A model generated the notes under the pieces. The model made no database searches. It saw nothing but the letters and a program-made list of their open reading frames with translations, and was not told the origin of the DNA. Made by a program: the position numbers and the translations under genes. DNA of 64,000 nt from Blautia hydrogenotrophica DSM 10507 (lineage in GTDB: Bacteria; Bacillota; Clostridia; Lachnospirales; Lachnospiraceae). Location of the stretch: assembly GCF_034356035.1 (NCBI RefSeq), contig NZ_CP136423.1, positions 310,001 to 374,000 on the forward strand. Direction: 5' to 3'. Each line of letters opens with the position of its first letter. Position 1 is the stretch's first letter. This document shows, one piece after another, positions 1 to 64,000 of the stretch.

Positions 1-1
1 C

Positions 2-1681
2 GCGAAATGCTTTCTTCAGCTTACAGGAGGTCTAGGAAGAAGCGCTCTGCCAGGCTTTATTTCCAAGAACATTGCACCGTCAGAGCAGACGAACCGTTTT
101 GACCCGCGGACAGTTCATCGTGAGATGACAAAAGAAGAGATCATGAAACTGATTGAAGGATTTGTAAAATCAGCAGTGATCGCGAAGAGAGCTGGCTTTG
201 ACGGAGTGGAAGTTCATGCAGTTCACGAGGGATATCTGCTGGACCAGTTCGCGATTGAATTGTTCAATCACCGCACAGATGAATTTGGTGGAAGTTTGGA
301 AAACCGTCTGAGAGTCTCCACAATGATTGTGCAGGGAATTAAGAAAGCTTGTGGGCCAGATTTTCCTGTCAGTCTTCGCTATAGTTTGAAAAGCTGTATG
401 AAGGCTCTGAGACAAGGGGGGCTGCCAGGAGAGGAATACGAGGAGGCCGGAAAGGATATCGCTGAGGGTATTGAGGCGGCAAAGATTCTAGTAGCGGCAG
501 GCTATGACGCACTAAATGTGGATGCGGGCACTTATGACTCCTGGTATTGGAATCATCCGCCAATGTATTTTGAAGACGGTCCTTACATGGAATTTGGACG
601 AATTTTGAAAAAAGAAGTGGATGTGCCGATTATTCTGGCTGGAAAACTGGATGATCCGAAGCTGGCAGTACAGGCTTTGGAGGACTGTTGCGATATCGTG
701 AGCTATGGCCGTGCTTTGCTGTGTGATCCTGAGTATGTGGAAAAAGTCAGAACTGGACGGCTGGATGAGATACGTCCATGTCTGGGATGTCATGAGGGAT
801 GTCTAGGCCGAATTGCCAATGGCCCTGTGAGTTGTGCAGTGAATCCAGCCTGCGGTCGGGAAAGCATTTATGGAATTATCCCGGCGTTGAAGAAAAAGAA
901 GGTTTTGATTGCAGGCGGAGGTGTCGCAGGTATGGAGGCAGCTCGGACAGCGGCGATTGTAGGACATTCTGTAGTAGTGTGTGAGAAATCGGACGCCTTG
1001 GGTGGAAATCTGATTCCAGGTGGAGTGCCTCACTTTAAGAGAAACGATCACAAGCTGATAGATTGGTATAAACGTCAGCTGGAATTGCTGGGAGTTGAAG
1101 TGAGATACAATACTGCCGTGACACCGGAATATGCCAAGAGCTTTGGGGCAGACGTGATAATCACGGCGACTGGTTCCCATGCGAGAAAGATGGAATTCCC
1201 AGGAGTAAAGAAGGCGGTGAGCGCAGAAGATGTGCTTATGGGACGAGAGACAGCAGGTGATCACGTGGTAATTGTCGGCGGCGGACTCGTAGGCTGCGAG
1301 ACCGGCTTATGGCTGGCGACTCAGGGAAAACAAGTTTCGATAGTGGAGATTATGCCGGAGCTGCTGGGCGGCCATGGAAAGATTCCTCATATGAATGAGT
1401 TTATGCTGATGGATTTGCTGAAGTTTCATAAGATTGACGTTCACACGAGCGCGTCCGTGGTGGATACGGCAGAGAGTACAGTGACGGTGAAAAAGGGTGA
1501 TGAGGCTCAGCAGCTGAAAGCGGATACGCTCATTGCAGCAGTGGGATATCTGTCAGAGAATGGTTTGTATGAGGCCTTGAAGGACTTAGACATTCCTGTC
1601 TACAATATAGGAGATTCCAGTCAAGTGCACAATATCATGTATGCGATTTGGAATGCTTATGAATTAGCTCGTGAACTTTAA
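2..1681 (+). CDS. Old Yellow Enzyme-type NADH:flavin oxidoreductase / dienoyl-CoA reductase, 5' end outside window
   Basis: The frame is open from base 2, so the gene starts upstream; 559 codons are visible and roughly the first 100 residues of a usual ~650-residue protein are missing. The early part is the TIM-barrel FMN domain (LTGGLGR near visible residue 10). A CLGCHEGC cluster motif with later cysteines lies near residue 259, as in the 4Fe-4S site of 2,4-dienoyl-CoA reductase and BaiCD-type enzymes. Two dinucleotide-binding motifs follow, VLIAGGGVAG near 301 and VIVGGGLVG near 421, for FAD and NAD(P)H. The family reduces enoate, enone or bile-acid-like substrates; the substrate here cannot be told from sequence. 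Confidence 0.9.
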   Translation, partial: AKCFLQLTGGLGRSALPGFISKNIAPSEQTNRFDPRTVHREMTKEEIMKLIEGFVKSAVIAKRAGFDGVEVHAVHEGYLLDQFAIELFNHRTDEFGGSLENRLRVSTMIVQGIKKACGPDFPVSLRYSLKSCMKALRQGGLPGEEYEEAGKDIAEGIEAAKILVAAGYDALNVDAGTYDSWYWNHPPMYFEDGPYMEFGRILKKEVDVPIILAGKLDDPKLAVQALEDCCDIVSYGRALLCDPEYVEKVRTGRLDEIRPCLGCHEGCLGRIANGPVSCAVNPACGRESIYGIIPALKKKKVLIAGGGVAGMEAARTAAIVGHSVVVCEKSDALGGNLIPGGVPHFKRNDHKLIDWYKRQLELLGVEVRYNTAVTPEYAKSFGADVIITATGSHARKMEFPGVKKAVSAEDVLMGRETAGDHVVIVGGGLVGCETGLWLATQGKQVSIVEIMPELLGGHGKIPHMNEFMLMDLLKFHKIDVHTSASVVDTAESTVTVKKGDEAQQLKADTLIAAVGYLSENGLYEALKDLDIPVYNIGDSSQVHNIMYAIWNAYELAREL

Positions 1682-1714
1682 GATGAGAGCAATTAAAAAA
1701 TCATAGATATGCAG

Positions 1715-1826
1715 AAATTTGCCGGCAGCAGCTCTCTTTCGTATATTTTAGCAACTAAAGCGTGCACAAAATCAGTGTGCGCTTTGAGGATACTCGGGTA
1801 TACAAAAGAAGTTGTTGCCGGCAATT
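1715..1826. repeat. Imperfect inverted repeat with TGCCGGCA core
   Basis: Arms AATTTGCCGGCAGCAG (from 1717) and GTTGTTGCCGGCAATT (ending 1826) are near-perfect inverted copies separated by about 80 bases. It lies between the reductase and the convergent CYTH gene and may act as a large terminator or be a remnant of an inverted-repeat element. No T-run follows directly, so the role is uncertain. Confidence 0.4.
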
Positions 1827-1887
1827 CTACTCTGTTCTAAAAGAACTGTTGTAATATCTGTTAAAGTACGACAAAAAGAAAAGGTTT

Positions 1888-2451
1888 TTATCTTTCTGGG
1901 AAATAGAGCAGTTCCAGATAGGATTTGCGAGTCATATTGTCACGTGGCACCTGTAGCAAATCCAACAAGGACAGCAGCTTTTGGACGGCAGAATCTCTTT
2001 GGACTTCGGATTCTGCAAGTATTTCCAGCTCCAAATAGTTTCCCAGTCCTTCTACACAGTCTAGGCATAGTGTGATCTGGCCGGAACAAAGTTCCGTTCG
2101 AGTTTTGTCCACGGAGTACATTGGCTGATATCCGAGTGCTTCCAACAGTTTGCGCATAGTGAAGAGTTCACCTACAGAAGTTTCAAATTCGGTTCTAGTA
2201 CTAGAGACTTTATCCTGTTTGGGACCTTTGTAAGTGATGAAAACCTGGGCAGGCCCTCCATTGGAGAGATCTTGGCAGCTTCGCAGTCGCAGAGCTTCAT
2301 CGGTGTCCCGGAAATCTCGCTCGTTGCCATTAAAATACATATCAATTTCTCGAAGCCTTTTTTTGACTTGAAATCCTATCTTCTCAGCAGAATCCCGGAT
2401 TTGATCTGTAGAAAGATTTACCAGGGATGCTTTTAGCTCTACTTCTAACAT
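1888..2451 (-). CDS. CYTH domain protein (class IV adenylate cyclase CyaB-like)
   Basis: 187 residues. The N-terminus MLEVELKA carries the ExExK signature of the CYTH superfamily, followed by alternating charged strands (RLREIDMYF, EALRLRS, TYKGPK, YLELEIL) that build the triphosphate tunnel fold. Family members are class IV adenylate cyclases, thiamine triphosphatases or inorganic triphosphatases; the length and the EADMYF-like segment fit the CyaB/archaeal 2H-type branch best. It is transcribed alone, convergent with the reductase. Whether it makes cAMP or hydrolyses a triphosphate cannot be decided from sequence. Confidence 0.82.
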   Translation of the reverse strand: MLEVELKASLVNLSTDQIRDSAEKIGFQVKKRLREIDMYFNGNERDFRDTDEALRLRSCQDLSNGGPAQVFITYKGPKQDKVSSTRTEFETSVGELFTMRKLLEALGYQPMYSVDKTRTELCSGQITLCLDCVEGLGNYLELEILAESEVQRDSAVQKLLSLLDLLQVPRDNMTRKSYLELLYFPER

Positions 2452-2632
2452 ATTTTTTCCTCCTCGCAGTTAATATGCTGACATGTATAATATATTCTAA
2501 CATAGATTTGGAAGGTTTGGAATAGACATCAGTGTGGCTAATTGCCTAGTTCACAGCAGGAGGAAATTTTGATACAATATGAATGCGTCAAACATCAATC
2601 TATCTGTTCGGGAGTTGAGACAGGAGGATTTC

Positions 2633-3247
2633 ATGAGAGAGAGGAAGAAAAAATTCTCGATTAACATAGCGATGATTGTACTCAACGTTGTTGTGTTTTT
2701 GATTGTGGATTTATCTGGAAATAGTGGAAATACTGAGCATATGCTTAGATGTGGTGCTGCCAATGCTGCTCTGATTGTGGAGGCAAAGGAGTACTACCGC
2801 TTATTTACATCCATGTTTTTGCACTTTGGAATGGCACATCTGGCAAATAACATGCTGGTTTTGTATGTGATTGGAGACAATCTGGAACGTGCGGTGGGAA
2901 AAGTCAAATATCTATTGATCTATCTATTCAGCGGTCTGGGAGGGAATATCCTATCCTGTTATCTGGAATACCAGGAAGGGGCGTTGAGTGTCTCAGCGGG
3001 AGCGTCTGGTGCTATATTTGGTGTGATGGGAGCAATGCTGTATGTACTTTTAGCTAATCATGGGCGTCTGGAAGATTTGACTGCCAGGCAGATAGTAATT
3101 ATGGCTGGATTTTCCCTATATTTTGGGTTTACCAGTTCTGGGGTGGACAATGCGGCGCATGTGGGCGGACTCATCTGCGGCTTTCTCGTGGCAATGCTTC
3201 TGTATCACAGAAAAAGAAATATAGTTATGAAGTCATGGGCAGAGTAA
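2633..3247 (+). CDS. Rhomboid family intramembrane serine protease
   Basis: 204 residues from ATG 2633, chosen because AGGAGG lies at 2622-2627; an upstream in-frame ATG at 2579 has no ribosome binding site. About six hydrophobic segments are visible. The catalytic serine is in GASGAIFG near residue 123 and the catalytic histidine in NAAHVGG near 176, so the dyad is intact. Rhomboids cleave transmembrane helices inside the membrane. The last 23 bases overlap the convergent histidine kinase gene. No partner gene suggests a substrate. Confidence 0.9.
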   Translation: MRERKKKFSINIAMIVLNVVVFLIVDLSGNSGNTEHMLRCGAANAALIVEAKEYYRLFTSMFLHFGMAHLANNMLVLYVIGDNLERAVGKVKYLLIYLFSGLGGNILSCYLEYQEGALSVSAGASGAIFGVMGAMLYVLLANHGRLEDLTARQIVIMAGFSLYFGFTSSGVDNAAHVGGLICGFLVAMLLYHRKRNIVMKSWAE

Positions 3248-3905
3248 TGGTAAACTTAGTTCCCTTGCCAGGTGATGACTCCACGGTTATCGTGCCGTTA
3301 TGAGCTTCTATGATCTGTTTGGTTATAGTCAGACCGAGACCAGTGCCTCCTTTTTTATGGGTGACAAAAGGCTGGAATAAAGTGGAAAGGTCTTCAGGAG
3401 GAATACCACAGCCGTTGTCTTCAATCTGAAGAATGAGTAAACTGTCTTTGGAAAATGCATAAAAATGAATGATTCCATGCATAGGTGAGGCTTCATAGGC
3501 ATTACGCAACAGGTTTAAAAGCGCCTGTCGAAATTTAGTAGGGTCAATAAGTAAAGGAGTTTCAGGTAGGTTTAGTTCTGTGACAAGATGGATAAAGAGA
3601 TAGTCTAAAGTCGGCTGGAGTGACCGAAACGTAGCTGTCAAAAACTCCTTCATATGTGTAGGCTGTAAATGTAATCTCGTGGCGTTATTGAACTCTGAGA
3701 CGTCATTGAGCAGCCCTTTGAGATAGTCCATACTGTCCATGATATCGTCCCACTCATCGAACTGTGTGATTTCTGGATGACGAATAGCCATTAAGTCTAG
3801 CGTACTTTGTATAAGTGCGACGGGATTACGGATTTCATGGGAGATTTTTGAGATTAACAGCTGAGTTTCGCTTTTTAGTTGTTCTAATTGTTCATTATTG
3901 GGCAT
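3225..3905 (-). CDS. Soluble sensor histidine kinase (HisKA + HATPase_c), no sensor domain
   Basis: 226 residues from ATG 3905; a GTG twelve bases upstream lies inside the AGGAGGTGA ribosome binding site and is rejected. The phosphoacceptor histidine is in ISHEIRNP near residue 23, followed by a dimerisation helix and an ATPase domain with N-box NLLRNAYEAS, DNGCGIP and GGTGLGLTI. There is no transmembrane or PAS domain, which resembles sporulation-type kinases of Bacillus and clostridia, and no response regulator gene is adjacent. It presumably phosphorylates a regulator encoded elsewhere; a link to sporulation is only inference. Confidence 0.88.
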   Translation of the reverse strand: MPNNEQLEQLKSETQLLISKISHEIRNPVALIQSTLDLMAIRHPEITQFDEWDDIMDSMDYLKGLLNDVSEFNNATRLHLQPTHMKEFLTATFRSLQPTLDYLFIHLVTELNLPETPLLIDPTKFRQALLNLLRNAYEASPMHGIIHFYAFSKDSLLILQIEDNGCGIPPEDLSTLFQPFVTHKKGGTGLGLTITKQIIEAHNGTITVESSPGKGTKFTITLPMTS

Positions 3906-4037
3906 ATTTTGTATCACCTCCTAAGCAAGTTTACCATTGTAAAATGAAAATATCAATGAATATCGTCTTGCAAATTTCATCAAAATGCGACAAAATATAG
4001 TTAACAATAAAAATATCAGACATAGGAGGTATAAGGA

Positions 4038-4439
4038 ATGTCGGAATGTATTTTTTGTAGGATTGCGAACGGTGAAATACCATCGGCAACTCTGTATGAG
4101 GACGATGATTTTAGGGTTATCCTGGATTTAGGACCAGCGAGCAAGGGACATGCATTGATTCTTCCTAAATCTCATGCGGCCAATATATATGAGTTGCCGG
4201 ATGAATTGGCGGGGAAAGCGATGGTGTTGGCGAAGAAAATGGCAGGCAGAATGACGGAAGCTTTAGAGTGCGATGGATTTAACATCGTACAGAATAATGG
4301 GGAGGTAGCGGGTCAGACAGTTTTCCATTTTCACATGCATTTGATTCCACGCTATGAAGGAGACCAAGTAAATGTGACATGGAAACCAGGGACTTTAACA
4401 GACGAAGTAAGGGACGAAATTATTGGAAAGTTAAAGTGA
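4038..4439 (+). CDS. HIT family protein (histidine triad nucleotide hydrolase)
   Basis: 133 residues with the whole HIT fold. The N-terminal CIFCRIANGEIPS is the usual Zn-ribbon-like start of bacterial HIT proteins, and the active site HFHMHLIPR places the triad at H97, H99 and H101. The family hydrolyses nucleoside phosphoramidates and related adducts. AGGAGGT is 7 bases before the ATG. It sits 27 bases upstream of an ECF sigma factor gene and may be cotranscribed with it. Confidence 0.93.
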   Translation: MSECIFCRIANGEIPSATLYEDDDFRVILDLGPASKGHALILPKSHAANIYELPDELAGKAMVLAKKMAGRMTEALECDGFNIVQNNGEVAGQTVFHFHMHLIPRYEGDQVNVTWKPGTLTDEVRDEIIGKLK

Positions 4440-4466
4440 GTTTTATAAAGGGGTTTTATACAAAAG

Positions 4467-4988
4467 ATGAAGATAGAAAGATTTGATGAGATTTATTTAA
4501 GGTATTACAGGTTATCACTGAAAGTTGCGTATTCAGTGGTCCATGATGTTGAGTTGGCACAAGACATATGTCAAGAAGTGTTTATAACAATGTTCTTCAA
4601 ACTGGATGAAATTGATGAAGAGTTTGCGAAAGCTTGGATTTTGTCTTACAGTAGGAGAATCGCAGTAGATTTCTGCAGAAAGTCATATCATAAACATGAA
4701 GTAATTTCAGGATTAGATGCAAATGAAAACGGAAGTGGAATCTGGACGGGAGATCCTGAAGACTTGGTTGTGAGAAAAGAACTGTGCAGAAAGAAGCTCC
4801 GGGTATTTTACAGTTTGAAACAGAGAAATGAAGTTTGGTACGAACTGATTCGCAGAGTAAGTGTGAACGAAGAAAATCCAGTGTCAGTGGCGAGTGATTA
4901 TGGAATCAGTGTTGCGTACTTGCGCACGCAGATTTCTCGTGCAAGACACTGGATGGCAGAAGAACTAAGGCGCCAGGGAAATGACTGA
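4467..4988 (+). CDS. ECF-type RNA polymerase sigma factor
   Basis: 173 residues. Region 2 shows the typical helices with DVELAQDICQEVFITMF near residues 27-43 and AWILSYSRRIAVDFCR near 54-69; region 4 carries the helix-turn-helix ending YLRTQISRARHWM. The length is normal for ECF sigma factors. It follows the HIT gene on the same strand and ends 5 bases from the stop of the convergent murG. A membrane protein with a DUF4367-like end lies beyond murG on the sigma factor strand and could be its anti-sigma factor, which is inference. Confidence 0.88.
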   Translation: MKIERFDEIYLRYYRLSLKVAYSVVHDVELAQDICQEVFITMFFKLDEIDEEFAKAWILSYSRRIAVDFCRKSYHKHEVISGLDANENGSGIWTGDPEDLVVRKELCRKKLRVFYSLKQRNEVWYELIRRVSVNEENPVSVASDYGISVAYLRTQISRARHWMAEELRRQGND

Positions 4989-4993
4989 TAAAT

Positions 4994-6079
4994 TTATTCA
5001 GACATAGTTTTTGAAGAGTCTGTTAGTTCTTCTAAGATGTTAGTGATTCGGGTGATGGAATCCGTCTTTGTGCTGGCTTTCATCGCCTGAATATAAGAAT
5101 CACGATTGGCATACAGTTCTTTTATGGAATTGTAAAGGGTCTTTTCGGTGATTTCTTCTTCTTCCAAGACCATACTGTAGCCTTGGCGTTCAAAGGAACG
5201 TGCGTTGAGTATCTGATCGCCGCGGCTCGCTTTGGCAGACAGAGGAATCAACAGATTTGGCTTGTTCAGAGCATTAATCTCGCAGATGGCGTTGGCTCCG
5301 GCCCTGGATATCACCACGTCAGAGAGTGCAAATAAGTCGGCCAGTTCTTTTCGAATATATTCGTATTGACGGTAGCCTTCCAAATCCAGGAGGGATTCAT
5401 CCAGTTTTCCACGGCCGCACAGATGAATAATCTGAAAATCTTTTAGGAGTTCTGGAAGAATTTTACGTATGTTCTCGTTGACGGAGGCAGCTCCCTGGCT
5501 TCCTCCGATAATCATCAGAATAGGTTTATCCTCGTGTAAACCGGTGAAATCCATAGCGGCCTGACGGTCTCCGCTTAGGAGTTCTTGACGAATTGGAGTT
5601 CCAGTCAGCACAGCTTTATCAGCGGGAAGCTGACTTACGGTTTCAGGGAAATTGCAGCAGATCTTTGCGGCGGAGGGGATGCAGAGTCTGTTAGCCAGGC
5701 CAGGAGTCATATCTGATTCGTGTATGACAGCAGGAATCTTTAATTTTTTAGCAGCGATTACTACTGGTACAGTGACGAATCCTCCTTTGGAGAAGACGAC
5801 GTCGGGTTTTAGCTGCTTTAAGAGTTTTCTGGCCTGGGTATACCCCTTCAGCACTTTGAATGGATCTGAGAAATTTTTTATGTCAAAATAACGCCTGAGC
5901 TTACCGGAAGAAATTCCGTAATAAGGGATATTGAAATCCTCGATCAGCTTCTTTTCGATGCCTTCATAGGAACCGATATAAGAGATCTGATAGCCCAGTT
6001 CCTTCAGGCGGGGAAGCAGGGCGATGTTTGGTGTAACATGTCCGGCTGTACCACCGCCGGTAAGTACAATATGTTTCAT
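4994..6079 (-). CDS. murG: UDP-GlcNAc:lipid I N-acetylglucosamine transferase MurG
   Basis: 361 residues, full length. The N-terminal glycine-rich loop GGGTAGHV at about 8-15 binds lipid I phosphate, and the C-terminal domain has IGGSQGAASVNENI and the acceptor-site segment ISRAGANAICEI. MurG adds GlcNAc to undecaprenyl-PP-MurNAc-pentapeptide at the inner membrane face to make lipid II. The gene stands alone, not in a division and cell wall cluster, sandwiched between two genes of opposite orientation. Ribosome binding site AGGAGG precedes the ATG. Confidence 0.95.
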   Translation of the reverse strand: MKHIVLTGGGTAGHVTPNIALLPRLKELGYQISYIGSYEGIEKKLIEDFNIPYYGISSGKLRRYFDIKNFSDPFKVLKGYTQARKLLKQLKPDVVFSKGGFVTVPVVIAAKKLKIPAVIHESDMTPGLANRLCIPSAAKICCNFPETVSQLPADKAVLTGTPIRQELLSGDRQAAMDFTGLHEDKPILMIIGGSQGAASVNENIRKILPELLKDFQIIHLCGRGKLDESLLDLEGYRQYEYIRKELADLFALSDVVISRAGANAICEINALNKPNLLIPLSAKASRGDQILNARSFERQGYSMVLEEEEITEKTLYNSIKELYANRDSYIQAMKASTKTDSITRITNILEELTDSSKTMSE

Positions 6080-6199
6080 ATGAATCCTCCTAAGATGATT
6101 GGTATGGATAAGAGTCAGGAGTAATTTTCCCAGCCTCTATTCATAATATGAACCTCAGTGGGGAAATTGTCAAGGTAAGATAGGAGAACAGGCTTTTAT

Positions 6200-6979
6200 A
6201 TGAGTGAAAAATTCAGCAAGAAGGAACAGCAAAAAGAAAAGCTTCTACCGGACTACCTGGAAGAGGCAAAAAAAATTGAAGAAGAGTTGGATTCAATGGA
6301 AGATCCCTGGGCTGATGACGATGAGATAGAGGAAAAAATGCGTCTGAGAATCTACCAGGGAATTTTAGAAGAGCAGGAGAAGAGAAGGAAGAAAGTCTCC
6401 TGGGTACATAGAGCGGGGAAATATGTGGCGATGGTAGCGATTACAGTGATCGCTATTTTTAGTGTGAGTATGACCAGTCAAGCTAATAGACAGAGATTTC
6501 TTAGAAGTGTTAGCTATATGATTGGGAAAGATGAAGTAATTGAAATCAGTAATACAGATAATTTAGACGAAGACGGTATGGAAGAAGAACAAGCAATGGC
6601 TGAGATTGAAGAGAAATTGGGATGTAATTGTCCTGTATTTATGTATAAACCTAAAGAGTTTTCATTTTCGGGATATACAATATATCAAAAAGCAGGCATG
6701 GCTTTAGTAGATTTTAATTATAATGAAGAGGTTTTGCTTCTTTACATTTCTAAAGGTGAAGATGAATTTGTTAGTAATATTTTTCATCAGGGTGAAATTA
6801 AAGAACGATTTAATATTAATGTAGACCAGATACAGATAGAAGTGACTAAAAGAGAGGATGAAGGAGATAAAAATCCTGCTTTTGTAGGTCATTGGATTTA
6901 TAATAATTGTTATTATGATATAAGTGGGAAGATGGAAAAAGAGGAATTTTTAAAACTTTTAAAAAATATTCGTTTTTAA
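6200..6979 (+). CDS. Membrane protein with C-terminal DUF4367-like domain, possible anti-sigma factor
   Basis: 259 residues. A highly charged cytoplasmic N-terminus (about 1-70) is followed by one membrane segment (YVAMVAITVIAIFSVSM, about 74-90) and an extracellular region whose end, YDISGKMEKEEFLKLLKNI, is the usual close of DUF4367 domains found in clostridial anti-sigma-like proteins. It lies just past murG from the ECF sigma factor, so it may be its regulator. Base composition shifts inside the gene: the first ~300 bases resemble the neighbours, while the extracellular part is strikingly AT-rich. Confidence 0.65.
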   Translation: MSEKFSKKEQQKEKLLPDYLEEAKKIEEELDSMEDPWADDDEIEEKMRLRIYQGILEEQEKRRKKVSWVHRAGKYVAMVAITVIAIFSVSMTSQANRQRFLRSVSYMIGKDEVIEISNTDNLDEDGMEEEQAMAEIEEKLGCNCPVFMYKPKEFSFSGYTIYQKAGMALVDFNYNEEVLLLYISKGEDEFVSNIFHQGEIKERFNINVDQIQIEVTKREDEGDKNPAFVGHWIYNNCYYDISGKMEKEEFLKLLKNIRF

Positions 6980-7054
6980 TGATATTTTTTTAGAGTTTAT
7001 ACGTATTCTTATTGGAAGGTAAGAAAAGTATAATAAGGAAGGAGGTTATCTTTA

Positions 7055-7564
7055 ATGAAACGAAAGATTCTAATGAAGTTTAGTGTCATTAGTCTCGTTG
7101 CTTTATGTATGGTTGGATCGTTTTCTTTATGTTTGGTAAATGCAAGCAGTTTACAAAATGATTCTTCAAATGTTAGAGAAGATATAACTGATGAAGAAAC
7201 TACTGAAAATAGTTCTACTGACACAAACAGACCTAAAACGAGATCTAATCATTTGAATTTTGGAACTGTGAGAATCACAAAAGTCGCAAACAATCAATGT
7301 AATTTGGTGGGTGTTGTTCAGGCTTATCATAATTGTGATATGTTATATTTAGACTTATATTTAGAGCAAAAGAGTAATGGAGAATATAGCACTTATAAAA
7401 CGTGGAAGTTTACTTCAGCTAATGCTGCTCTTTTGACAAAAGAAATTAATGTACTTGTTCCTAAAAATCATTATTATAGATTAGTGGGTTACCATGCAGC
7501 AAAAGAAGGTGGCATAAAAGAGTCAACAACAACTCAGACCAAGGGTGTCTGGATTGGTGATTGA
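7055..7564 (+). CDS. Secreted protein of unknown function
   Basis: 169 residues with a clear Sec signal peptide (MKRK then a hydrophobic stretch to about residue 30, likely cleavage after VNA). An acidic Thr/Asn-rich linker follows to about residue 65, then a compact domain with alternating strands (GTVRITKV, LYLDLYLEQKS, YYRLVGYH). No family is recognised with confidence; small domains like this recur in Lachnospiraceae secreted proteins. GGAGG is 9 bases before the ATG. The gene is AT-rich like the end of the preceding one, and the two may have been acquired together. Confidence 0.7.
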   Translation: MKRKILMKFSVISLVALCMVGSFSLCLVNASSLQNDSSNVREDITDEETTENSSTDTNRPKTRSNHLNFGTVRITKVANNQCNLVGVVQAYHNCDMLYLDLYLEQKSNGEYSTYKTWKFTSANAALLTKEINVLVPKNHYYRLVGYHAAKEGGIKESTTTQTKGVWIGD

Positions 7565-7760
7565 TTCAGAAGAAATTTAATATTGAAAAATAACGCTACT
7601 GAATTTGAAAAGTAGGACAACTGAATACCGGAACATGGACAAGTGTTGTAATAAATAAATTTCTTACTCTTCCGTTTACAAACGAGAGAAATGTTCGGAA
7701 AGAAAAGAGAACGGAAAGGCCCGTAGAAGGCTGTTTTCTTACATCACGTATTGACATGGA

Positions 7761-7792
7761 CCTATCTGAACGATCTCGGATAGGTTCTTTTG
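7761..7792 (+). terminator. Rho-independent terminator after secreted protein gene
   Basis: Stem ACCTATC (7761-7767) with GATAGGT (7780-7786), followed by TCTTTTGGTTTT. It ends the AT-rich pair of genes; the 200 bases before it hold no other gene. Confidence 0.7.
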
Positions 7793-7825
7793 GTTTTATC
7801 AGAGAGAGGTTGAGAAATTGAAAAA

Positions 7826-8719
7826 ATGAGAGCAAGATATTTTAGAATGCGTTTTGGCAATAACGGAAAAGGAATTTATCACACACTCGCGTACAGAGAT
7901 GAGTTTGAAAAAGCGAGTGTACATTTAGCCTACATAGGTGAGGGTGGTCAGGAGGGACTTGCCATACGGTATCCAATGGATGTTCTGGTGGTAGCTGATC
8001 TGGAAGATGAGACACTCAGGCAGGTAGAAGAGCTGCTGGAAAAACATGAAGTCAGACAGATGTACCTGCCGGCTGGGACGGAAAGTCTGGTCATATCAAA
8101 GCAGCTTGCTGCAAAGGCAGGGAAACTGCAATTTCTGAGAGAAGGAGAGTCCCATGAATGGAGAACCGGACTGTGGGAGTTTCACATCAGGAACCTGGGA
8201 AATAGCTTAAGTCTGTATCATGGTTATACTGGGACAAAAGCGTTGGGAGAAGACTGTGCATTTGCGGGAAAAATTTATGACCCAGAAGATCATTGTTCTC
8301 CCTGCCTGATAGAAGAGAAAGACTTCTGTGGTTTTGGCTGTTTGCATCGGCGGGATTTTCAAACGTTAAAGGCTCATCTTGACAAGAAATTCGAAGGTTA
8401 TCGCACAGGAACGCTTTTGCTGGGAAAAGGCGTTTTTGATGGAAATGTGAAAGAACTGCTTGATAATATGAATGGATTTAAAGAACGCATTCGAATAATT
8501 CAACTCCCGGCACATATACAATGCTGGGAAAAAGAACTGCTCAATCTGGCTCCTGAAAAGGAGATTCAATATTATGTGGGACACTCAGCATATTCCTCTG
8601 AGGTTCCAGGCGATATTGCCTCTCACAGTGGGTATTGCCACTTTGTACCTGTGGACTTGGAGAGTGGTTTATGTCTGTCCGGTTATTTTATACCGTTTCT
8701 TACGAAAAAAGATTGTTAA
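7826..8719 (+). CDS. Protein of unknown function with clustered cysteines
   Basis: 297 residues, no family recognised. No signal peptide or membrane segment. A cysteine-rich stretch near residues 157-173 (HCSPC, then CGFGCLH) could bind zinc or an iron-sulfur cluster. The remainder reads as a globular alpha/beta protein (for example PMDVLVVADLED, GTLLLGKGVFDGN). The start is uncertain because no good ribosome binding site precedes the ATG. The gene is upstream of an MBL/beta-CASP hydrolase on the same strand, but a promoter for the latter overlaps its stop codon, so the two need not be coupled. Confidence 0.7.
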   Translation: MRARYFRMRFGNNGKGIYHTLAYRDEFEKASVHLAYIGEGGQEGLAIRYPMDVLVVADLEDETLRQVEELLEKHEVRQMYLPAGTESLVISKQLAAKAGKLQFLREGESHEWRTGLWEFHIRNLGNSLSLYHGYTGTKALGEDCAFAGKIYDPEDHCSPCLIEEKDFCGFGCLHRRDFQTLKAHLDKKFEGYRTGTLLLGKGVFDGNVKELLDNMNGFKERIRIIQLPAHIQCWEKELLNLAPEKEIQYYVGHSAYSSEVPGDIASHSGYCHFVPVDLESGLCLSGYFIPFLTKKDC

Positions 8720-8742
8720 TTTCCCTCTGAATTGTGTATAAT
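8713..8742 (+). promoter_or_regulatory. Predicted sigma-A promoter for the MBL hydrolase gene
   Basis: TTGTTA (8713-8718), 18-base spacer, TATAAT (8737-8742); it overlaps the preceding stop codon and lies 55 bases before the hydrolase start. Confidence 0.55.
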
Positions 8743-8797
8743 AAAAGGAGAAAACTAGGAAGACTTGGCTGCAATTTGAGAAGGAAGGGATAATTGG

Positions 8798-10396
8798 ATG
8801 AAAATAACATTTATCGGCGCCACCCATGAAGTGACAGGGAGCTGTTACTATTTGGAAGCAGCGGGGAAAAAGTTTTTGGTGGACTGTGGTATGGAGCAGG
8901 GGCCAGATTATTATGAGAATGTGGAGATTCCGGTAAATCTTGGAGAGGTAGATTTTCTGTTGCTGACCCATGCTCATATAGACCATTCTGGAAATATACC
9001 GGCGATTTACGCAAAAGGTTTTCAAGGACCTGTCTATGCCACGGAGGCGACCTGCGATCTGTGTGACATTATGCTCCGAGACAGTGCCCATATACAAATG
9101 TTTGAGGCAGAATGGAGAAACCGTAAGGGACGCCGAAGCGGAAAACCAGAATTTGTACCGGCCTATACTATGGAAGACGCTATGGGAGTTCTGAAAAATT
9201 TTGTAGGCTGTGAGTATGGTAAGATCATCCATCTCTCCGAGGGAATCAGAGTCCGATTTATCGACGCAGGACATTTGATGGGGTCAGCCAGTATCGAGAT
9301 TTGGCTAAAAGAGGACGGGAAAGAAGAGAAAATTGTATTTTCAGGAGACATTGGAAATACAGAACAACCATTGATTAAAGACCCTACTTATCTGGAAGAA
9401 GCAGACTATGTGGTAATGGAATCTACCTATGGAGACCGAAATCACGGGGAACGTCCAGACTATGTGAAGTCATTGGCAGAGATTATTCAGAGGACCTTTG
9501 ATCGGGGCGGCAATGTGGTGATTCCATCCTTTGCAGTGGGAAGAACCCAGGAGATGCTTTATTTTATCCGGCAGATCAAGGAAGACCGCTTAGTCCAGGG
9601 ACATGAGAATTTTCCAGTCTATGTGGATAGTCCTTTGGCAAATGAGGCTACGACCATATTTGCAGAGCATTATCTGGATTGTTATGACGAGGAAGCCACA
9701 GAATTGATTCAAAGAGGAATCAATCCGATTGGATTTTCTGGTCTTAAAGTATCTATAACCAGTGACGATTCAAAAGGGATTAATTTCGATGAGAGCTGTA
9801 AAGTTATCATCTCAGCCAGTGGAATGTGTGACGCAGGAAGAATCAAGCATCACTTAAAGCATAATTTGTGGAACCCTAAGTCTACAATTTTGTTTGTGGG
9901 CTATCAGGCAGTGGGAACCCTAGGAAGAGCGCTCGTGGAAGGCGCTTCTGAGGTGAAACTATTCGGAGAGGAGATTCAGGTGAACGCTCAGATTTGTGTG
10001 TTGCCAGGCATTAGCGGACATGCGGACAACGAAGGTTTGATGAAATGGGCGTCATCGTTCCGGCAAAAACCTAAGAAAGTCTTTGTGACACATGGGGAAG
10101 ATAAGGTGACAGAATTGTTTGCCCAAAGGCTGCGAGAAGAGCTAGGATATGACACTATGGCTCCGTTTAGTGGAACAGTTTATGATTTGGCCAATAATGT
10201 CTGCGAGTACCAGGCGGCTGGAATTCAGAAGAAGAAAGAGCAGGCCCATCAAGGCGGTTCGTCAGTATTTCAGAGATTGCTGGGACTTGGACAACGGTTG
10301 CTCACAGTTATACGCAGGAACGAAGGTGTGGCGAACAAAGATCTGGAGAAATTTGCTCGGGAAGTACAGTCTCTGTGTGATAAGTGGGATCGATAA
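8798..10396 (+). CDS. MBL-fold/beta-CASP RNA-specificity metallohydrolase
   Basis: 532 residues. The metal-binding motif is THAHIDHSG with H58, H60, D62 and H63; further ligands are in DAGHLMGSAS and SGDIGN. The beta-CASP insert (ESTYGDRNHG, VVIPSFAVGRTQEML) and the C-terminal SGHADNEGL and VTHGE motifs identify the CPSF73/YSH1-like branch rather than RNase J. Members act on RNA, usually as endo- or 5' exonucleases in the cytoplasm. A long C-terminal extension of about 70 basic residues after the fold (QKKKEQAHQ onward) may add RNA contacts. Confidence 0.88.
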   Translation: MKITFIGATHEVTGSCYYLEAAGKKFLVDCGMEQGPDYYENVEIPVNLGEVDFLLLTHAHIDHSGNIPAIYAKGFQGPVYATEATCDLCDIMLRDSAHIQMFEAEWRNRKGRRSGKPEFVPAYTMEDAMGVLKNFVGCEYGKIIHLSEGIRVRFIDAGHLMGSASIEIWLKEDGKEEKIVFSGDIGNTEQPLIKDPTYLEEADYVVMESTYGDRNHGERPDYVKSLAEIIQRTFDRGGNVVIPSFAVGRTQEMLYFIRQIKEDRLVQGHENFPVYVDSPLANEATTIFAEHYLDCYDEEATELIQRGINPIGFSGLKVSITSDDSKGINFDESCKVIISASGMCDAGRIKHHLKHNLWNPKSTILFVGYQAVGTLGRALVEGASEVKLFGEEIQVNAQICVLPGISGHADNEGLMKWASSFRQKPKKVFVTHGEDKVTELFAQRLREELGYDTMAPFSGTVYDLANNVCEYQAAGIQKKKEQAHQGGSSVFQRLLGLGQRLLTVIRRNEGVANKDLEKFAREVQSLCDKWDR

Positions 10397-10440
10397 GACA
10401 GTAAGATATGACATATTTATATTTACAGGATTTCACAGAT

Positions 10441-10517
10441 CGCTGTGCAGTTGGGAAACCATAAGATAAATCTGAAAGGATTTAGATAGAGTATTCTCAA
10501 CTGTACAGCGGCTTTTT
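10441..10517 (+). terminator. Long-loop terminator-like hairpin after the MBL hydrolase
   Basis: CGCTGTGCAGTTG (from 10441) pairs with CAACTGTACAGCG (ending about 10510) with one mismatch and a loop of about 45 bases, and is followed by CTTTTT. Repeat A1 begins in this T-run. Confidence 0.6.
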
Positions 10518-10735
10518 ATGTTATGGAAAAGACCTTGTCACACTAATGCGAGTTCTTTCCTATAACATAAACGCTCCGCTGTGGATGCGCCGCAATGAGA
10601 AATTTCACCGCGAAGCGGTATTGCGGCGGCGCACAAAATGAGCTGCGCCACTCAAAGATTGAGGGGATGAGAGAGCTGAAGGGGGCTTTCTATTTTGTTT
10701 TTTATAGAAAGACCTTGTCACGCTGATGCGTGAAA
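10516..10735 (+). repeat. Family A structured repeat, copy A1 plus partial second copy
   Basis: Starts TTATGTTATGGAAAAGACC. It has four foldable parts: the terminal stem (ATGTTATGGAAAG-like with CTTTCCTATAACAT), CCGCAA...CACCGC/GCGGT...TTGCGG, CTCAA AGA TTGAGG, and a degenerate GTGGGC/GCCCAC-like end. A second partial 5' module (TTATAGAAAGACCTTGTCACGC) starts near 10700 and ends at the stop codon of the TSCPD gene. This element fills the gene-free stretch 10397-10740 together with the hairpin before it. Confidence 0.85.
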
Positions 10736-10740
10736 TTTAC

Positions 10741-10986
10741 TTAATTCTGCTCAGTGGCGGCTTTCAGAGCGTTTGCCAGCTGATCTGGGCAGGATGTACC
10801 GCGGAAACCACAATGGATGCCTTCTAATCTTTTGATTACTTCTTGAACCTCCATTCCATCCACCAGTCTGGCGACTCCTTTTGTATTACCGTCACAGCCT
10901 CCCACGAAGTTGACGTTGAAGACTTTACCGTCTTTGATTTCGAACTTGATTTTTTGGGAACAGACGCCCTTTGTCTTGTATTCCAT
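10741..10986 (-). CDS. TSCPD domain protein (TIGR03905 type)
   Basis: 81 residues from ATG 10986, which has AGGAGG just upstream; a longer frame to 11031 has no binding site. The sequence runs KFEIKDGKVFNVNFVGGCDG, RLVDGM, GIHCGFRGTSCPDQLANAL, the motif set of the small stand-alone TSCPD family. The same domain is found at the C-terminus of some class II (vitamin B12-dependent) ribonucleotide reductases, where cysteines help substrate and thiol exchange. No reductase gene is nearby, so the function of this stand-alone version is unknown. Confidence 0.85.
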   Translation of the reverse strand: MEYKTKGVCSQKIKFEIKDGKVFNVNFVGGCDGNTKGVARLVDGMEVQEVIKRLEGIHCGFRGTSCPDQLANALKAATEQN

Positions 10987-11222
10987 ATCTAACCTCCTGA
11001 TAAATGATGCAGGTTTACTAGGACCTGACATGTTTCAATATATTCTCATCATATGAGAGATTTATATCATAGACAGTATAGCAGAGAGCAAGGAAAATAG
11101 GTAGAGAAAATGTGGAAAAACTTTTCTGAGAGAGAGAGTTTTGGTATAATTAAAGAAGCAAATCGGGAGGGAAAATATTTTTGCCGGTTTCGGACAGATT
11201 ATGAAAAGAGAGGAAGATAGAT

Positions 11223-11921
11223 ATGGATTGTATAGGAATCATCGGGGCGATGGAAGAAGAAGTTGCCGCTTTAAAAGAAAAGATGGAACAGGTGGAAGTG
11301 ACAAAGAAAGCATCGATGGAGTTTTACAGAGGTGTTTTGGAAGGAAAAAAAGCTGTGGTCGTGCGCTCAGGAATTGGCAAGGTTAACGCTGCGGTTTGCA
11401 CACAGATTCTGATCGATGATTTCCATGTTGAGGGAGTTATCAACACTGGAATTGCCGGATCTTTGAAAAATGAGATCAATATTGGAGACATTGTGCTCTC
11501 TACAGATGTGGTCCATCACGATGTGGATGCTAAGGACTTTGGCTATGAGAGAGGGCAAGTTCCACGTATGGAGGTGTTTTCTTTTCCAGCAAATGAGAGG
11601 ATGCTTTCTCTGGGAGAAAAAGTGTGCCGGGAAGTCAATCCTGAGATACAGGTTTTCCGGGGGCGTGTGACTAGTGGAGATCAGTTTATATCAGACAAAA
11701 AGGTCAAAGATCAAATTACGGAGACTTTTCAGGGGTATTGTGTGGAGATGGAGGGAGCAGCGATTGCACAGACCGCATGGCTGAACAAAGTTCCATTTTT
11801 AATCGCCAGAGCGATTTCAGATAAGGCAGATGACAGTGCGACGGTGGATTATCCTGTATTCGAGAGACAAGCAATTGATCATTGTGTCAAATTGACACAG
11901 AATATGATGAAATATCTGTAA
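11223..11921 (+). CDS. mtnN: 5'-methylthioadenosine/S-adenosylhomocysteine nucleosidase
   Basis: 232 residues, the normal size. GIIGAMEEEVAAL at the N-terminus holds the catalytic-site glutamate, FRGRVTSGDQFI forms the purine site, VEMEGAAIAQ binds the ribose and ISDKADD carries the catalytic aspartate. The enzyme cleaves adenine from MTA, SAH and 5'-deoxyadenosine, products of SAM metabolism. GAGGAAG precedes the ATG. It is preceded by a possible TATAAT box at 11145-11150 and appears monocistronic. Confidence 0.95.
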   Translation: MDCIGIIGAMEEEVAALKEKMEQVEVTKKASMEFYRGVLEGKKAVVVRSGIGKVNAAVCTQILIDDFHVEGVINTGIAGSLKNEINIGDIVLSTDVVHHDVDAKDFGYERGQVPRMEVFSFPANERMLSLGEKVCREVNPEIQVFRGRVTSGDQFISDKKVKDQITETFQGYCVEMEGAAIAQTAWLNKVPFLIARAISDKADDSATVDYPVFERQAIDHCVKLTQNMMKYL

Positions 11922-12066
11922 AGCAGCGGTTTTTTGAATAATTTGACGAACGATTTTTATTTCCTTGAAGGGGTATATGAGCTATAATGAGTCTAACCTA
12001 AACTTTCTCCGATAGAAAATCCTTGAAGGGAGTTTGGAGGGAGCTTTAATACCAAAGGAGGATGTT

Positions 12067-12660
12067 ATGTTACACAAGCTCATGGACTTGCACGTATTTT
12101 TCTACGGCATGGTAGCGTCGGGGGTTGTGGGCGCCCTGGAAATGTTCATCGTTCACCTTACTTACAGAAGAAGACTGAAAAATACCAGCCACTTATCTAA
12201 CCTGAAAGAGAAGTGGCTGAATTTATGGAAAAGCAGAGATCATCTCTCTCGGCGGATGAATCTCTGGGTGTGGTATCCTTCTCTATTCTGTGTCTTTTTC
12301 ATGGGGGCCCAAGTGCTCTTAGCGTCTAAGTTGTCCATAGAGGAGGGAGTTTCTTTGCTCTACTTCTATATGGGAGTGGGAATTCCGATGTGCCTGTTGC
12401 TGTTGAGGCAGGTCCTGGATTTTTCTTATAAGGAGGAGCTGCTTGTGGATTCGTTGGCGGACTACATTGACCAAGGACGCACCAAACTGGAACAGAGTCC
12501 TGTCACAGTGACGAATACTGTAATGCAGGACGAAATGGTTGATCAGATCGCCAGGAGTATTCGAGAGACAGCTGCAGCCGGAAGCCGTTTCAGTAAACTT
12601 TTGACGCCTGAGGAGGAAGAATTGATGCGGGAAGTGATACGGGAATTCATGGAACAGTAA
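12067..12660 (+). CDS. Membrane protein of unknown function
   Basis: 197 residues from ATG 12067, set by AAAGGAGGA at 12053-12061; the longer frame starts at TTG without a site. Three hydrophobic segments: FFYGMVASGVVGALEMFIV near 11-29, WYPSLFCVFFMGAQVLLA near 72-89 and LLYFYMGVGIPMCLLLL near 99-115. The soluble C-terminal half is helical and acidic, ending in EEEELMREVIREFMEQ. I do not recognise a family. It lies between mtnN and pgi with independent signals on both sides. Confidence 0.72.
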   Translation: MLHKLMDLHVFFYGMVASGVVGALEMFIVHLTYRRRLKNTSHLSNLKEKWLNLWKSRDHLSRRMNLWVWYPSLFCVFFMGAQVLLASKLSIEEGVSLLYFYMGVGIPMCLLLLRQVLDFSYKEELLVDSLADYIDQGRTKLEQSPVTVTNTVMQDEMVDQIARSIRETAAAGSRFSKLLTPEEEELMREVIREFMEQ

Positions 12661-12728
12661 GAAGGTTTGCTCTTATCAGGGGCATGGCTGAGGCGTTACG
12701 GAGATTTTGGAAAAACCCGTGGAATCTC

Positions 12729-12756
12729 TTGCAAAAAAGTGGTAATTTGCTATACT
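12729..12756 (+). promoter_or_regulatory. Predicted promoter of pgi
   Basis: TTGCAA (12729-12734), 16-base spacer, TATACT (12751-12756), 64 bases before the pgi start codon. Confidence 0.5.
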
Positions 12757-12819
12757 TATTAATGAATAGGATTCGGGTGTCAAAGCCGAAATCCAAATAG
12801 AAAAAAGGAGCGACGTAAG

Positions 12820-14166
12820 ATGAATAAAGTTACACTTGATTATTCGAAAGCAGGTTGTTTTATTGCTGACCATGAGATCGAATCTATGAAGACGCTCGCA
12901 CAGGCTGCAAAAGAGACTCTGGTGTCCAAAAGCGGTGCTGGCAATGACTTTTTAGGATGGGTTGATTTGCCGGTGGATTACGATAAAGAAGAGTTTGACA
13001 GAATTAAGGTGGCGGCGAAGAGAATCCAGGAGGACTCAGAAGTACTCTTGGTTATCGGAATCGGGGGTTCCTATCTGGGTGCGAGAGCGGCTATCGAATT
13101 TTTGAGACACAGTTTCTACAACAATGTCTCAAAGGAGACACGCAAGACTCCGGAGATTTACTATGTTGGAAACAGTATCAGCAGTCGTTACATCAAAGGA
13201 CTGATTGATGTTGTGGGAGACCGTGATTTCTCAGTCAATATTATTTCCAAATCTGGAACTACCACAGAGCCTGCTATTGCGTTCCGGGTATTTAAAGAGA
13301 TTTTGGAGAAAAAATACGGCAAGGAGGCAGCGGCGAAGAGAATCTACGCAACCACAGATAAAGCTCGTGGAGCGTTGAAGACAGTTGCCGATGAGGAAGG
13401 ATATGAGACTTTTGTTGTCCCAGACGATGTGGGAGGACGGTTTTCTGTTTTGACAGCAGTCGGACTTTTGCCTATCGCAGTCAGCGGTGCTGATATTGAT
13501 AAGCTGATGGAAGGTGCGGCGGCAGGCAGAGAGCTCGCATTAAATGCTCCTTTTGAAGAAAATGACGCTGTGAAATACGCGGCGGTTCGTAATATTCTTC
13601 TGCGCAAAGGTAAGAGCGTGGAGGTTTTAGCAAATTATGAGCCAAGCCTTCACTATGTGAATGAGTGGTGGAAGCAGTTATATGGCGAGAGTGAGGGAAA
13701 AGACCAGAAGGGTATCTTCCCGGCGGCAGTCGATCTGACTACAGATTTGCATTCCATGGGGCAGTTTATCCAGGATGGAGCCAGAATTATGTTTGAGACC
13801 GTTCTGAATGTGGAGGAGTCCTCTGATCAGATCATCATCAATGAGGAAGCTGTGGACTTGGACGGGCTGAATTACCTGGCAGGCAAGGATGTGGATTTTG
13901 TCAATAAGAGTGCAATGAACGGTACGATTCTGGCTCACACAGACGGGCAGGTTCCGAATTTGCGTGTAGATATTCCACAGCAGAATGAGTATTATCTCGG
14001 ACAGCTATTCTATTTCTTCGAATTTGCCTGCGGAGTCAGTGGATATCTCCTGGGAGTGAATCCGTTTAATCAGCCAGGCGTCGAGAGCTATAAGAGCAAT
14101 ATGTTCGCCCTGCTGGGAAAACCGGGCTATGAGTCTGAGAGAGAAAAGTTGTTGAAGAGATTATAA
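12820..14166 (+). CDS. pgi: Glucose-6-phosphate isomerase
   Basis: 448 residues, the length of the Bacillus-type enzyme. Motifs include [18 protein letters not shown] near 73-90, [15 protein letters not shown] near 144-158, [14 protein letters not shown] near 206-219 and the catalytic glutamate segment QLYGESEGK near 286. It interconverts glucose-6-phosphate and fructose-6-phosphate in the cytosol. AAAAAGGAG precedes the ATG. It has its own promoter and a strong downstream hairpin, so it is monocistronic. Confidence 0.96.
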
Positions 14167-14210
14167 TTGAGTGAACAGCAGGAGGGAGAAGCTTGCTGTG
14201 ATATTACGGC

Positions 14211-14274
14211 GGATAGGGGAGAGTTTTCCCTATCCGATTCATAAAGAAAACGCGCTCACAGCGCGTTTTCTTGT
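14211..14274. terminator. Bidirectional terminator between pgi and flavodoxin
   Basis: Two hairpins: GGATAGGG/CCCTATCC (14211-14235), then a perfect 12-bp stem AAGAAAACGCGC/GCGCGTTTTCTT (14244-14272) whose A and T flanks suit both the rightward pgi and leftward flavodoxin transcripts. Confidence 0.8.
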
Positions 14275-14315
14275 ATGTATGTGTGTATGTAATTGTATAT
14301 GGTTGTTTTCGTTAA

Positions 14316-14738
14316 TTAAGCAAGTGCTTTTCCAAGAGCCACGCAGGCATCGTTCGTTTCATCATCCGGCTCTTCGTTGCAGATTACGGATTCGCATGCC
14401 AGAACGGCACCGTCATTTTTGCAGGTATCTTCCCAAGTGCGCATCCATTCGCCGTCTCCCCATCCGTAAGAACCAAACAGAGCAATTTTTTTATCTTTTA
14501 ATGCAGATTCGCAGGAGGTGAACATTGGTTCAAATTCTGTGTCTTCTAATTCCTCTTCTCCCATGGAAGGGCATCCAAAAGCGATCGCGTCGTATTCGCC
14601 TACCTTGTCAACAGAGAATTCAGTCGCGGTGAATAAAGTAACCTCAGCACCGGCAGCTTTTGCGCCTTCTACAACTTTTTCTGCCATCATCTCTGTGTTG
14701 CCAGTGCCGCTCCAATAAACAACTGCAATTTTACTCAT
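14316..14738 (-). CDS. Flavodoxin
   Basis: 140 residues. The FMN phosphate loop is VYWSGTGNTEMMAE at residues 7-20, and the later loops GCPSMGEEELED and LFGSYGWGDGEWM are the isoalloxazine-binding segments of short-chain clostridial flavodoxins. It carries electrons at low potential in place of ferredoxin, typically when iron is scarce. It is downstream of the DUF3793 gene on the same strand (gap 74 bases), so the palindromic operators at 15529-15611 may control both. Confidence 0.95.
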   Translation of the reverse strand: MSKIAVVYWSGTGNTEMMAEKVVEGAKAAGAEVTLFTATEFSVDKVGEYDAIAFGCPSMGEEELEDTEFEPMFTSCESALKDKKIALFGSYGWGDGEWMRTWEDTCKNDGAVLACESVICNEEPDDETNDACVALGKALA

Positions 14739-14812
14739 TGTATTTATACCTCTCTTTTTTTGATTTATGTCAGGCAGTCAGTCGTTTAGGTTTCGGGGGA
14801 TATCCGAGACCA

Positions 14813-15364
14813 TCAGGCGACGGTGAGCTGCAAAACACTGCGTTTTCCTTGTAAAAACAGCCGCAGATAGACATCTTTGCATTTTTTGAATTGAGAAAAT
14901 AGCTTCATAGTCTCACATTCGTTACAGTAGACCTTCCAACAGCCACTGCACTTGCTGTTTTTTCCAGCATTTTCTATAAAACCGATCACATCATCTAAAG
15001 GATACCCCAGAAACAGTCCGATTTCGTGGGGAAATACCTCGCTTTTTGCAAACTTAGATTTTAAAACCTCAATTCCATATTCCGCTGTGAATTCCTTGTA
15101 TCCATATTGCTGAAGAAATTCCGGAACCCCTCTTCTTTTCAGATCAGCGTTTAGTTTCTCCGGGCGATAAACGTAAAGCAGTGCTTTTTGATTTCGGTTT
15201 CTCAAAATAGTGATGGATACACCTTTCGGCTGGAATTTTTTATTCCAGTCTTCTATATACTGAGTGACTTCTTCACTGGAATGATATGTAAAAGTGAACA
15301 GATTCGCTGTCTTAATTGAAGCTAAGGTAGGAGAGCAGTGCTCTACCAGATAACGTTCTAACAT
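14813..15364 (-). CDS. DUF3793 family protein
   Basis: 183 residues from ATG 15364 after AGCAGGTG; a GTG nine bases further up lies inside that site. The family mark is HEIGLFLGYPLDDVIGFI (about 125-142) followed by a CSGC...CNEC pair of CxxC motifs that could bind zinc or iron. Family members are common in clostridia and, from what I recall, are often next to flavodoxin or iron-transport genes. Here it leads a probable two-gene unit with flavodoxin, which suggests a role under iron or metal limitation. Biochemical function is unknown. Confidence 0.85.
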   Translation of the reverse strand: MLERYLVEHCSPTLASIKTANLFTFTYHSSEEVTQYIEDWNKKFQPKGVSITILRNRNQKALLYVYRPEKLNADLKRRGVPEFLQQYGYKEFTAEYGIEVLKSKFAKSEVFPHEIGLFLGYPLDDVIGFIENAGKNSKCSGCWKVYCNECETMKLFSQFKKCKDVYLRLFLQGKRSVLQLTVA

Positions 15365-15420
15365 GAGAAACACCTGCTTTCTTCATTAATTTGGAGAAAA
15401 TTTCTCTTGGAGATGGCTAA

Positions 15421-15455
15421 TTCCGTGCTTAATTTGGTTGGAGGAAAGCACGGAA
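15421..15455 (-). other. Hairpin in the DUF3793 leader
   Basis: Perfect 10-bp stem TTCCGTGCTT/AAGCACGGAA with a 15-base loop, lying between the palindromic operators and the gene start. Its role, if any, is unknown; no T-run follows on either strand. Confidence 0.4.
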
Positions 15456-15528
15456 CGCCATTTAGGGGATAAGGGTTTCTAAAAATGAGTCCTGTGTGTA
15501 CTTAGGGATAATACACGTGAGGACAACA

Positions 15529-15611
15529 AGTTTAGTTAGTAAAAGCTAACTAAACTGCGATAAAAAATGCGGCATAGTTGCCTGTGATTATTAAGTTAGC
15601 TATCACTAACT
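15529..15611. promoter_or_regulatory. Two palindromic operators AGTTAG-N6-CTAACT
   Basis: Site 1 has 11-bp perfect arms AGTTTAGTTAG (15529-15539) and CTAACTAAACT (15546-15556). Site 2 is AGTTAG (15594-15599) and CTAACT (15606-15611). Both have a six-base spacer and the same core. The arrangement resembles operators of DtxR/IdeR-type metal-dependent repressors, which would fit control of flavodoxin by iron; the regulator is inferred, not shown. Confidence 0.6.
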
Positions 15612-15677
15612 GAATACAGATTAACATACTCTTACAGCGATGTCAATAGGTTCTTATAAATTTTTTAATCTTCCTGC

Positions 15678-15828
15678 AACTATTCAGCCATGCGACGGAT
15701 AAGAGCAAAATCCGGAGCAAGTTTGCTTGCAGAGGAATTTTGCTCTGATCAGGCATATGGCGTTTAGCCATATATGCAGCGATATAAGCTGCGCAGCAGC
15801 TAATTCGAGCTGTTATGGCTGAATAGTT
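15678..15828. repeat. Family B inverted-repeat element B1 (MITE-like)
   Basis: 151 bp bounded by a perfect 14-bp inverted repeat AACTATTCAGCCAT / ATGGCTGAATAGTT. The interior folds into several hairpins, including AGAGCAAAAT/ATTTTGCTCT and CATATGGC/GCCATATG. No coding capacity. Its right end provides the last codons and stop of the adjacent leftward gene. Together with the operators it accounts for the gene-free stretch 15365-15812. Confidence 0.8.
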
Positions 15829-16094
15829 ACATCTTCCTCAATTACTTCGATTTCCAAATAATCAAAGTCCACATGTTCAATAAAGTTGTCTTGATAGAAT
15901 CTGGTTTTGTCGTGGTATTTAAAGTCTTGGATATTTTTGTCTAACCAGATAGGTTTTTCTAGATCAAGCTCATAGCAGATTTCCTCTAAGCATTGGAAAA
16001 CCTTGTGTGTTCTGGTATCTTCTTTATCGTTGCAGGAGACGGTGTCTCTGAGAAGACGATTGGATTTAAACAGCTTGCCCCATAGACGAAACAT
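15813..16094 (-). CDS. Small protein of unknown function
   Basis: 93 residues from ATG 16094 after GGAAGG; the longer frame from 16142 has no site. The sequence starts MFRLWGKLFKSNRLLRD and is acidic, ending IEVIEEDVTIQP. No motif, signal or membrane segment is recognised. The last five codons and the TAA stop fall inside the inverted-repeat element B1, so the native C-terminus may have been replaced by the insertion. It is divergent from the hydratase. Confidence 0.65.
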   Translation of the reverse strand: MFRLWGKLFKSNRLLRDTVSCNDKEDTRTHKVFQCLEEICYELDLEKPIWLDKNIQDFKYHDKTRFYQDNFIEHVDFDYLEIEVIEEDVTIQP

Positions 16095-16227
16095 GGTGGA
16101 ACCTTCCTTTCTTCCTTTTATGCGATTAAGGGAATTTGGCATTTTCGGTGGCTTATCCCATTAGAGTTATCAGGATTATACAATATGGAGACGAAATGCG
16201 CAATTAGCTTGGTAAATGAAATATAAT

Positions 16228-16256
16228 TTGAAACTTTTCTGGAAATCGACTATAAT
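16228..16256 (+). promoter_or_regulatory. Predicted promoter of the hydratase
   Basis: TTGAAA (16228-16233), 17-base spacer, TATAAT (16251-16256). Transcription from here gives a leader of about 210 bases that includes repeat A2 and a terminator hairpin. Confidence 0.7.
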
Positions 16257-16274
16257 AATGCAGAGATAATATAG

Positions 16275-16418
16275 AGGGATTCTCGTGTAATAGAGAAGAC
16301 GTTTTTACGCGAAAGCGTGAAAGTTTTCTCCTATTACACAAACGCTCCGCTACGGATGCGCACTCGCACAAGAGGTAGTTGCTACAGGCGGAGAATCCTG
16401 TGAGACAGGATTCTTTTT
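16275..16418 (+). promoter_or_regulatory. Attenuator-like leader of the hydratase, containing repeat A2
   Basis: A terminator hairpin AGAATCCTG/CAGGATTCT followed by TTTTTA sits at 16392-16418, upstream of the gene. GGATTCTC at 16277-16284 is complementary to GAGAATCC at 16391-16398, the 5' arm of the terminator, so it could act as an antiterminator. The segment between them holds repeat A2 (16285-16363). The signal sensed, if any, is not recognisable. This and the promoter fill the gene-free stretch 16095-16474. Confidence 0.5.
16285..16363 (+). repeat. Family A structured repeat, short copy A2
   Basis: GTGTAATAGAGAAGAC pairs with TTTTCTCCTATTACAC, enclosing the ACGCGAAAGCGT hairpin; the conserved AAACGCTCCGCTACGGATGCGCAC tail follows. 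The rest of the full-length element is missing. Confidence 0.8.
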
Positions 16419-16474
16419 ATGAATTTGAGCGTAGAGATTCCGAGAGTACGCATAGAATATAAGGAGGACAGAGT

Positions 16475-18733
16475 ATGAAGCTATATGATAAGGGCGTCTA
16501 TTTGGTGAATGGCCTTAAGATTGTGGAGGAAGGCCAGGAGCAGTTGCCGCTTTCAAAGGAAGAGGCGTCAAAGAATACTATAGCCTATGGGATACTGAAG
16601 GATCACAATACTTCTGGCAATATGGAAAAATTGCAGATCAAATTTGACAAACTGACCTCCCACGATATTACTTTTGTGGGAATCATACAGACAGCCCGTG
16701 CGTCAGGGTTGGAGAAATTTCCAGTGCCCTATGTGTTGACGAACTGCCACAATTCTCTGTGTGCGGTGGGTGGCACCATTAATGAAGACGATCACATGTT
16801 TGGTCTGACATGTGCGAAAAAATACGGTGGTGTCTACGTTCCGCCCCATCAGGCTGTAATTCATCAGTATGCTCGGGAGATGCTGGCCGGTGGCGGAAAA
16901 ATGATTCTGGGTTCTGACAGTCATACTCGGTATGGGGCTCTTGGAACAATGGCCATGGGCGAAGGTGGCCCTGAGCTGGTGAAACAACTTCTGTCTCAGA
17001 CTTACGATATCAATATGCCAGGCGTGGTAGCAGTATACCTGAAAGGTTGTCCGAGACCGGGCGTTGGTCCCCAGGACGTGGCTTTGGCAATTATCGGAGA
17101 AGTATTTGCCAACGGCTACGTGAAAAATAAAGTCATGGAGTTTGTTGGGCCAGGCGTCGAGAATTTGAGTGCAGATTTCAGAATAGGTATTGATGTCATG
17201 ACTACGGAAACGACCTGCCTGTCCTCCATCTGGAAGACGGATGCCAAGATTGAGGAGTTCTACGCAATTCATGGCAGAAGTGAGGACTATAAGGAATTGA
17301 AGCCGGGTGATGTGGCCTACTATGATGGAATGATTGAGATTGATTTAGATGAAATTAAACCAATGATTGCTATGCCGTTCCATCCTTCGAATACCTATAC
17401 GATTGATGAGCTAAAGGCGAATCTGTTGGATATTTTGGATGATGTGGAAAAGAAAGCTCAGGTGAGCTTGGACGGAAAGATTGACTTTTCTCTGAGAGAA
17501 AAAGTAGTAGATGGCAAGCTCTATGTGGATCAGGGCATTATTGCTGGATGTGCCGGCGGTGGTTTTGAGAACATCTGTGCGGCAGCGGATATTCTCAAAG
17601 GTAGCAGCATCGGCTATGACGCATTTACTTTGAGCGTATATCCAGCAAGTACTCCAATTTATATGGAACTGGCGAAAAACGGAACGCTGGCTGTTCTTCT
17701 GGAAACCGGAGCAGTTGTTAAGACTGCATTTTGCGGTCCGTGTTTCGGAGCGGGCGATACACCGGCGAACAATGCTTTCAGCATTCGTCATACCACCAGA
17801 AACTTCCCGAATCGTGAAGGCTCAAAAATTCAAAACGGACAGATATCGTCTGTTGCTCTCATGGATGCGCGTTCTATTGCCGCTACGGCAGCAAACAAAG
17901 GTTTCCTTACATCTGCTGAAGAATATACAGGAGGATATACAAATCCTAAATATTATTTTGATAAAACGATCTACGAAAACCGTGTCTTTGACAGCAAGGG
18001 CATAGCAGACCCATCTGTGGAGATTCAGTTTGGCCCGAACATTAAAGACTGGCCGAAGATGCCGGCTTTGGCCGAGAATTTGATTCTGAAAGTCGTGTCG
18101 GAGATTCATGATCCTGTAACTACGACGGACGAGCTGATTCCGTCAGGAGAGACTTCTTCCTTCCGGTCGAATCCTCTAGGACTGGCTGAATTTACCTTGT
18201 CTAGAAAGGACCCAGCCTACGTGGGAAGAGCAAAAGAAGTGAAGGTGGCACAGGAGGCCATCGACGCCGGAGAATGTCCGGTGAAAGTACTTCCAGAGTT
18301 GACAGAGGTTCTGGATAAAATTGATGACAAATTCCCTGGAATAAAGGAAGGAGATTACGGTGTTGGTAGCACGATTTTTGCGGTGAAGCCGGGAGACGGC
18401 TCTGCCCGTGAGCAGGCTGCGTCCTGCCAGAAGGTGCTGGGCGGCTGGGCGAACATTGCCAATGAGTACGCCACAAAGCGTTACCGTTCGAATTTGATTA
18501 ACTGGGGGATGCTGCCATTCCTGATTCCGGAAGGAGAGCTGCCGTTTAAGAATGGGGATTACCTGTATGTGCCGGGAATCCGCAAAGCTGTGGAAGAGAA
18601 ATCAGAAGTAATCACCGTGTATACAGTGGGAGAGAGTGGACTTAAAGAGTTCACGGTTACATTGGGTGAGCTGACAGATGACGAGAGAGAGATCATCCTG
18701 AAGGGATGTCTGATTAACTACAATCGCAGATAG
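16475..18733 (+). CDS. Aconitase-family hydratase (YbhJ-like)
   Basis: 752 residues. The aconitase fold is visible: [32 protein letters not shown] near 147-166, the cluster ligands CAGGG near 360 and CGPCFGAG near 419-426, and a C-terminal swivel domain with [12 protein letters not shown]. It is likely a 4Fe-4S hydro-lyase. The arrangement resembles the hydratase group often called YbhJ rather than citrate-cycle AcnA or LeuCD, and the substrate is unknown. AAGGAGGA precedes the ATG. No citrate-cycle or leucine genes are adjacent. Confidence 0.85.
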
Positions 18734-18746
18734 TATAGAATGAGAT

Positions 18747-18788
18747 CAGGCCCGTTTCATTAGCATGAAATCGGGCCTGTGAATTTTT
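18747..18788 (+). terminator. Terminator of the hydratase gene
   Basis: CAGGCCCGTTTCAT and ATGAAATCGGGCCTG form a long stem with TAGC loop (18747-18779), followed by GAATTTTT. Confidence 0.85.
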
Positions 18789-18905
18789 CGGAACTATTCT
18801 TGAATTTAAATTATCTGAAAAAATATAAAAATATAGAAAATTACCAGTAATAAAAAGAATAAAAATTCTGAAAATATTTAATTATAAAAAATATCAAAAA
18901 ATGTA

Positions 18906-18934
18906 TTGACAAATAAAGGGGACAGTGATATTAT
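18906..18934 (+). promoter_or_regulatory. Consensus promoter of the large ORF-less transcription unit
   Basis: TTGACA (18906-18911), exactly 17 bases, TATTAT (18929-18934). It is one of the best promoter matches in the window, yet no gene follows for more than 1.2 kb. Confidence 0.75.
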
Positions 18935-19010
18935 ATGACCATACAAAGAAACAAGAAAGAAATTCATTCAATTCATAGTATATATAAATTACTAGAAACG
19001 AATGGTATTT

Positions 19011-19040
19011 AGAAGGAGGTATAGTCCAATGGGAACTTAA
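19011..19040 (+). other. Shine-Dalgarno sequence with a three-codon reading frame
   Basis: AGAAGGAGGT (19011-19020) is followed at proper spacing by ATG GGA ACT TAA (19029-19040). This is a near-perfect ribosome binding site leading to Met-Gly-Thr-stop inside the candidate RNA. It may recruit ribosomes or be fortuitous. Confidence 0.45.
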
Positions 19041-20023
19041 ACAGATGATCATCAATATAAGAGTGGTAGGCAGCGGTTCCTGCGAGAAAGACCGGATACA
19101 TAGAAGTAATTGAAGTCCAAGAAAAGGAAAACGTATCCAAGGTATTATAGAAGCTGTTCTTATATTGAATATTACCACAAAACTGATATAAAGGTTTTAG
19201 AATTTGTGTAAAGAAACATTTTCTAAAAAGATATAACTGCCTGACTAATAAATTATGGATTAGATGAAGGATGAGCAGAGAGCTCTCTTGGAAAAGTACA
19301 TAATGAGAATCAAGATATTAGAAAGATAATGATCGCCAGAGAACAATGGCAATTTTCAAAGGAAAATGCGATATGGTATCTCTAGATCGCTTCAGAATAA
19401 TTATCTGGAATTCTTATAAAGATGTAGTTTATAAATAACCAGTTAACCGTGATTAGGAAAAGACAGGTAAGATATCTTGAAATCCATAGGTATCCTCTGG
19501 GAGATCAGAAAAATGATAAAAATATTAATGTATAAAATAAAGCCCACATTTTATATATAAATGATTTTTAACATAGGTCATGATCTACATTAAGAGGACA
19601 TATGAATTGAAACTTTACATCAGTGAATAACTGTCAAATGGTGGAAGTTATTCATAAAAGAAGGATCATAGAAAAGTACCTTAGAATGATACAAAAGAGA
19701 TCAGGTTAAGATATTTATGAGGAAGATCCAAGTGATTTGTGATACGTGAATCACAAGTCGAAACTCTATAGAACTTTCTAAATAAATTGAATGATATGTA
19801 TCATTTCATTTTATGAGCAGGAAATAAAAAGAAAGATTAACAATAGATAAATTGAATATGGAACAAGAAAATTAAATTACTTAATTTGATTGTAACCAAA
19901 GAAGGTTGATCTATACTTATTAAATCTTATTGATATCTTATATCAGAAGAAAATAAGAGTAATCTATCATTTGTACAGAGAAAGAAAAGAAGAGGATCGA
20001 AAAATTGAATAACGAAGAGTGTT

Positions 20024-20070
20024 AAGACGACCATCATAATTAAAAAGAATTGTGATGGTCGTCTTATTGT
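20024..20070 (+). terminator. Terminator of the candidate large RNA
   Basis: Perfect 13-bp stem AAGACGACCATCA (20024-20036) / TGATGGTCGTCTT (20053-20065), extended inside by AATT/AATT, followed by ATTGTTT. Confidence 0.85.
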
Positions 20071-20169
20071 TTGCGTTGCGGCAATTTTGTGATATGATAC
20101 ATATCATTACAGAATAGCTGCCTGTATTCGGAGAGTGGCCGTTGAGAAAAGAGTAGGAGCAAGTGGAGA

Positions 20170-20835
20170 ATGTTGAGAGAAGTAATCGTGTACGAAGATG
20201 AAGATTTGATTGTCTGTCATAAGCCGGCAGGCATGGCAGTCCAGAGTGCTGGGATTGGAAGGATGGATTTGGAGAGCGCGCTGAAGAATGAGCTGGCGAT
20301 GAGAAATCCGGAAAAGCTGCCATATGTGGCGGTGATTCATCGACTGGACCAGCCGGTGGAGGGATTGGTGGTGTTCGCCAAGAATCCGAAAGCAGCGAGT
20401 GGACTAAGCAGTCAGTCAGCCAGAGGAGAGATGAAAAAATGTTATTTGGCAGTGGCGCAAGATGCCAAAGTGCCAGACAAGGAGCGGCTAGAGGACTGGC
20501 TGAGACGGGACGGGAGAAAAAATTACTCCATGGTTGTCCCAAAGAATACTTCTGGGAGTAAACGTGCGGTTTTAGAGTATAGACTTTTAAAACGGCAAAA
20601 TGGTAAAATGCTGTTGCATATTCAACTGCTAACAGGGAGGCACCATCAAATACGGGTACAGATGGCGCACAGAGGGATGCCACTTTTGGGAGATCGAAAA
20701 TACAACCCGGGAACGCAGAATGTGCATCTGGGATTGTGTGCTTGTGAGCTGAGCTTTACTCATCCTCTCAGCGGGGGAAAAATGGATTTTTGTATACAGC
20801 CAAGAGGCGAGACTTTTCAGGGCTTTTTTGAATAA
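20170..20835 (+). CDS. RluA-family RNA pseudouridine synthase
   Basis: 221 residues. The catalytic aspartate is in IHRLDQPVEGLVVFAKN near residue 60, the RluA signature, and LTGRHHQIRVQMAHRG near 156-171 is the second conserved motif. There is no N-terminal S4 domain, so it is a short single-domain RluA-type enzyme that converts specific uridines in rRNA or tRNA; the target is unknown. GTGGAG sits directly before the ATG. It begins 100 bases after the terminator of the large RNA. Confidence 0.92.
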   Translation: MLREVIVYEDEDLIVCHKPAGMAVQSAGIGRMDLESALKNELAMRNPEKLPYVAVIHRLDQPVEGLVVFAKNPKAASGLSSQSARGEMKKCYLAVAQDAKVPDKERLEDWLRRDGRKNYSMVVPKNTSGSKRAVLEYRLLKRQNGKMLLHIQLLTGRHHQIRVQMAHRGMPLLGDRKYNPGTQNVHLGLCACELSFTHPLSGGKMDFCIQPRGETFQGFFE

Positions 20836-20949
20836 AGTTTTTGAAAACAGCCATACTAATGCACTGAGGTGCTGGTGTCTGAAATGAGCAGTGGGCACTT
20901 GGTCCAAAGCTGATTGGGCGTTAGCAGATGTGGAAAGTGTGGTGAGAGG

Positions 20950-21981
20950 ATGAGCCTGGAAGTTAGAAGGAAGATCTGCGCGATTGGAATTGTAATAGGA
21001 GTATACCTGGGATTTCGGTATGTGGTGCCTGTTGCAGTTCCTTTTTTGATAGGTTGGCTTTTAGCTGTCTGGGTCTATCCGGCCGGGGAGTGGATAGAGA
21101 GAAAAATTCATCTCAAAAAAAGTTGGGCGGGTGCTGTGATTCTAGTGGGATTACTGACGCTTTTCTTGTTACTCCTATGGAAAGGAGGAATTCTGCTGTG
21201 GGAGCAGATTAAGTTGATCTTTTTGAATTTTCACAACCTATCTGACTGGGGGATGAGGATTCTAGATCAGTGCTGTCAGGCTGCGGAACAGGTCACGGGA
21301 ATTAAAAAAGAGGTTAGCCGACAATTCATACTCACTCAGGCAGGTCAGATGCAGAGGAATCTCATGGAAAGTGTTACTCCGCAAAGCTTCTTGAAGCTTA
21401 TTTCAGAGGCCGGAGAAATATTTTTGGTGGGGATGGGTTTTTTGATTACTTGGCTTTCTGGGATTTTATTCTTGCAGGAAATGGATAGTGTGAAAAGGAA
21501 GGTGAGGGAGTCCTCAGTATTAAGAGGAGTGAGGAGAATTGCGAGGCGGCTGAAAGAGACGACCATCACTTACTTGAAGGCACAACTGGTGATTATGGGA
21601 GTCATTGGTCTGATTTGTACGTTGGGATTTTGGCTGATGGGGAGCCCTTATTATCTGTTGTTTGGTGCTGGATTGGGAATTCTAGATGCTCTGCCTGTCA
21701 TTGGAACGGGAACTTTTCTTTATCCAGCGGCTGTGTATTTCCTGTTGAAAAAGGAATTCTCTGTGGCTGTAGGGTGTGTGATTCTAGACTTGGTGACAAG
21801 TGTCGTCAGAGAGTTTTTAGAACCTAAGTTAATTGGAAGGAGGTTGGGGATTTCGCCAGTGATTGTTCTGGCAGCTGTATATTTTGGATTTTATTTGTAC
21901 GGACCATGGGGTGTTCTTGCTGGGCCGCTGTCCCTGTCAGTGGCCTATGAAGTAGGAAAAGAATGGGACATCTGGGATTGA
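20950..21981 (+). CDS. YtvI-like membrane protein (AI-2E transporter family, sporulation-associated)
   Basis: 343 residues from ATG 20950; the start is uncertain because GAGAGG abuts the ATG and the open frame continues to a TTG at 20914. About seven membrane segments, arranged as two N-terminal helices, a third near 60, a long soluble stretch, then a C-terminal block with GLGILDALPVIGTG and EFLEPKLIGRRLGISPVIVL, the hallmark of the family. The pattern is that of YtvI, a sporulation-linked protein in Bacillus and clostridia. Transport substrate is unknown. Confidence 0.85.
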   Translation: MSLEVRRKICAIGIVIGVYLGFRYVVPVAVPFLIGWLLAVWVYPAGEWIERKIHLKKSWAGAVILVGLLTLFLLLLWKGGILLWEQIKLIFLNFHNLSDWGMRILDQCCQAAEQVTGIKKEVSRQFILTQAGQMQRNLMESVTPQSFLKLISEAGEIFLVGMGFLITWLSGILFLQEMDSVKRKVRESSVLRGVRRIARRLKETTITYLKAQLVIMGVIGLICTLGFWLMGSPYYLLFGAGLGILDALPVIGTGTFLYPAAVYFLLKKEFSVAVGCVILDLVTSVVREFLEPKLIGRRLGISPVIVLAAVYFGFYLYGPWGVLAGPLSLSVAYEVGKEWDIWD

Positions 21982-21991
21982 GCCATGAAAG

Positions 21992-22155
21992 CTGTTCAAC
22001 CATACAACTCAAATTTGTAGCTGGCGCTGCTTTTTCGCTGCTGACGCAGCAAAATCCTCGCTTATGTCTGAGCGCTATATGTCTTAAACTGGAAGAATCT
22101 TCCTGCCAGCAAGCCTGCCTCGGATTCTGCCAGGCTAAGCCGCATGGCTGAACAG
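21992..22155. repeat. Family B inverted-repeat element B2 (MITE-like)
   Basis: 164 bp bounded by CTGTTCAACCAT (21992-22003) and ATGGCTGAACAG (22144-22155), inverted with one mismatch. The interior contains hairpins such as GCGCTGC...GCAGC and CCTGCCAGCAAG...CTGCCAGG. It shares its ends with B1. It accounts for most of the gene-free stretch 21982-22308; the rest holds only a weak promoter-like AT-rich segment. Confidence 0.7.
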
Positions 22156-22308
22156 TAACAAAATGTAAGGTTTTTTCGTGAAAAAAGTGTAAAATCTCTG
22201 GACGAGGGAACGAAAAAGTGTATAATGATTGGAGAATAGAAACTGAACAAGTTTAACTAGAAGAGGCATATTTTCTGGAAGAACCAGAAGATTTTTGGGA
22301 GGAAGCCT

Positions 22309-23421
22309 ATGAAGAGAAAGATTGCGGCTGTGTTTTTGACGGCTACGATGCTTGGATTGTTCAGCAGTTGTTCCCAATCCGTGTCAGGGGAATCCCAGGA
22401 GGCGATGGTTGACGCCGTACAGGAAGACACAGAAGAGCAGAGTGCCGAAGTGACAATGTCACCGGAAGAGAGTAGTATCTCTGATCGGTCAGAAGATGTA
22501 GATACATCGGCGCCAGTGGCGAAGGGAAGCCGTATAGCGGTGATTGCGAAGTCCACGAAGGATGAATATTGGAAAGCTGTCAAAGAAGGCATGAAAGATG
22601 CGGTAAGTGAGATAAATAAAGCTTACGGCTACAAAGATGAAGACAAAATTACAATGACTTTTGAAGGGCCAGATGATGAACAGAAGGTGACGGACCAGAT
22701 CAACACCATTGATGCAGTGCTCTCGGAGAATCCTACTGTGCTGTGTCTGTCAGCGATTGATGCGGATTCCTGTGAAGCCCAGTTGGAGACGGCTCATGAA
22801 AACGGAATTCCTGTGGTTACGTTTGACTCGGGTTTAAACAGTGGTCTGCCAGATGGAATCTGTACTTCTGGAAACGGAAAAATTGGCAAGATTGCGGCGA
22901 CAAAGTTAGCGGAAAAACTGGGCAGTCAAGGAAAGGTTGCCATTATAGCTCACAGTGAGTTGGGGCAGTCGTCAGTGACGCGCGTGACTGCGTTTCAGAA
23001 ATTTATGAGAGATTTTCCGGGTATAGAGGTGTTAGACCCGGTCTATGACAGTGAAGGGCAAGAGTTGTCAGATGTGGTGCAGCAGCTTTTGGACACGAAC
23101 AGCGATTTGGCGGGCATCTTTTGTACCAATGGCGCAGTTTCTGATGTAGTATTGGATTGTGTTCAGAACAGTAAACGTCAGGATATCGCGATTGTCGGAG
23201 TGGATGGAACCACCGCGCAGCAGGAGGCAGTTAAATCGGGCCGGGAAGTGGGATTTGTCGCACAGAACCCATATGAGATTGGCTACCAGACTATCCTGGA
23301 GGCTATCAAGGCGGCTGAGCCTGGAGACCTGGAAGATTCCGAGAAACATGTCTGGGTAAAAAGTCAGTGGATTGACAGCCAGAACATAAAAGAGTTTGAA
23401 AATACGAAATATCTGTTGTGA
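22309..23421 (+). CDS. Substrate-binding lipoprotein (Peripla_BP_4, ribose/sugar type)
   Basis: 370 residues. Lipoprotein signal with basic start, hydrophobic core and a LFSSC lipobox near residue 21, then an acidic Ser/Glu-rich linker to about 62. The binding domain follows: SRIAVIAKSTKDEYWKAVKE, PTVLCLSAIDADSC, GIPVVTFDSG, GKVAIIAHSELGQS and DLAGIFCTNG, typical of RbsB-like proteins. AGGAGG precedes the ATG. There is no adjacent ABC transporter gene, so its partner is elsewhere or it acts as a sensor component. Confidence 0.88.
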   Translation: MKRKIAAVFLTATMLGLFSSCSQSVSGESQEAMVDAVQEDTEEQSAEVTMSPEESSISDRSEDVDTSAPVAKGSRIAVIAKSTKDEYWKAVKEGMKDAVSEINKAYGYKDEDKITMTFEGPDDEQKVTDQINTIDAVLSENPTVLCLSAIDADSCEAQLETAHENGIPVVTFDSGLNSGLPDGICTSGNGKIGKIAATKLAEKLGSQGKVAIIAHSELGQSSVTRVTAFQKFMRDFPGIEVLDPVYDSEGQELSDVVQQLLDTNSDLAGIFCTNGAVSDVVLDCVQNSKRQDIAIVGVDGTTAQQEAVKSGREVGFVAQNPYEIGYQTILEAIKAAEPGDLEDSEKHVWVKSQWIDSQNIKEFENTKYLL

Positions 23422-23479
23422 ACACTTGTTGTTCATTGATTTTCGTTGTTAAAAAATAGACTTATAATTAGTAATGTAT

Positions 23480-23525
23480 AAAAGTGCAGGGAATCGTAGA
23501 ATAATCGACAGTTTCCTGCACTTTT
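23480..23525 (+). terminator. Terminator of the binding-protein gene
   Basis: AAAAGTGCAGGGAA and TTTCCTGCACTTTT form the stem around a 19-base loop; the 3' arm ends in T-rich TTTTG. Confidence 0.8.
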
Positions 23526-23574
23526 GTATTATTTATCTACAAAACGTCGAGGATTTCCAGAGGTTTGTTTTATG

Positions 23575-23604
23575 TTAAAATGTATAAAAAATTCTTTGTA
23601 TAAT
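23575..23604 (+). promoter_or_regulatory. Predicted promoter of the V-ATPase operon
   Basis: TTAAAA (23575-23580), 18-base spacer, perfect TATAAT (23599-23604), about 90 bases before the first gene. Confidence 0.5.
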
Positions 23605-23694
23605 GGGAATATATATAAAAAATGCTGGAAACACGTTGCTTTATCATATGATTTATGATAAAATTTTATCTATATGGATAAAGGTGGTGATCAG

Positions 23695-24003
23695 ATGATT
23701 CAAGAAACTATTAATGTTGTAAAAGAGACGGAGGAAAAGGCGGAAAAGATTGTAAAGGATGCACGGCAGCAGGCGGATGCCATGGTGGCAAAAGCTAAAG
23801 AAGATGCCAAGCTTTTTAAAGAGGCTCAGCTTAAGAGCTTGAGAGAGGATGCAGCGTCGAAGATGGAGGCTGCGAAGGAAGAAGCAGAAGCTGAGCAGGA
23901 GAAGGCGCTGCGGGGAGTGCAAGAGGAGATTGCTGCACTTAGGGAGAAGGCGGCGCAGAAAGAATCACAGGCCGTTGAGGCCGTGATCGCGAACCTGTAC
24001 TAG
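23695..24003 (+). CDS. V-type ATPase peripheral stalk subunit G/H
   Basis: 102 residues from ATG 23695, placed by AAGGTGGTGAT. The sequence is almost wholly charged coiled coil with Ala, Glu and Lys heptads (KETEEKAEKIVKDARQQADA), as in AhaH/NtpF. It pairs with subunit E to form the peripheral stalk that holds the catalytic head. It is the first gene of a nine-gene operon running G/H, I, K, E, C, F, A, B, D. Confidence 0.85.
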   Translation: MIQETINVVKETEEKAEKIVKDARQQADAMVAKAKEDAKLFKEAQLKSLREDAASKMEAAKEEAEAEQEKALRGVQEEIAALREKAAQKESQAVEAVIANLY

Positions 24004-24045
24004 AAGACAGGAAGGTAAAATATTTGGTAAAGGAGGTATGTGGGT

Positions 24046-26540
<2,495 letters not shown>

Positions 26541-26586
26541 TTGCAGCGTGATAATCAATCAGTAGTAAAATAAAGGAGAGCGGAAA

Positions 26587-27180
26587 ATGACTGGATTAGA
26601 TAAGATGATTAACCAAATCCTTGATGAAGCGAACAGTTCCGCTGAAAAGATTCTCGAAGATGCCAGAACTTCCGCAGAGAAGATTATGGACGAAGCCAGG
26701 GAAGAAGTAAAGAATATGCAGAAGGATTCTGAGAAGAAGACGGAAGCAGAAATTCGCAATTACAAAGACAGAGTTATTTCTTCATCAGACTTACGGCGTA
26801 GAACTTCTCTTTTGGAGGCAAAGCAGGAGTTGATTACTGCTGTTGTGGATAGGGCATATGCAGTATTTGTGCAGAAATCTGGGGATGAATATTTTCAGAT
26901 TATTCGAGAGATGCTGAAAAAGTATGCGCTTCCTCAAAGTGGAGAAATTTTTTTCTCACAGCGTGACTTGGAACAGATGCCTGCGGGTTTTGAGCAGGAA
27001 ATCCAGGAGATCGCGGCATCTGTGGGCGGTATGTTGAGTCTGTCCAAAGAGGCGAAAAACTTGGATGGCGGTTTTATTCTGGCTTATGGTGGAATTGAAG
27101 AGAACTGTTCTTTCAAGGCGATGTTTGCATCCAGGAAGGATGAATTGCAGGATCAGGTGCAAAGAGTATTATTTTCATAA
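26587..27180 (+). CDS. ntpE: V-type ATPase subunit E
   Basis: 197 residues. An N-terminal coiled coil (ILDEANSSAEKILEDARTSA) forms the peripheral stalk with subunit G/H, and a C-terminal globular domain (LDGGFILAYGGIEENCSF) contacts the head. Length and layout are normal. AAAGGAGAG precedes the ATG. Confidence 0.92.
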   Translation: MTGLDKMINQILDEANSSAEKILEDARTSAEKIMDEAREEVKNMQKDSEKKTEAEIRNYKDRVISSSDLRRRTSLLEAKQELITAVVDRAYAVFVQKSGDEYFQIIREMLKKYALPQSGEIFFSQRDLEQMPAGFEQEIQEIAASVGGMLSLSKEAKNLDGGFILAYGGIEENCSFKAMFASRKDELQDQVQRVLFS

Positions 27181-27213
27181 AAGCGCAAATCCGCGAAAAG
27201 GAGGTATACACCT

Positions 27214-28185
27214 ATGTATGACGAGCAATACACCTACGCGGTAGCGCGAATCCGTGCGAGGGAGACAACCCTGTTTTCTCAGGCCACGATCGATCAGCTT
27301 ATGGCATGTAAAGATGAGGCACAGTGTTTGCAATTTCTGATTGACAAGGGCTGGGGGGATATGGACACTCCCGTGAATGCAGAGGCAATTTTGACCCGGG
27401 AGAGGGAGAAAACCTGGGAATTGATGCGGGAACTGGTAGACGACATGTCGGTGTTTGATGTGCTCACCTACTCAAATCTATTCCATAATCTTAAGGCGGC
27501 GATCAAGGAAGTCGCCACGGAGGAGAAGAATCCCAATATTTTCTTCAATGACTGCGCGATCAGTGGAGAAGAAATGATGGAGATTATATCTGAGAAGAAT
27601 TTCTCCAAACTGCCGAAGAGCATGTCTCGGGTAGCGGAAGAGGCCTATGAGACTTTTCTGCACACGAGAGATGGTCAGCTTTGTGACATTATGGTTGACA
27701 AAGCAGCCTTAGAGGCCATCTACGAGGCCGGTAAACGGTCTGATGCTGAGATTATCCGTGACTATGCAGAGTCTACGGTGGCTGTGGCAGATATCAAAAT
27801 TGCAGTGCGTTCACAAAAAACCGCGAAAACAATGGAATTTATGAAAAGAGCAATGGCAGAATGTGATTCCATCAGTGTAGACCAACTGTCTCGTGCGGCA
27901 CTCAGCGGTATGGACGCGATTCAGGAGTATTTAAGCGGAACGGTATATGCTGAAGGTGCACAAGCTCTGGCGGAATCAGCCTCTGCTTTTGAGCGTTGGT
28001 GTGATAACCGGATTATCCAGACAATCCACCCGCAGCTATATAATCCATTTACAATTGGACCTCTTGTGGCTTATATCTTAGCCAGAGAGAATGAGATAAA
28101 GACAGTCAGGATTATTCTGACTGGAAAGCTGAATCAGTTATCGGATGAATTTATCCGGGAAAGGATAAGGGAAATGTATGTATAA
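27214..28185 (+). CDS. ntpC: V-type ATPase subunit C
   Basis: 323 residues, nearly all helical, in the vacuolar ATPase subunit C/AC39 pattern (YAVARIRARETTLFS at the start; NPFTIGPLVAYILARENEIK near 280-300). The subunit is a funnel connecting the central rotor stalk to the c-ring. AAAGGAGGT precedes the ATG. Its end overlaps subunit F by eight bases. Confidence 0.93.
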   Translation: MYDEQYTYAVARIRARETTLFSQATIDQLMACKDEAQCLQFLIDKGWGDMDTPVNAEAILTREREKTWELMRELVDDMSVFDVLTYSNLFHNLKAAIKEVATEEKNPNIFFNDCAISGEEMMEIISEKNFSKLPKSMSRVAEEAYETFLHTRDGQLCDIMVDKAALEAIYEAGKRSDAEIIRDYAESTVAVADIKIAVRSQKTAKTMEFMKRAMAECDSISVDQLSRAALSGMDAIQEYLSGTVYAEGAQALAESASAFERWCDNRIIQTIHPQLYNPFTIGPLVAYILARENEIKTVRIILTGKLNQLSDEFIRERIREMYV

Positions 28186-28498
28186 GATTGCAGTGATCGG
28201 CGAGTATGACAGCATTTATGGGTTCGCTGCGCTGGGTCTGGATACTTTTCCTGTGTCAGACCCTGATGAAGCGAAACAGAAACTGCATAAGCTGGCGGAA
28301 GGAGCTTACGCAGTGATTTATATCACAGAAGCTCTTGCGGCTGTGCTGGAGCATGAAGTAGAGAAATATCGAGAAGAGATTCTGCCGGCAATTATTCAGA
28401 TACCGGGAGTGTCAGGGAATACCGGCGCAGGAGTGGCCGGAGTCAAGAAATCCGTGGAGCAGGCAGTCGGCTCAGATATTCTCTTTGGAGATAATTAG
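28178..28498 (+). CDS. ntpG: V-type ATPase subunit F
   Basis: 106 residues with the typical start MYKIAVIGEYDSIYGFAALG and the GVYAVIYITEAL-like second strand; it is a small Rossmann-like rotor protein that binds subunit D. It overlaps the end of subunit C, indicating coupling. Confidence 0.93.
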   Translation: MYKIAVIGEYDSIYGFAALGLDTFPVSDPDEAKQKLHKLAEGAYAVIYITEALAAVLEHEVEKYREEILPAIIQIPGVSGNTGAGVAGVKKSVEQAVGSDILFGDN

Positions 28499-28562
28499 AA
28501 GGACTGAGAACCTGTCTTCAAAATTGAGACAGGAAAATTAGGAAAGTGGGTGATTTGTTCAA

Positions 28563-30332
28563 ATGAGCAAAGGAACGATAAAGAAGGTGGCAGGACCTCT
28601 GGTTATCGCTGAGGGTATGAGAGATGCCAACATGTACGACGTGGTGCGTGTTAGTAATCAGCGATTGATCGGTGAGATCATCGAGATGCACGGCGACCAG
28701 GCTTCCATTCAGGTATATGAGGAGACTTCTGGTCTTGGACCTGGCGAACCGGTGGAATCCACCGAAATGCCACTGTCCGTAGAACTGGGACCTGGATTGA
28801 TTTCCAGTATCTATGATGGTATTCAACGTCCTCTGGACGACATTATGAAGGCGACCAACAGCAACAATCTGAAGCGTGGTGTGGAGGTTGCGTCTCTGAA
28901 ACGTGATAAGAAATGGAACTTTGTGCCAGTTGCGAAACCAGGCGACGAAGTGGCCGGCGGTGATGTTCTGGGAACCGTACAGGAGACTGTGCTGGTTCAG
29001 CAGAAGATCATGGTTCCGCCGAATATGAAAGGTAAGGTAAAAGACATCAAAGCCGGAGAATTTACGGTGGATGATGTAGTTGTAATTTTAGAGACGGAAG
29101 ATGGAGACAAAGAGCTGACTATGGCTCAGAAATGGCCAGTTCGTGTAGGACGCCCTTATCAGAAAAAACTTCCTCCGAAGGTTCCGCTGGTGACTGGACA
29201 GAGAGTAGTCGATACCATGTTCCCCATCGCCAAAGGTGGTGTGGCTGCGGTTCCAGGACCTTTCGGAAGCGGCAAGACGGTGATTCAGCATCAGCTGGCA
29301 AAATGGGCGGAGGCTGACATTGTGGTTTATATCGGTTGTGGTGAGCGTGGAAATGAGATGACCGACGTTCTGAATGAGTTTCCAGAGCTGAAAGACCCGA
29401 AGACGGGACAGTCTTTGATGGAGCGTACGGTTTTGATTGCGAATACTTCCGACATGCCTGTGGCAGCCCGTGAGGCATCCATTTACACAGGTATTACGAT
29501 TGCAGAGTATTTCCGTGACATGGGTTATTCCGTGGCACTGATGGCAGACTCTACTTCCCGTTGGGCAGAGGCTCTTCGAGAGATGTCTGGACGTCTGGAG
29601 GAGATGCCAGGTGAGGAAGGTTATCCCGCATATCTGGGAAGCCGTCTAGCTCAGTTCTATGAGAGAGCTGGACATGTGATCTGTCTGGGCAGCGATAACA
29701 GAGAGGGAGCGCTGACAGCGATCGGTGCCGTATCGCCGCCAGGTGGTGATATTTCTGAGCCAGTATCCCAGGCGACTCTGCGTATTGTAAAAGTGTTCTG
29801 GGGATTGGACTCTGCCCTGGCCTATAAACGTCACTTCCCAGCTATCAACTGGTTGACTAGCTATTCTTTGTATCTGGATGACGTAGGACCATGGTTTAAT
29901 GGAAATGTAGCTGAGGACTGGATGGCTCTGCGCCAGGAAATGATGACGTTGCTTCAGGAAGAATCCGAGTTGGAAGAGATCGTACAGATGGTAGGTATGG
30001 ACGCGTTGTCACCTGGAGACCGCTTAAAGATGGAGGCGGCCAGATCTATCCGTGAGGACTTCCTGCATCAGAATTCTTTCCATGAGATTGACACTTATAC
30101 ATCTCTGGAAAAACAGCACTATATGATGAAGCTGGTATTGGCATTTTACGATGAAGGCGCGGAAGCACTTAGTCGCGGCGCACAGGTCAATGATCTGGTA
30201 AAACTGCCTGTCCGTGAGAAAATTGGACGTTATAAATATACAGAGGAAAGCAATCTGACAGCCGAATATGAGGCCGTGGATAAAGAACTGTCTGCTGAGA
30301 TTGCTGGCCTTTTAGGAAAGGAGGACCTGTAA
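28563..30332 (+). CDS. ntpA: V-type ATPase catalytic subunit A
   Basis: 589 residues, full length. Walker A is GPFGSGKT near residues 232-239, and the catalytic glutamate segment GCGERGNEM is near 258-266; the bulge domain specific to A subunits lies between about 110 and 190. It hydrolyses or synthesises ATP at the A/B interface. The B subunit gene follows after a single base. Confidence 0.97.
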
Positions 30333-30333
30333 A

Positions 30334-31704
30334 ATGCCAAAAGAGTATAGAACCATACAAGAAGTTGCCGGTCCTTTGATGCTGGTACAAGGTGTAGAGA
30401 ATGTTACCTACGACGAGCTGGGTGAGATTGAGCTAGCCAACGGTGATATCCGCAGATGTAAGGTGTTGGAGATTGATGGAAGCAATGCTTTAGTACAGTT
30501 ATTCGAGAATTCTACAGGTATCAACCTGTCAAACAGTAAAGTACGTTTCCTAGGTCGAAGCATGGAGCTGGGTGTTTCTGGAGATATGCTAGGCCGTGTA
30601 TTCGATGGTCTGGGCCGTCCGATTGATGATGGGCCTGAGATTTTGCCGGATGAGAGAAGAGATATCAACGGACTGCCAATGAATCCAGCCGCCCGTGTCT
30701 ACCCGGAAGAGTTTATTCAGACGGGTGTCTCCGCGATTGACGGACTGAACACACTGGTACGTGGACAGAAGCTGCCGATTTTCTCAGCTTCCGGTCTTCC
30801 CCACGCACAGCTGGCAGCTCAGATTGCCAGACAGGCGAAAGTGCGCGGAACCTCAGAACCCTTTGCCGTAGTATTCGCGGCTATGGGTATCACTTTCGAG
30901 GAGTCTAACTTCTTCGTAGAGAGTTTCAAAGAGACAGGTGCTATCGACCGTACGGTGTTGTTTATCAATCTAGCCAATGACCCGGCGGTAGAGCGTATTG
31001 CGACGCCAAAGATGGCGTTGACGGCTGCTGAATATCTGGCTTTTGAGAAGAATATGCACGTGTTGGTTATCCTGACGGATATCACCAACTATGCAGATGC
31101 GTTGCGTGAGGTATCCGCGGCACGTAAGGAAGTTCCTGGACGTCGTGGATATCCGGGATATATGTACACAGATTTGGCTACGCTGTATGAGCGTGCTGGA
31201 CGTCAGACTGGAAAGAATGGAAGTATCACGATGATTCCGATTTTGACCATGCCTGAGGATGATAAGACTCACCCAATCCCTGACCTTACCGGATATATCA
31301 CCGAGGGCCAGATCATCCTGAGCCGTGAGCTGTACCGTCGCGGAGTGACTCCGCCAATTGATGTTCTTCCGTCACTGTCTCGTCTGAAGGATAAGGGTAT
31401 CGGTGAGGGAAAAACTCGTGCGGACCATTCCAACACGATGAATCAGCTTTTTGCGGCTTACTCCCGCGGTAAAGACGCGAAAGAGCTGATGACCATCTTA
31501 GGCGAAGCAGCTCTGTCTGACATCGACTTAATTTATGCGAAGTTCGCAGATGCCTTTGAGGAGCAGTATGTATCCCAGGGATATGATGCGAACCGTGATA
31601 TTGAGGAGACCCTGGAGATCGGATGGAAATTGCTCTCCATTCTTCCTAGAAGTGAGCTGAAACGTATTGATGACAAGTTCCTGGATATGTATTACGGAAA
31701 GTAA
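30334..31704 (+). CDS. ntpB: V-type ATPase non-catalytic subunit B
   Basis: 456 residues. The usual degenerate P-loop ([19 protein letters not shown] near 149-167) and the [20 protein letters not shown] segment identify subunit B. It alternates with A in the head and supplies the arginine finger. GGAGGACCTG precedes the ATG inside the end of the A gene. Confidence 0.97.
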
Positions 31705-31783
31705 CGAGTATCCGGTAGCAGGTTGTATATACAGCCATCACATACGACAGATTGCGTTAGAGTAGGAAAGAAGGTGAAGGAAT

Positions 31784-32455
31784 TTGGCATCTACCCAGGT
31801 GAACCCAACCCGTATGGAGTTGACCAAACAGAAGAAAAAACTTGTGACCGCGGTGCGAGGACACAAGCTTCTGAAAGATAAACGAGATGAACTTATGCGC
31901 CAGTTCCTGGATTTGGCACGTGAAAATATGGCACTGCGATTGAAAGTGGAAGAGGGAATTCGATCGGCGAATACGAACTTCGTTGTGGCGAAGGCCGGAA
32001 TGTCGGAGGAGACTTTGAACACTGCGTTGATGGCGCCGAAGCAGGAGGTCTATCTGGAGACTTCCACAAAGAACGTCATGAGTGTCGATATTCCGTCCTT
32101 TGAGTATAAGACCAGGACGGCAGACGCCAACGATATCTATTCATATGGTTTTGCGTTTACTTCCAGTGATTTAGACGGGGCGGTGAAATCCTTGGCAGAT
32201 ATTCTGCCGGATATGCTGCGTCTAGCTGAGTGCGAGAAAGCGTGTCAGTTGATGTCGGCGGAGATCGAGAAGACTCGTCGTCGTGTAAATGCCCTGGAGC
32301 ATGTGATTATTCCACAGGCACAGGAGCATATTAAATATATTACCATGAAGCTGGATGAGAATGAACGAAGCACGCAGATTCGCCTGATGAAGGTGAAGGA
32401 TATGATGCTGGAGGATGCTCACAAGTACAGTGAACGTCCGGTTCGAGAAGCATAG
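31784..32455 (+). CDS. ntpD: V-type ATPase rotor stalk subunit D, TTG start
   Basis: 223 residues. The TTG at 31784 is the start: it gives (M)ASTQVNPTRMEL, the conserved N-terminus of subunit D, with GAAGGTGAAGG upstream. The protein is a long antiparallel coiled coil forming the central shaft; RRVNALEHVIIPQ near 165-177 is the family signature. It is the last gene of the operon, followed by a strong terminator. Confidence 0.93.
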   Translation: MASTQVNPTRMELTKQKKKLVTAVRGHKLLKDKRDELMRQFLDLARENMALRLKVEEGIRSANTNFVVAKAGMSEETLNTALMAPKQEVYLETSTKNVMSVDIPSFEYKTRTADANDIYSYGFAFTSSDLDGAVKSLADILPDMLRLAECEKACQLMSAEIEKTRRRVNALEHVIIPQAQEHIKYITMKLDENERSTQIRLMKVKDMMLEDAHKYSERPVREA

Positions 32456-32469
32456 AGCTCATTTGAGAG

Positions 32470-32508
32470 CTGCTGTGGGACATTAAATGTCTCACAGCAG
32501 TTTTTTCT
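32470..32508 (+). terminator. Terminator of the V-ATPase operon
   Basis: CTGCTGTGGGACATT and AATGTCTCACAGCAG form a 15-bp stem (one G-T pair) with a single-base loop region, then TTTTTT (32501-32506). Confidence 0.9.
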
Positions 32509-32733
32509 TAGCGAAGCGAGGATGCCGCTGGCACAGACAGAGAACACAGTTAGGATGTATGAGCTAGTCTGCCCTGACCTTTGCATAATAGAAGAAAACT
32601 GCGTCTGAATAGAGTGATTGGGAAAATTTGTTATATAATTAATAAGATTTTTAGAATTCATGGTATATATTACTGAAAATCTATTATGAAAAAAGGTAAA
32701 AACAGAGAAAATGCAAAAAAAAATATATAATAA

Positions 32734-32762
32734 TTGACTTTTTTATGGAAGAAAGCTACAAT
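32734..32762 (+). promoter_or_regulatory. Promoter of the ptb-ior-buk operon
   Basis: TTGACT (32734-32739), 17-base spacer, TACAAT (32757-32762). The predicted leader to 32929 is about 160 bases and contains the palindrome ATCGTGCACGAT (32774-32785), a possible operator or hairpin. The remainder of the gene-free stretch 32509-32733 shows no recognisable feature. Confidence 0.7.
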
Positions 32763-32928
32763 AGCATTAAAGAATCGTGCACGATTTATATAACTATTAT
32801 GAAGTAGCAAAAAGTACGTACTGGTGAATCCACTAAAATTGTATGGGGGCTTCCTCCGATGAGAGAAATGCGGTATCCGTTGTGAGGAAGAAATTGTTTC
32901 GTAATTCTATTAAAGGAGGGCGACCGCA

Positions 32929-33834
32929 ATGGTAATTGAAAGCTTTGAGCAGTTGAGAGATAAGGTTCAGGCGGCTGGCAGGTGCAAAGTTGTAGTTATA
33001 GCTGCGCACGATGCACACACGCTGGAAGCAGTCTTGAAGACGCGAGAAGAGGGGATACTGGATTATATTCTGGTGGGAAAAGAAAAAGAAATTCTAGAGA
33101 TCGGAAAATCTCTGGGACATGAGATTGACCCGGCAGATGTGATTGACAGTCAAACTGACGAAGATGCAGTGGAGAAGGGCATTCAATTGGTCCGTGAAGG
33201 AAAGGCGGATTTCATTCAGAAAGGGCTCCTACAGACGTCCACTTTGTTAAAAGGTGTTGTAGATAAGGAAAAAGGTATCCGGACAGGGAAGGCGATGTCT
33301 CATGTGGCCTTACTGGATGTTCCGACTTATCATAAGATATTGGGAGTGACTGACGGCGGGATGATGATGTATCCTGATCTGGCGAAGAAGAAAGACATTG
33401 CCATCAATGCGGTGGAAATGTTCCGTGGCTTTGGGTATGAACGACCAAAGATGGCTGCCCTCTGTGCGGTAGAGGTATTGAACCCGAAGATGCAGGCTAC
33501 CGTAGATGCGGCAGAACTTCAAAAGATGGCTGAGGCAGGTGAGATTCCGAACTGTGATTTTGCGGGACCTATCTCTATGGACTTGGCGATGAGCAAAGAA
33601 TCTGCTCAGATCAAAGGTTTTGACAGCCCAGTCACCGGTGAAGCGGATATCCTCTTAGTTCCCAGCATTGATGTGGGAAATATTATGGTGAAGTCTCTGC
33701 TGATGCTTGGCAAGGCACGGATGGCAGGATGTGTTGTGGGAGCGAAGTGTCCAATCGCGCTGAATTCCAGAAGCGCGACGTTTGAAGAAAAATATTATTC
33801 ACTTTTGGCATGTGCTTGTATGGTAAACAAATAG
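32929..33834 (+). CDS. ptb: Phosphate butyryltransferase (phosphotransbutyrylase family)
   Basis: 301 residues, the length of Ptb and shorter than Pta. Motifs ADFIQKGLLQTSTLLKGV near 91-108, GVTDGGMMMYPDL and FDSPVTGEADILLVPSID near 230-247 are those of the phosphate acetyl/butyryltransferase family. It turns an acyl-CoA into an acyl phosphate. It is first in an operon with iorAB, an aminotransferase and a butyrate kinase, which suggests an acyl-CoA from a 2-oxoacid (aryl or branched) rather than only butyryl-CoA. Confidence 0.9.
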   Translation: MVIESFEQLRDKVQAAGRCKVVVIAAHDAHTLEAVLKTREEGILDYILVGKEKEILEIGKSLGHEIDPADVIDSQTDEDAVEKGIQLVREGKADFIQKGLLQTSTLLKGVVDKEKGIRTGKAMSHVALLDVPTYHKILGVTDGGMMMYPDLAKKKDIAINAVEMFRGFGYERPKMAALCAVEVLNPKMQATVDAAELQKMAEAGEIPNCDFAGPISMDLAMSKESAQIKGFDSPVTGEADILLVPSIDVGNIMVKSLLMLGKARMAGCVVGAKCPIALNSRSATFEEKYYSLLACACMVNK

Positions 33835-33864
33835 AAGAAGCGAATGAAGGAGGTAAAGCGGGAA

Positions 33865-35643
33865 ATGAAAAAATTAATGACCGGCGATGAGGCTATCGCC
33901 AGAGGTGCTTATGAAGCAGGTGTACGTCACGCATCAGCTTATCCAGGCACACCGAGTACAGAAATTCTGGAAAATATTTCCACTTACAAGGAGATCTATG
34001 CAGAGTGGGCACCGAATGAGAAGGTTGCCATGGAGTCTGCGATCGGAGCGGCAATCGGCGGCGCTAGAAGTATCGTATCTATGAAGCATGTAGGTATGAA
34101 CGTAGCGGCGGACCCATTGTTTACCTGGGCTTATATGGGAGTAAATGCAGGTAATGTAATTATTACAGCTGATGAGCCGGGTATGTATTCTTCTCAGAAT
34201 GAGCAGGATAACCGTAACTATGCAAAGGCCGCAAAATTGGCGATGTTAGAGCCATCTGACAGCCAGGAATGTATTGACATGGTGAAAGCGGCTTATGAAT
34301 TGGGTGAAAAATATGATACCCCATTTGTGATTCGTATGACGACTCGTGTCTGCCATTCTAAATCTGTAGTAGAACTGCATGACCGTGTGGAGATTCCGCT
34401 GAAAGATTGGGAGAAAAATCCACAGAAATATGTCTGCTTGCCAGCGCACGCCAGACCAATGCGTGTAAAATTGGAAGAGAGATTAGAAAAGTTGGCAGAG
34501 TACAGTGAGACTTCTCCATTTAACAGAGTAGAGATGGGAGATACTTCTGTGGGTGTCATCGCATCTGGTATCTGCTATTATTATGCGAAAGAAGTATGGG
34601 GAGATAAGGCATCTTACTTGAAGTTGGGCTTTACAAACCCGATGCCTGCAAATCTGATCAAGGATTTTTGTAGCAAAGTAGATAAGGTATATATTTTGGA
34701 GGAGAATGATCCTTATATTGAAGAGTTTGTAAAACTGCAGGGCTGCGAATGTGTAGGAAAAGAGATTTTCCCGAAATGGGGAGAGATGACTCCGGATGTG
34801 ATTCGCGCGGCAGTGGGCGGAGAGAAGCCAAAGACGATCGAATTCGATCACAGCAAATTGATTAACCGTGCGCCTACATTCTGTGCAGGATGTCCTCACC
34901 GTGGAATGTTCTACCGTCTTGGAAAGAGAAAAGATATTATGATCAGTGGTGATATTGGTTGTTATACGTTGGCAGCAGGAGCTCCGTATAAAGCAATGGA
35001 TTCCACTGTCTGTATGGGAGCCAGCATCAGCTTAGGACATGGCGCTCAGAAAGCGTTCAATATGGGTGACACCGGACGTCGTGTGGTAACTGTATTGGGT
35101 GATTCTACCTTCTTCCACACTGGCGTGAACTCCCTGATTAACACTGTTTACAATAACAGCAACACCATCAATATTATCCTGGATAACCGTATTACCGGAA
35201 TGACAGGACATCAGCAGAACCCAGGTACTGGCTTTAACGCGAAGGGAGAGCCGGCTAGTATGATTATCCTGGAGGACCTGGTGAAAGCGATTGGTATCAA
35301 GCATATCTTCGTTATTAATCCAAACAATTTGAAAGAGGTTGATGAAACTCTGGATAAGTGTCTGGCAATCAAAGATGAGCCTTCCGTAATCATTACCAGA
35401 TGGCCATGTGTACTGAAGAAATTCTCACAGGCGGATTTGGATGAATTCGACAATCTGTTTAAAACCAAGAATAAGATTGATCCGGAGAAGTGTATCGGAT
35501 GTAAAGCTTGTCTGAAAACTGGGTGCCCGGCTCTGAATTACGACAGAGTAAACAAGAAGGTACATATTAACCGTGCACAGTGTGTGGGCTGTGATGTATG
35601 TATGCAAGTCTGTAGGAAAGACGCCATTTCGAAGGAGGATTAA
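33865..35643 (+). CDS. iorA: Indolepyruvate:ferredoxin oxidoreductase subunit alpha
   Basis: 592 residues from ATG 33865 after AAGGAGG; an upstream ATG lies before that site. The N-terminal pyrimidine domain has GDEAIARGAYEAGV and AYPGTPSTEILE; the TPP-binding domain has GDIGCYTLAAGAPY and VLGDSTFFHTGV. The C-terminus carries ferredoxin motifs CIGCKACLKTGCPA and CVGCDVCMQVC. IorA with IorB oxidatively decarboxylates aryl pyruvates to aryl-acetyl-CoA with ferredoxin reduction. The next gene is iorB after five bases. Confidence 0.95.
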   Translation: MKKLMTGDEAIARGAYEAGVRHASAYPGTPSTEILENISTYKEIYAEWAPNEKVAMESAIGAAIGGARSIVSMKHVGMNVAADPLFTWAYMGVNAGNVIITADEPGMYSSQNEQDNRNYAKAAKLAMLEPSDSQECIDMVKAAYELGEKYDTPFVIRMTTRVCHSKSVVELHDRVEIPLKDWEKNPQKYVCLPAHARPMRVKLEERLEKLAEYSETSPFNRVEMGDTSVGVIASGICYYYAKEVWGDKASYLKLGFTNPMPANLIKDFCSKVDKVYILEENDPYIEEFVKLQGCECVGKEIFPKWGEMTPDVIRAAVGGEKPKTIEFDHSKLINRAPTFCAGCPHRGMFYRLGKRKDIMISGDIGCYTLAAGAPYKAMDSTVCMGASISLGHGAQKAFNMGDTGRRVVTVLGDSTFFHTGVNSLINTVYNNSNTINIILDNRITGMTGHQQNPGTGFNAKGEPASMIILEDLVKAIGIKHIFVINPNNLKEVDETLDKCLAIKDEPSVIITRWPCVLKKFSQADLDEFDNLFKTKNKIDPEKCIGCKACLKTGCPALNYDRVNKKVHINRAQCVGCDVCMQVCRKDAISKED

Positions 35644-35648
35644 GGACG

Positions 35649-36218
35649 ATGACAAAGAGTATCTTATTAGTTGGTGTAGGTGGCCAGGGAACCATCCTCG
35701 CCAGTAAAATACTGACCCTGGGCTTAATGGAAGCCGGATTTGATGTGAAAATGAGTGAGATTCATGGAATGTCTCAGCGTGGTGGAAGCGTATCCTCACA
35801 GGTGCGTTACGGCGATGTGGTTTATTCTCCGGTAATTGAGAAAGGCAGTGCCGATATCATTGTTTCTTTTGAGAAAATGGAAGCGTTGAGAGCTTTGGAT
35901 TATCTGAAAGAAGGCGGTGTATTGGTTGTAAATGATGAAGAGATTGACTCTATGTCTGTGATTACCGGACAGGAAGAGTATCCAGATGATGTGCTGGATA
36001 TCATTAAATCTCATTCAAAAGCGACAGTACTGAATGCAACGGAGCTGGCGAGAGGTCTGGGAAATGAGAAGGCTGCCAATATTATTCTGTTGGGAACTAT
36101 CATAAAATCCATGGGACTTGAGCATATTGACTGGGAGAGCATTCTGCGCGCCAACATTAAACCACAGTTTGTTGACTTGAACTTGAAGGCTATTAAGGTG
36201 GGAATGGAAGCTATGTGA
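35649..36218 (+). CDS. iorB: Indolepyruvate:ferredoxin oxidoreductase subunit beta
   Basis: 189 residues, the gamma-type domain of the oxidoreductase family. VGVGGQGTILASKILTLGL at about 7-25, then MSEIHGMSQRGGSVSSQVRYG, is the family signature. It completes the IorAB enzyme that joins CoA to the decarboxylated 2-oxoacid. AAGGAGGATTAAGG precedes the ATG. Confidence 0.95.
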   Translation: MTKSILLVGVGGQGTILASKILTLGLMEAGFDVKMSEIHGMSQRGGSVSSQVRYGDVVYSPVIEKGSADIIVSFEKMEALRALDYLKEGGVLVVNDEEIDSMSVITGQEEYPDDVLDIIKSHSKATVLNATELARGLGNEKAANIILLGTIIKSMGLEHIDWESILRANIKPQFVDLNLKAIKVGMEAM

Positions 36219-36292
36219 CCGTTCGAAAGCTTAGAAGTGAATATACTAGATTCGAACGGAGAAAGGGACACCTTGTCCGTAAGGACAGGGTG
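36219..36292 (+). other. Two intercistronic hairpins between iorB and the aminotransferase gene
   Basis: CCGTTCGAA/TTCGAACGG (36219-36259) and CACCTTGTCC/GGACAGGGTG (36269-36292) around a GTAA tetraloop. The second is followed by ATTCCTCTTTAT and could be a leaky terminator or an mRNA-stability element within the operon. Confidence 0.5.
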
Positions 36293-36379
36293 ATTCCTCT
36301 TTATAGGAGATGAGGACATCTATGGAGAGGAGAACAGTATCAAGTAAATATGTTTTGAATGAAGAAGGGTGTGTATAAT

Positions 36380-37564
36380 ATGATTTCCGAAAGAATGAAA
36401 CCTTATGTAAATAATAATTCTGCGATTCGTGCTATGTTTGAAGAAGGAAACAGGCTGAAAGCGCTTTATGGAGAAGACAAAGTTTTTGATTTCAGTATTG
36501 GGAATCCAAACGTTCCGGCACCAGATTGTGTTCAGGAGACAATCATTGATCTGGTAAAAAATATGGACCCGGTTGTTCTGCACGGATACATGAATAATGC
36601 TGGTTTTGAGGATGTGAGACAGTCGATTGCGGAATCCTTGAATAGACGATTTGGCACGAATTTTGCAGCTAAGAACTTGATTATGACGGTAGGTGCTGCT
36701 AGTGGTTTGAACATTACTTTTAAGGCTTTGTTAAACCCAGGTGATGAGGTAATCGTATTCGCTCCTTACTTCCTGGAATATGGTGCATATGTAAAGAATT
36801 ATGATGGAGTATTGGTTGAGGTATCACCGGATACTTCCACATTCCAGCCGAATTTGGAAGAGTTCAAGAGTAAGATCAATGAGAAGACCAAGGCAGTTAT
36901 CGTAAATAACCCGCACAATCCTACAGGAGTGGTCTATTCAGAGGATACCATCAAAAAACTGGCTGCGATTCTGGAAGAGAAAGAGAAAGAAGTGGGGCAT
37001 CCAATCTACCTGATTTCAGATGAGCCATACAGAGAGCTGGCTTATGATGGAGTTGAGGTTCCGTACCTGACGAAGTATTACAAAGATACGATCGTTGGAT
37101 ATTCCTACAGCAAATCTCTGTCACTTCCCGGAGAGCGTATCGGCTATGTGGTAATCCCGGATGAACTGGATGGCAGTGATGAGGTGATTCAGGCGGCTAC
37201 GATCGCTAACCGAATTTTAGGTTCCGTAAACGCTCCTTCTTTGATTCAGAAAGTAGTTGGAAGATGTGTGGATGCGGCAGTTAATGTGGAGTACTATGAC
37301 CGGAACCGCAAGACACTCTACGAAGGTCTTACAAAACTGGGCTTTGAATGTGTAAAACCTCAGGGAGCATTTTATCTGTTTGTGAAATCTCCAACAAAGG
37401 ATGAAAAAGAATTTGTGGAGGCTGCTAAAAAGTATAATATTCTGATGGTGGCAGGAAGTTCCTTTGCCTGCCCAGGATACGTTCGATTAAGTTACTGCGT
37501 TTCTTATGAAAGTATTCAAAACAGCTTGCCGGAGTTTGCTAAGCTGGCAAAAGAGCTGTTCTAG
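36380..37564 (+). CDS. PLP-dependent aminotransferase (class I/II)
   Basis: 394 residues from ATG 36380; GAAGAAGGGTG is upstream, and an earlier ATG at 36359 lacks a site. The lysine that binds PLP is in SYSKSLSLPGERIGY near residue 247, and NNPHNPTGVVYSEDT marks the fold type I family. Close relatives are aspartate- or aromatic-aminotransferase-like. Beside Ior it likely supplies the 2-oxoacid from an aromatic or branched amino acid, with glutamate as product. Confidence 0.9.
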   Translation: MISERMKPYVNNNSAIRAMFEEGNRLKALYGEDKVFDFSIGNPNVPAPDCVQETIIDLVKNMDPVVLHGYMNNAGFEDVRQSIAESLNRRFGTNFAAKNLIMTVGAASGLNITFKALLNPGDEVIVFAPYFLEYGAYVKNYDGVLVEVSPDTSTFQPNLEEFKSKINEKTKAVIVNNPHNPTGVVYSEDTIKKLAAILEEKEKEVGHPIYLISDEPYRELAYDGVEVPYLTKYYKDTIVGYSYSKSLSLPGERIGYVVIPDELDGSDEVIQAATIANRILGSVNAPSLIQKVVGRCVDAAVNVEYYDRNRKTLYEGLTKLGFECVKPQGAFYLFVKSPTKDEKEFVEAAKKYNILMVAGSSFACPGYVRLSYCVSYESIQNSLPEFAKLAKELF

Positions 37565-37588
37565 ACATCAGGCCTACGGAGGTGGACA

Positions 37589-38704
37589 ATGGCATATAAG
37601 CTGTTAATCATTAATCCTGGTTCGACCAGCACAAAACTGGCGATCTATGAGGATGAGAAGAAAATTGTTCAGGAAAATATAGAACATGATACTACAGAAC
37701 TGGCAAAATACGATCAAATTCCTGATCAGATTCCATTTCGAATGGAGATTATACGGCAATTTTTAGAGAAAAACGGAGTGAAACAGGAAGAACTGTCTGC
37801 GATTGTAGGGCGAGGAGGATTAGTTCCTGGGCTACATGCGGGGGGTTATACTGTGAATGATGAACTGTTTTTTGCTTTGGAAAGCGATATCAGTTCTCCC
37901 CATGCCTCGAATTTAGGGGGGATGCTGGCGAAATTATGTGCGGAATCTGTGGGAATTCCGGCCTATATCTATGACGCAGTGACAGGAGGAGAGTTGACTC
38001 CTGTGGCGCAAGTGACAGGAATCCCGGAGATCACCAGACAGAGTTTTTGCCATTTGCTGAATAGCCATGCGATGGCTTTGAAATATGCGAAGTCTATAGG
38101 CAGGGACTATAAAGATTTGAACCTTATCGTGGCTCACTTGGGCGGCGGAGTCTCCATCAGTGTGCATTCTAAAGGAAAGATTGTGGATTCTCTGGGAGAC
38201 GATGACGGACAGTTTTCGCCGGAGAGGGCAGGAAGTGTTCCAGGTCTGCAGTTGGTGGAATTGTGTTATTCCGGCAACTATACGAGAGCAGACATGAAAA
38301 AGAAAGTGCGCGGCAAAGGCGGTATGTATGCTCACTTGGGAACCAGCGATTGCCGTGTGATTGAGAAAATGATTCAGGATGGAGATAAGCATGCAGAACT
38401 GGTATTCAGAGCTCAGGCTTATCAGATTGCCAAGGGAATTGGACTTTTGAGTGTCGCTCAAAGAGGAAATACAGATGCAATTATTCTGACTGGCGGTGTA
38501 GCAAATTCCAAGATGCTTACGGATATGGTAAAAGAGTATGCAGGTTTCATTGCTCCTATTGAGGTATTGCCGGGAGAGAATGAGATGGAGGCTTTGGCTT
38601 TCGGTGGGTTACGTCTGTTGAGGGGCGAGGAACAGCCCCATATCTATCAGTTGCCGAGTGTGAGGAATCAGCACAAGAGTTATCGGCATTGGCGCCCATC
38701 ATAA
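37589..38704 (+). CDS. buk: Butyrate kinase
   Basis: 371 residues. The acetate/butyrate kinase fold shows LLIINPGSTSTKLAIYED at the start, VAHLGGGVSISVHSKGKIVD near 178-197, RAGSVPG, and IILTGGVANSK near 293-303. It makes ATP from an acyl phosphate. As the last gene in the operon it closes the path acyl-CoA to acyl phosphate to acid plus ATP. CGGAGGTGG precedes the ATG. Confidence 0.94.
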   Translation: MAYKLLIINPGSTSTKLAIYEDEKKIVQENIEHDTTELAKYDQIPDQIPFRMEIIRQFLEKNGVKQEELSAIVGRGGLVPGLHAGGYTVNDELFFALESDISSPHASNLGGMLAKLCAESVGIPAYIYDAVTGGELTPVAQVTGIPEITRQSFCHLLNSHAMALKYAKSIGRDYKDLNLIVAHLGGGVSISVHSKGKIVDSLGDDDGQFSPERAGSVPGLQLVELCYSGNYTRADMKKKVRGKGGMYAHLGTSDCRVIEKMIQDGDKHAELVFRAQAYQIAKGIGLLSVAQRGNTDAIILTGGVANSKMLTDMVKEYAGFIAPIEVLPGENEMEALAFGGLRLLRGEEQPHIYQLPSVRNQHKSYRHWRPS

Positions 38705-38768
38705 ATTAAATAAACATTTTATGATCCTTTATGAGCAGTCTGTGATTGGCAGGCTGCTCATGTTGTAC

Positions 38769-38804
38769 AGAAAAAAGCCGCTGCAAAAACAGCGGCTTTT
38801 TTCT
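38769..38804. terminator. Bidirectional terminator between buk and adhE
   Basis: AGAAAAAAGCCGCTG / CAGCGGCTTTTTTCT with a short A-rich loop; A and T runs on both sides suit both converging genes. A second hairpin GGCCGGTGAA/TTCACCGGCC at 38830-38853 follows, closer to adhE, without a T-run. Confidence 0.88.
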
Positions 38805-38860
38805 GTAGGGGAATTGTCTATTTTATCTTGGCCGGTGAAGAAATTCACCGGCCAAAAAGG

Positions 38861-41467
38861 TTATTTATTGTAGTAGCATTTTGTGTACAGTTCTTTGATC
38901 TCAGACATCAGAGGATATCTCGGATTTGCAGCAGTACACTGGTCATTGAAGGCCTGTTCTGTCATGTTGTCTAGAGTGTCAAAGAAGTATTTTTCATCAA
39001 TACCATAAGCTTGAATGCTTGGCTTGATCTCAATGGCTTTTTTCAGATCTTCGAGTTTCTGAACTAATTTATTAAAGACTTCCTGGTCATCTTTTCCGGT
39101 CAAACCTACATAACGACCAATTTCCGCATAGCGGGCCAGAGCCTGAGGATATTCATACTGTGGGAAAGTACCCATTCTGGTAGGAACTTCCACAGAGTTG
39201 TACTTCATAACTTCGGTGAGAATCACAGCGTTAGCGATTCCATGAGGCAGGTGATGAAAAGCTCCAAGTTTGTGAGCCATGGAGTGGTTTAATCCCAAAA
39301 ATGCATTGGCGAAAGCCATACCTGCCAGGCAGGAGGCGTTGGCCATGTGATCTCTCGCTTCCACGTCATTACCATCTTTGTAAGCCCTTGGAAGGTAGTC
39401 AAATACCAATTTGATTGCTTTTAAGGATAAGCCCTGAGTGTAATCGCTGGCCATGACAGAGACGTAGGATTCAATAGCATGAGTCATTACGTCAATACCG
39501 GAAGCGCAAGTCAGGCCCTTCGGCTGGCTCATCATGTTGTCGGTGTCTACGATGGCCATATTTGGCATTAGCTGATAGTCTGCTAGAGGCCATTTTACAC
39601 CGGTATCCTGGTCAGTAATGATCGCGAAAGGTGTAACCTCGGAACCTGTTCCTGAGGAAGTTGGGATTGCTACAAAGTAAGCTTTTTCACCCATCTTCGG
39701 GAATGTGTAGACTCTCTTACGAATGTCCATGAAGTCCATCGCCATATCATCAAAGTTTGCATCGGGATGTTCGTAAAGCACCCACATTACTTTACCGGCA
39801 TCCATTGCGGAACCACCGCCCAGAGCGATGATACAGTCAGGTTCAAATGCACGCATTGCGGCTGCTCCTGCCTTTGCGCTGGCTAAAGTTGGGTCTGGAG
39901 CTACATCGTAGAAGCAGGTGTGGACAATGCCCATTTCGTCTAATTTTGCTTCAATTTTTTGGGTATATCCATTTTTGTAGAGGAAGCTGTCTGTTACAAT
40001 AAATGCTCTCTTTTTGTGCATAATAGTACCTAATTCGTCGAGAGCTACCGGCGTACAGCCTTTCTTGAAATAAACTTTCTCAGGTGCGCGGAACCACAGC
40101 ATATTCTCTCTCCTTTCTGCCACGGTCTTGATGTTTAGAAGATGTTTTACTCCTACGTTTGCGGAGACAGAGTTTCCACCCCAGGAACCGCAACCTAAAG
40201 TCAAAGAAGGCTCCAGCTTGAAATTATACAGATCTCCGATACCACCTTGTGAAGACGGAGTGTTAATCAGAATACGGCAAGTCTTCATAGCGTCGGAGTG
40301 TTTTGCGATTTTCTCTTTTTCGTTTACATTTACGTAAAGTGAGGATGTATGTCCATATCCGCCGTCTGCCACGAGTTGTGCTGCTTTTTCTAACGCTTCA
40401 TCGAAGGTCTTAGCCTTATACATAGCTAATACTGGGGATAATTTCTCATGAGCAAAAGGTTCGGAGATATCGACAGATTCCACTTCACCTATTAGAATTT
40501 TTGTATTATCTGGTACTTTGATGCCAGCCATGGAAGCGATTACTGGGGCGGGCTGTCCGACAATTTTCGCATTCAATGCGCCATTGATTAAGATGGTGGA
40601 GCGAACCTTATCCAGCTCTTCTGGATTCAGGAAGTAACAGCCTCTTCTGAGAAATTCAGCTTTGGCCTGATCGTATACGGATTCCAGGACGGTCACGGAC
40701 TGCTCGGAAGCACAGATCATACCGTAGTCAAAAGTCTTTGAGTGAATGACAGAGTTAACAGCCATTCGAATATCCGCAGTATCGTCGATGATGACAGGTG
40801 TATTTCCAGGGCCTACTCCCACAGCTGGTTTGCCGGATGAGTAGGCAGCTTTTACCATGCCGGGGCCTCCAGTTGCCAGAATGAGGTCTGCATCTTTCAT
40901 AACCTGATTTGTCAGTTCCAAGGACGGTACGTCAATCCATCCGATAATACCCTCAGGAGCACCTGCTGCCACAGCAGCGTCAAGAACGATTTTGGCAGCC
41001 TCAGCAGTACATTTTTTAGCTCTTGGATGTGGGCTGATGATGATGGCATTTCTAGTTTTCAATGCAATAAGAGTCTTAAATATCGCTGTAGAAGTAGGAT
41101 TAGTAGTAGGGATAACTGCTGCAATCAACCCTACAGGCTCTGCGATTTTTTTGATTCCATATATAGGATCTTCCTCTATTACACCACAGGTCTTCGTGTG
41201 ACGATAAGCATTGTATACATATTCAGCAGCGTAGTGATTTTTGATGATTTTGTCTTCCACGAGGCCCATACCGCTTTCCTCGACAGCCATTTTTGCCAGT
41301 GGAATTCGTGCTTTATTTGCAGCAGTAGCTGCCGCCAGAAAAATTTTATCTACTTGTTCTTGTGTGTAGGTAGAGAAGATTTTCTGAGCTTTCCGCATAT
41401 CCTCCATTTTTGCGGTTAATGTTTCCACAGAATCAATGAATGGTGTAGTGGTTTCTTTTTTTGCCAT
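38861..41467 (-). CDS. adhE: Bifunctional acetaldehyde-CoA/alcohol dehydrogenase
   Basis: 868 residues, full length. The N-terminal CoA-acylating aldehyde dehydrogenase has ILATGGPGMVKAAYSSGKPA and catalytic cysteine in YGMICASEQS near 245-254. The C-terminal iron-dependent alcohol dehydrogenase has ALGGGSAMDAGKVMW near 549-563 and the metal histidines in GLNHSMAHKLGAFHHLPHG near 732-750. It reduces acetyl-CoA to ethanol with two NADH. It is monocistronic with a good promoter and possible Rex half-sites upstream. Confidence 0.97.
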   Translation of the reverse strand: MAKKETTTPFIDSVETLTAKMEDMRKAQKIFSTYTQEQVDKIFLAAATAANKARIPLAKMAVEESGMGLVEDKIIKNHYAAEYVYNAYRHTKTCGVIEEDPIYGIKKIAEPVGLIAAVIPTTNPTSTAIFKTLIALKTRNAIIISPHPRAKKCTAEAAKIVLDAAVAAGAPEGIIGWIDVPSLELTNQVMKDADLILATGGPGMVKAAYSSGKPAVGVGPGNTPVIIDDTADIRMAVNSVIHSKTFDYGMICASEQSVTVLESVYDQAKAEFLRRGCYFLNPEELDKVRSTILINGALNAKIVGQPAPVIASMAGIKVPDNTKILIGEVESVDISEPFAHEKLSPVLAMYKAKTFDEALEKAAQLVADGGYGHTSSLYVNVNEKEKIAKHSDAMKTCRILINTPSSQGGIGDLYNFKLEPSLTLGCGSWGGNSVSANVGVKHLLNIKTVAERRENMLWFRAPEKVYFKKGCTPVALDELGTIMHKKRAFIVTDSFLYKNGYTQKIEAKLDEMGIVHTCFYDVAPDPTLASAKAGAAAMRAFEPDCIIALGGGSAMDAGKVMWVLYEHPDANFDDMAMDFMDIRKRVYTFPKMGEKAYFVAIPTSSGTGSEVTPFAIITDQDTGVKWPLADYQLMPNMAIVDTDNMMSQPKGLTCASGIDVMTHAIESYVSVMASDYTQGLSLKAIKLVFDYLPRAYKDGNDVEARDHMANASCLAGMAFANAFLGLNHSMAHKLGAFHHLPHGIANAVILTEVMKYNSVEVPTRMGTFPQYEYPQALARYAEIGRYVGLTGKDDQEVFNKLVQKLEDLKKAIEIKPSIQAYGIDEKYFFDTLDNMTEQAFNDQCTAANPRYPLMSEIKELYTKCYYNK

Positions 41468-41484
41468 AACTTATCCTCCCAAGA

Positions 41485-41682
41485 TTGTTAATTAAATGTC
41501 TAAATGGATATCTGAATTGTATGGCTTATTATAGACATATCTTGTGAAAAAAGTCAATATCAATTTAACAATGTTTGATTAATAAAAAAAGTGTTTTTAT
41601 TTACATGAAAATTAAAGGATTTGATTATAAGATTTTAGAAAATATAACATAATTGATAATAAGATAACGTTAATTAAATGTC
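41485..41682 (-). promoter_or_regulatory. adhE promoter with repeated 14-mer and TTGTTAA half-sites
   Basis: On the minus strand the promoter is TTGACT (41557-41552), 18 bases, TATAAT (41533-41528). The 14-mer GTTAATTAAATGTC occurs exactly twice, at 41487-41500 and 41669-41682. TTGTTAA half-sites occur at 41485-41491 (plus strand) and 41565-41571 (minus strand), resembling half of the Rex redox-repressor site. Rex control is inference. The rest of the AT-rich gene-free stretch 41468-41791 holds nothing else. Confidence 0.45.
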
Positions 41683-41791
41683 AATATTGAGGAAAAATAA
41701 ACCATCCATACTCAATCAAAAAGGATATGAGATTATGGATGGCTTTTGAAAGTATAAAAATACTTAATTATTTTAAGTGATGAGAAGGTAA

Positions 41792-43624
41792 TTACTTATT
41801 TTTCATATTGGCACGTTTACGCTCACGAGGGTCCAAAATCCGTTTGCGGATTCTGAGGCTTGTGGGGGTTACTTCTAGCAGTTCGTCGTTATCTATGAAT
41901 TCTAGAGCTTGTTCGAGACTCAAAATTTTAGGCGGAGTCAGTTTCAAAGCTTCGTCGGCTGAGGATGAGCGAGTATTTGTAAGATGTTTGGTCTTGCATA
42001 CGTTTAATTCAATGTCCTCTGCTTTACCGTTCTGACCGATTACCATTCCACAGTAGACTTTTTCACCGGGGCCGATGAAAAGAGTACCTCTGTCCTGTGC
42101 TGAAAAAAGACCGTAAGTAACTGCCTCGCCGGCTTCAAATGCGATGAGAGAGCCTTGTTTGCGGTATTGAAGATCGCCTTTATAGGGACCATAGCCATCG
42201 AAGATTGTGTTTAGGACTCCATTTCCCTTTGTGATCGTCAGAAATTCATTGCGGAATCCGATTAAACCGCGGGCCGGAATAGAGAATTCCAGGCGGGAGG
42301 AGCCGTCACTGAGCAGACTCATTCCGTGGAGCTCCCCCTTTCTCTCGCTGAGCTTTTGAATTACGGAACCTGAAAATTCTTCAGGAACGTCGATATAGGC
42401 GATTTCCATGGGTTCCAGGCGCTTTCCGCGCTCATCCTCGTGGTACAGAACTTCTGCTTTGCTGACTGCAAACTCGTAACCCTCGCGGCGCATATTCTCG
42501 ATCAGGACGGAGAGGTGGAGCTCGCCCCGTCCGGAAACTTTAAAACACTCTGTGGTGTCAGTCTCTTCCACACGAAGACTGACATCGGTGTTCAGCTCTC
42601 TCATCAAGCGGTCGCGGAGATGACGGGAGGTAACATATTTTCCTTCCAGTCCCGCCAGAGGACTATCGTTGACCATGAAATTCATGGAGATGGTCGGCTC
42701 AGAGATCTTCTGGAAAGGAATCGGAGATGGATGTTCTGGGTCGCAGATGGTATCTCCAATGTGAAGATCTGCGATTCCGGAGATTGCGACGATGGAACCG
42801 ATCTGGGCTTCTTTTACTTCCACTTTGTTTAAACCGTCAAATTCGTAGAGGTTGCTGATTTTTACCCGGGCTTTTTTATCAGGGTTGTGTTCATTTACAA
42901 TAATGACATCCTGGTTGACGTGGATAGTTCCTTGCTCTACTTTTCCGACGCCGATACGGCCTACATACTCGTTGTAGTCGATGGTGCTGATCAGAACCTG
43001 AGTTGGCTCATCGGGGTCTCCTTCTGGGGCAGGAATGTAGTTTAGGATGGTCTCAAAGAGAGGAACCATGTTTTTAGGGGCGTCATTTAAATCCAATACG
43101 GCGTGTCCTGCTTTTGCTGAGGCATAAAGGAAAGGACAGTCCAGTTGTTCATCGGAAGCTTCCAAGTCCATGAGCAGTTCTAGAACTTCGTCGATGACTT
43201 CGTTGGGGCGTGCCTCAGGCCGGTCGATTTTGTTGATACAGACAATCACGTGTAGATCTAGCTCTAGGGCCTTTTTTAACACGAATTTTGTTTGTGGCAT
43301 GGCACCTTCAAAAGCATCCACCAGAAGGATTACGCCGTCAACCATTTTAAGGACACGTTCAACCTCGCCGCCGAAATCAGCATGTCCAGGTGTATCTATA
43401 ATATTGATTTTTGTATTTTTATAATAGACGGCAGTGTTTTTGGAGAGAATAGTAATTCCACGTTCTCTTTCCAGATCATTGGAGTCCATGACACGTTCCT
43501 TGACTTCCTGGTTTTCCCGAAACACACCGCTTTGTTTTAACAGTTCGTCTACCAGGGTAGTTTTGCCATGGTCAACGTGAGCAATAATCGCCACGTTTCT
43601 CACGTCTTCGCGTTTGATTTTCAT
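41792..43624 (-). CDS. typA: Ribosome-associated GTPase TypA/BipA
   Basis: 610 residues. G-motifs are AHVDHGKTTL near 15-24, DTPGHADFGG near 75-84 and NKID near 130; domains II and V and the TypA-specific C-terminus with VCKTKHLTNTRSSSADEALK near 544-563 follow. It is a translational GTPase that aids 50S assembly and stress growth. AGAAAGGATAT precedes the ATG. It is a single-gene unit; the 289 bases upstream hold no gene. Confidence 0.96.
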   Translation of the reverse strand: MKIKREDVRNVAIIAHVDHGKTTLVDELLKQSGVFRENQEVKERVMDSNDLERERGITILSKNTAVYYKNTKINIIDTPGHADFGGEVERVLKMVDGVILLVDAFEGAMPQTKFVLKKALELDLHVIVCINKIDRPEARPNEVIDEVLELLMDLEASDEQLDCPFLYASAKAGHAVLDLNDAPKNMVPLFETILNYIPAPEGDPDEPTQVLISTIDYNEYVGRIGVGKVEQGTIHVNQDVIIVNEHNPDKKARVKISNLYEFDGLNKVEVKEAQIGSIVAISGIADLHIGDTICDPEHPSPIPFQKISEPTISMNFMVNDSPLAGLEGKYVTSRHLRDRLMRELNTDVSLRVEETDTTECFKVSGRGELHLSVLIENMRREGYEFAVSKAEVLYHEDERGKRLEPMEIAYIDVPEEFSGSVIQKLSERKGELHGMSLLSDGSSRLEFSIPARGLIGFRNEFLTITKGNGVLNTIFDGYGPYKGDLQYRKQGSLIAFEAGEAVTYGLFSAQDRGTLFIGPGEKVYCGMVIGQNGKAEDIELNVCKTKHLTNTRSSSADEALKLTPPKILSLEQALEFIDNDELLEVTPTSLRIRKRILDPRERKRANMKNK

Positions 43625-43913
43625 AATTTAATATCCTTTCTTTAACAACAGATAATTGCTTGCTATTGTTAGGGTACAGGCATGTAAAGTGAACCTGTAC
43701 ATAATATTTTTCTACTTATTGAATGGAGTCAACCCCTAAAGTGTACCATATTTTTTAAAGATTACAAGGTCCTTCAAAAAAAAATTATTTTTGGTTCTAA
43801 AAATGCAATCCCGTTAATACACATATATAGAAAACCGTAAAAACGGGGACGGTATCGCCGATGCCGTCAGAGATGACCTATGGTACTATTAAGAGGAAGG
43901 GGAACTATCAATC

Positions 43914-44540
43914 ATGGCAGATAAGATTATTGAAAACAATCAAGTATCCATTATGGGAAAAATTTCAACGGAATTTACGTTTAGTCACCAGGTATTTGGA
44001 GAGGGGTTCTACACATTGGAACTGCTGGTGAAAAGACTGAGCGACTCGGAAGACAGAATTCCGCTGATGGTCTCAGAGAGACTTGTGGATGTGACTCAGG
44101 ACTATGTGGGCGAGTACATCCAGGTGCACGGACAGTTTCGTTCTTATAACCGGCATGAGGAAAAGAGAAACCGGCTGGTATTGTCTGTGTTTGTAAGAGA
44201 ATTAAGTTTTGTGGAAGAGGAAGACGATTCCCTGACGGTGAACCAGATTTTTCTAGACGGCTATATTTGCAAACCGCCGGTTTATCGAAAAACACCTCTG
44301 GGAAGAGAGATTGCAGATCTCTTGCTGGCTGTCAATCGTCCGTATGGAAAGTCTGACTACATACCCTGCATATGCTGGGGAAGAAATGCACGCTATGCGT
44401 CAGCTTTTGAGGTGGGCGGACATGTGCTGATTTGGGGGCGGATTCAAAGCCGCGACTATATGAAAAAGATCGGTGAGAACGAAACTGAAAAGCGAACCGC
44501 CTACGAAGTCTCCGTCAGCAAGTTAGAATATTTGGAATAA
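43914..44540 (+). CDS. SSB-like protein with two OB-fold domains
   Basis: 208 residues. The first domain (about 1-100) reads VSIMGKISTEFTFSHQV...YIQVHGQFRSYN, and the second (about 108-208) reads VNQIFLDGYICKPPVYRKTPLG...DYIPCICWG, both in the pattern of single-stranded DNA-binding OB folds. PLGREIADLLLAVNR is the SSB-type core. It lacks the acidic C-terminal tail of housekeeping SSB. It probably binds single-stranded DNA as an accessory protein. AGGAAGGGG precedes the ATG. Confidence 0.78.
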   Translation: MADKIIENNQVSIMGKISTEFTFSHQVFGEGFYTLELLVKRLSDSEDRIPLMVSERLVDVTQDYVGEYIQVHGQFRSYNRHEEKRNRLVLSVFVRELSFVEEEDDSLTVNQIFLDGYICKPPVYRKTPLGREIADLLLAVNRPYGKSDYIPCICWGRNARYASAFEVGGHVLIWGRIQSRDYMKKIGENETEKRTAYEVSVSKLEYLE

Positions 44541-44768
44541 CAGTTCAGCCATGCGCCGAAGCGAAGGCAGAGGAAGGAGCAAGCATGCTTGTGAAAGCTG
44601 CTGCGAGAGCGAAGGCATAGGGACGACGTCCCGAAGCGAGATGGAGCGAAGTGGAATCGAGCTGCATGGATGAACGGAAGTAAGGAAAAGCTGTGTGGCC
44701 ATGCGCCGAAGCGAAGGCAGAGGAAGGAGCAAGCATGCTTGCGAAAGCCGCTGCGAGAGCGAAGGCAG
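44539..44768. repeat. Family B-related element B3 with a 70-bp direct duplication
   Basis: Begins AACAGTTCAGCCATGCG right after the SSB-like stop. The block from GCCATGCGCCGAAGC to GAGAGCGAAGGCA occurs at 44548-44617 and again at 44698-44767, offset by exactly 150 bases with two differences. The block contains the palindrome GCAAGCATGCTTG. Its end shares no coding potential. Confidence 0.75.
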
Positions 44769-44773
44769 CTTTG

Positions 44774-44924
44774 TTACTGTTCACTCACTTGCGGTTCGTG
44801 AGCAGTAACACGCTACGCGATGCACACAAACTGCTGCAAACAGCAGTTTGGCGCGAATATATTTGGGAATTTTGTACAAAATGTACAAAAACACCTCGCA
44901 GGATATTGGAGGCCTGAACCGTAA
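44774..44924. repeat. Family C inverted-repeat element C1
   Basis: 151 bp, ends TTACTGTTCA and TGAACCGTAA. Contains the hairpin of GTTCAC...GTGAGC, CAAACTGCTG/CAGCAGTTTG and TTTGTACAAA. It matches C2 over its length. With B3 it fills most of 44541-45148; the remaining bases to 45148 show no feature beyond the ribosome binding site of the next gene. Confidence 0.8.
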
Positions 44925-45148
44925 TGCAGCTTTTCCTGATTTTGGCAATAAACAGGCACAATACTTGCATTTTTAGGGATTTTGCTGTAATATAAAACAT
45001 ACTTATAGTTTTATCCTTGTTATGGAGTATTGCATGAGATAGGGACAGCGACATGCGAGGACTGGAAAATTCAGAGCAACAGAAGAATTTATCCGTGTGC
45101 TTGGAAAGCCGCAGATAAACCACACATGATTATTAAGAAGGAATGGCG

Positions 45149-45649
45149 ATGAAAAAAGGTCTTGTAGAAGTGTACTGCGGTACTGGAAAAGGAAAATCTA
45201 CGCTAGCTCTCGGTCAGAGTGTTCGGGCATGTGCCCAGGGAAAGAGTGTGATTATCATACAGTTCCTCAAGGGTAAAGAGAGCAGTGAGTTGGAGTTTAT
45301 CGAAGATTTGAGTCCATTGGACTTAAAAATTTTCCGATTTGAGAAGTCCAAAATTTATTATGAAAATTTAAGTGAACAGGAGAAAGCAGAGGAGAAGAAA
45401 AATATTCTCAATGGGCTGAATTTTGCGAAAAAAGTGATAGCTACAGAGGAGTGTGATCTGCTGGTTCTGGATGAAATTTTTGGAGTTGTGGATCATGGCA
45501 TTATCACCGTGGACGAACTGAAGAAGCTCATGGAGCTGGTGGATGAGATGCATCTGGTTCTGACTGGGGATTGCATGCCCCAGGAAATTCAGCCGATGGT
45601 GGACTGTATCACAACTCTAGAGACGAAAGTACTGCGGGAGAGAGAATAG
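45149..45649 (+). CDS. Cob(I)yrinic acid a,c-diamide adenosyltransferase (CobO/BtuR family)
   Basis: 166 residues from ATG 45149, spaced correctly from AGAAGG; an ATG two codons earlier is possible. The P-loop variant is GTGKGKST near 10-17, followed by VIIIQFLKG and CDLLVLDEI near 110-118. The enzyme transfers adenosyl from ATP to cob(I)alamin or its precursors. It is not in a cobalamin operon, so it may serve salvage. It is slightly short for the family and flanked by repeats on both sides. Confidence 0.88.
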   Translation: MKKGLVEVYCGTGKGKSTLALGQSVRACAQGKSVIIIQFLKGKESSELEFIEDLSPLDLKIFRFEKSKIYYENLSEQEKAEEKKNILNGLNFAKKVIATEECDLLVLDEIFGVVDHGIITVDELKKLMELVDEMHLVLTGDCMPQEIQPMVDCITTLETKVLRERE

Positions 45650-45735
45650 TAACAGCTTATTCCGTGAAAACTGGACCGCACGTTTGTGGCCTTGCGCAGG
45701 AGAAATTCTCAGTCGGTTTGGAGCTGCCCAAATCC

Positions 45736-45884
45736 TTACTGTTCACTCACTTGCAGTTCGTGAGCAGTAACACGCTATGCGATGCACACAAACTGCTGTA
45801 AACAGTAGTTTGGCGCGAGTATGTCTTAGATTTTGTACAAAATGTACGAAAACAACTCGCGGGATATTGAAGCCCTGAACTGTA
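45736..45884. repeat. Family C inverted-repeat element C2
   Basis: 149 bp, second copy of C1 with the same ends TTACTGTTCA and TGAACTGTAA and about 90 per cent identity by eye. The two copies flank the cobalamin adenosyltransferase gene in the same orientation. Confidence 0.8.
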
Positions 45885-45925
45885 ACCTAAAATCCCATTG
45901 TGAAACGAAATTCGGAATAAATGCA

Positions 45926-45954
45926 TTGACAATCATCGGAAAGCATGCTATAGT
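45926..45954 (+). promoter_or_regulatory. Promoter of the lysine riboswitch-dapAB unit
   Basis: TTGACA (45926-45931), 17-base spacer, TATAGT (45949-45954). Confidence 0.75.
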
Positions 45955-45971
45955 TACAGAAATCACAGTTA

Positions 45972-46122
45972 AGAAAGATAGAGGTTGCGTTTTTTATTAG
46001 TAATCTGTTGGATGTGGCAGGCACAGAAGAAAACAGAGGAAAGGAAAAAACGCCGAAAGGATTGCCAGCCTGTTTTGGTGGTTCTTGGGCATACAGTTAA
46101 GAGCTGTGTGACTGTCATCGTA
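45972..46122 (+). ncRNA. Lysine riboswitch (L-box) aptamer
   Basis: The conserved L-box segments are in order: AGATAGAGGTTGCG, TTAGTAATCTG, AGAGGAAAGG, CGCCGAAAGGATTGCC, CTTGGGCATACAG and GTGACTGTCATCG. The aptamer binds lysine and controls the terminator that follows. It precedes dapA-dapB, as expected for lysine feedback. Confidence 0.92.
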
Positions 46123-46165
46123 AGATGGTGCGCTATCTAAAGATCAGATAATGGATTAGATTCTT

Positions 46166-46196
46166 TAGAGGCGGGCAAAAGGTCGGCCTCTTTTTA
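46166..46196 (+). terminator. Riboswitch-controlled terminator upstream of dapA
   Basis: AGAGGC (46168-46173) and GCCTCT (46187-46192) with T-run to 46196. Lysine binding should favour this hairpin and stop transcription before dapA. Confidence 0.85.
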
Positions 46197-46275
46197 TGTT
46201 ATAGGAAAGCTCTTGTCAAGCTGGTGAGTGAAAGCCGTTTCTTATAGCATAAACGTTCCGTTGCGGATGCGCACG
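46195..46275 (+). repeat. Family A structured repeat, short copy A3, in the dapA leader
   Basis: TTATGTTATAGGAAAG pairs with CTTATAGCATAA, and the tail AAACGTTCCGTTGCGGATGCGCACG is conserved. It begins in the T-run of the riboswitch terminator and therefore lies in the dapA mRNA only when the riboswitch reads through. Confidence 0.82.
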
Positions 46276-46334
46276 TTTTGTTCCTGAACGAAGAGATTCT
46301 GAGAGTACATATTATCATTAAGGAGGAGAAAATT

Positions 46335-47225
46335 ATGGCAATTTTTACTGGTGCAGGTGTAGCGATTGTAACCCCAATGCTTCCGACAGGTGAGGTGAAT
46401 TACGATAAACTTGGTGAATTGATTGAATTTCAGATTGAGAATCACACAGATGCGATCATCATCTGCGGGACGACCGGAGAGTCCTCCACTCTGACGCATG
46501 GAGAGCATCTTTCGGCAATCAAATATACAGTTGATAAGGTAGCAAAGAGAGTACCGGTTATTGCGGGAACAGGTTCAAACTGTACGGAGACAGCGATCAT
46601 GATGTCAAAGGAAGCTGAGTCCTATGGAGCGGATGCGCTTTTGCTGGTGACTCCATACTATAACAAAGCGACGCAGAATGGGTTGATTGCACATTTCACT
46701 GCGATAGCCAATGCCGTGTCTATTCCGATTATTCTGTATAATGTACCTAGCCGTACTGGTTGTAATATTATGCCAGAGACAGCGGTATCATTGGCTAGAA
46801 ATGTGGAAAATATTGTGGCGATCAAGGAAGCTTCAGGAAATATTTCTCAGATCGCAAAACTGATGTCTTTGGCAGATGGCTGTATTGATTTGTACTCAGG
46901 AAATGACGATCAGGTGGTACCGCTTCTGTCTTTGGGAGGCAAAGGTGTGATCTCAGTTTTGTCCAACGTAGCTCCTCAGGAGACCCACGATATGGTTGCA
47001 AAATATCTGGAAGGCGATGTAAAGGGTAGCTGTGAGATTCAGCTTCGAGCCATAGAGCTGGTGGAAGCTTTATTCTGTGAGGTAAATCCGATTCCGGTGA
47101 AGGCAGCATTGAACCTGATGGGGAAGGATGCAGGACCGCTGCGTCTGCCTCTGACGGATATGGAGCCTGCCAATTTGAAGAGGCTGGAAAAAGCCATGAT
47201 TGATTTCGGGATCAAACTGGCATAA
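46335..47225 (+). CDS. dapA: 4-hydroxy-tetrahydrodipicolinate synthase
   Basis: 296 residues from ATG 46335, set by AAGGAGGAGA. The Schiff-base lysine is in IVAIKEASGNISQI near 160-173, and GTTGESSTLTHGEH near 43-56 is the pyruvate-binding motif; YNVPSRTGCNI carries the catalytic tyrosine. It condenses pyruvate and aspartate semialdehyde in lysine and diaminopimelate synthesis. It is controlled by the upstream lysine riboswitch and is followed by dapB. Confidence 0.97.
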   Translation: MAIFTGAGVAIVTPMLPTGEVNYDKLGELIEFQIENHTDAIIICGTTGESSTLTHGEHLSAIKYTVDKVAKRVPVIAGTGSNCTETAIMMSKEAESYGADALLLVTPYYNKATQNGLIAHFTAIANAVSIPIILYNVPSRTGCNIMPETAVSLARNVENIVAIKEASGNISQIAKLMSLADGCIDLYSGNDDQVVPLLSLGGKGVISVLSNVAPQETHDMVAKYLEGDVKGSCEIQLRAIELVEALFCEVNPIPVKAALNLMGKDAGPLRLPLTDMEPANLKRLEKAMIDFGIKLA

Positions 47226-47240
47226 GAGAGGATGGCTGAG

Positions 47241-47999
47241 ATGACGAGAATTATTATGCATGGCTGCAACGGCCATATGGGGCAAGTAATCAGCGGATTG
47301 GTGGCTCAGGATGCGGATGCTGAGATTGTAGCCGGAATTGATATGATGGACAATAGAGAAAATGGTTATCCGGTATTTACTGATTTGGATTCTTGTCAGG
47401 TGGATGCGGATGCTATCATTGACTTCTCTAACGCAAAGGCAGTGGATGCTCTAATGGATTACAGCGCCAAGAGAGGAATTCCGTTAGTATTATGTACTAC
47501 AGGGCTCAGTGAGGAGCAGAATGCGAAGGTAGACGAGATCAGCAAAAAAGTGGCGATTATGAAGTCTGCGAACATGTCTCTGGGAATTAATACTTTGTTT
47601 AAATTAATTCAGGAGGCGGCAAAGGTGTTGGCTACGGCGGGCTTTGACATGGAGATTGTGGAACGGCATCATCACCTTAAAGTGGATGCGCCTAGCGGGA
47701 CTGCACTTGCATTGGCAGACAGTTTGAACGAGGCAATGGACCATAAATATCATTATGTCTATGATCGAAGCCAGGTGAGACAAAAGAGAGATGAAAAAGA
47801 GATTGGAATTAGTGCGGTTCGAGGTGGAAGCATCGTGGGAGAGCATGAGATTATTTTCGCAGGGCCGGACGAGGTGATCGAGTTTAAACACACTGCGTAT
47901 TCCAAGGCTGTTTTCGGAAAAGGTGCGGTGGAAGCTGCGAAATATTTAGCTGGTAAGCCAGCCGGTAGATATGATATGAAAGATGTAATCAATGGCTGA
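47241..47999 (+). CDS. dapB: 4-hydroxy-tetrahydrodipicolinate reductase
   Basis: 252 residues from ATG 47241, nine bases after AGAGAGG; an ATG at 47232 is immediately next to that site and is less likely. The N-terminal NAD(P)H loop is MHGCNGHMGQVI; the catalytic segment is VERHHHLKVDAPSGTALAL near 136-154. It reduces the DapA product in lysine and cell-wall diaminopimelate synthesis. It is the last gene of the riboswitch unit. Confidence 0.96.
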   Translation: MTRIIMHGCNGHMGQVISGLVAQDADAEIVAGIDMMDNRENGYPVFTDLDSCQVDADAIIDFSNAKAVDALMDYSAKRGIPLVLCTTGLSEEQNAKVDEISKKVAIMKSANMSLGINTLFKLIQEAAKVLATAGFDMEIVERHHHLKVDAPSGTALALADSLNEAMDHKYHYVYDRSQVRQKRDEKEIGISAVRGGSIVGEHEIIFAGPDEVIEFKHTAYSKAVFGKGAVEAAKYLAGKPAGRYDMKDVING

Positions 48000-48039
48000 A
48001 ATATAAGTGCCGACATAAAATATATAATTTTTAGAGAGA

Positions 48040-48090
48040 AAGACCGCACGAAGGCAGGGGATTCTGTCAAGGGCGGTCTTGTTGTTTTGC
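48040..48090 (+). terminator. Terminator after dapB
   Basis: AAGACCGC (48040-48047) and GCGGTCTT (48073-48080), followed by GTTGTTTTG. Confidence 0.75.
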
Positions 48091-48258
48091 GCGATAAGAT
48101 GTCTACGGTATTGTGTCTGCGTATCCAGTGATTAAAAAAATTTCCATTCATTCCAGAGAATGGCATTTTGCTCGATGAAAATAAGACTGCATAATGAAAG
48201 ATGGTTTGGAACATACTATCTTTATCGAAAGTACAACTTGAAAAAGGAGATTGAGAAT

Positions 48259-48645
48259 ATGAAAAAAATGAAAAATCTTTTACTTTGCAGTGGTATGGTT
48301 TTGGTACTTGCTCTGGCAGCCGGATGTGGAGATGCCTCTGAGAAAGACGATCAGAATGGAACAGTGACAGAAGATCAGGAGACGACGGATGAGACTACCG
48401 ATGAGAATGACACCATGGATGAGAATACGACGGAGGGAACTACAGACAAAGATACAGACAAAGATGTAGATACTCCTTCTGAAGATCTGGGTGATGGTGT
48501 CAAAGATTTAGGTGACGGTGTCGGAGATGCTGTTGAGGATGTAGGAGATGCTGTAGGTGATGCTTTCGATGGTGAGGATGACGGAACGACTACGGATGAC
48601 AACAAGACGACCAAAGAGACGAAAGACAACAACGTAGCTGAATAG
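48259..48645 (+). CDS. Small acidic lipoprotein, unknown function
   Basis: 128 residues from ATG 48259 after AAAGGAGA; the longer frame from 48160 has no site. Lipoprotein signal with lipobox LAAGC near residue 20. The mature part is almost all Asp, Glu, Thr and Gly, with a low-complexity Thr/Asp/Glu region then a repeat like DLGDGVKDLGDGVGD and DVGDAVGDAFDG that could form amphipathic helices. It should sit on the outer face of the membrane. No known domain. Confidence 0.78.
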   Translation: MKKMKNLLLCSGMVLVLALAAGCGDASEKDDQNGTVTEDQETTDETTDENDTMDENTTEGTTDKDTDKDVDTPSEDLGDGVKDLGDGVGDAVEDVGDAVGDAFDGEDDGTTTDDNKTTKETKDNNVAE

Positions 48646-48750
48646 TAAAAAGGTTGGCATGCTGCCGATCTGTGGAAGGGTGTTTTCAGCAGACGATAGC
48701 TTGCGGACTTTTGTCTATCATGTTATTATCAATGCATGAGAGGAAGTGAA

Positions 48751-49527
48751 ATGATGAAATTTCGACCATGCATTGATATACATAACGGTAAAGTAAAGCA
48801 AATAGTGGGTAGCAGCCTACGAGATCAGAACGACTGGGCTGCGGAGAATTATGTGGCAGAACAGGACGCATTTTTTTTCGCCAAGTTATATAAAGAGCTG
48901 GGTTTGACGGGAGGACATATTATTATGTTGAATCCGGCCAGCTCTCCCTATTATGAAGAGACAAAAAGGCAGGCTGTAAAAGCTCTGAACACGTATCCAG
49001 GTGGAATGCAGATCGGCGGAGGTATCAATGCTGAAAACGCAGAGGAGTTTTTGCAGGCCGGAGCCAGCCATGTGATTGTGACATCGTATGTCTTTAAAGA
49101 TGGAAAGATTTCCTATGAGAATCTAGAGAAGCTGCGAAAAGCGGTGGGAGCAGAGCGTTTGGTCTTGGATTTGAGCTGTAAAAAGAGAGGGGATCTCTAT
49201 TATATTGTGACAGACAGATGGCAAAAGTTTACGGAGGTTCCTGTTACCTTGGAGACGCTGCGGGAGTTAGGTGGTTACTGTAGTGAGTACTTGGTGCATG
49301 CGGTGGATGCGGAAGGAAAGGCCAGGGGAATAGAAACGGAGTTGGTTAAGCTGTTGGCCGAATATGCAGAACGACCTGTGACCTATGCCGGTGGTGTGGG
49401 GAACTTCCAGGACTTGAAGGAATTGAAAGAGCATGGATGTGGAAGGGTGGATGTCACAGTGGGAAGTGCTCTGGATTTGTTTGGAGGACCCCTCTTATTC
49501 ACAGAAATTTTATCTTTTTGTTCATAA
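48751..49527 (+). CDS. hisA: Eukaryotic-type ProFAR isomerase HisA (HIS6-like)
   Basis: 258 residues; the start is at ATG 48751 or the next codon, both after AGGAAG. The sequence follows yeast His6 rather than usual bacterial HisA: FRPCIDIHNGKVKQIVG at the start, QIGGGINAENAEEF, VLDLSCKK, YAGGVGNFQDL and GSALDLFGGPLLF at the end. It catalyses the fourth step of histidine synthesis (isomerisation of ProFAR to PRFAR). No other his gene is nearby. Confidence 0.88.
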   Translation: MMKFRPCIDIHNGKVKQIVGSSLRDQNDWAAENYVAEQDAFFFAKLYKELGLTGGHIIMLNPASSPYYEETKRQAVKALNTYPGGMQIGGGINAENAEEFLQAGASHVIVTSYVFKDGKISYENLEKLRKAVGAERLVLDLSCKKRGDLYYIVTDRWQKFTEVPVTLETLRELGGYCSEYLVHAVDAEGKARGIETELVKLLAEYAERPVTYAGGVGNFQDLKELKEHGCGRVDVTVGSALDLFGGPLLFTEILSFCS

Positions 49528-49703
49528 AAAGGATGTTAATTGTACAAGTTTGTGTTATAATATAGGTAACCTGATTCGGCTGTAACCGGTCGAGAGATCT
49601 TCTGAAAATGGTATCAGTAATTGGGAGTAAAGGTTTCAGAAGAGAACACATTTTGTTGGAATAACAGGATTTCAGGTGAATAAACAGTAAAGGGGCTGGG
49701 CAT

Positions 49704-50231
49704 ATGAATTTTATTATCAGCGGAAAGAACCTGACAGTTACCGATGGGTTGAGAACAGCAGTGGAAGACAAGCTGGGTAAACTGGAGCGTTACTTTACCC
49801 CGGACACCGAGATTATTGTGACATTGAGTGTCGAGAAAAGCAGACAAAAAATTGAGGTTACTATTCCTGTCAAGGGAAACATCATTCGCTCTGAGCAGGT
49901 CAGCAATGATATGTATGTCTCCATCGATCTGGTGGAAGAGGTGATCGAGAGACAATTGCGAAAATACAAGACGAAAATTGTAGATAAGGAGAAAGCTGGA
50001 GATCATTTCCAGAAAGCATTTATAGAAAAAGAGTACGAGGAAGAAGACGAAGTGAAGATTCAGCGTACTAAGAAATTTGATATTAAGCCCATGTATCCGG
50101 AAGATGCCTGTGTGCAGATGGAGCTCTTGGGACATAATTTCTTCGTATTCTGTAATGCGGAGACTGACCAGGTGAATGTGGTCTATAAGAGAAAAGGAAA
50201 TACGTATGGTCTGATTGAGCCAGAGTATTAA
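49704..50231 (+). CDS. hpf: Ribosome hibernation promoting factor, long form
   Basis: 175 residues. The N-terminal S30AE domain (NFIISGKNLTVTDGLR, LEVTIPVKG-like strand) binds the 30S subunit, and the C-terminal domain from about 118 (KKFDIKPMYPEDACVQMELL) mediates 100S dimers. AGGGGCTGGG precedes the ATG. It has its own promoter region with a TATAAT box near 49555 and a terminator after it, and lies directly upstream of secA, a common arrangement in Firmicutes. Confidence 0.93.
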   Translation: MNFIISGKNLTVTDGLRTAVEDKLGKLERYFTPDTEIIVTLSVEKSRQKIEVTIPVKGNIIRSEQVSNDMYVSIDLVEEVIERQLRKYKTKIVDKEKAGDHFQKAFIEKEYEEEDEVKIQRTKKFDIKPMYPEDACVQMELLGHNFFVFCNAETDQVNVVYKRKGNTYGLIEPEY

Positions 50232-50251
50232 AGATCGGATAAGTAAGGAGA

Positions 50252-50309
50252 GCCGCACAGTCAGCGGGAGTGCACGGAAGTGTCAAGACGCGGGCTGTGC
50301 GGTATTTTT
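50252..50309 (+). terminator. Terminator after hpf
   Basis: GCCGCACAG (50252-50260) pairs with CTGTGCGGT (50295-50303), with a long loop, followed by ATTTTTG. Confidence 0.75.
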
Positions 50310-50462
50310 GTGCTATGAGAAGATAGGCGTTCTGTGATGAAGAGGTTGCTTGGGTGGCGTTTGTTGTTACAGATTGTTCAATATTTATTTATTGTTTTCA
50401 TAAAGGGAAAGTGATAGAATATAGATAGTTTTGTAAATTCAGATAGTTTAGGAGTTCAATAT

Positions 50463-53030
50463 ATGAGTGTACTTTCGAAAGTTTTTGGAACAAGGAGCGA
50501 GAGAGAGGTCAAGAGAATCTCCGGACTCGTGGATAAAATTGAAGCTCTGCGGCCGGAAATGCAGAAACTAAGCGATGAAGAACTGAAAGGAAAGACTAGA
50601 GAGTTCAAAAATCGTTTGGCGGAAGGGGAGACTCTGGACGATATTTTACCTGAGGCATATGCTACCGTCCGAGAAGCTGCCAAGAGAGTTTTGAATATGG
50701 AACACTACCGGGTGCAGCTCATCGGTGGAATTATTCTTCATCAGGGACGAATCGCTGAGATGAAGACCGGTGAGGGAAAGACCTTGGTGTCCACTCTTCC
50801 AGCCTATTTAAATGCGTTGGAAGGAGAAGGCGTTCACATTGTCACTGTCAACGATTATCTGGCACACCGTGATGCGGAATGGATGGGAAAGGTTCATGAA
50901 TTTCTCGGATTGAAAGTTGGCTGTGTGTTGAACAGCATGAAGAGTGACGAGAGAAGAGAAGCCTATGCCTGTGACATTACCTATGTGACGAACAACGAGC
51001 TGGGATTTGACTACCTGAGAGATAACATGGTCATCTATAAAGAGCAGCTTGTACAGCGTTCTTTGCACTATGCGATCATCGACGAGGTGGACTCTGTGTT
51101 GATTGATGAGGCGAGAACTCCTCTGATTATTTCAGGTCAGAGCGGAAAGTCCACGAAACTCTACGAGGTGTGTGACATACTGGCAAGACAGCTAGAGCGC
51201 GGGGAAGCCAGTGGCGAGATGACAAAGATGGCGGCTATCATGGGCGAGGAAATTGAGGAGACCGGAGATTATATCGTCAATGAAAAGGATAAGATTGTGA
51301 ATCTGACAGAGGAAGGTGTGAAAAAAGTAGAGAAATTCTTTCACATTGAGAATCTGGCAGATCCTGAGAACTTGGAGATTCAGCATAATATTATTCTTGC
51401 CCTGCGCGCCCATAACCTGATGTTCAAAGATCAGGATTACGTGGTAAAGGACGACGAGATTCTAATCGTTGATGAATTCACAGGCCGTATTATGCCAGGA
51501 CGCCGTTATTCCGACGGTCTGCACCAGGCGATTGAGGCGAAGGAGCATGTGAAGGTAAAGAGGGAAAGCCGTACACTGGCTACGATCACTTTCCAGAACT
51601 TCTTTAATAAGTATAAAAAGAGATCTGGTATGACAGGTACTGCCCTGACAGAAGAAAAGGAGTTCCGCGATATCTATGGAATGGACGTGGTAGAGATTCC
51701 GACGAATGTTCCAGTACAGCGTAAAGACTTAGATGATGCGGTCTATATGACCAAAAAAGAAAAATACCGTGCTGTTATCGAAGAAATTAAAAAAGCCCAT
51801 GAGAAGCAGCAGCCGGTTCTGGTGGGAACCATCACGATTGAGACTTCTGAGCTCCTGAGCAAGATGCTGAAAAGAGAGGGAATTGCCCACAATGTGTTGA
51901 ATGCGAAATTCCACGAGCTGGAGGCTGAGATTGTGGCTCAGGCTGGACAAGCAAATGCGGTGACGATCGCCACGAACATGGCAGGACGTGGTACCGATAT
52001 TAAACTGGACGATGTGGCTAGGGAGGCCGGTGGTCTGAAGATCATCGGTACAGAGCGCCATGAGTCTAGACGTATTGACAATCAGCTTCGCGGACGTTCT
52101 GGACGTCAGGGTGACCCAGGAGAGTCTAGATTCTATATTTCTCTGGAAGATGATTTGATGCGTCTGTTCGGTTCTGAGCGTCTGATGAAGGTTTTTACAT
52201 CCTTGGGAGTGGAAGAGAATGAGCAGATTGAGCACAAGATGTTGTCTGATGCCATTGAGAAGGCCCAGAAGAAGATTGAGGGCAACAATTTTGGTATCCG
52301 TAAAAACCTGCTAGACTACGATCAGGTGAACAACGAGCAGAGAGAGATCATCTACAAAGAGAGACGCCGTGTGCTGGATGGAGACAATATGCGCGATGCG
52401 ATCTACCATATGATTACGGATATTGTGGACAATACGGTAGATATGTGCTTTTCAGAGGATGTGGATTCTGAAGAGTGGGATTTGGAAGAGCTGAACTCTG
52501 TGATTACACCGATTATTCCTCTGAAGCCTCTGACGCAAGAGCGAGTTAAAGGGATGAAAAAGAATGAGCTGAAGCATCAACTGAAAGAGGAAGCTGTGAA
52601 GCTCTACGAGCTGAAAGAAGCGGAGTTCCCGGAAGCTGAGCAGCTCAGAGAGCTAGAGCGAGTCATTCTGCTGAAAGTGATTGATAATAAATGGATGTCC
52701 CATATTGATGATATGGAACAGCTTCGTCAGGGAATTGGCCTACAGGCATATGGACAGAGAGACCCGGTTGTGGAGTACAAGATGAGCGCTTATGAGATGT
52801 TCAATTCCATGACGAATAGTATTCAGGAGGATACGGTTCGTCTGTTGTATCATGTTCATGTGGAACAGAAGATCGAGAGAGAACAGGTGGCTCAGGTGAC
52901 AGGGACCAATAAGGATAACAGCGGCCCAAAGAAACCGGTGCAGCGTACCAGTGAGAAGGTCTATCCTAACGATCCGTGTCCGTGTGGAAGCGGTAAGAAG
53001 TATAAACAGTGCTGCGGCAGAAATAAATAA
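50463..53030 (+). CDS. secA: Preprotein translocase ATPase SecA
   Basis: 855 residues, full length. Walker A is [10 protein letters not shown] near 100-109, Walker B is [15 protein letters not shown] near 205-219, and [11 protein letters not shown] near 503-513 is the second nucleotide-domain motif. The C-terminal zinc site [15 protein letters not shown] is intact, consistent with SecB or ribosome contact. It drives Sec-dependent export at the membrane. No clear ribosome binding site is seen except GGAG near 50451. Confidence 0.97.
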
Positions 53031-53036
53031 TGAATA

Positions 53037-53079
53037 GGCCCCCAAAAACAGGTGTTTTGCTGTTTTTGGGGGCTCTTTT
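53037..53079 (+). terminator. Terminator of secA
   Basis: GCCCCCAAAAACAG and CTGTTTTTGGGGGC form a 14-bp stem; TCTTTT follows. Repeat A4 begins in the T-run. Confidence 0.92.
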
Positions 53080-53290
53080 ATGTAATAGAAAAGACATTGT
53101 CACGCTAATGTGTGAATGTATTTCCTATTACACAAACGCTCCGCTATGGATGCGCACGCCGCAATGAGGAATTTCACCGCTTTGCGGTGTTGCGGCGGCG
53201 AGCGAAGTGGGAGGGGCCCCTCAAAGATTGAGGGGAAGAAGGAGTTGAAGTGGGCTTACCCGCTTTGTTATAGACCTTGTTACGCTGAAG
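53078..53290 (+). repeat. Family A structured repeat, full copy A4
   Basis: TTATGTAATAGAAAAGAC to GTGGGCTTACCCGCTTTGTT, followed by a partial second 5' module. All four hairpins are present: ATGTAATAG...CTATTACAC, CCGCAA...CACCGC/GCGGTG...TTGCGG, CCCCTCAA/TTGAGGGG and GTGGGC/GCCCGC-like. It lies between convergent secA and the DnaJ-type gene. Confidence 0.88.
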
Positions 53291-53307
53291 TGGGCGAGTT
53301 ACTTTAC

Positions 53308-54375
53308 TCAGGAGTGTACATTCATTGCATTGCGAAAAGCCTCCAGGGTAGATTTCTGTAGATCTGACAGATTTTGTGGAATCTGAATGTGCAGGCGTAC
53401 ATACTGGTCACCTCGGCCGCCCATTTTGTTGGGACGAATTAGTCCGCGGTTTATCAGGCGTAGTTTTTGGTTCTGCATTCCGGGAGGAAGGTCGTAGAGC
53501 AATGTTCCTTCGATTGTGGGAATAGGGATGGTTCCTCCCAGTACCAGTGTCGGAAAGTCAATATCCAGGTCTGTGTATAAATGAAAGCCCTGCCGGTGGT
53601 ATCCTTCCTTCTCTTTCAGAAGAATGATGACCACATACAGGCGGGACGGGTCTTTTTCTCGGTGGATATTAATAAAATCGGTCTCGTTTTCAAGAACATC
53701 TTCCAGAAAGAAGAATTCACGCTCATAGGTACCGCCTGGCAGACGGACATGAAACGTCCAGGTTTTTTCCACATACCCTAAGCCGTTGCACTGAGGACAG
53801 CGCTGAGCAGGCACTTTTCCGGTGCCTTTGCAGCGGCTGCAGAAAGTCTTGGTGGAGGTGGTGTGGCCCCACTGGGTTTGATACTGGACTTTGCGTCCAG
53901 TACCATGGCAGTCGGGACATTCTGTGGACGGGATATTAGCCTGTTCACCCTGGCAGTGAGGACAGGGGATTCTCTCAGTATAGATAGCGGTTTTTCGCAC
54001 AGGGTGAAGTGTTTCCTCCAAATCTAGCCAGACTGCGATGCGTATACTCTTCTCAGGCGGTCCTTCGTCCTCCTCCTGGCGTCCTTCTGAGCAGGCACCA
54101 CAATGGCCGTCCTTAGCATGAGAAGCAGCGGAAGTGTGAGTGCTGTGGTAACTATTTTTGTAGGCAGAGTGACCCATATAGTTATACTGGCGTCTTTTTT
54201 CTTTATCTGACAGGACAGAATAGGCTTCTGAGATTTCTTGAAATTTTTTTGTGATTTCCTCCGATTGAGGAGAGGTGTCCGGATGATACTTTTTTGCGAG
54301 CTTGCGGTAGGCGGCTTTGATTTCTTTCTGGCTGGCATCTGGTGAGACGCCGAGTATCTCATAATAGGTTCTCAT
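53308..54375 (-). CDS. DnaJ-type co-chaperone
   Basis: 355 residues. The J-domain at 1-65 has the HPD motif in KKYHPDTS. Four CxxCxGxG-type motifs lie near 140-206 ([32 protein letters not shown]), followed by the C-terminal substrate domain ending [16 protein letters not shown]. The Gly/Phe linker is missing; a short His- and acid-rich linker takes its place. It stimulates a DnaK-type ATPase. There is no dnaK or grpE here, so it is probably a second, specialised DnaJ. GAGGAGGT precedes the ATG. Confidence 0.9.
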
Positions 54376-54483
54376 AAATGACCTCCTCTTGGAACAAAAT
54401 AAAATGCAGTATTTTTGTCAAGATTTAATTCCATTGTAGCGGATATTAGTTTGTGTGACAAGAGGAAAATGAAATTTTATCTG

Positions 54484-54675
54484 TTATGTAATAGGAAAGA
54501 CCTTGTCAAGATAATGCGTGAAAGCTCTTTCCTATTACATAAACGTTCCGCTAAGGATGCACATACCGCCATAAAGTAGTGCATCGCAAAGCAGTGTTGC
54601 GGAAGCGCGCAAAGTGGGACTGCGCTTCTCAAAATTGAGGAGAAGGAGGAGTTGAAGTGGGCTTGCGTACTTTGG
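54484..54675 (+). repeat. Family A structured repeat, full copy A5
   Basis: TTATGTAATAGGAAAGACC to the degenerate GTGGGC...TACTTTGG end. The first stem GTAATAGGAAAG/CTTTCCTATTAC is perfect. Its right end overlaps the AraC-type gene and carries that gene's stop codon on the minus strand. Confidence 0.88.
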
Positions 54676-55525
54676 TTACGCCGAGAGGACTGTGGCTGCT
54701 GGGTGTCACATGAAACTGTTTTTTATAAGCCCGTGAAAAAGTGGTGTAGTCACCGAAACCGCTCTGGGTACAGGCAGTGGTTATAGATATGCCTTGCTGA
54801 ATCAAAGTGCGCGCCAGCAGCAGGCGTTTTTGGAGAATGTAGCTGTGTAAGGTGTAACCGGTCTGGGCCTTGAACTTGCGCATCAAGTGGTATTTGCTCA
54901 AATAATATTTCTGAGAGAGTATTTCAATACTGAGATCATCAGACAGGTTGTGATTGATGTAGCGCAGCAGATCTTGAATTTGTTTGTCGCAGGAATAAGA
55001 TTCCTGGTCTTGTATATACTTTTTCTCTAGAAAAATTCGGTTCAGGTAGACCATGAGCTGGACAAACAGGGCTTGGTTAAGCTGGGAGGCACCGAATTCC
55101 TGGGATTTGGAAACTTTCTCTAAATGTAGAAATAAATCCTGAAGTTGGCGCTGTAGCTCTTCGTGCAGTCGTATGAGGTTAAAGCTGCGGTCAGAGGCCT
55201 TGCGGAAACAAGAATAGAGGTCGTCTCCTTGTATAAGATGGGGAAGATCAGGGCGTATCCAGAGAATGATTCTGTCATAGGGCACCGTGGGGGCCACTTC
55301 GGCCTTATGCAGGGCATACTGGTTCACCAGGAGAAGATCCTGGGGCTTCAGATAGTAAGATTTTCCTTCGATCTGATAGGTGACATTCCCGGATAAAAAG
55401 AAAATGATTTTGTGAAAATCGTGATAGTGAAACTCAAATTCTTTGGAAAGCTGATCCTGAATATGAAACAGGCGAAAATCTTGAAGCAGATAGCCAGCCT
55501 TTTTCTCGAGGTTTTTGTCGTCCAT
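54629..55525 (-). CDS. AraC family transcriptional regulator
   Basis: 298 residues. An N-terminal cupin-like domain (FHYHDFHKIIFFLSGNVTYQ near 27-46) senses a ligand, and the C-terminal double helix-turn-helix reads SIEILSQKYYLSKYHLMRKF and GFGDYTTFSRAYKKQF near 255-272. AAGGAGAACC precedes the ATG. The last ~17 codons lie inside repeat A5 and give an unusual Pro/Ser/Thr tail. It is divergent from the DapF-like gene, which it might control; the inducer is unknown. Confidence 0.92.
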   Translation of the reverse strand: MDDKNLEKKAGYLLQDFRLFHIQDQLSKEFEFHYHDFHKIIFFLSGNVTYQIEGKSYYLKPQDLLLVNQYALHKAEVAPTVPYDRIILWIRPDLPHLIQGDDLYSCFRKASDRSFNLIRLHEELQRQLQDLFLHLEKVSKSQEFGASQLNQALFVQLMVYLNRIFLEKKYIQDQESYSCDKQIQDLLRYINHNLSDDLSIEILSQKYYLSKYHLMRKFKAQTGYTLHSYILQKRLLLARTLIQQGISITTACTQSGFGDYTTFSRAYKKQFHVTPSSHSPLGVTKVRKPTSTPPSPQF

Positions 55526-55806
55526 GAAGGTTCTCCTTGTCTTTGATAGCTGTGAAAAACGGCGGGTGTTCGAGTTCTATTAAAATATTATATTTTGAGA
55601 TTACAGCATTTTTTGCAATATATCAAGCATAAAATCCCATATACTTATGAGAAAAATGTTGTATACTATTGTTAATTAAATAAATATCTTTTTTAACTGT
55701 GAAAAAATGTAACTTGTAAATGATAGGTAGAGTAGACCGAGAACTGGTCTTTGTCAATGAAGGAGCCGCCAGCAGGCGGAAGATTGTGTGGAAAGAAGAT
55801 GAGAGA

Positions 55807-56241
55807 ATGTGTGATCATCGCATTAAAATGAGCCGTTATCAGGGACAGGGGACGGACTGTCTGATTTTGGACCCCAATCAGAATCAGGAATTGCTGGCGG
55901 GTAAGAAGGTAGAGTTGATTTGCCGCCGCAGTCTGGGAATTGGTGGCGATAGTGTGCTGTACGGGCCAATTTTGGAAAATGGAAAAGCGCGGATGAAAAT
56001 CTTTCAGCCAGAGTGCGCCTCAAAAGAGGCAGGGGAGGGGAAAATTGGCGCGTTTGCTAATTATCTGGTGGATGCGTGTTATTTTGCTGGAGAACCCCAG
56101 GATGGTGTGCAGGTAGGACTTTTGGATGTGAGTCTAGAAGATATGGAATTTCAGACGGACTGGAGGGCCTGCGGGAAGAGAAATAGAGAGATTCAGTTTG
56201 TGGAAGACATTTATCTGGATGAGAGCTTTTTTGTATCATAG
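55807..56241 (+). CDS. Truncated diaminopimelate epimerase-like protein, possibly inactive
   Basis: 144 residues from ATG 55807; the frame is open from 55720 and the start is uncertain. The sequence follows the N-terminal half of DapF: SRYQGQGTDCLILDP (cf. KYHGLGNDF), then SLGIGGDSVLYGPIL (cf. GIGADGVLLV) and MKIFQPECASKEAGEG where active DapF has NPDGSEAEMCGNG. The catalytic cysteine is thus absent and the second half of the protein is missing. It is either a decaying copy or a reused fold. It is divergent from the AraC regulator. Confidence 0.7.
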   Translation: MCDHRIKMSRYQGQGTDCLILDPNQNQELLAGKKVELICRRSLGIGGDSVLYGPILENGKARMKIFQPECASKEAGEGKIGAFANYLVDACYFAGEPQDGVQVGLLDVSLEDMEFQTDWRACGKRNREIQFVEDIYLDESFFVS

Positions 56242-56268
56242 AGAAAAGTTATCCACGAGGATATGAGA

Positions 56269-56312
56269 AGATCTGAAGATTTGCTAAGAGTGAATCTTCA
56301 GGTCTTTCTTTT
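56269..56312 (+). terminator. Terminator after the DapF-like gene
   Basis: AGATCTGAAGATT (56269-56281) and AATCTTCAGGTCT (56293-56305), 13-bp stem with one G-T pair, then TTCTTTT. Confidence 0.85.
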
Positions 56313-56314
56313 AG

Positions 56315-56343
56315 TTGACCCTCTTTAGGGAAAGACGTATAAT
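56315..56343 (+). promoter_or_regulatory. Promoter of prfB
   Basis: TTGACC (56315-56320), 17-base spacer, TATAAT (56338-56343), about 50 bases before the prfB start. Confidence 0.75.
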
Positions 56344-56391
56344 AGAAAATGAGGCTTGATAAGCCTAAAATTTAAGAAAGAAGGTGAAGCT

Positions 56392-57517
56392 GTGGTTGAG
56401 TTAGATCAGTTCAAATCTATTTTGAGCACATATGCAGGACCATTAGTGGAAGTGAGGGATTCACTTTGACTTGGCTAACAAGGAAAAGCGAATCGAAGAA
56501 TTAGAAAGGGAGATGGAAGCTCCTGATTTCTGGGATGATGCAGAGGAGTCTCAGAAAAAGATGAAAGAATTAAAGTACATGAAGGATGATCTCCAGACGT
56601 ATGAGAATCTGAGGACACAGATGGAGGACATGGAGACGCTGATTGAAATGGGATACGAGGAAAACGACCCAGATTTGATCCCAGAGATTCAGGAGATGTT
56701 GGACGAGTTTCAGAAGAGTTTCGATGACATTCGTGTGAAGACTTTGCTGTCTGGTGAGTATGACAGTAACGATGCCATTGTGACGCTTCACGCCGGAGCA
56801 GGAGGAACTGAGTCCTGCGACTGGGCGAGTATGCTCTACCGGATGTATACCCGTTGGGCAGATAAGAAGGGATTTTCTTTGGAAGTTCTGGACTATCTAG
56901 ACGGAGACGAGGCGGGAATCAAGTCGGTGACCTTTGAAGTACGGGGAGAGAATGCCTATGGGTATTTAAAATCTGAAAAAGGAGTTCATCGTCTGGTGCG
57001 TATTTCTCCGTTTAATGCGGCGGGCAAGAGGCAGACTTCCTTTGTGTCTTGCGATGTGATGCCGGATATCGAGGAAGATGTGGATGTGGAGATACGGGAT
57101 GACGATATTCGTGTGGATACCTATCGGTCCAGTGGTGCCGGTGGGCAGCACATCAATAAAACATCCTCGGCAATTCGAATCACGCACCTGCCAACTGGCA
57201 TTGTGGTGCAGTGTCAGAATGAACGTTCTCAGCACATGAACAAAGACAAAGCTATGCAGATGCTGAAAGCAAAGCTGTACCTGCTGAAGCAGCAGGAGAA
57301 TGAAGAAAAGCTCTCTGGAATTCGAGGCGAGGTGACGGAGATCGGCTGGGGAAATCAGATTCGTTCTTATGTTATGCAGCCGTACACCATGGTAAAGGAT
57401 CATAGAACCAGCGAGGAGACCGGGAATGTGGATTCTGTGATGGACGGGAACATTGACCTATTTATCAATGCCTATTTGAAATGGATAGCATTGTCGAAAA
57501 AAGACTTGCAGAAATAG
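56392..57517 (+). CDS. prfB: Peptide chain release factor 2, programmed +1 frameshift
   Basis: Translation starts at GTG 56392 (AGAAGGTGAAGCT upstream) and meets an in-frame TGA at 56467-56469 after 25 codons. The site is CTTTGAC at 56464-56470, the classic RF2 slip site; shifting +1 at CTT continues as DLANKEKRIEELERE for 350 more residues. The main part has the anticodon-like SPF tripeptide in VRISPFNAAG and the catalytic GGQ in RSSGAGGQHINKT near 230-242 (main-frame count). It releases peptides at UGA and UAA and regulates its own level by the frameshift. Confidence 0.96.
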
Positions 57518-57583
57518 AAATTCTATGCTACTATCTTCCTAGTGTAAACATTTGTTTTTAACAGACAAACAAAGGAAGATAAT

Positions 57584-58036
57584 ATGGGAAAAGAATCAGA
57601 GAAGAAAAAATACTATGTAGTCAAAGAGAGAGCAGTGCCGGAAGTTTTGATTAAGGTGGTTGAGGCCAAGAAGCTCTTAGACATGGGAAAGGTAGAGACG
57701 GTTCAGGATGCCACGGAGCAGGTGGGAATCAGTCGCAGTTCTTTTTATAAGTATAAGGATGATATCTTTCCTTTCCACGAGGAGACTAGAGGAAAGACTC
57801 TTACCTTTATCATCTCCATGGATGATGAGCCGGGATTGTTGTCCAGTGTGCTGCAAATGATTGCCCAGTATCACGGAAATATTCTGACAATTCATCAGAG
57901 TATTCCAATCAGTGGGGTTGCTACTCTGACTTTGAGTGTGGCCATATTACCGAATGAAGGTGATGCGCAGGCGATGGTGGAAGCCATAGAACGCTGTGAG
58001 GGCATTCATTATTTAAAAATTTTAGGCAGAGAGTGA
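57584..58036 (+). CDS. ACT domain protein (UPF0735/PheB-like)
   Basis: 150 residues. N-terminal part (about 1-65) resembles a helix-turn-helix (ATEQVGISRSSFYKYKDDIF), and the C-terminal ACT domain (about 70-145) reads LTFIISMDDEPGLLSSVLQM and NILTIHQSIPISGVATL. ACT domains bind amino acids. The gene stands just upstream of homoserine dehydrogenase, so it may sense an aspartate-family amino acid. CAAAGGAAGA precedes the ATG. Confidence 0.88.
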   Translation: MGKESEKKKYYVVKERAVPEVLIKVVEAKKLLDMGKVETVQDATEQVGISRSSFYKYKDDIFPFHEETRGKTLTFIISMDDEPGLLSSVLQMIAQYHGNILTIHQSIPISGVATLTLSVAILPNEGDAQAMVEAIERCEGIHYLKILGRE

Positions 58037-58155
58037 CAGCGGGTGAGAGGGTTTTTTAAAATCCTTTCACTCGTTGTCTGCGCGATAAGCCCGGCACGCG
58101 TCTAGCACGGACCATAGCGGAGCGAAGACCTGCTGGGATGCCCGAAGTATCACAA

Positions 58156-58183
58156 GGGATAGGAGAAGTTTTCCTTCTCCTAT
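58156..58183 (+). other. Strong hairpin in the leader of homoserine dehydrogenase
   Basis: GGATAGGAGAAG (58157-58168) pairs with CTTCTCCTATCC (58173-58184) without a following T-run; a weaker stem GTGAGAGG/CCTTTCAC lies at 58043-58072. They may be structural or terminate the ACT gene. Confidence 0.45.
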
Positions 58184-58242
58184 CCGCTCTATATTACGAA
58201 TGAAAGGCGTGCGCATAGAGTACGTACGGAACGGAGGAAATT

Positions 58243-59448
58243 ATGATTCAAGTTGCAATTTTAGGTTACGGTACAGTGGGAAGCGGAGTTTATGAGGTGT
58301 TAAAGACAAACCGTGACAGCATCAAGGAAAAAACCGGAGATGAGATTCATGTCAAATATGTACTGGATTTAAGAGATTTTCCAGGGGATCCGGTAGAGGA
58401 AGTATTGGTACATGATTATGAAAAGATTATCAGCGACCCAGACGTGGATATTGTAGTGGAGGTGATGGGCGGTGTTGAGCCTGCGCACACTTTTGCGAAG
58501 CGTGCGTTAGAGGCGGGTAAATCGGTGGCCACCTCTAACAAAGCGATGGTTGCTCAGTGCGGTGTTGAGCTGTCTAAGATTGCCAGAGAGAAGAACATTA
58601 ACTTCTTATTTGAGGCTAGCTGTGGAGGCGGAATTCCGATTATCCGGCCGTTGAACAATGCACTGACAGCAGAGGTGATTGATGAAATTACGGGTATCTT
58701 GAACGGAACGACAAACTACATGCTCTATAAGATGAGTACTGAGGGGTGTGATTTCGATGAGGTACTGAAAGAGGCTCAGGAAAAGGGCTATGCGGAAGCA
58801 GACCCGACGGCGGATATCGAAGGCCATGACGTATGCCGTAAGATCGCGATTTTATCGTCTTTGGCCTATGGAAAGTTCGTGGATTTTCAGGAGATTCCCA
58901 CGGAAGGAATTACGAAGATCACTGCGATGGATATGAAGTATGCGAAAGAGTTGGGGATGACAGTGAAGTTGTTGGGAACCAGCCGTAAAGTAGGAGATCA
59001 GGTGTATGCACAGGTGGCCCCGTACCTGGTGGGTCCATCCAGTCAGCTTTACAGTGTGAACGATGTTTTCAATGGCATTTTTGTGCATGGTAATATGCTG
59101 GGAGACGCGATGTTCTATGGAAGCGGGGCAGGAAAATTGCCGACAGCCAGTGCTGTTGTGGCGGATATCATTGAGGAGGCCAAAAACCTGAATAAAAATG
59201 TGATGTATGGCCTGAGTGAAGAAAAAATGGACCTGATGAGTGTAGATAATGTTGAAGAACGCTATTTTGTGCGGCATCAGGGAACAGAAAAAGATGTCGA
59301 GGCTGTTTTTGGAAATGTGGAGCAGGTGGTAGAAGGTATCGTTGACGGTGAGATTGGATTTATTACTTGGAAAATGACTTACGGAGAGTTTCAGAAGAAG
59401 GTGGAGGAACTGGGCAAGGTTGCTCAGACAATCCGTGTAAAAGATTGA
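58243..59448 (+). CDS. hom: Homoserine dehydrogenase
   Basis: 401 residues. NAD-binding loop LGYGTVGSGVYEVLK at 8-22; catalytic region SCGGGIPIIRPLNNAL near 125-140 and the GILNGTTNYMLYKM segment near 150-163 with YAEADPTADIEGHDVCRK. There is no C-terminal ACT domain of usual length, as the final 60 residues are short. It makes homoserine for threonine and methionine. The next gene is 15 bases downstream in a likely operon. Confidence 0.96.
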   Translation: MIQVAILGYGTVGSGVYEVLKTNRDSIKEKTGDEIHVKYVLDLRDFPGDPVEEVLVHDYEKIISDPDVDIVVEVMGGVEPAHTFAKRALEAGKSVATSNKAMVAQCGVELSKIAREKNINFLFEASCGGGIPIIRPLNNALTAEVIDEITGILNGTTNYMLYKMSTEGCDFDEVLKEAQEKGYAEADPTADIEGHDVCRKIAILSSLAYGKFVDFQEIPTEGITKITAMDMKYAKELGMTVKLLGTSRKVGDQVYAQVAPYLVGPSSQLYSVNDVFNGIFVHGNMLGDAMFYGSGAGKLPTASAVVADIIEEAKNLNKNVMYGLSEEKMDLMSVDNVEERYFVRHQGTEKDVEAVFGNVEQVVEGIVDGEIGFITWKMTYGEFQKKVEELGKVAQTIRVKD

Positions 59449-59462
59449 GGAGATAGAAGGCT

Positions 59463-60662
59463 ATGAAATATGTGGTAGTATTGGGAGATGGCATGGCGGA
59501 TGAGCCTATTGAGGAACTAGGAGGAAAGACGCCTCTAGAGGCAGCGAAAACTCCGGTGATGGATGAGCTGGCAAAAATGTCTGAGATTGGGATGGTACGT
59601 ACTATCCCAGAGGGCATGAGTCCTGGAAGTGATACGGCGAACTTGTCGGTGTTAGGCTATAACCCGAGGAAGTATTACACGGGGCGTTCTCCGCTGGAGG
59701 CATTAAGTATCGGTGTGGATATGAAGGATACAGATGTAGTCTACCGGTGTAATATTGTGACGCTGACGGAAGAAGATTGCCCTTATGAGCAGCAGAAGAT
59801 TGTAGATCACAGTTCAGGAGAGATCAGTACGGAGGACGCGAAAATTCTGATGGATGCCGTTTGCAAAGAGCTGGAAAATGATACCTATAAGTTTTATGTG
59901 GGAACCAGTTACCGTCACTGTATGGTATGGGAGAATGGCCAGGTTCTGGAATTGGTGCCTCCGCACGATGTATTGACACAGGTGATTGGCCAGCATCTGC
60001 CTGAAGACCCGATTCTGCGCAGAATGCAGGAGAGAAGCTATGAAATCTTGAAAAACCATCCACTGAACCTAGAACGCAAAGCAAAGGGATTGAACCCGGC
60101 GAACAGCTTCTGGTTCTGGGGCGCGGGCACGAGGCCGGCGCTGGATGCCTTTGAAGATATCTACCACAAAAAAGGAGTTATGATTTCGGCGGTCGATCTG
60201 TTGAAGGGGATTGCCGTGGGAGCAAAGATGGACCGGAAAATCGTGGAGGGAGCTAATGGTGGCCTTCACACGAATTATGAGGGTAAGGCCCAGGCGGCAG
60301 TAGATGCTCTGACGAAGGAAGACTACGATTTTGCCTATATCCATGTGGAGGCGCCGGATGAGATGGGGCACCAGGGAAGCGTGGAGAGAAAGATTCAGGC
60401 CATTGAGAATCTGGACCAGAGAGTCATCAAGATTGTGAAGGAGGGCTTGGATGCCAGCGGTGAAGATTATCGGATGCTGGTGATGCCCGATCACCCGACG
60501 CCTATCCGTCTGCGCACGCATGTGTCAGACCCGGTTCCATATATGCTCTATGACAGCAGCAGGAAGAGAAAAGAGACTTGGAATTACAATGAAAGAGAGG
60601 CCCAGGCAGGAGGAATTCAAAAGGGACATGGCTGGGATATGATGAGTTATCTGCTGTCATGA
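59463..60662 (+). CDS. ApgM-family phosphoglycerate mutase-like protein, possible homoserine kinase analogue
   Basis: 399 residues. The alkaline-phosphatase-superfamily motifs are KYVVVLGDGMADEP with metal aspartate, SPGSDTANLSVLGYNP with the catalytic serine, and HVEAPDEMGHQG plus VMPDHPTP with metal ligands near 299-343. By family it is a cofactor-independent phosphoglycerate mutase (COG3635). Adjacency to homoserine dehydrogenase matches the arrangement for which this family has been proposed to replace homoserine kinase in threonine synthesis. Both roles remain possible here. Confidence 0.9.
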   Translation: MKYVVVLGDGMADEPIEELGGKTPLEAAKTPVMDELAKMSEIGMVRTIPEGMSPGSDTANLSVLGYNPRKYYTGRSPLEALSIGVDMKDTDVVYRCNIVTLTEEDCPYEQQKIVDHSSGEISTEDAKILMDAVCKELENDTYKFYVGTSYRHCMVWENGQVLELVPPHDVLTQVIGQHLPEDPILRRMQERSYEILKNHPLNLERKAKGLNPANSFWFWGAGTRPALDAFEDIYHKKGVMISAVDLLKGIAVGAKMDRKIVEGANGGLHTNYEGKAQAAVDALTKEDYDFAYIHVEAPDEMGHQGSVERKIQAIENLDQRVIKIVKEGLDASGEDYRMLVMPDHPTPIRLRTHVSDPVPYMLYDSSRKRKETWNYNEREAQAGGIQKGHGWDMMSYLLS

Positions 60663-60703
60663 AAGTGTGTTTTCGTGGCGAACAATGAAGAAATGGCAAA
60701 AGT

Positions 60704-60736
60704 AAAAAAGAATCTCATTCATTGAGATTCTTTTTT
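60704..60736 (+). terminator. Terminator after the ApgM-family gene
   Basis: AAAAAAGAATCTCA and TGAGATTCTTTTTT around TTCAT; repeat A6 begins in the T-run. Confidence 0.9.
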
Positions 60737-60927
60737 ATGTAATAGGAAAGACCTTGTCACGCTAATGCGTGAAAGCTTTTTCTTATTATAAAAACGCTCC
60801 GTTAAGGATGCGCACGCCGCAATAAGGAATTTCACCGCGAGGCGGTGTTGCGGCGGCGCGCAAAATGGGACGCGCCCCCTCAAAGATTGAGAGGATGTGG
60901 GAGCTGAAGTGGGCTTGCCCACTTTGT
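60735..60927 (+). repeat. Family A structured repeat, full copy A6
   Basis: The most regular copy: GTAATAGGAAAG with the CACGCTAATGCGTG hairpin inside, CACCGCGAGGCGGTG inside CCGCAA/TTGCGG, CCCTCAAAGATTGAGAGG, and AAGTGGGCTTGCCCACTTT at the end. It lies between convergent ApgM and DUF975 genes. Confidence 0.9.
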
Positions 60928-60961
60928 TTTTTAGATGCATATTCGTAAAAAATGGTTTGTT

Positions 60962-61762
60962 TTAAGCTTCGGAATTGTAATCATTGTTTTCCCTGAATAT
61001 CTGGGGGATGTCCGTGCTGTTTTGTTGCAGATGCAAATCGTCGATTAGCTCTCGATAGAAAAATGTCTCTGCCATTCCCAAGTACGGGATAATCCACAGT
61101 AGTGCGATATAACAGGTGAAGACGGATAAAATATACAGAGGAATAAAGCTTAACTGAAGCTTTAAGTATCTCCACCAGTTTCCTCTCATCAGCTGAAAAC
61201 TGAGGCTCATTGCTTCTTTGGCCGAGAGGCGTTCCTGGTCAGCCAAGAGGTAATAGGACATAGACAGAGGTATTGTGAGAATCATGTAGAGGAAAAGGCC
61301 AAGCAAAATCACAGCAAAAGTAAGATATAGAGCTTGTAGAAGAGCTTCTGTGCTACCATTTAGGGCTTCCTCGTTTAGATAGATATAATTTACTAAAAGT
61401 GAGGGAATTGTGGTGAGCAGATTAATCAGTGCCAGCACGAATCCCACGATCAGCACACGGTCAGGATTCCGTGAAAACATGCGTGTCAGATCGGAAAAGC
61501 TGTAGGGCAATCCCCTGGAAATGTTTAGATACATATATATCAATCCGGCAGTGAATAGAGACAGTATCACGGAGACGGCGAAAGAAAATATCTGACTCAT
61601 AATCCATGACAAAGTTGTGTTCGTGGGGAAAAGTACGGTTGTCAATGAGCCAAAGGCCATACTGAGTGCGCTAATCAAAATATTTGCGATGATGGGGATG
61701 GTATAGTTGCCCCGGAGGGCATTTCTAGCCATCATTTTTAGTTCTCTATTAGATTTTTTCAT
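60962..61762 (-). CDS. DUF975 family membrane protein
   Basis: 266 residues. The N-terminal SNRELKMMARNALRGNY is the start typical of DUF975, followed by about six hydrophobic segments (residues ~18-40, 52-75, 95-115, 140-165, 196-220, 225-240) with a conserved LSAKEAMSLSFQLMRGNWWRY-like loop near 178-198. Function is unknown; the family is widespread in Firmicutes. No clear ribosome binding site beyond AAAGAATGGAG upstream. Confidence 0.85.
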   Translation of the reverse strand: MKKSNRELKMMARNALRGNYTIPIIANILISALSMAFGSLTTVLFPTNTTLSWIMSQIFSFAVSVILSLFTAGLIYMYLNISRGLPYSFSDLTRMFSRNPDRVLIVGFVLALINLLTTIPSLLVNYIYLNEEALNGSTEALLQALYLTFAVILLGLFLYMILTIPLSMSYYLLADQERLSAKEAMSLSFQLMRGNWWRYLKLQLSFIPLYILSVFTCYIALLWIIPYLGMAETFFYRELIDDLHLQQNSTDIPQIFRENNDYNSEA

Positions 61763-61859
61763 AAACGATGTACTCCATTCTTTGTAGTTGTCCAGAAATT
61801 ATCAATGTAATTGTAGCATGTAATGAAAGGCCTGGCAAGGCGTGGAGTCCAATTAGGTG

Positions 61860-61888
61860 TTGACAAACCTACGGGACGTTGCTATTGT
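61860..61888 (+). promoter_or_regulatory. Promoter of tex
   Basis: TTGACA (61860-61865), 17-base spacer, TATTGT (61883-61888), about 58 bases before the ATG. Confidence 0.7.
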
Positions 61889-61945
61889 ACTGTAAGAGAA
61901 ATTGGCAGATTTCCGAGAGATTAAAAGAAGAGGAATGAGATTGTT

Positions 61946-64000
61946 ATGGATATTATTCAGGTAATTACCGGAGAACTAGGCGTAGAGAAATGGCAGGTGG
62001 AAGCGGCAGTTCAGCTGATTGATGAGGGAAATACGATTCCGTTTATCTCCCGGTATCGAAAAGAGGTTACAGGTTCGTTGAATGATGAGCAGCTTCGAAA
62101 GCTGGGAGAAAGACTGAGTTATCTTCGGAATCTGGAAGAGAAAAAGCAACAGGTGATTTCCAGTATTGAAGATCAGGGTAAGATGACGGATGAGCTTAAA
62201 GCACAGATTCTGGCGGCGCAGACTTTGGTAGTTGTGGAAGATCTCTATCGTCCGTATAGACCCAAAAGAAGGACGCGAGCAATTATCGCAAAGGAAAAAG
62301 GGTTGGAACCGCTGGCAAATCTCATACGTCTTCAGGCTACCAGTGTTCCTTTGGAAGAAGAGGCAAAAGCATACCTGTCAGAGGAAAAAGAAGTCCGTAC
62401 TCCTCAGGAGGCGATCGCTGGAGCTATGGACATCATAGCGGAGTCTATCTCAGATGAGGCAAATTACCGAATGCACATTAGAAATGTGACAGTTAAAAAG
62501 GGTAGTGTAGTCTCTGTGGCTAAAGATTCAGAGGCACAGTCTGTCTATGATTCTTATTATGATTACGAGGAACCGGTCTCTAAAATAGCGGGACATCGCG
62601 TTCTGGCTCTGAATCGAGGCGAGAAAGAGAAATTTCTGACAGTTAAGATCAGTGCTCCGGAGGAAGAGATTCTCCGTTATTTGAAGAAAAAAGTGATTCT
62701 GAAGGAAAATCCTATCACGACTCCCGTTTTGGAAGTTGCTGTGGAGGATGCCTATAAACGTCTGATTGCGCCAGCCATTGAGAGGGAAGTCAGAAATGAT
62801 TTGACCGAGAAGGCAGAAGAGGCGTCCATTGGAGTTTTTGGAAAGAACCTGCAACAGCTTTTGATGCAGCCTCCGATTGTGGGACGTGTCGTGTTGGGCT
62901 GGGACCCAGCTTTTCGAACGGGCTGCAAATTAGCTGTGGTGGATTCTACGGGGAAGGTGTTGGACACAACGGTAATCTACCCCACGGCACCTACCAATGA
63001 GAAAAAGATCAGGGCTGCGAAGGATAAAGTGAAGGAATGGATTGAAACTTATGGGATTTCATTGATTTCCATTGGTAACGGCACGGCTTCGAGAGAATCT
63101 GAGCAGGTAGTTGTAGAGATGCTGAAAGAGATTCCAGAGAAAAAGGTGCAGTATGTAATTACCAACGAAGCCGGAGCTTCAGTGTATTCAGCCAGTAAGC
63201 TGGCGACGGAAGAGTTTCCGAATTTTGATGTCGGACAGAGAAGCGCAGCTTCCATCGCTAGACGTCTACAGGACCCGCTGGCAGAACTGGTGAAGATTGA
63301 CCCGAAGTCCATCGGAGTGGGACAGTATCAGCATGACATGAATCAAAAGAAGTTAGGAGAGGCTTTGAACGGGGTAGTGGAAGACTGTGTGAATAAAGTC
63401 GGTGTCGATTTAAACACAGCTTCTGCTCCTCTCCTGGAATATATCTCTGGTATATCTAAGGTTATCGCGAAGAATATTGTAGCTTATCGTGAGGAGAACG
63501 GCAGCTTTAGGAACCGTAGAGAGCTGTTAAAGGTGGCAAAGTTGGGACCGAAAGCCTATGAACAGTGTGCAGGTTTTACGAGAATTCTCGGTGGGGATAA
63601 TCCGCTGGATGCCACCAGCGTACATCCGGAAAGCTATGAGGCTGCTACAAAACTTTTAGAGAAGTTGGGATATGCCTCTGAGGATATCGCGGACGGAAAA
63701 CTGACGGGGATTTCTAGACAGATCAAGAATACGAAAAAAATGGCGCAGGAACTGGGTGTCGGAGAGATTACTCTGGAAGATATCGTCAAGGAATTGGAAA
63801 AGCCGGCCAGGGACCCTCGTGATGAGATGCCGAGACCGATTCTGCGCACGGACGTTTTGGAGATGAAAGACCTGGAAGAAGGGATGGTTCTAAAAGGGAC
63901 TGTGAGAAATGTCATTGATTTTGGTGCGTTCGTGGACATCGGCGTTCACCAAGATGGTCTGGTGCATATCTCTAAAATGACAAAACGTTATATTAAGCAT
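61946..64000 (+). CDS. tex: Tex family RNA-binding transcription accessory protein, 3' end outside window
   Basis: 685 codons are visible, running off the window. The N-terminal helical region has NTIPFISRYRKEVTGSLND near 31-49 and VVEDLYRPYRPKRRTRA near 96-112. A YqgF/RuvX-like RNase H fold (VVLGWDPAFRTGCKLAVV near 315-332) and tandem helix-hairpin-helix segments (YRENGSF-like) follow. The S1 domain begins EEGMVLKGTVRNVIDFGAFV near 645. Tex binds nucleic acids and affects transcription. GAAGAGGAATGAG precedes the ATG. Confidence 0.95.
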   Translation, partial: MDIIQVITGELGVEKWQVEAAVQLIDEGNTIPFISRYRKEVTGSLNDEQLRKLGERLSYLRNLEEKKQQVISSIEDQGKMTDELKAQILAAQTLVVVEDLYRPYRPKRRTRAIIAKEKGLEPLANLIRLQATSVPLEEEAKAYLSEEKEVRTPQEAIAGAMDIIAESISDEANYRMHIRNVTVKKGSVVSVAKDSEAQSVYDSYYDYEEPVSKIAGHRVLALNRGEKEKFLTVKISAPEEEILRYLKKKVILKENPITTPVLEVAVEDAYKRLIAPAIEREVRNDLTEKAEEASIGVFGKNLQQLLMQPPIVGRVVLGWDPAFRTGCKLAVVDSTGKVLDTTVIYPTAPTNEKKIRAAKDKVKEWIETYGISLISIGNGTASRESEQVVVEMLKEIPEKKVQYVITNEAGASVYSASKLATEEFPNFDVGQRSAASIARRLQDPLAELVKIDPKSIGVGQYQHDMNQKKLGEALNGVVEDCVNKVGVDLNTASAPLLEYISGISKVIAKNIVAYREENGSFRNRRELLKVAKLGPKAYEQCAGFTRILGGDNPLDATSVHPESYEAATKLLEKLGYASEDIADGKLTGISRQIKNTKKMAQELGVGEITLEDIVKELEKPARDPRDEMPRPILRTDVLEMKDLEEGMVLKGTVRNVIDFGAFVDIGVHQDGLVHISKMTKRYIKH

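Follow-up and report, generated by a model that had tools for sequence, protein, structure and literature searches.

Large structured RNAs of Bacillota and a locus without a known family

To our knowledge, large structured RNAs described from bacteria are still few, and the function of most of them has yet to be found. RNase P and 6S RNA are housekeeping structured RNAs, and the core of RNase P is both long-range and pseudoknotted. OLE, at about 600 nt one of the large structured RNAs found in Bacillota, is described as part of a ribonucleoprotein (RNP), and its biochemical function is unsettled. As described in PMC12286853, ROOL is a large RNA with multiple pseudoknots, many GOLLD members exceed 800 nt, and both are encoded by phages or prophages, often near tRNA islands. 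The raiA-motif RNA (ModT) is structured and widespread in Bacillota (PMC11706538).

The locus considered here is a promoter-to-terminator stretch between the genes for aconitase and rlu, at positions 18906-20070 of the window, the 64-kb stretch of DNA from Blautia hydrogenotrophica DSM 10507 that was analyzed. A first-pass annotation had read this unit as a large structured RNA, either a member of the class of OLE, ROOL, and GOLLD or a new RNA. The Infernal search that it had recommended, with the Rfam 15 models for OLE, ROOL, GOLLD, and raiA among those used, gave no match at the unit at gathering score, and only the lysine riboswitch RF00168 was found in the window (45971-46143, 123.8 bits; within the ORF gap 45650-46277). 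The region 18700-20200, searched against Rfam 15 at E up to 5, returned five matches, all below gathering scores, and 20 loci from other genera, searched at E up to 0.1, returned one microRNA match, also below gathering score. BLASTN found no match among 50,697 phage records or among plasmid records, and no tRNA was found in the window. The genome has one match each to RNase P (RF00010, C1:2424839-2425189, 301.6 bits) and 6S RNA (RF00013, C1:2281498-2281675, 67.3 bits), both away from the unit.

The unit resembles OLE, ROOL, and GOLLD in size and complexity and departs from each of the described RNAs in particulars. Like OLE it is a large structured RNA of Bacillota, but its window copy is about 1.1 kb long, and the OLE model matches neither the window nor any of the 20 loci from other genera. 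It is large and pseudoknotted like ROOL and comparable in size to GOLLD, but it has no Rfam match to either, no match in phage records, and no tRNA in the window. The raiA-motif RNA is likewise structured and found in Bacillota, but it is far smaller than the unit and its Rfam model has no match there. Because no OLE, ROOL, or GOLLD model matches, the first-pass guess did better with its second option, a new RNA, than with membership in those families. What is new is the RNA family, for which no relative was found; what is already known is the descriptive group of large structured noncoding RNAs, to which several hundred nucleotides of length, no long ORF, and a covarying structure assign it. 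In a literature search judged by title and start of abstract, and run largely without subscription papers, bioRxiv, and supplements, the RNA was not described; pieces of it may be among the candidates of PMC8040213. We consider it very probable that the unit is a new structured RNA family of Lachnospiraceae that acts as RNA, and on the comparative sequence evidence below the family is real and new.

A promoter-to-terminator unit

The upstream aconitase gene (16475-18733) ends at 18733 in the ORF list, and the downstream ORF, rlu (20170-20835), is RluD-like and encodes an RNA pseudouridine synthase by Pfam. The unit between them has the following features.

18906-18934, + strand: promoter, TTGACA-N17-TATTAT with TG before the −10 box; 11 of 12 consensus bases, conserved among Blautia
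18941-20070, + strand: RNA gene of about 1.13 kb, supported by a 49-copy alignment and by BLASTN blocks that are colinear among congeners
20001-20018, + strand: conserved AAAAUUGAAUAACGAAGA segment before the terminator, from the Blautia alignment blocks
20023-20066, + strand: terminator hairpin of 19 pairs (G-T allowed) with a 6-nt loop and a T-rich tail

The start of the RNA would follow from the −10 box and its end from the terminator. Promoter-like sites as a class occur at chance level (10 found versus 9.6 ± 2.9 in shuffles), and the promoter at 18906-18934, which the first-pass annotation had placed at the same position, is credible because it is conserved: TTGACA and the −10 box stand out in a 29-sequence Blautia alignment, and 56 of 58 copies from other genera carry TTGACA-N15-18-TANNNT upstream of the 5' domain, at a distance of at most 500 bases. 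Terminator-like sites are also at chance as a class (3 found versus 2.8 ± 1.7). The terminator hairpin, noted earlier as a 13-bp stem at 20024-20065, is 97.2% paired across 49 Blautia copies with 41 double changes versus 8.8 in shuffles, and copies from other genera end in hairpins that look similar by eye.

The + strand inside the unit holds no ORF of 40 aa or more. The longest sense ORF is 33 aa, in agreement with the earlier report of no sense frame of 60 codons, and base-shuffled copies average 41.6 aa; the minus strand has one 94-aa ORF. Gaps in this genome had been described as mostly under 300 bases, and the 56 gaps between ORFs of at least 80 aa in the window indeed have a median of 144.5 bases, with 8 exceeding 300. 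A minus-strand chance ORF shortens the listed gap at the unit to 788 bases. Elsewhere in the list, a + strand frame from near 61947, which presumably encodes a Tex-type protein, runs off the window end at 64000, and the listed ORF gap 61763-62527 is therefore not a true gap.

Six non-overlapping perfect hairpins (at least 6 bp, loop of 3 to 8) were counted in the unit, where the earlier reading had given at least seven. Dinucleotide shuffles average 2.5 ± 1.4, and 6 of 200 reach six. Such an excess is by itself weak evidence, and it is the comparative evidence that is decisive.

Homologs in Blautia and across Lachnospiraceae

A BLASTN search with positions 18740-20100 against 61 genomes (the genome itself, 36 of the same genus, and 24 of the same order), the search for relatives that had been proposed, returned colinear blocks in Blautia congeners. 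Loci were fetched from 30 of the 36 congeners, chosen for their better BLASTN matches, with 6 of weak or no match left out; all 30 have the 5' block and 28 additionally have the 3' block. A conserved 19-base pattern occurs in 115 stretches, 47 of them homologs by nhmmer and 68 not, in records labeled Blautia or unclassified Lachnospiraceae, Clostridiales, or Eubacteriales; one exact pattern is also present in 7 viral contigs, none of them homologous by nhmmer. Of the 47 homologs, 25 were already in the set and 4 were cut short; the other 18, the window copy, and the 30 fetched loci make up a set of 49.

These 49 distinct copies have a median pairwise identity of 63%. Copies from Blautia agree in their promoter, their terminator, and a series of near-invariant blocks that are separated by free stretches. 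Among the 49, the longest sense ORF has a median of 45 aa and a maximum of 75 (42 in shuffles), some copies carrying sense ORFs of 40-75 aa, so that the median stays close to shuffled sequence and the homologs show no long open frame. A decayed gene or mobile element, with copies alike through recent common descent, could account for the low G+C of the unit (0.26-0.35 across 500-base segments) and for the lack of a long ORF. It would leave unaccounted for the near-invariant blocks between free stretches at 63% median identity, the compensatory changes at many pairs, and the absence of BLASTN matches in phage or plasmid records. We therefore regard decay as extremely improbable, as the first-pass annotation had also judged.

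The range of the conserved RNA was followed with three covariance models. R1 represents the 5' domain and derives from 36 copies of the genus Blautia. It finds the RNA in 59 of 64 Blautia genomes, among them 32 of the 34 of high quality, and gives no match in the other 5; of the 6 unfetched congeners, it matches G006, G025, and G027 but not G010, G017, and G019. Across the order, R1 matches 25 of 392 genomes: 7 Blautia, 17 from other genera of the family, and 1, a weak match, from another family. R2 combines 17 copies from Blautia with 17 from other genera and matches 80 of the 397 genomes sampled from the family, in 67 of 334 genera; 2 of the 80 are Blautia, and no copy was found in about 80% of the genomes sampled. 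Across the class it matches 3 of 391 genomes, all within Lachnospiraceae. R3, built from alignment A4 (described below), matches 5 of 246 genomes of the order, all Lachnospiraceae, and 1 of 129 of the phylum, which is the genome studied here. Six candidates were scored per genome in the R1 search of the order and the R2 searches of class and family, and absences are soft because the samples differ, model E-values are rough, and few candidates were scored per genome. The lone match outside the family (G162; R1, E 0.006) was not found again with R2 and was set aside, and no match outside Lachnospiraceae was upheld in the R1, R2, and R3 searches.

The RNA is single-copy in most genomes where it is found. 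A second, weak R1 match in the B. hydrogenotrophica genome (E 0.008) was taken as chance. One locus (L284, genome G1063) has two copies of the 5' domain, at 3026-3263 and 5871-6108, about 2.8 kb apart, and genome G887 has two matches on separate contigs. In Blautia massiliensis GD8 (L042), an inverted partial copy of the 3' end of the RNA and its terminator sits at 4140-4215, upstream of the element, on a contig shared with L142. Six Blautia copies (L031, L033, L035, L036, L047, and L170) have a 5' domain of 385-449 nt versus about 165-285 nt elsewhere in the genus, the extra length being an insertion in a loop; several of their carriers have poultry-like names. R1 gives two adjacent matches at these loci, perhaps a single domain interrupted by the insertion.

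Conserved helices and a pseudoknotted core

The 49 copies were aligned and folded jointly, and columns filled in fewer than half of the sequences were excluded from counts. In addition to the terminator hairpin, 13 helices were recovered, given below with the share of cells paired and the number of double changes versus the number in shuffles.

19052-19061 with 19159-19168, + strand: P1; 99.6% paired, 27 double changes versus 4.6
19070-19074 with 19153-19158, + strand: P2, beside P1; 92.0% paired, 62 versus 15.7
19063-19068 (GUGGUA) with 19173-19178 (UACCAC), + strand: pseudoknot PK1, crossing P1; 100% paired, 36 versus 8.4
19095-19099 with 19133-19137, + strand: P3; 94.7% paired, 15 versus 2.0
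19075-19083 (GGUUCCUGC) with 19817-19825 (GCAGGAAAU), + strand: long-range helix LR-A; 98.6% paired, 5 versus 1.6
19085-19090 (AGAAAG) with 19774-19779 (CUUUCU), + strand: LR-B, nested in LR-A; 98.0% paired, 3 versus 0.1
19147-19151 (AUAGA) with 19765-19769 (UCUAU), + strand: long-range helix LR-C; 94.6% paired, 8 versus 1.1
19183-19193 with 19613-19623, + strand: P4; 98.1% paired, 14 versus 1.9
19198-19207 with 19216-19225, + strand: hairpin P5, enclosing the conserved GUGUAAAGAAAC segment; 83.5% paired, 96 versus 24.6
19228-19233 with 19473-19478, + strand: P6; 94.9% paired, 14 versus 2.9
19256-19306, + strand: hairpin P7, at genus level; 90.1% paired, 54 versus 15.3
19485-19489 with 19600-19604, + strand: P8; 95.9% paired, 20 versus 2.8
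19734-19742 with 19751-19759, + strand: hairpin P9; 96.4% paired, 51 versus 12.1

In the window copy, 8 of the 9 pairs of LR-A form, and P7 has extra bases that leave its exact pairs uncertain. LR-A, LR-B, and LR-C cross P1 and P2 and make up a pseudoknotted core. They connect the 5' domain, by its loop (19075-19151), with a 3' domain at 19765-19825, some 600-750 nt away, and because these long-range helices join the two domains, the RNA folds as one object. Several near-invariant segments fall outside the supported helices. As a separate observation, CCUGAUACA occurs twice in the genus consensus of the 5' domain (19092-19193), once in P3 and once in P4, possibly a duplication or a switch; the window copy departs from it at both sites.

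Two long-range complements proposed earlier, linking the 5' end to positions near 19601 and 19785, do exist as sequence (18967-18977/19601-19611 with 11 of 11 pairs, and 18964-18976/19782-19794 with 92% of 13), but they are absent among the helices supported by comparison, where other long-range helices take their place. The first of them clashes with P8 at 19600-19604.

Strength of the covariation

When the 3' letters were shuffled and both the share paired and the double changes were scored, each of the 14 helices (P1-P9, PK1, LR-A, LR-B, LR-C, and the terminator) exceeded 300 of 300 shuffles, in a test where the helices were chosen from the same 49-copy alignment and the shuffles ignore sequence relatedness. 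Shifting the partner by 1-3 columns lowers pairing to 3-70%. An exhaustive helix search over the 49 copies returned 12 entries, corresponding to 11 helices (P4 in two pieces), with double-change scores of 7-62, versus a best score of 3 in five column shuffles; LR-A scores 5, and LR-B scores 3, only equal to the best shuffle. Both LR-A and LR-B are nearly constant within Blautia. A stricter all-pairs covariation test, run with our own scripts under two tree-based nulls, found a single pair at E < 0.05 among about 500,000. Limited to the predicted structure, which comes from the same alignment, the same test found 27 and 19 of 131 pairs, and 15 of the 20 most covarying column pairs fall within that structure.

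More divergent copies were brought in with R2, which matched 78 of 79 source loci, one of them twice, to give alignment A4 of 79 copies of the 5' domain from 78 loci. Over the modeled helices plus PK1, A4 is 93.3% paired versus 73.9 ± 0.6% when shuffled and has 499 double-change cells versus 157 ± 14, values that 0 of 500 shuffles reach; A4 was fitted to the helices of the model (PK1 excepted), and its shuffles ignore relatedness. P1 is 99.6% paired in these 79 copies and P2 87.9%, and PK1 is 98.9% paired although it is absent from the covariance model.

LR-A covaries between genera. In 56 loci from other genera, the 5' motif pairs with its own 3' sequence at −13.64 kcal/mol versus −12.51 ± 0.25 kcal/mol for swapped motifs (0 of 2,000 permutations), in a comparison where the 3' site is free to move, the permutations ignore relatedness, and the best duplex lies away from the expected 3' site in a number of loci. 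Over 77 copies (2 of 79, with less than 500 bases of 3' sequence, were left out), the copy's own motif gives a better duplex than the other motifs do on average in 57.

G-U cells number 341 over the 14 helices versus 46 A-C cells, an excess from which it follows that the + strand is the RNA. The comparison shows this strand to be under selection for about 14 helices, PK1 of the 5' domain among them. The first-pass reading of a large structured RNA is thus borne out by alignments that covary, as scored with our own scripts on the divergent copies it had called for, and by homologs without a long frame.

Gene neighborhood and mode of action

Aconitase is present in 23 and rlu in 27 of the 30 fetched Blautia loci, some contigs of which end early, and by tblastn both genes flank the RNA in the same orientation in 21 of them. 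Among 58 copies from other genera, at least 18 have aconitase as the first or second ORF upstream, and 12 have rlu directly downstream. A TPR-type protein is one of the two nearest downstream ORFs in 22; upstream neighbors vary, and the remaining copies adjoin unrelated genes. The distance from promoter to terminator in other genera is 499-1,027 nt (median 761), measured in the 45 of 58 copies where both could be placed, with the other 13 left out.

The recurrence of aconitase and rlu in Blautia, and of aconitase in other genera, is compatible with a cis element that belongs to aconitase or to the pseudouridine synthase gene, whether as a DNA element or as a long leader or trailer. We hold this to be very unlikely, since the unit has its own promoter and terminator, its place in other genera is beside a TPR-type gene or unrelated neighbors, and the excess of G-U over A-C cells favors RNA over DNA. 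The preferred reading is a separate RNA gene, which would be transcribed alone from a sigma-70-type promoter to an intrinsic terminator. Because the neighbors change between genera while the RNA and its own signals stay, the RNA should act in trans.

The TPR-type protein was considered as a partner. It has 786-1,064 aa where complete (for example, L214 5516-8584), with TPR_19 just at cut-off in one example and AAA_16 below cut-off in another. It occurs in 267 of 299 genomes of the family, including the genome of the window, and because it is nearly universal in the family it is no obligate partner and was set aside.

Candidate functions

For a trans-acting RNA with this architecture, the folded core could be a scaffold, either in an RNP, as proposed for OLE, or in an RNA-only assembly of the kind seen with ROOL and GOLLD; the contacts would then be the near-invariant segments that lie outside the helices. 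Given that the RNA is real, the case for a scaffold role is nearly evenly balanced, and we rank it above a base-pairing regulator and a catalyst.

The same exposed segments could instead bind target mRNAs, with the body of a large regulator protecting and presenting them. RNA genes encoded in trans under a promoter of their own frequently turn out to be regulators, and several near-invariant segments of this RNA are not part of any supported helix. Against this, a BLASTN comparison of the unit with both strands of the genome it comes from found nothing better than E 0.004 besides itself and a terminator arm, so that a long antisense target is lacking in that genome, short seeds being invisible to such a search, and internal pairing is the strongest signal in the RNA. 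A regulator of this kind seems rather unlikely to us.

A catalytic RNA, with a pseudoknotted core akin to those of RNase P and self-splicing introns, would explain both the distant domains joined by a long-range pseudoknotted core and the near-invariant blocks. However, no ribozyme or intron family matched in Rfam, the RNase P of the genome is elsewhere, and the neighboring genes suggest no reaction, all of which make catalysis distinctly unlikely. Returning to the scaffold, we tentatively propose that a pseudoknotted RNA specific to Lachnospiraceae may form the core of a hitherto-unknown cellular particle, either RNP or RNA-only, with the near-invariant segments as contacts.

Implications for Lachnospiraceae

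An RNA gene of about 1 kb without an Rfam family is evidently possible even in a well-sequenced genus. The carriers are common gut bacteria with named, cultured species, and because the hosts are cultured and the RNA is single-copy in most genomes where it is found, gene removal and structure work would be direct, with the pseudoknotted core offering a testable fold. If the scaffold proposal is true, the core of a cellular particle would be shared by almost every Blautia and by one in five of the sampled genomes of the family.
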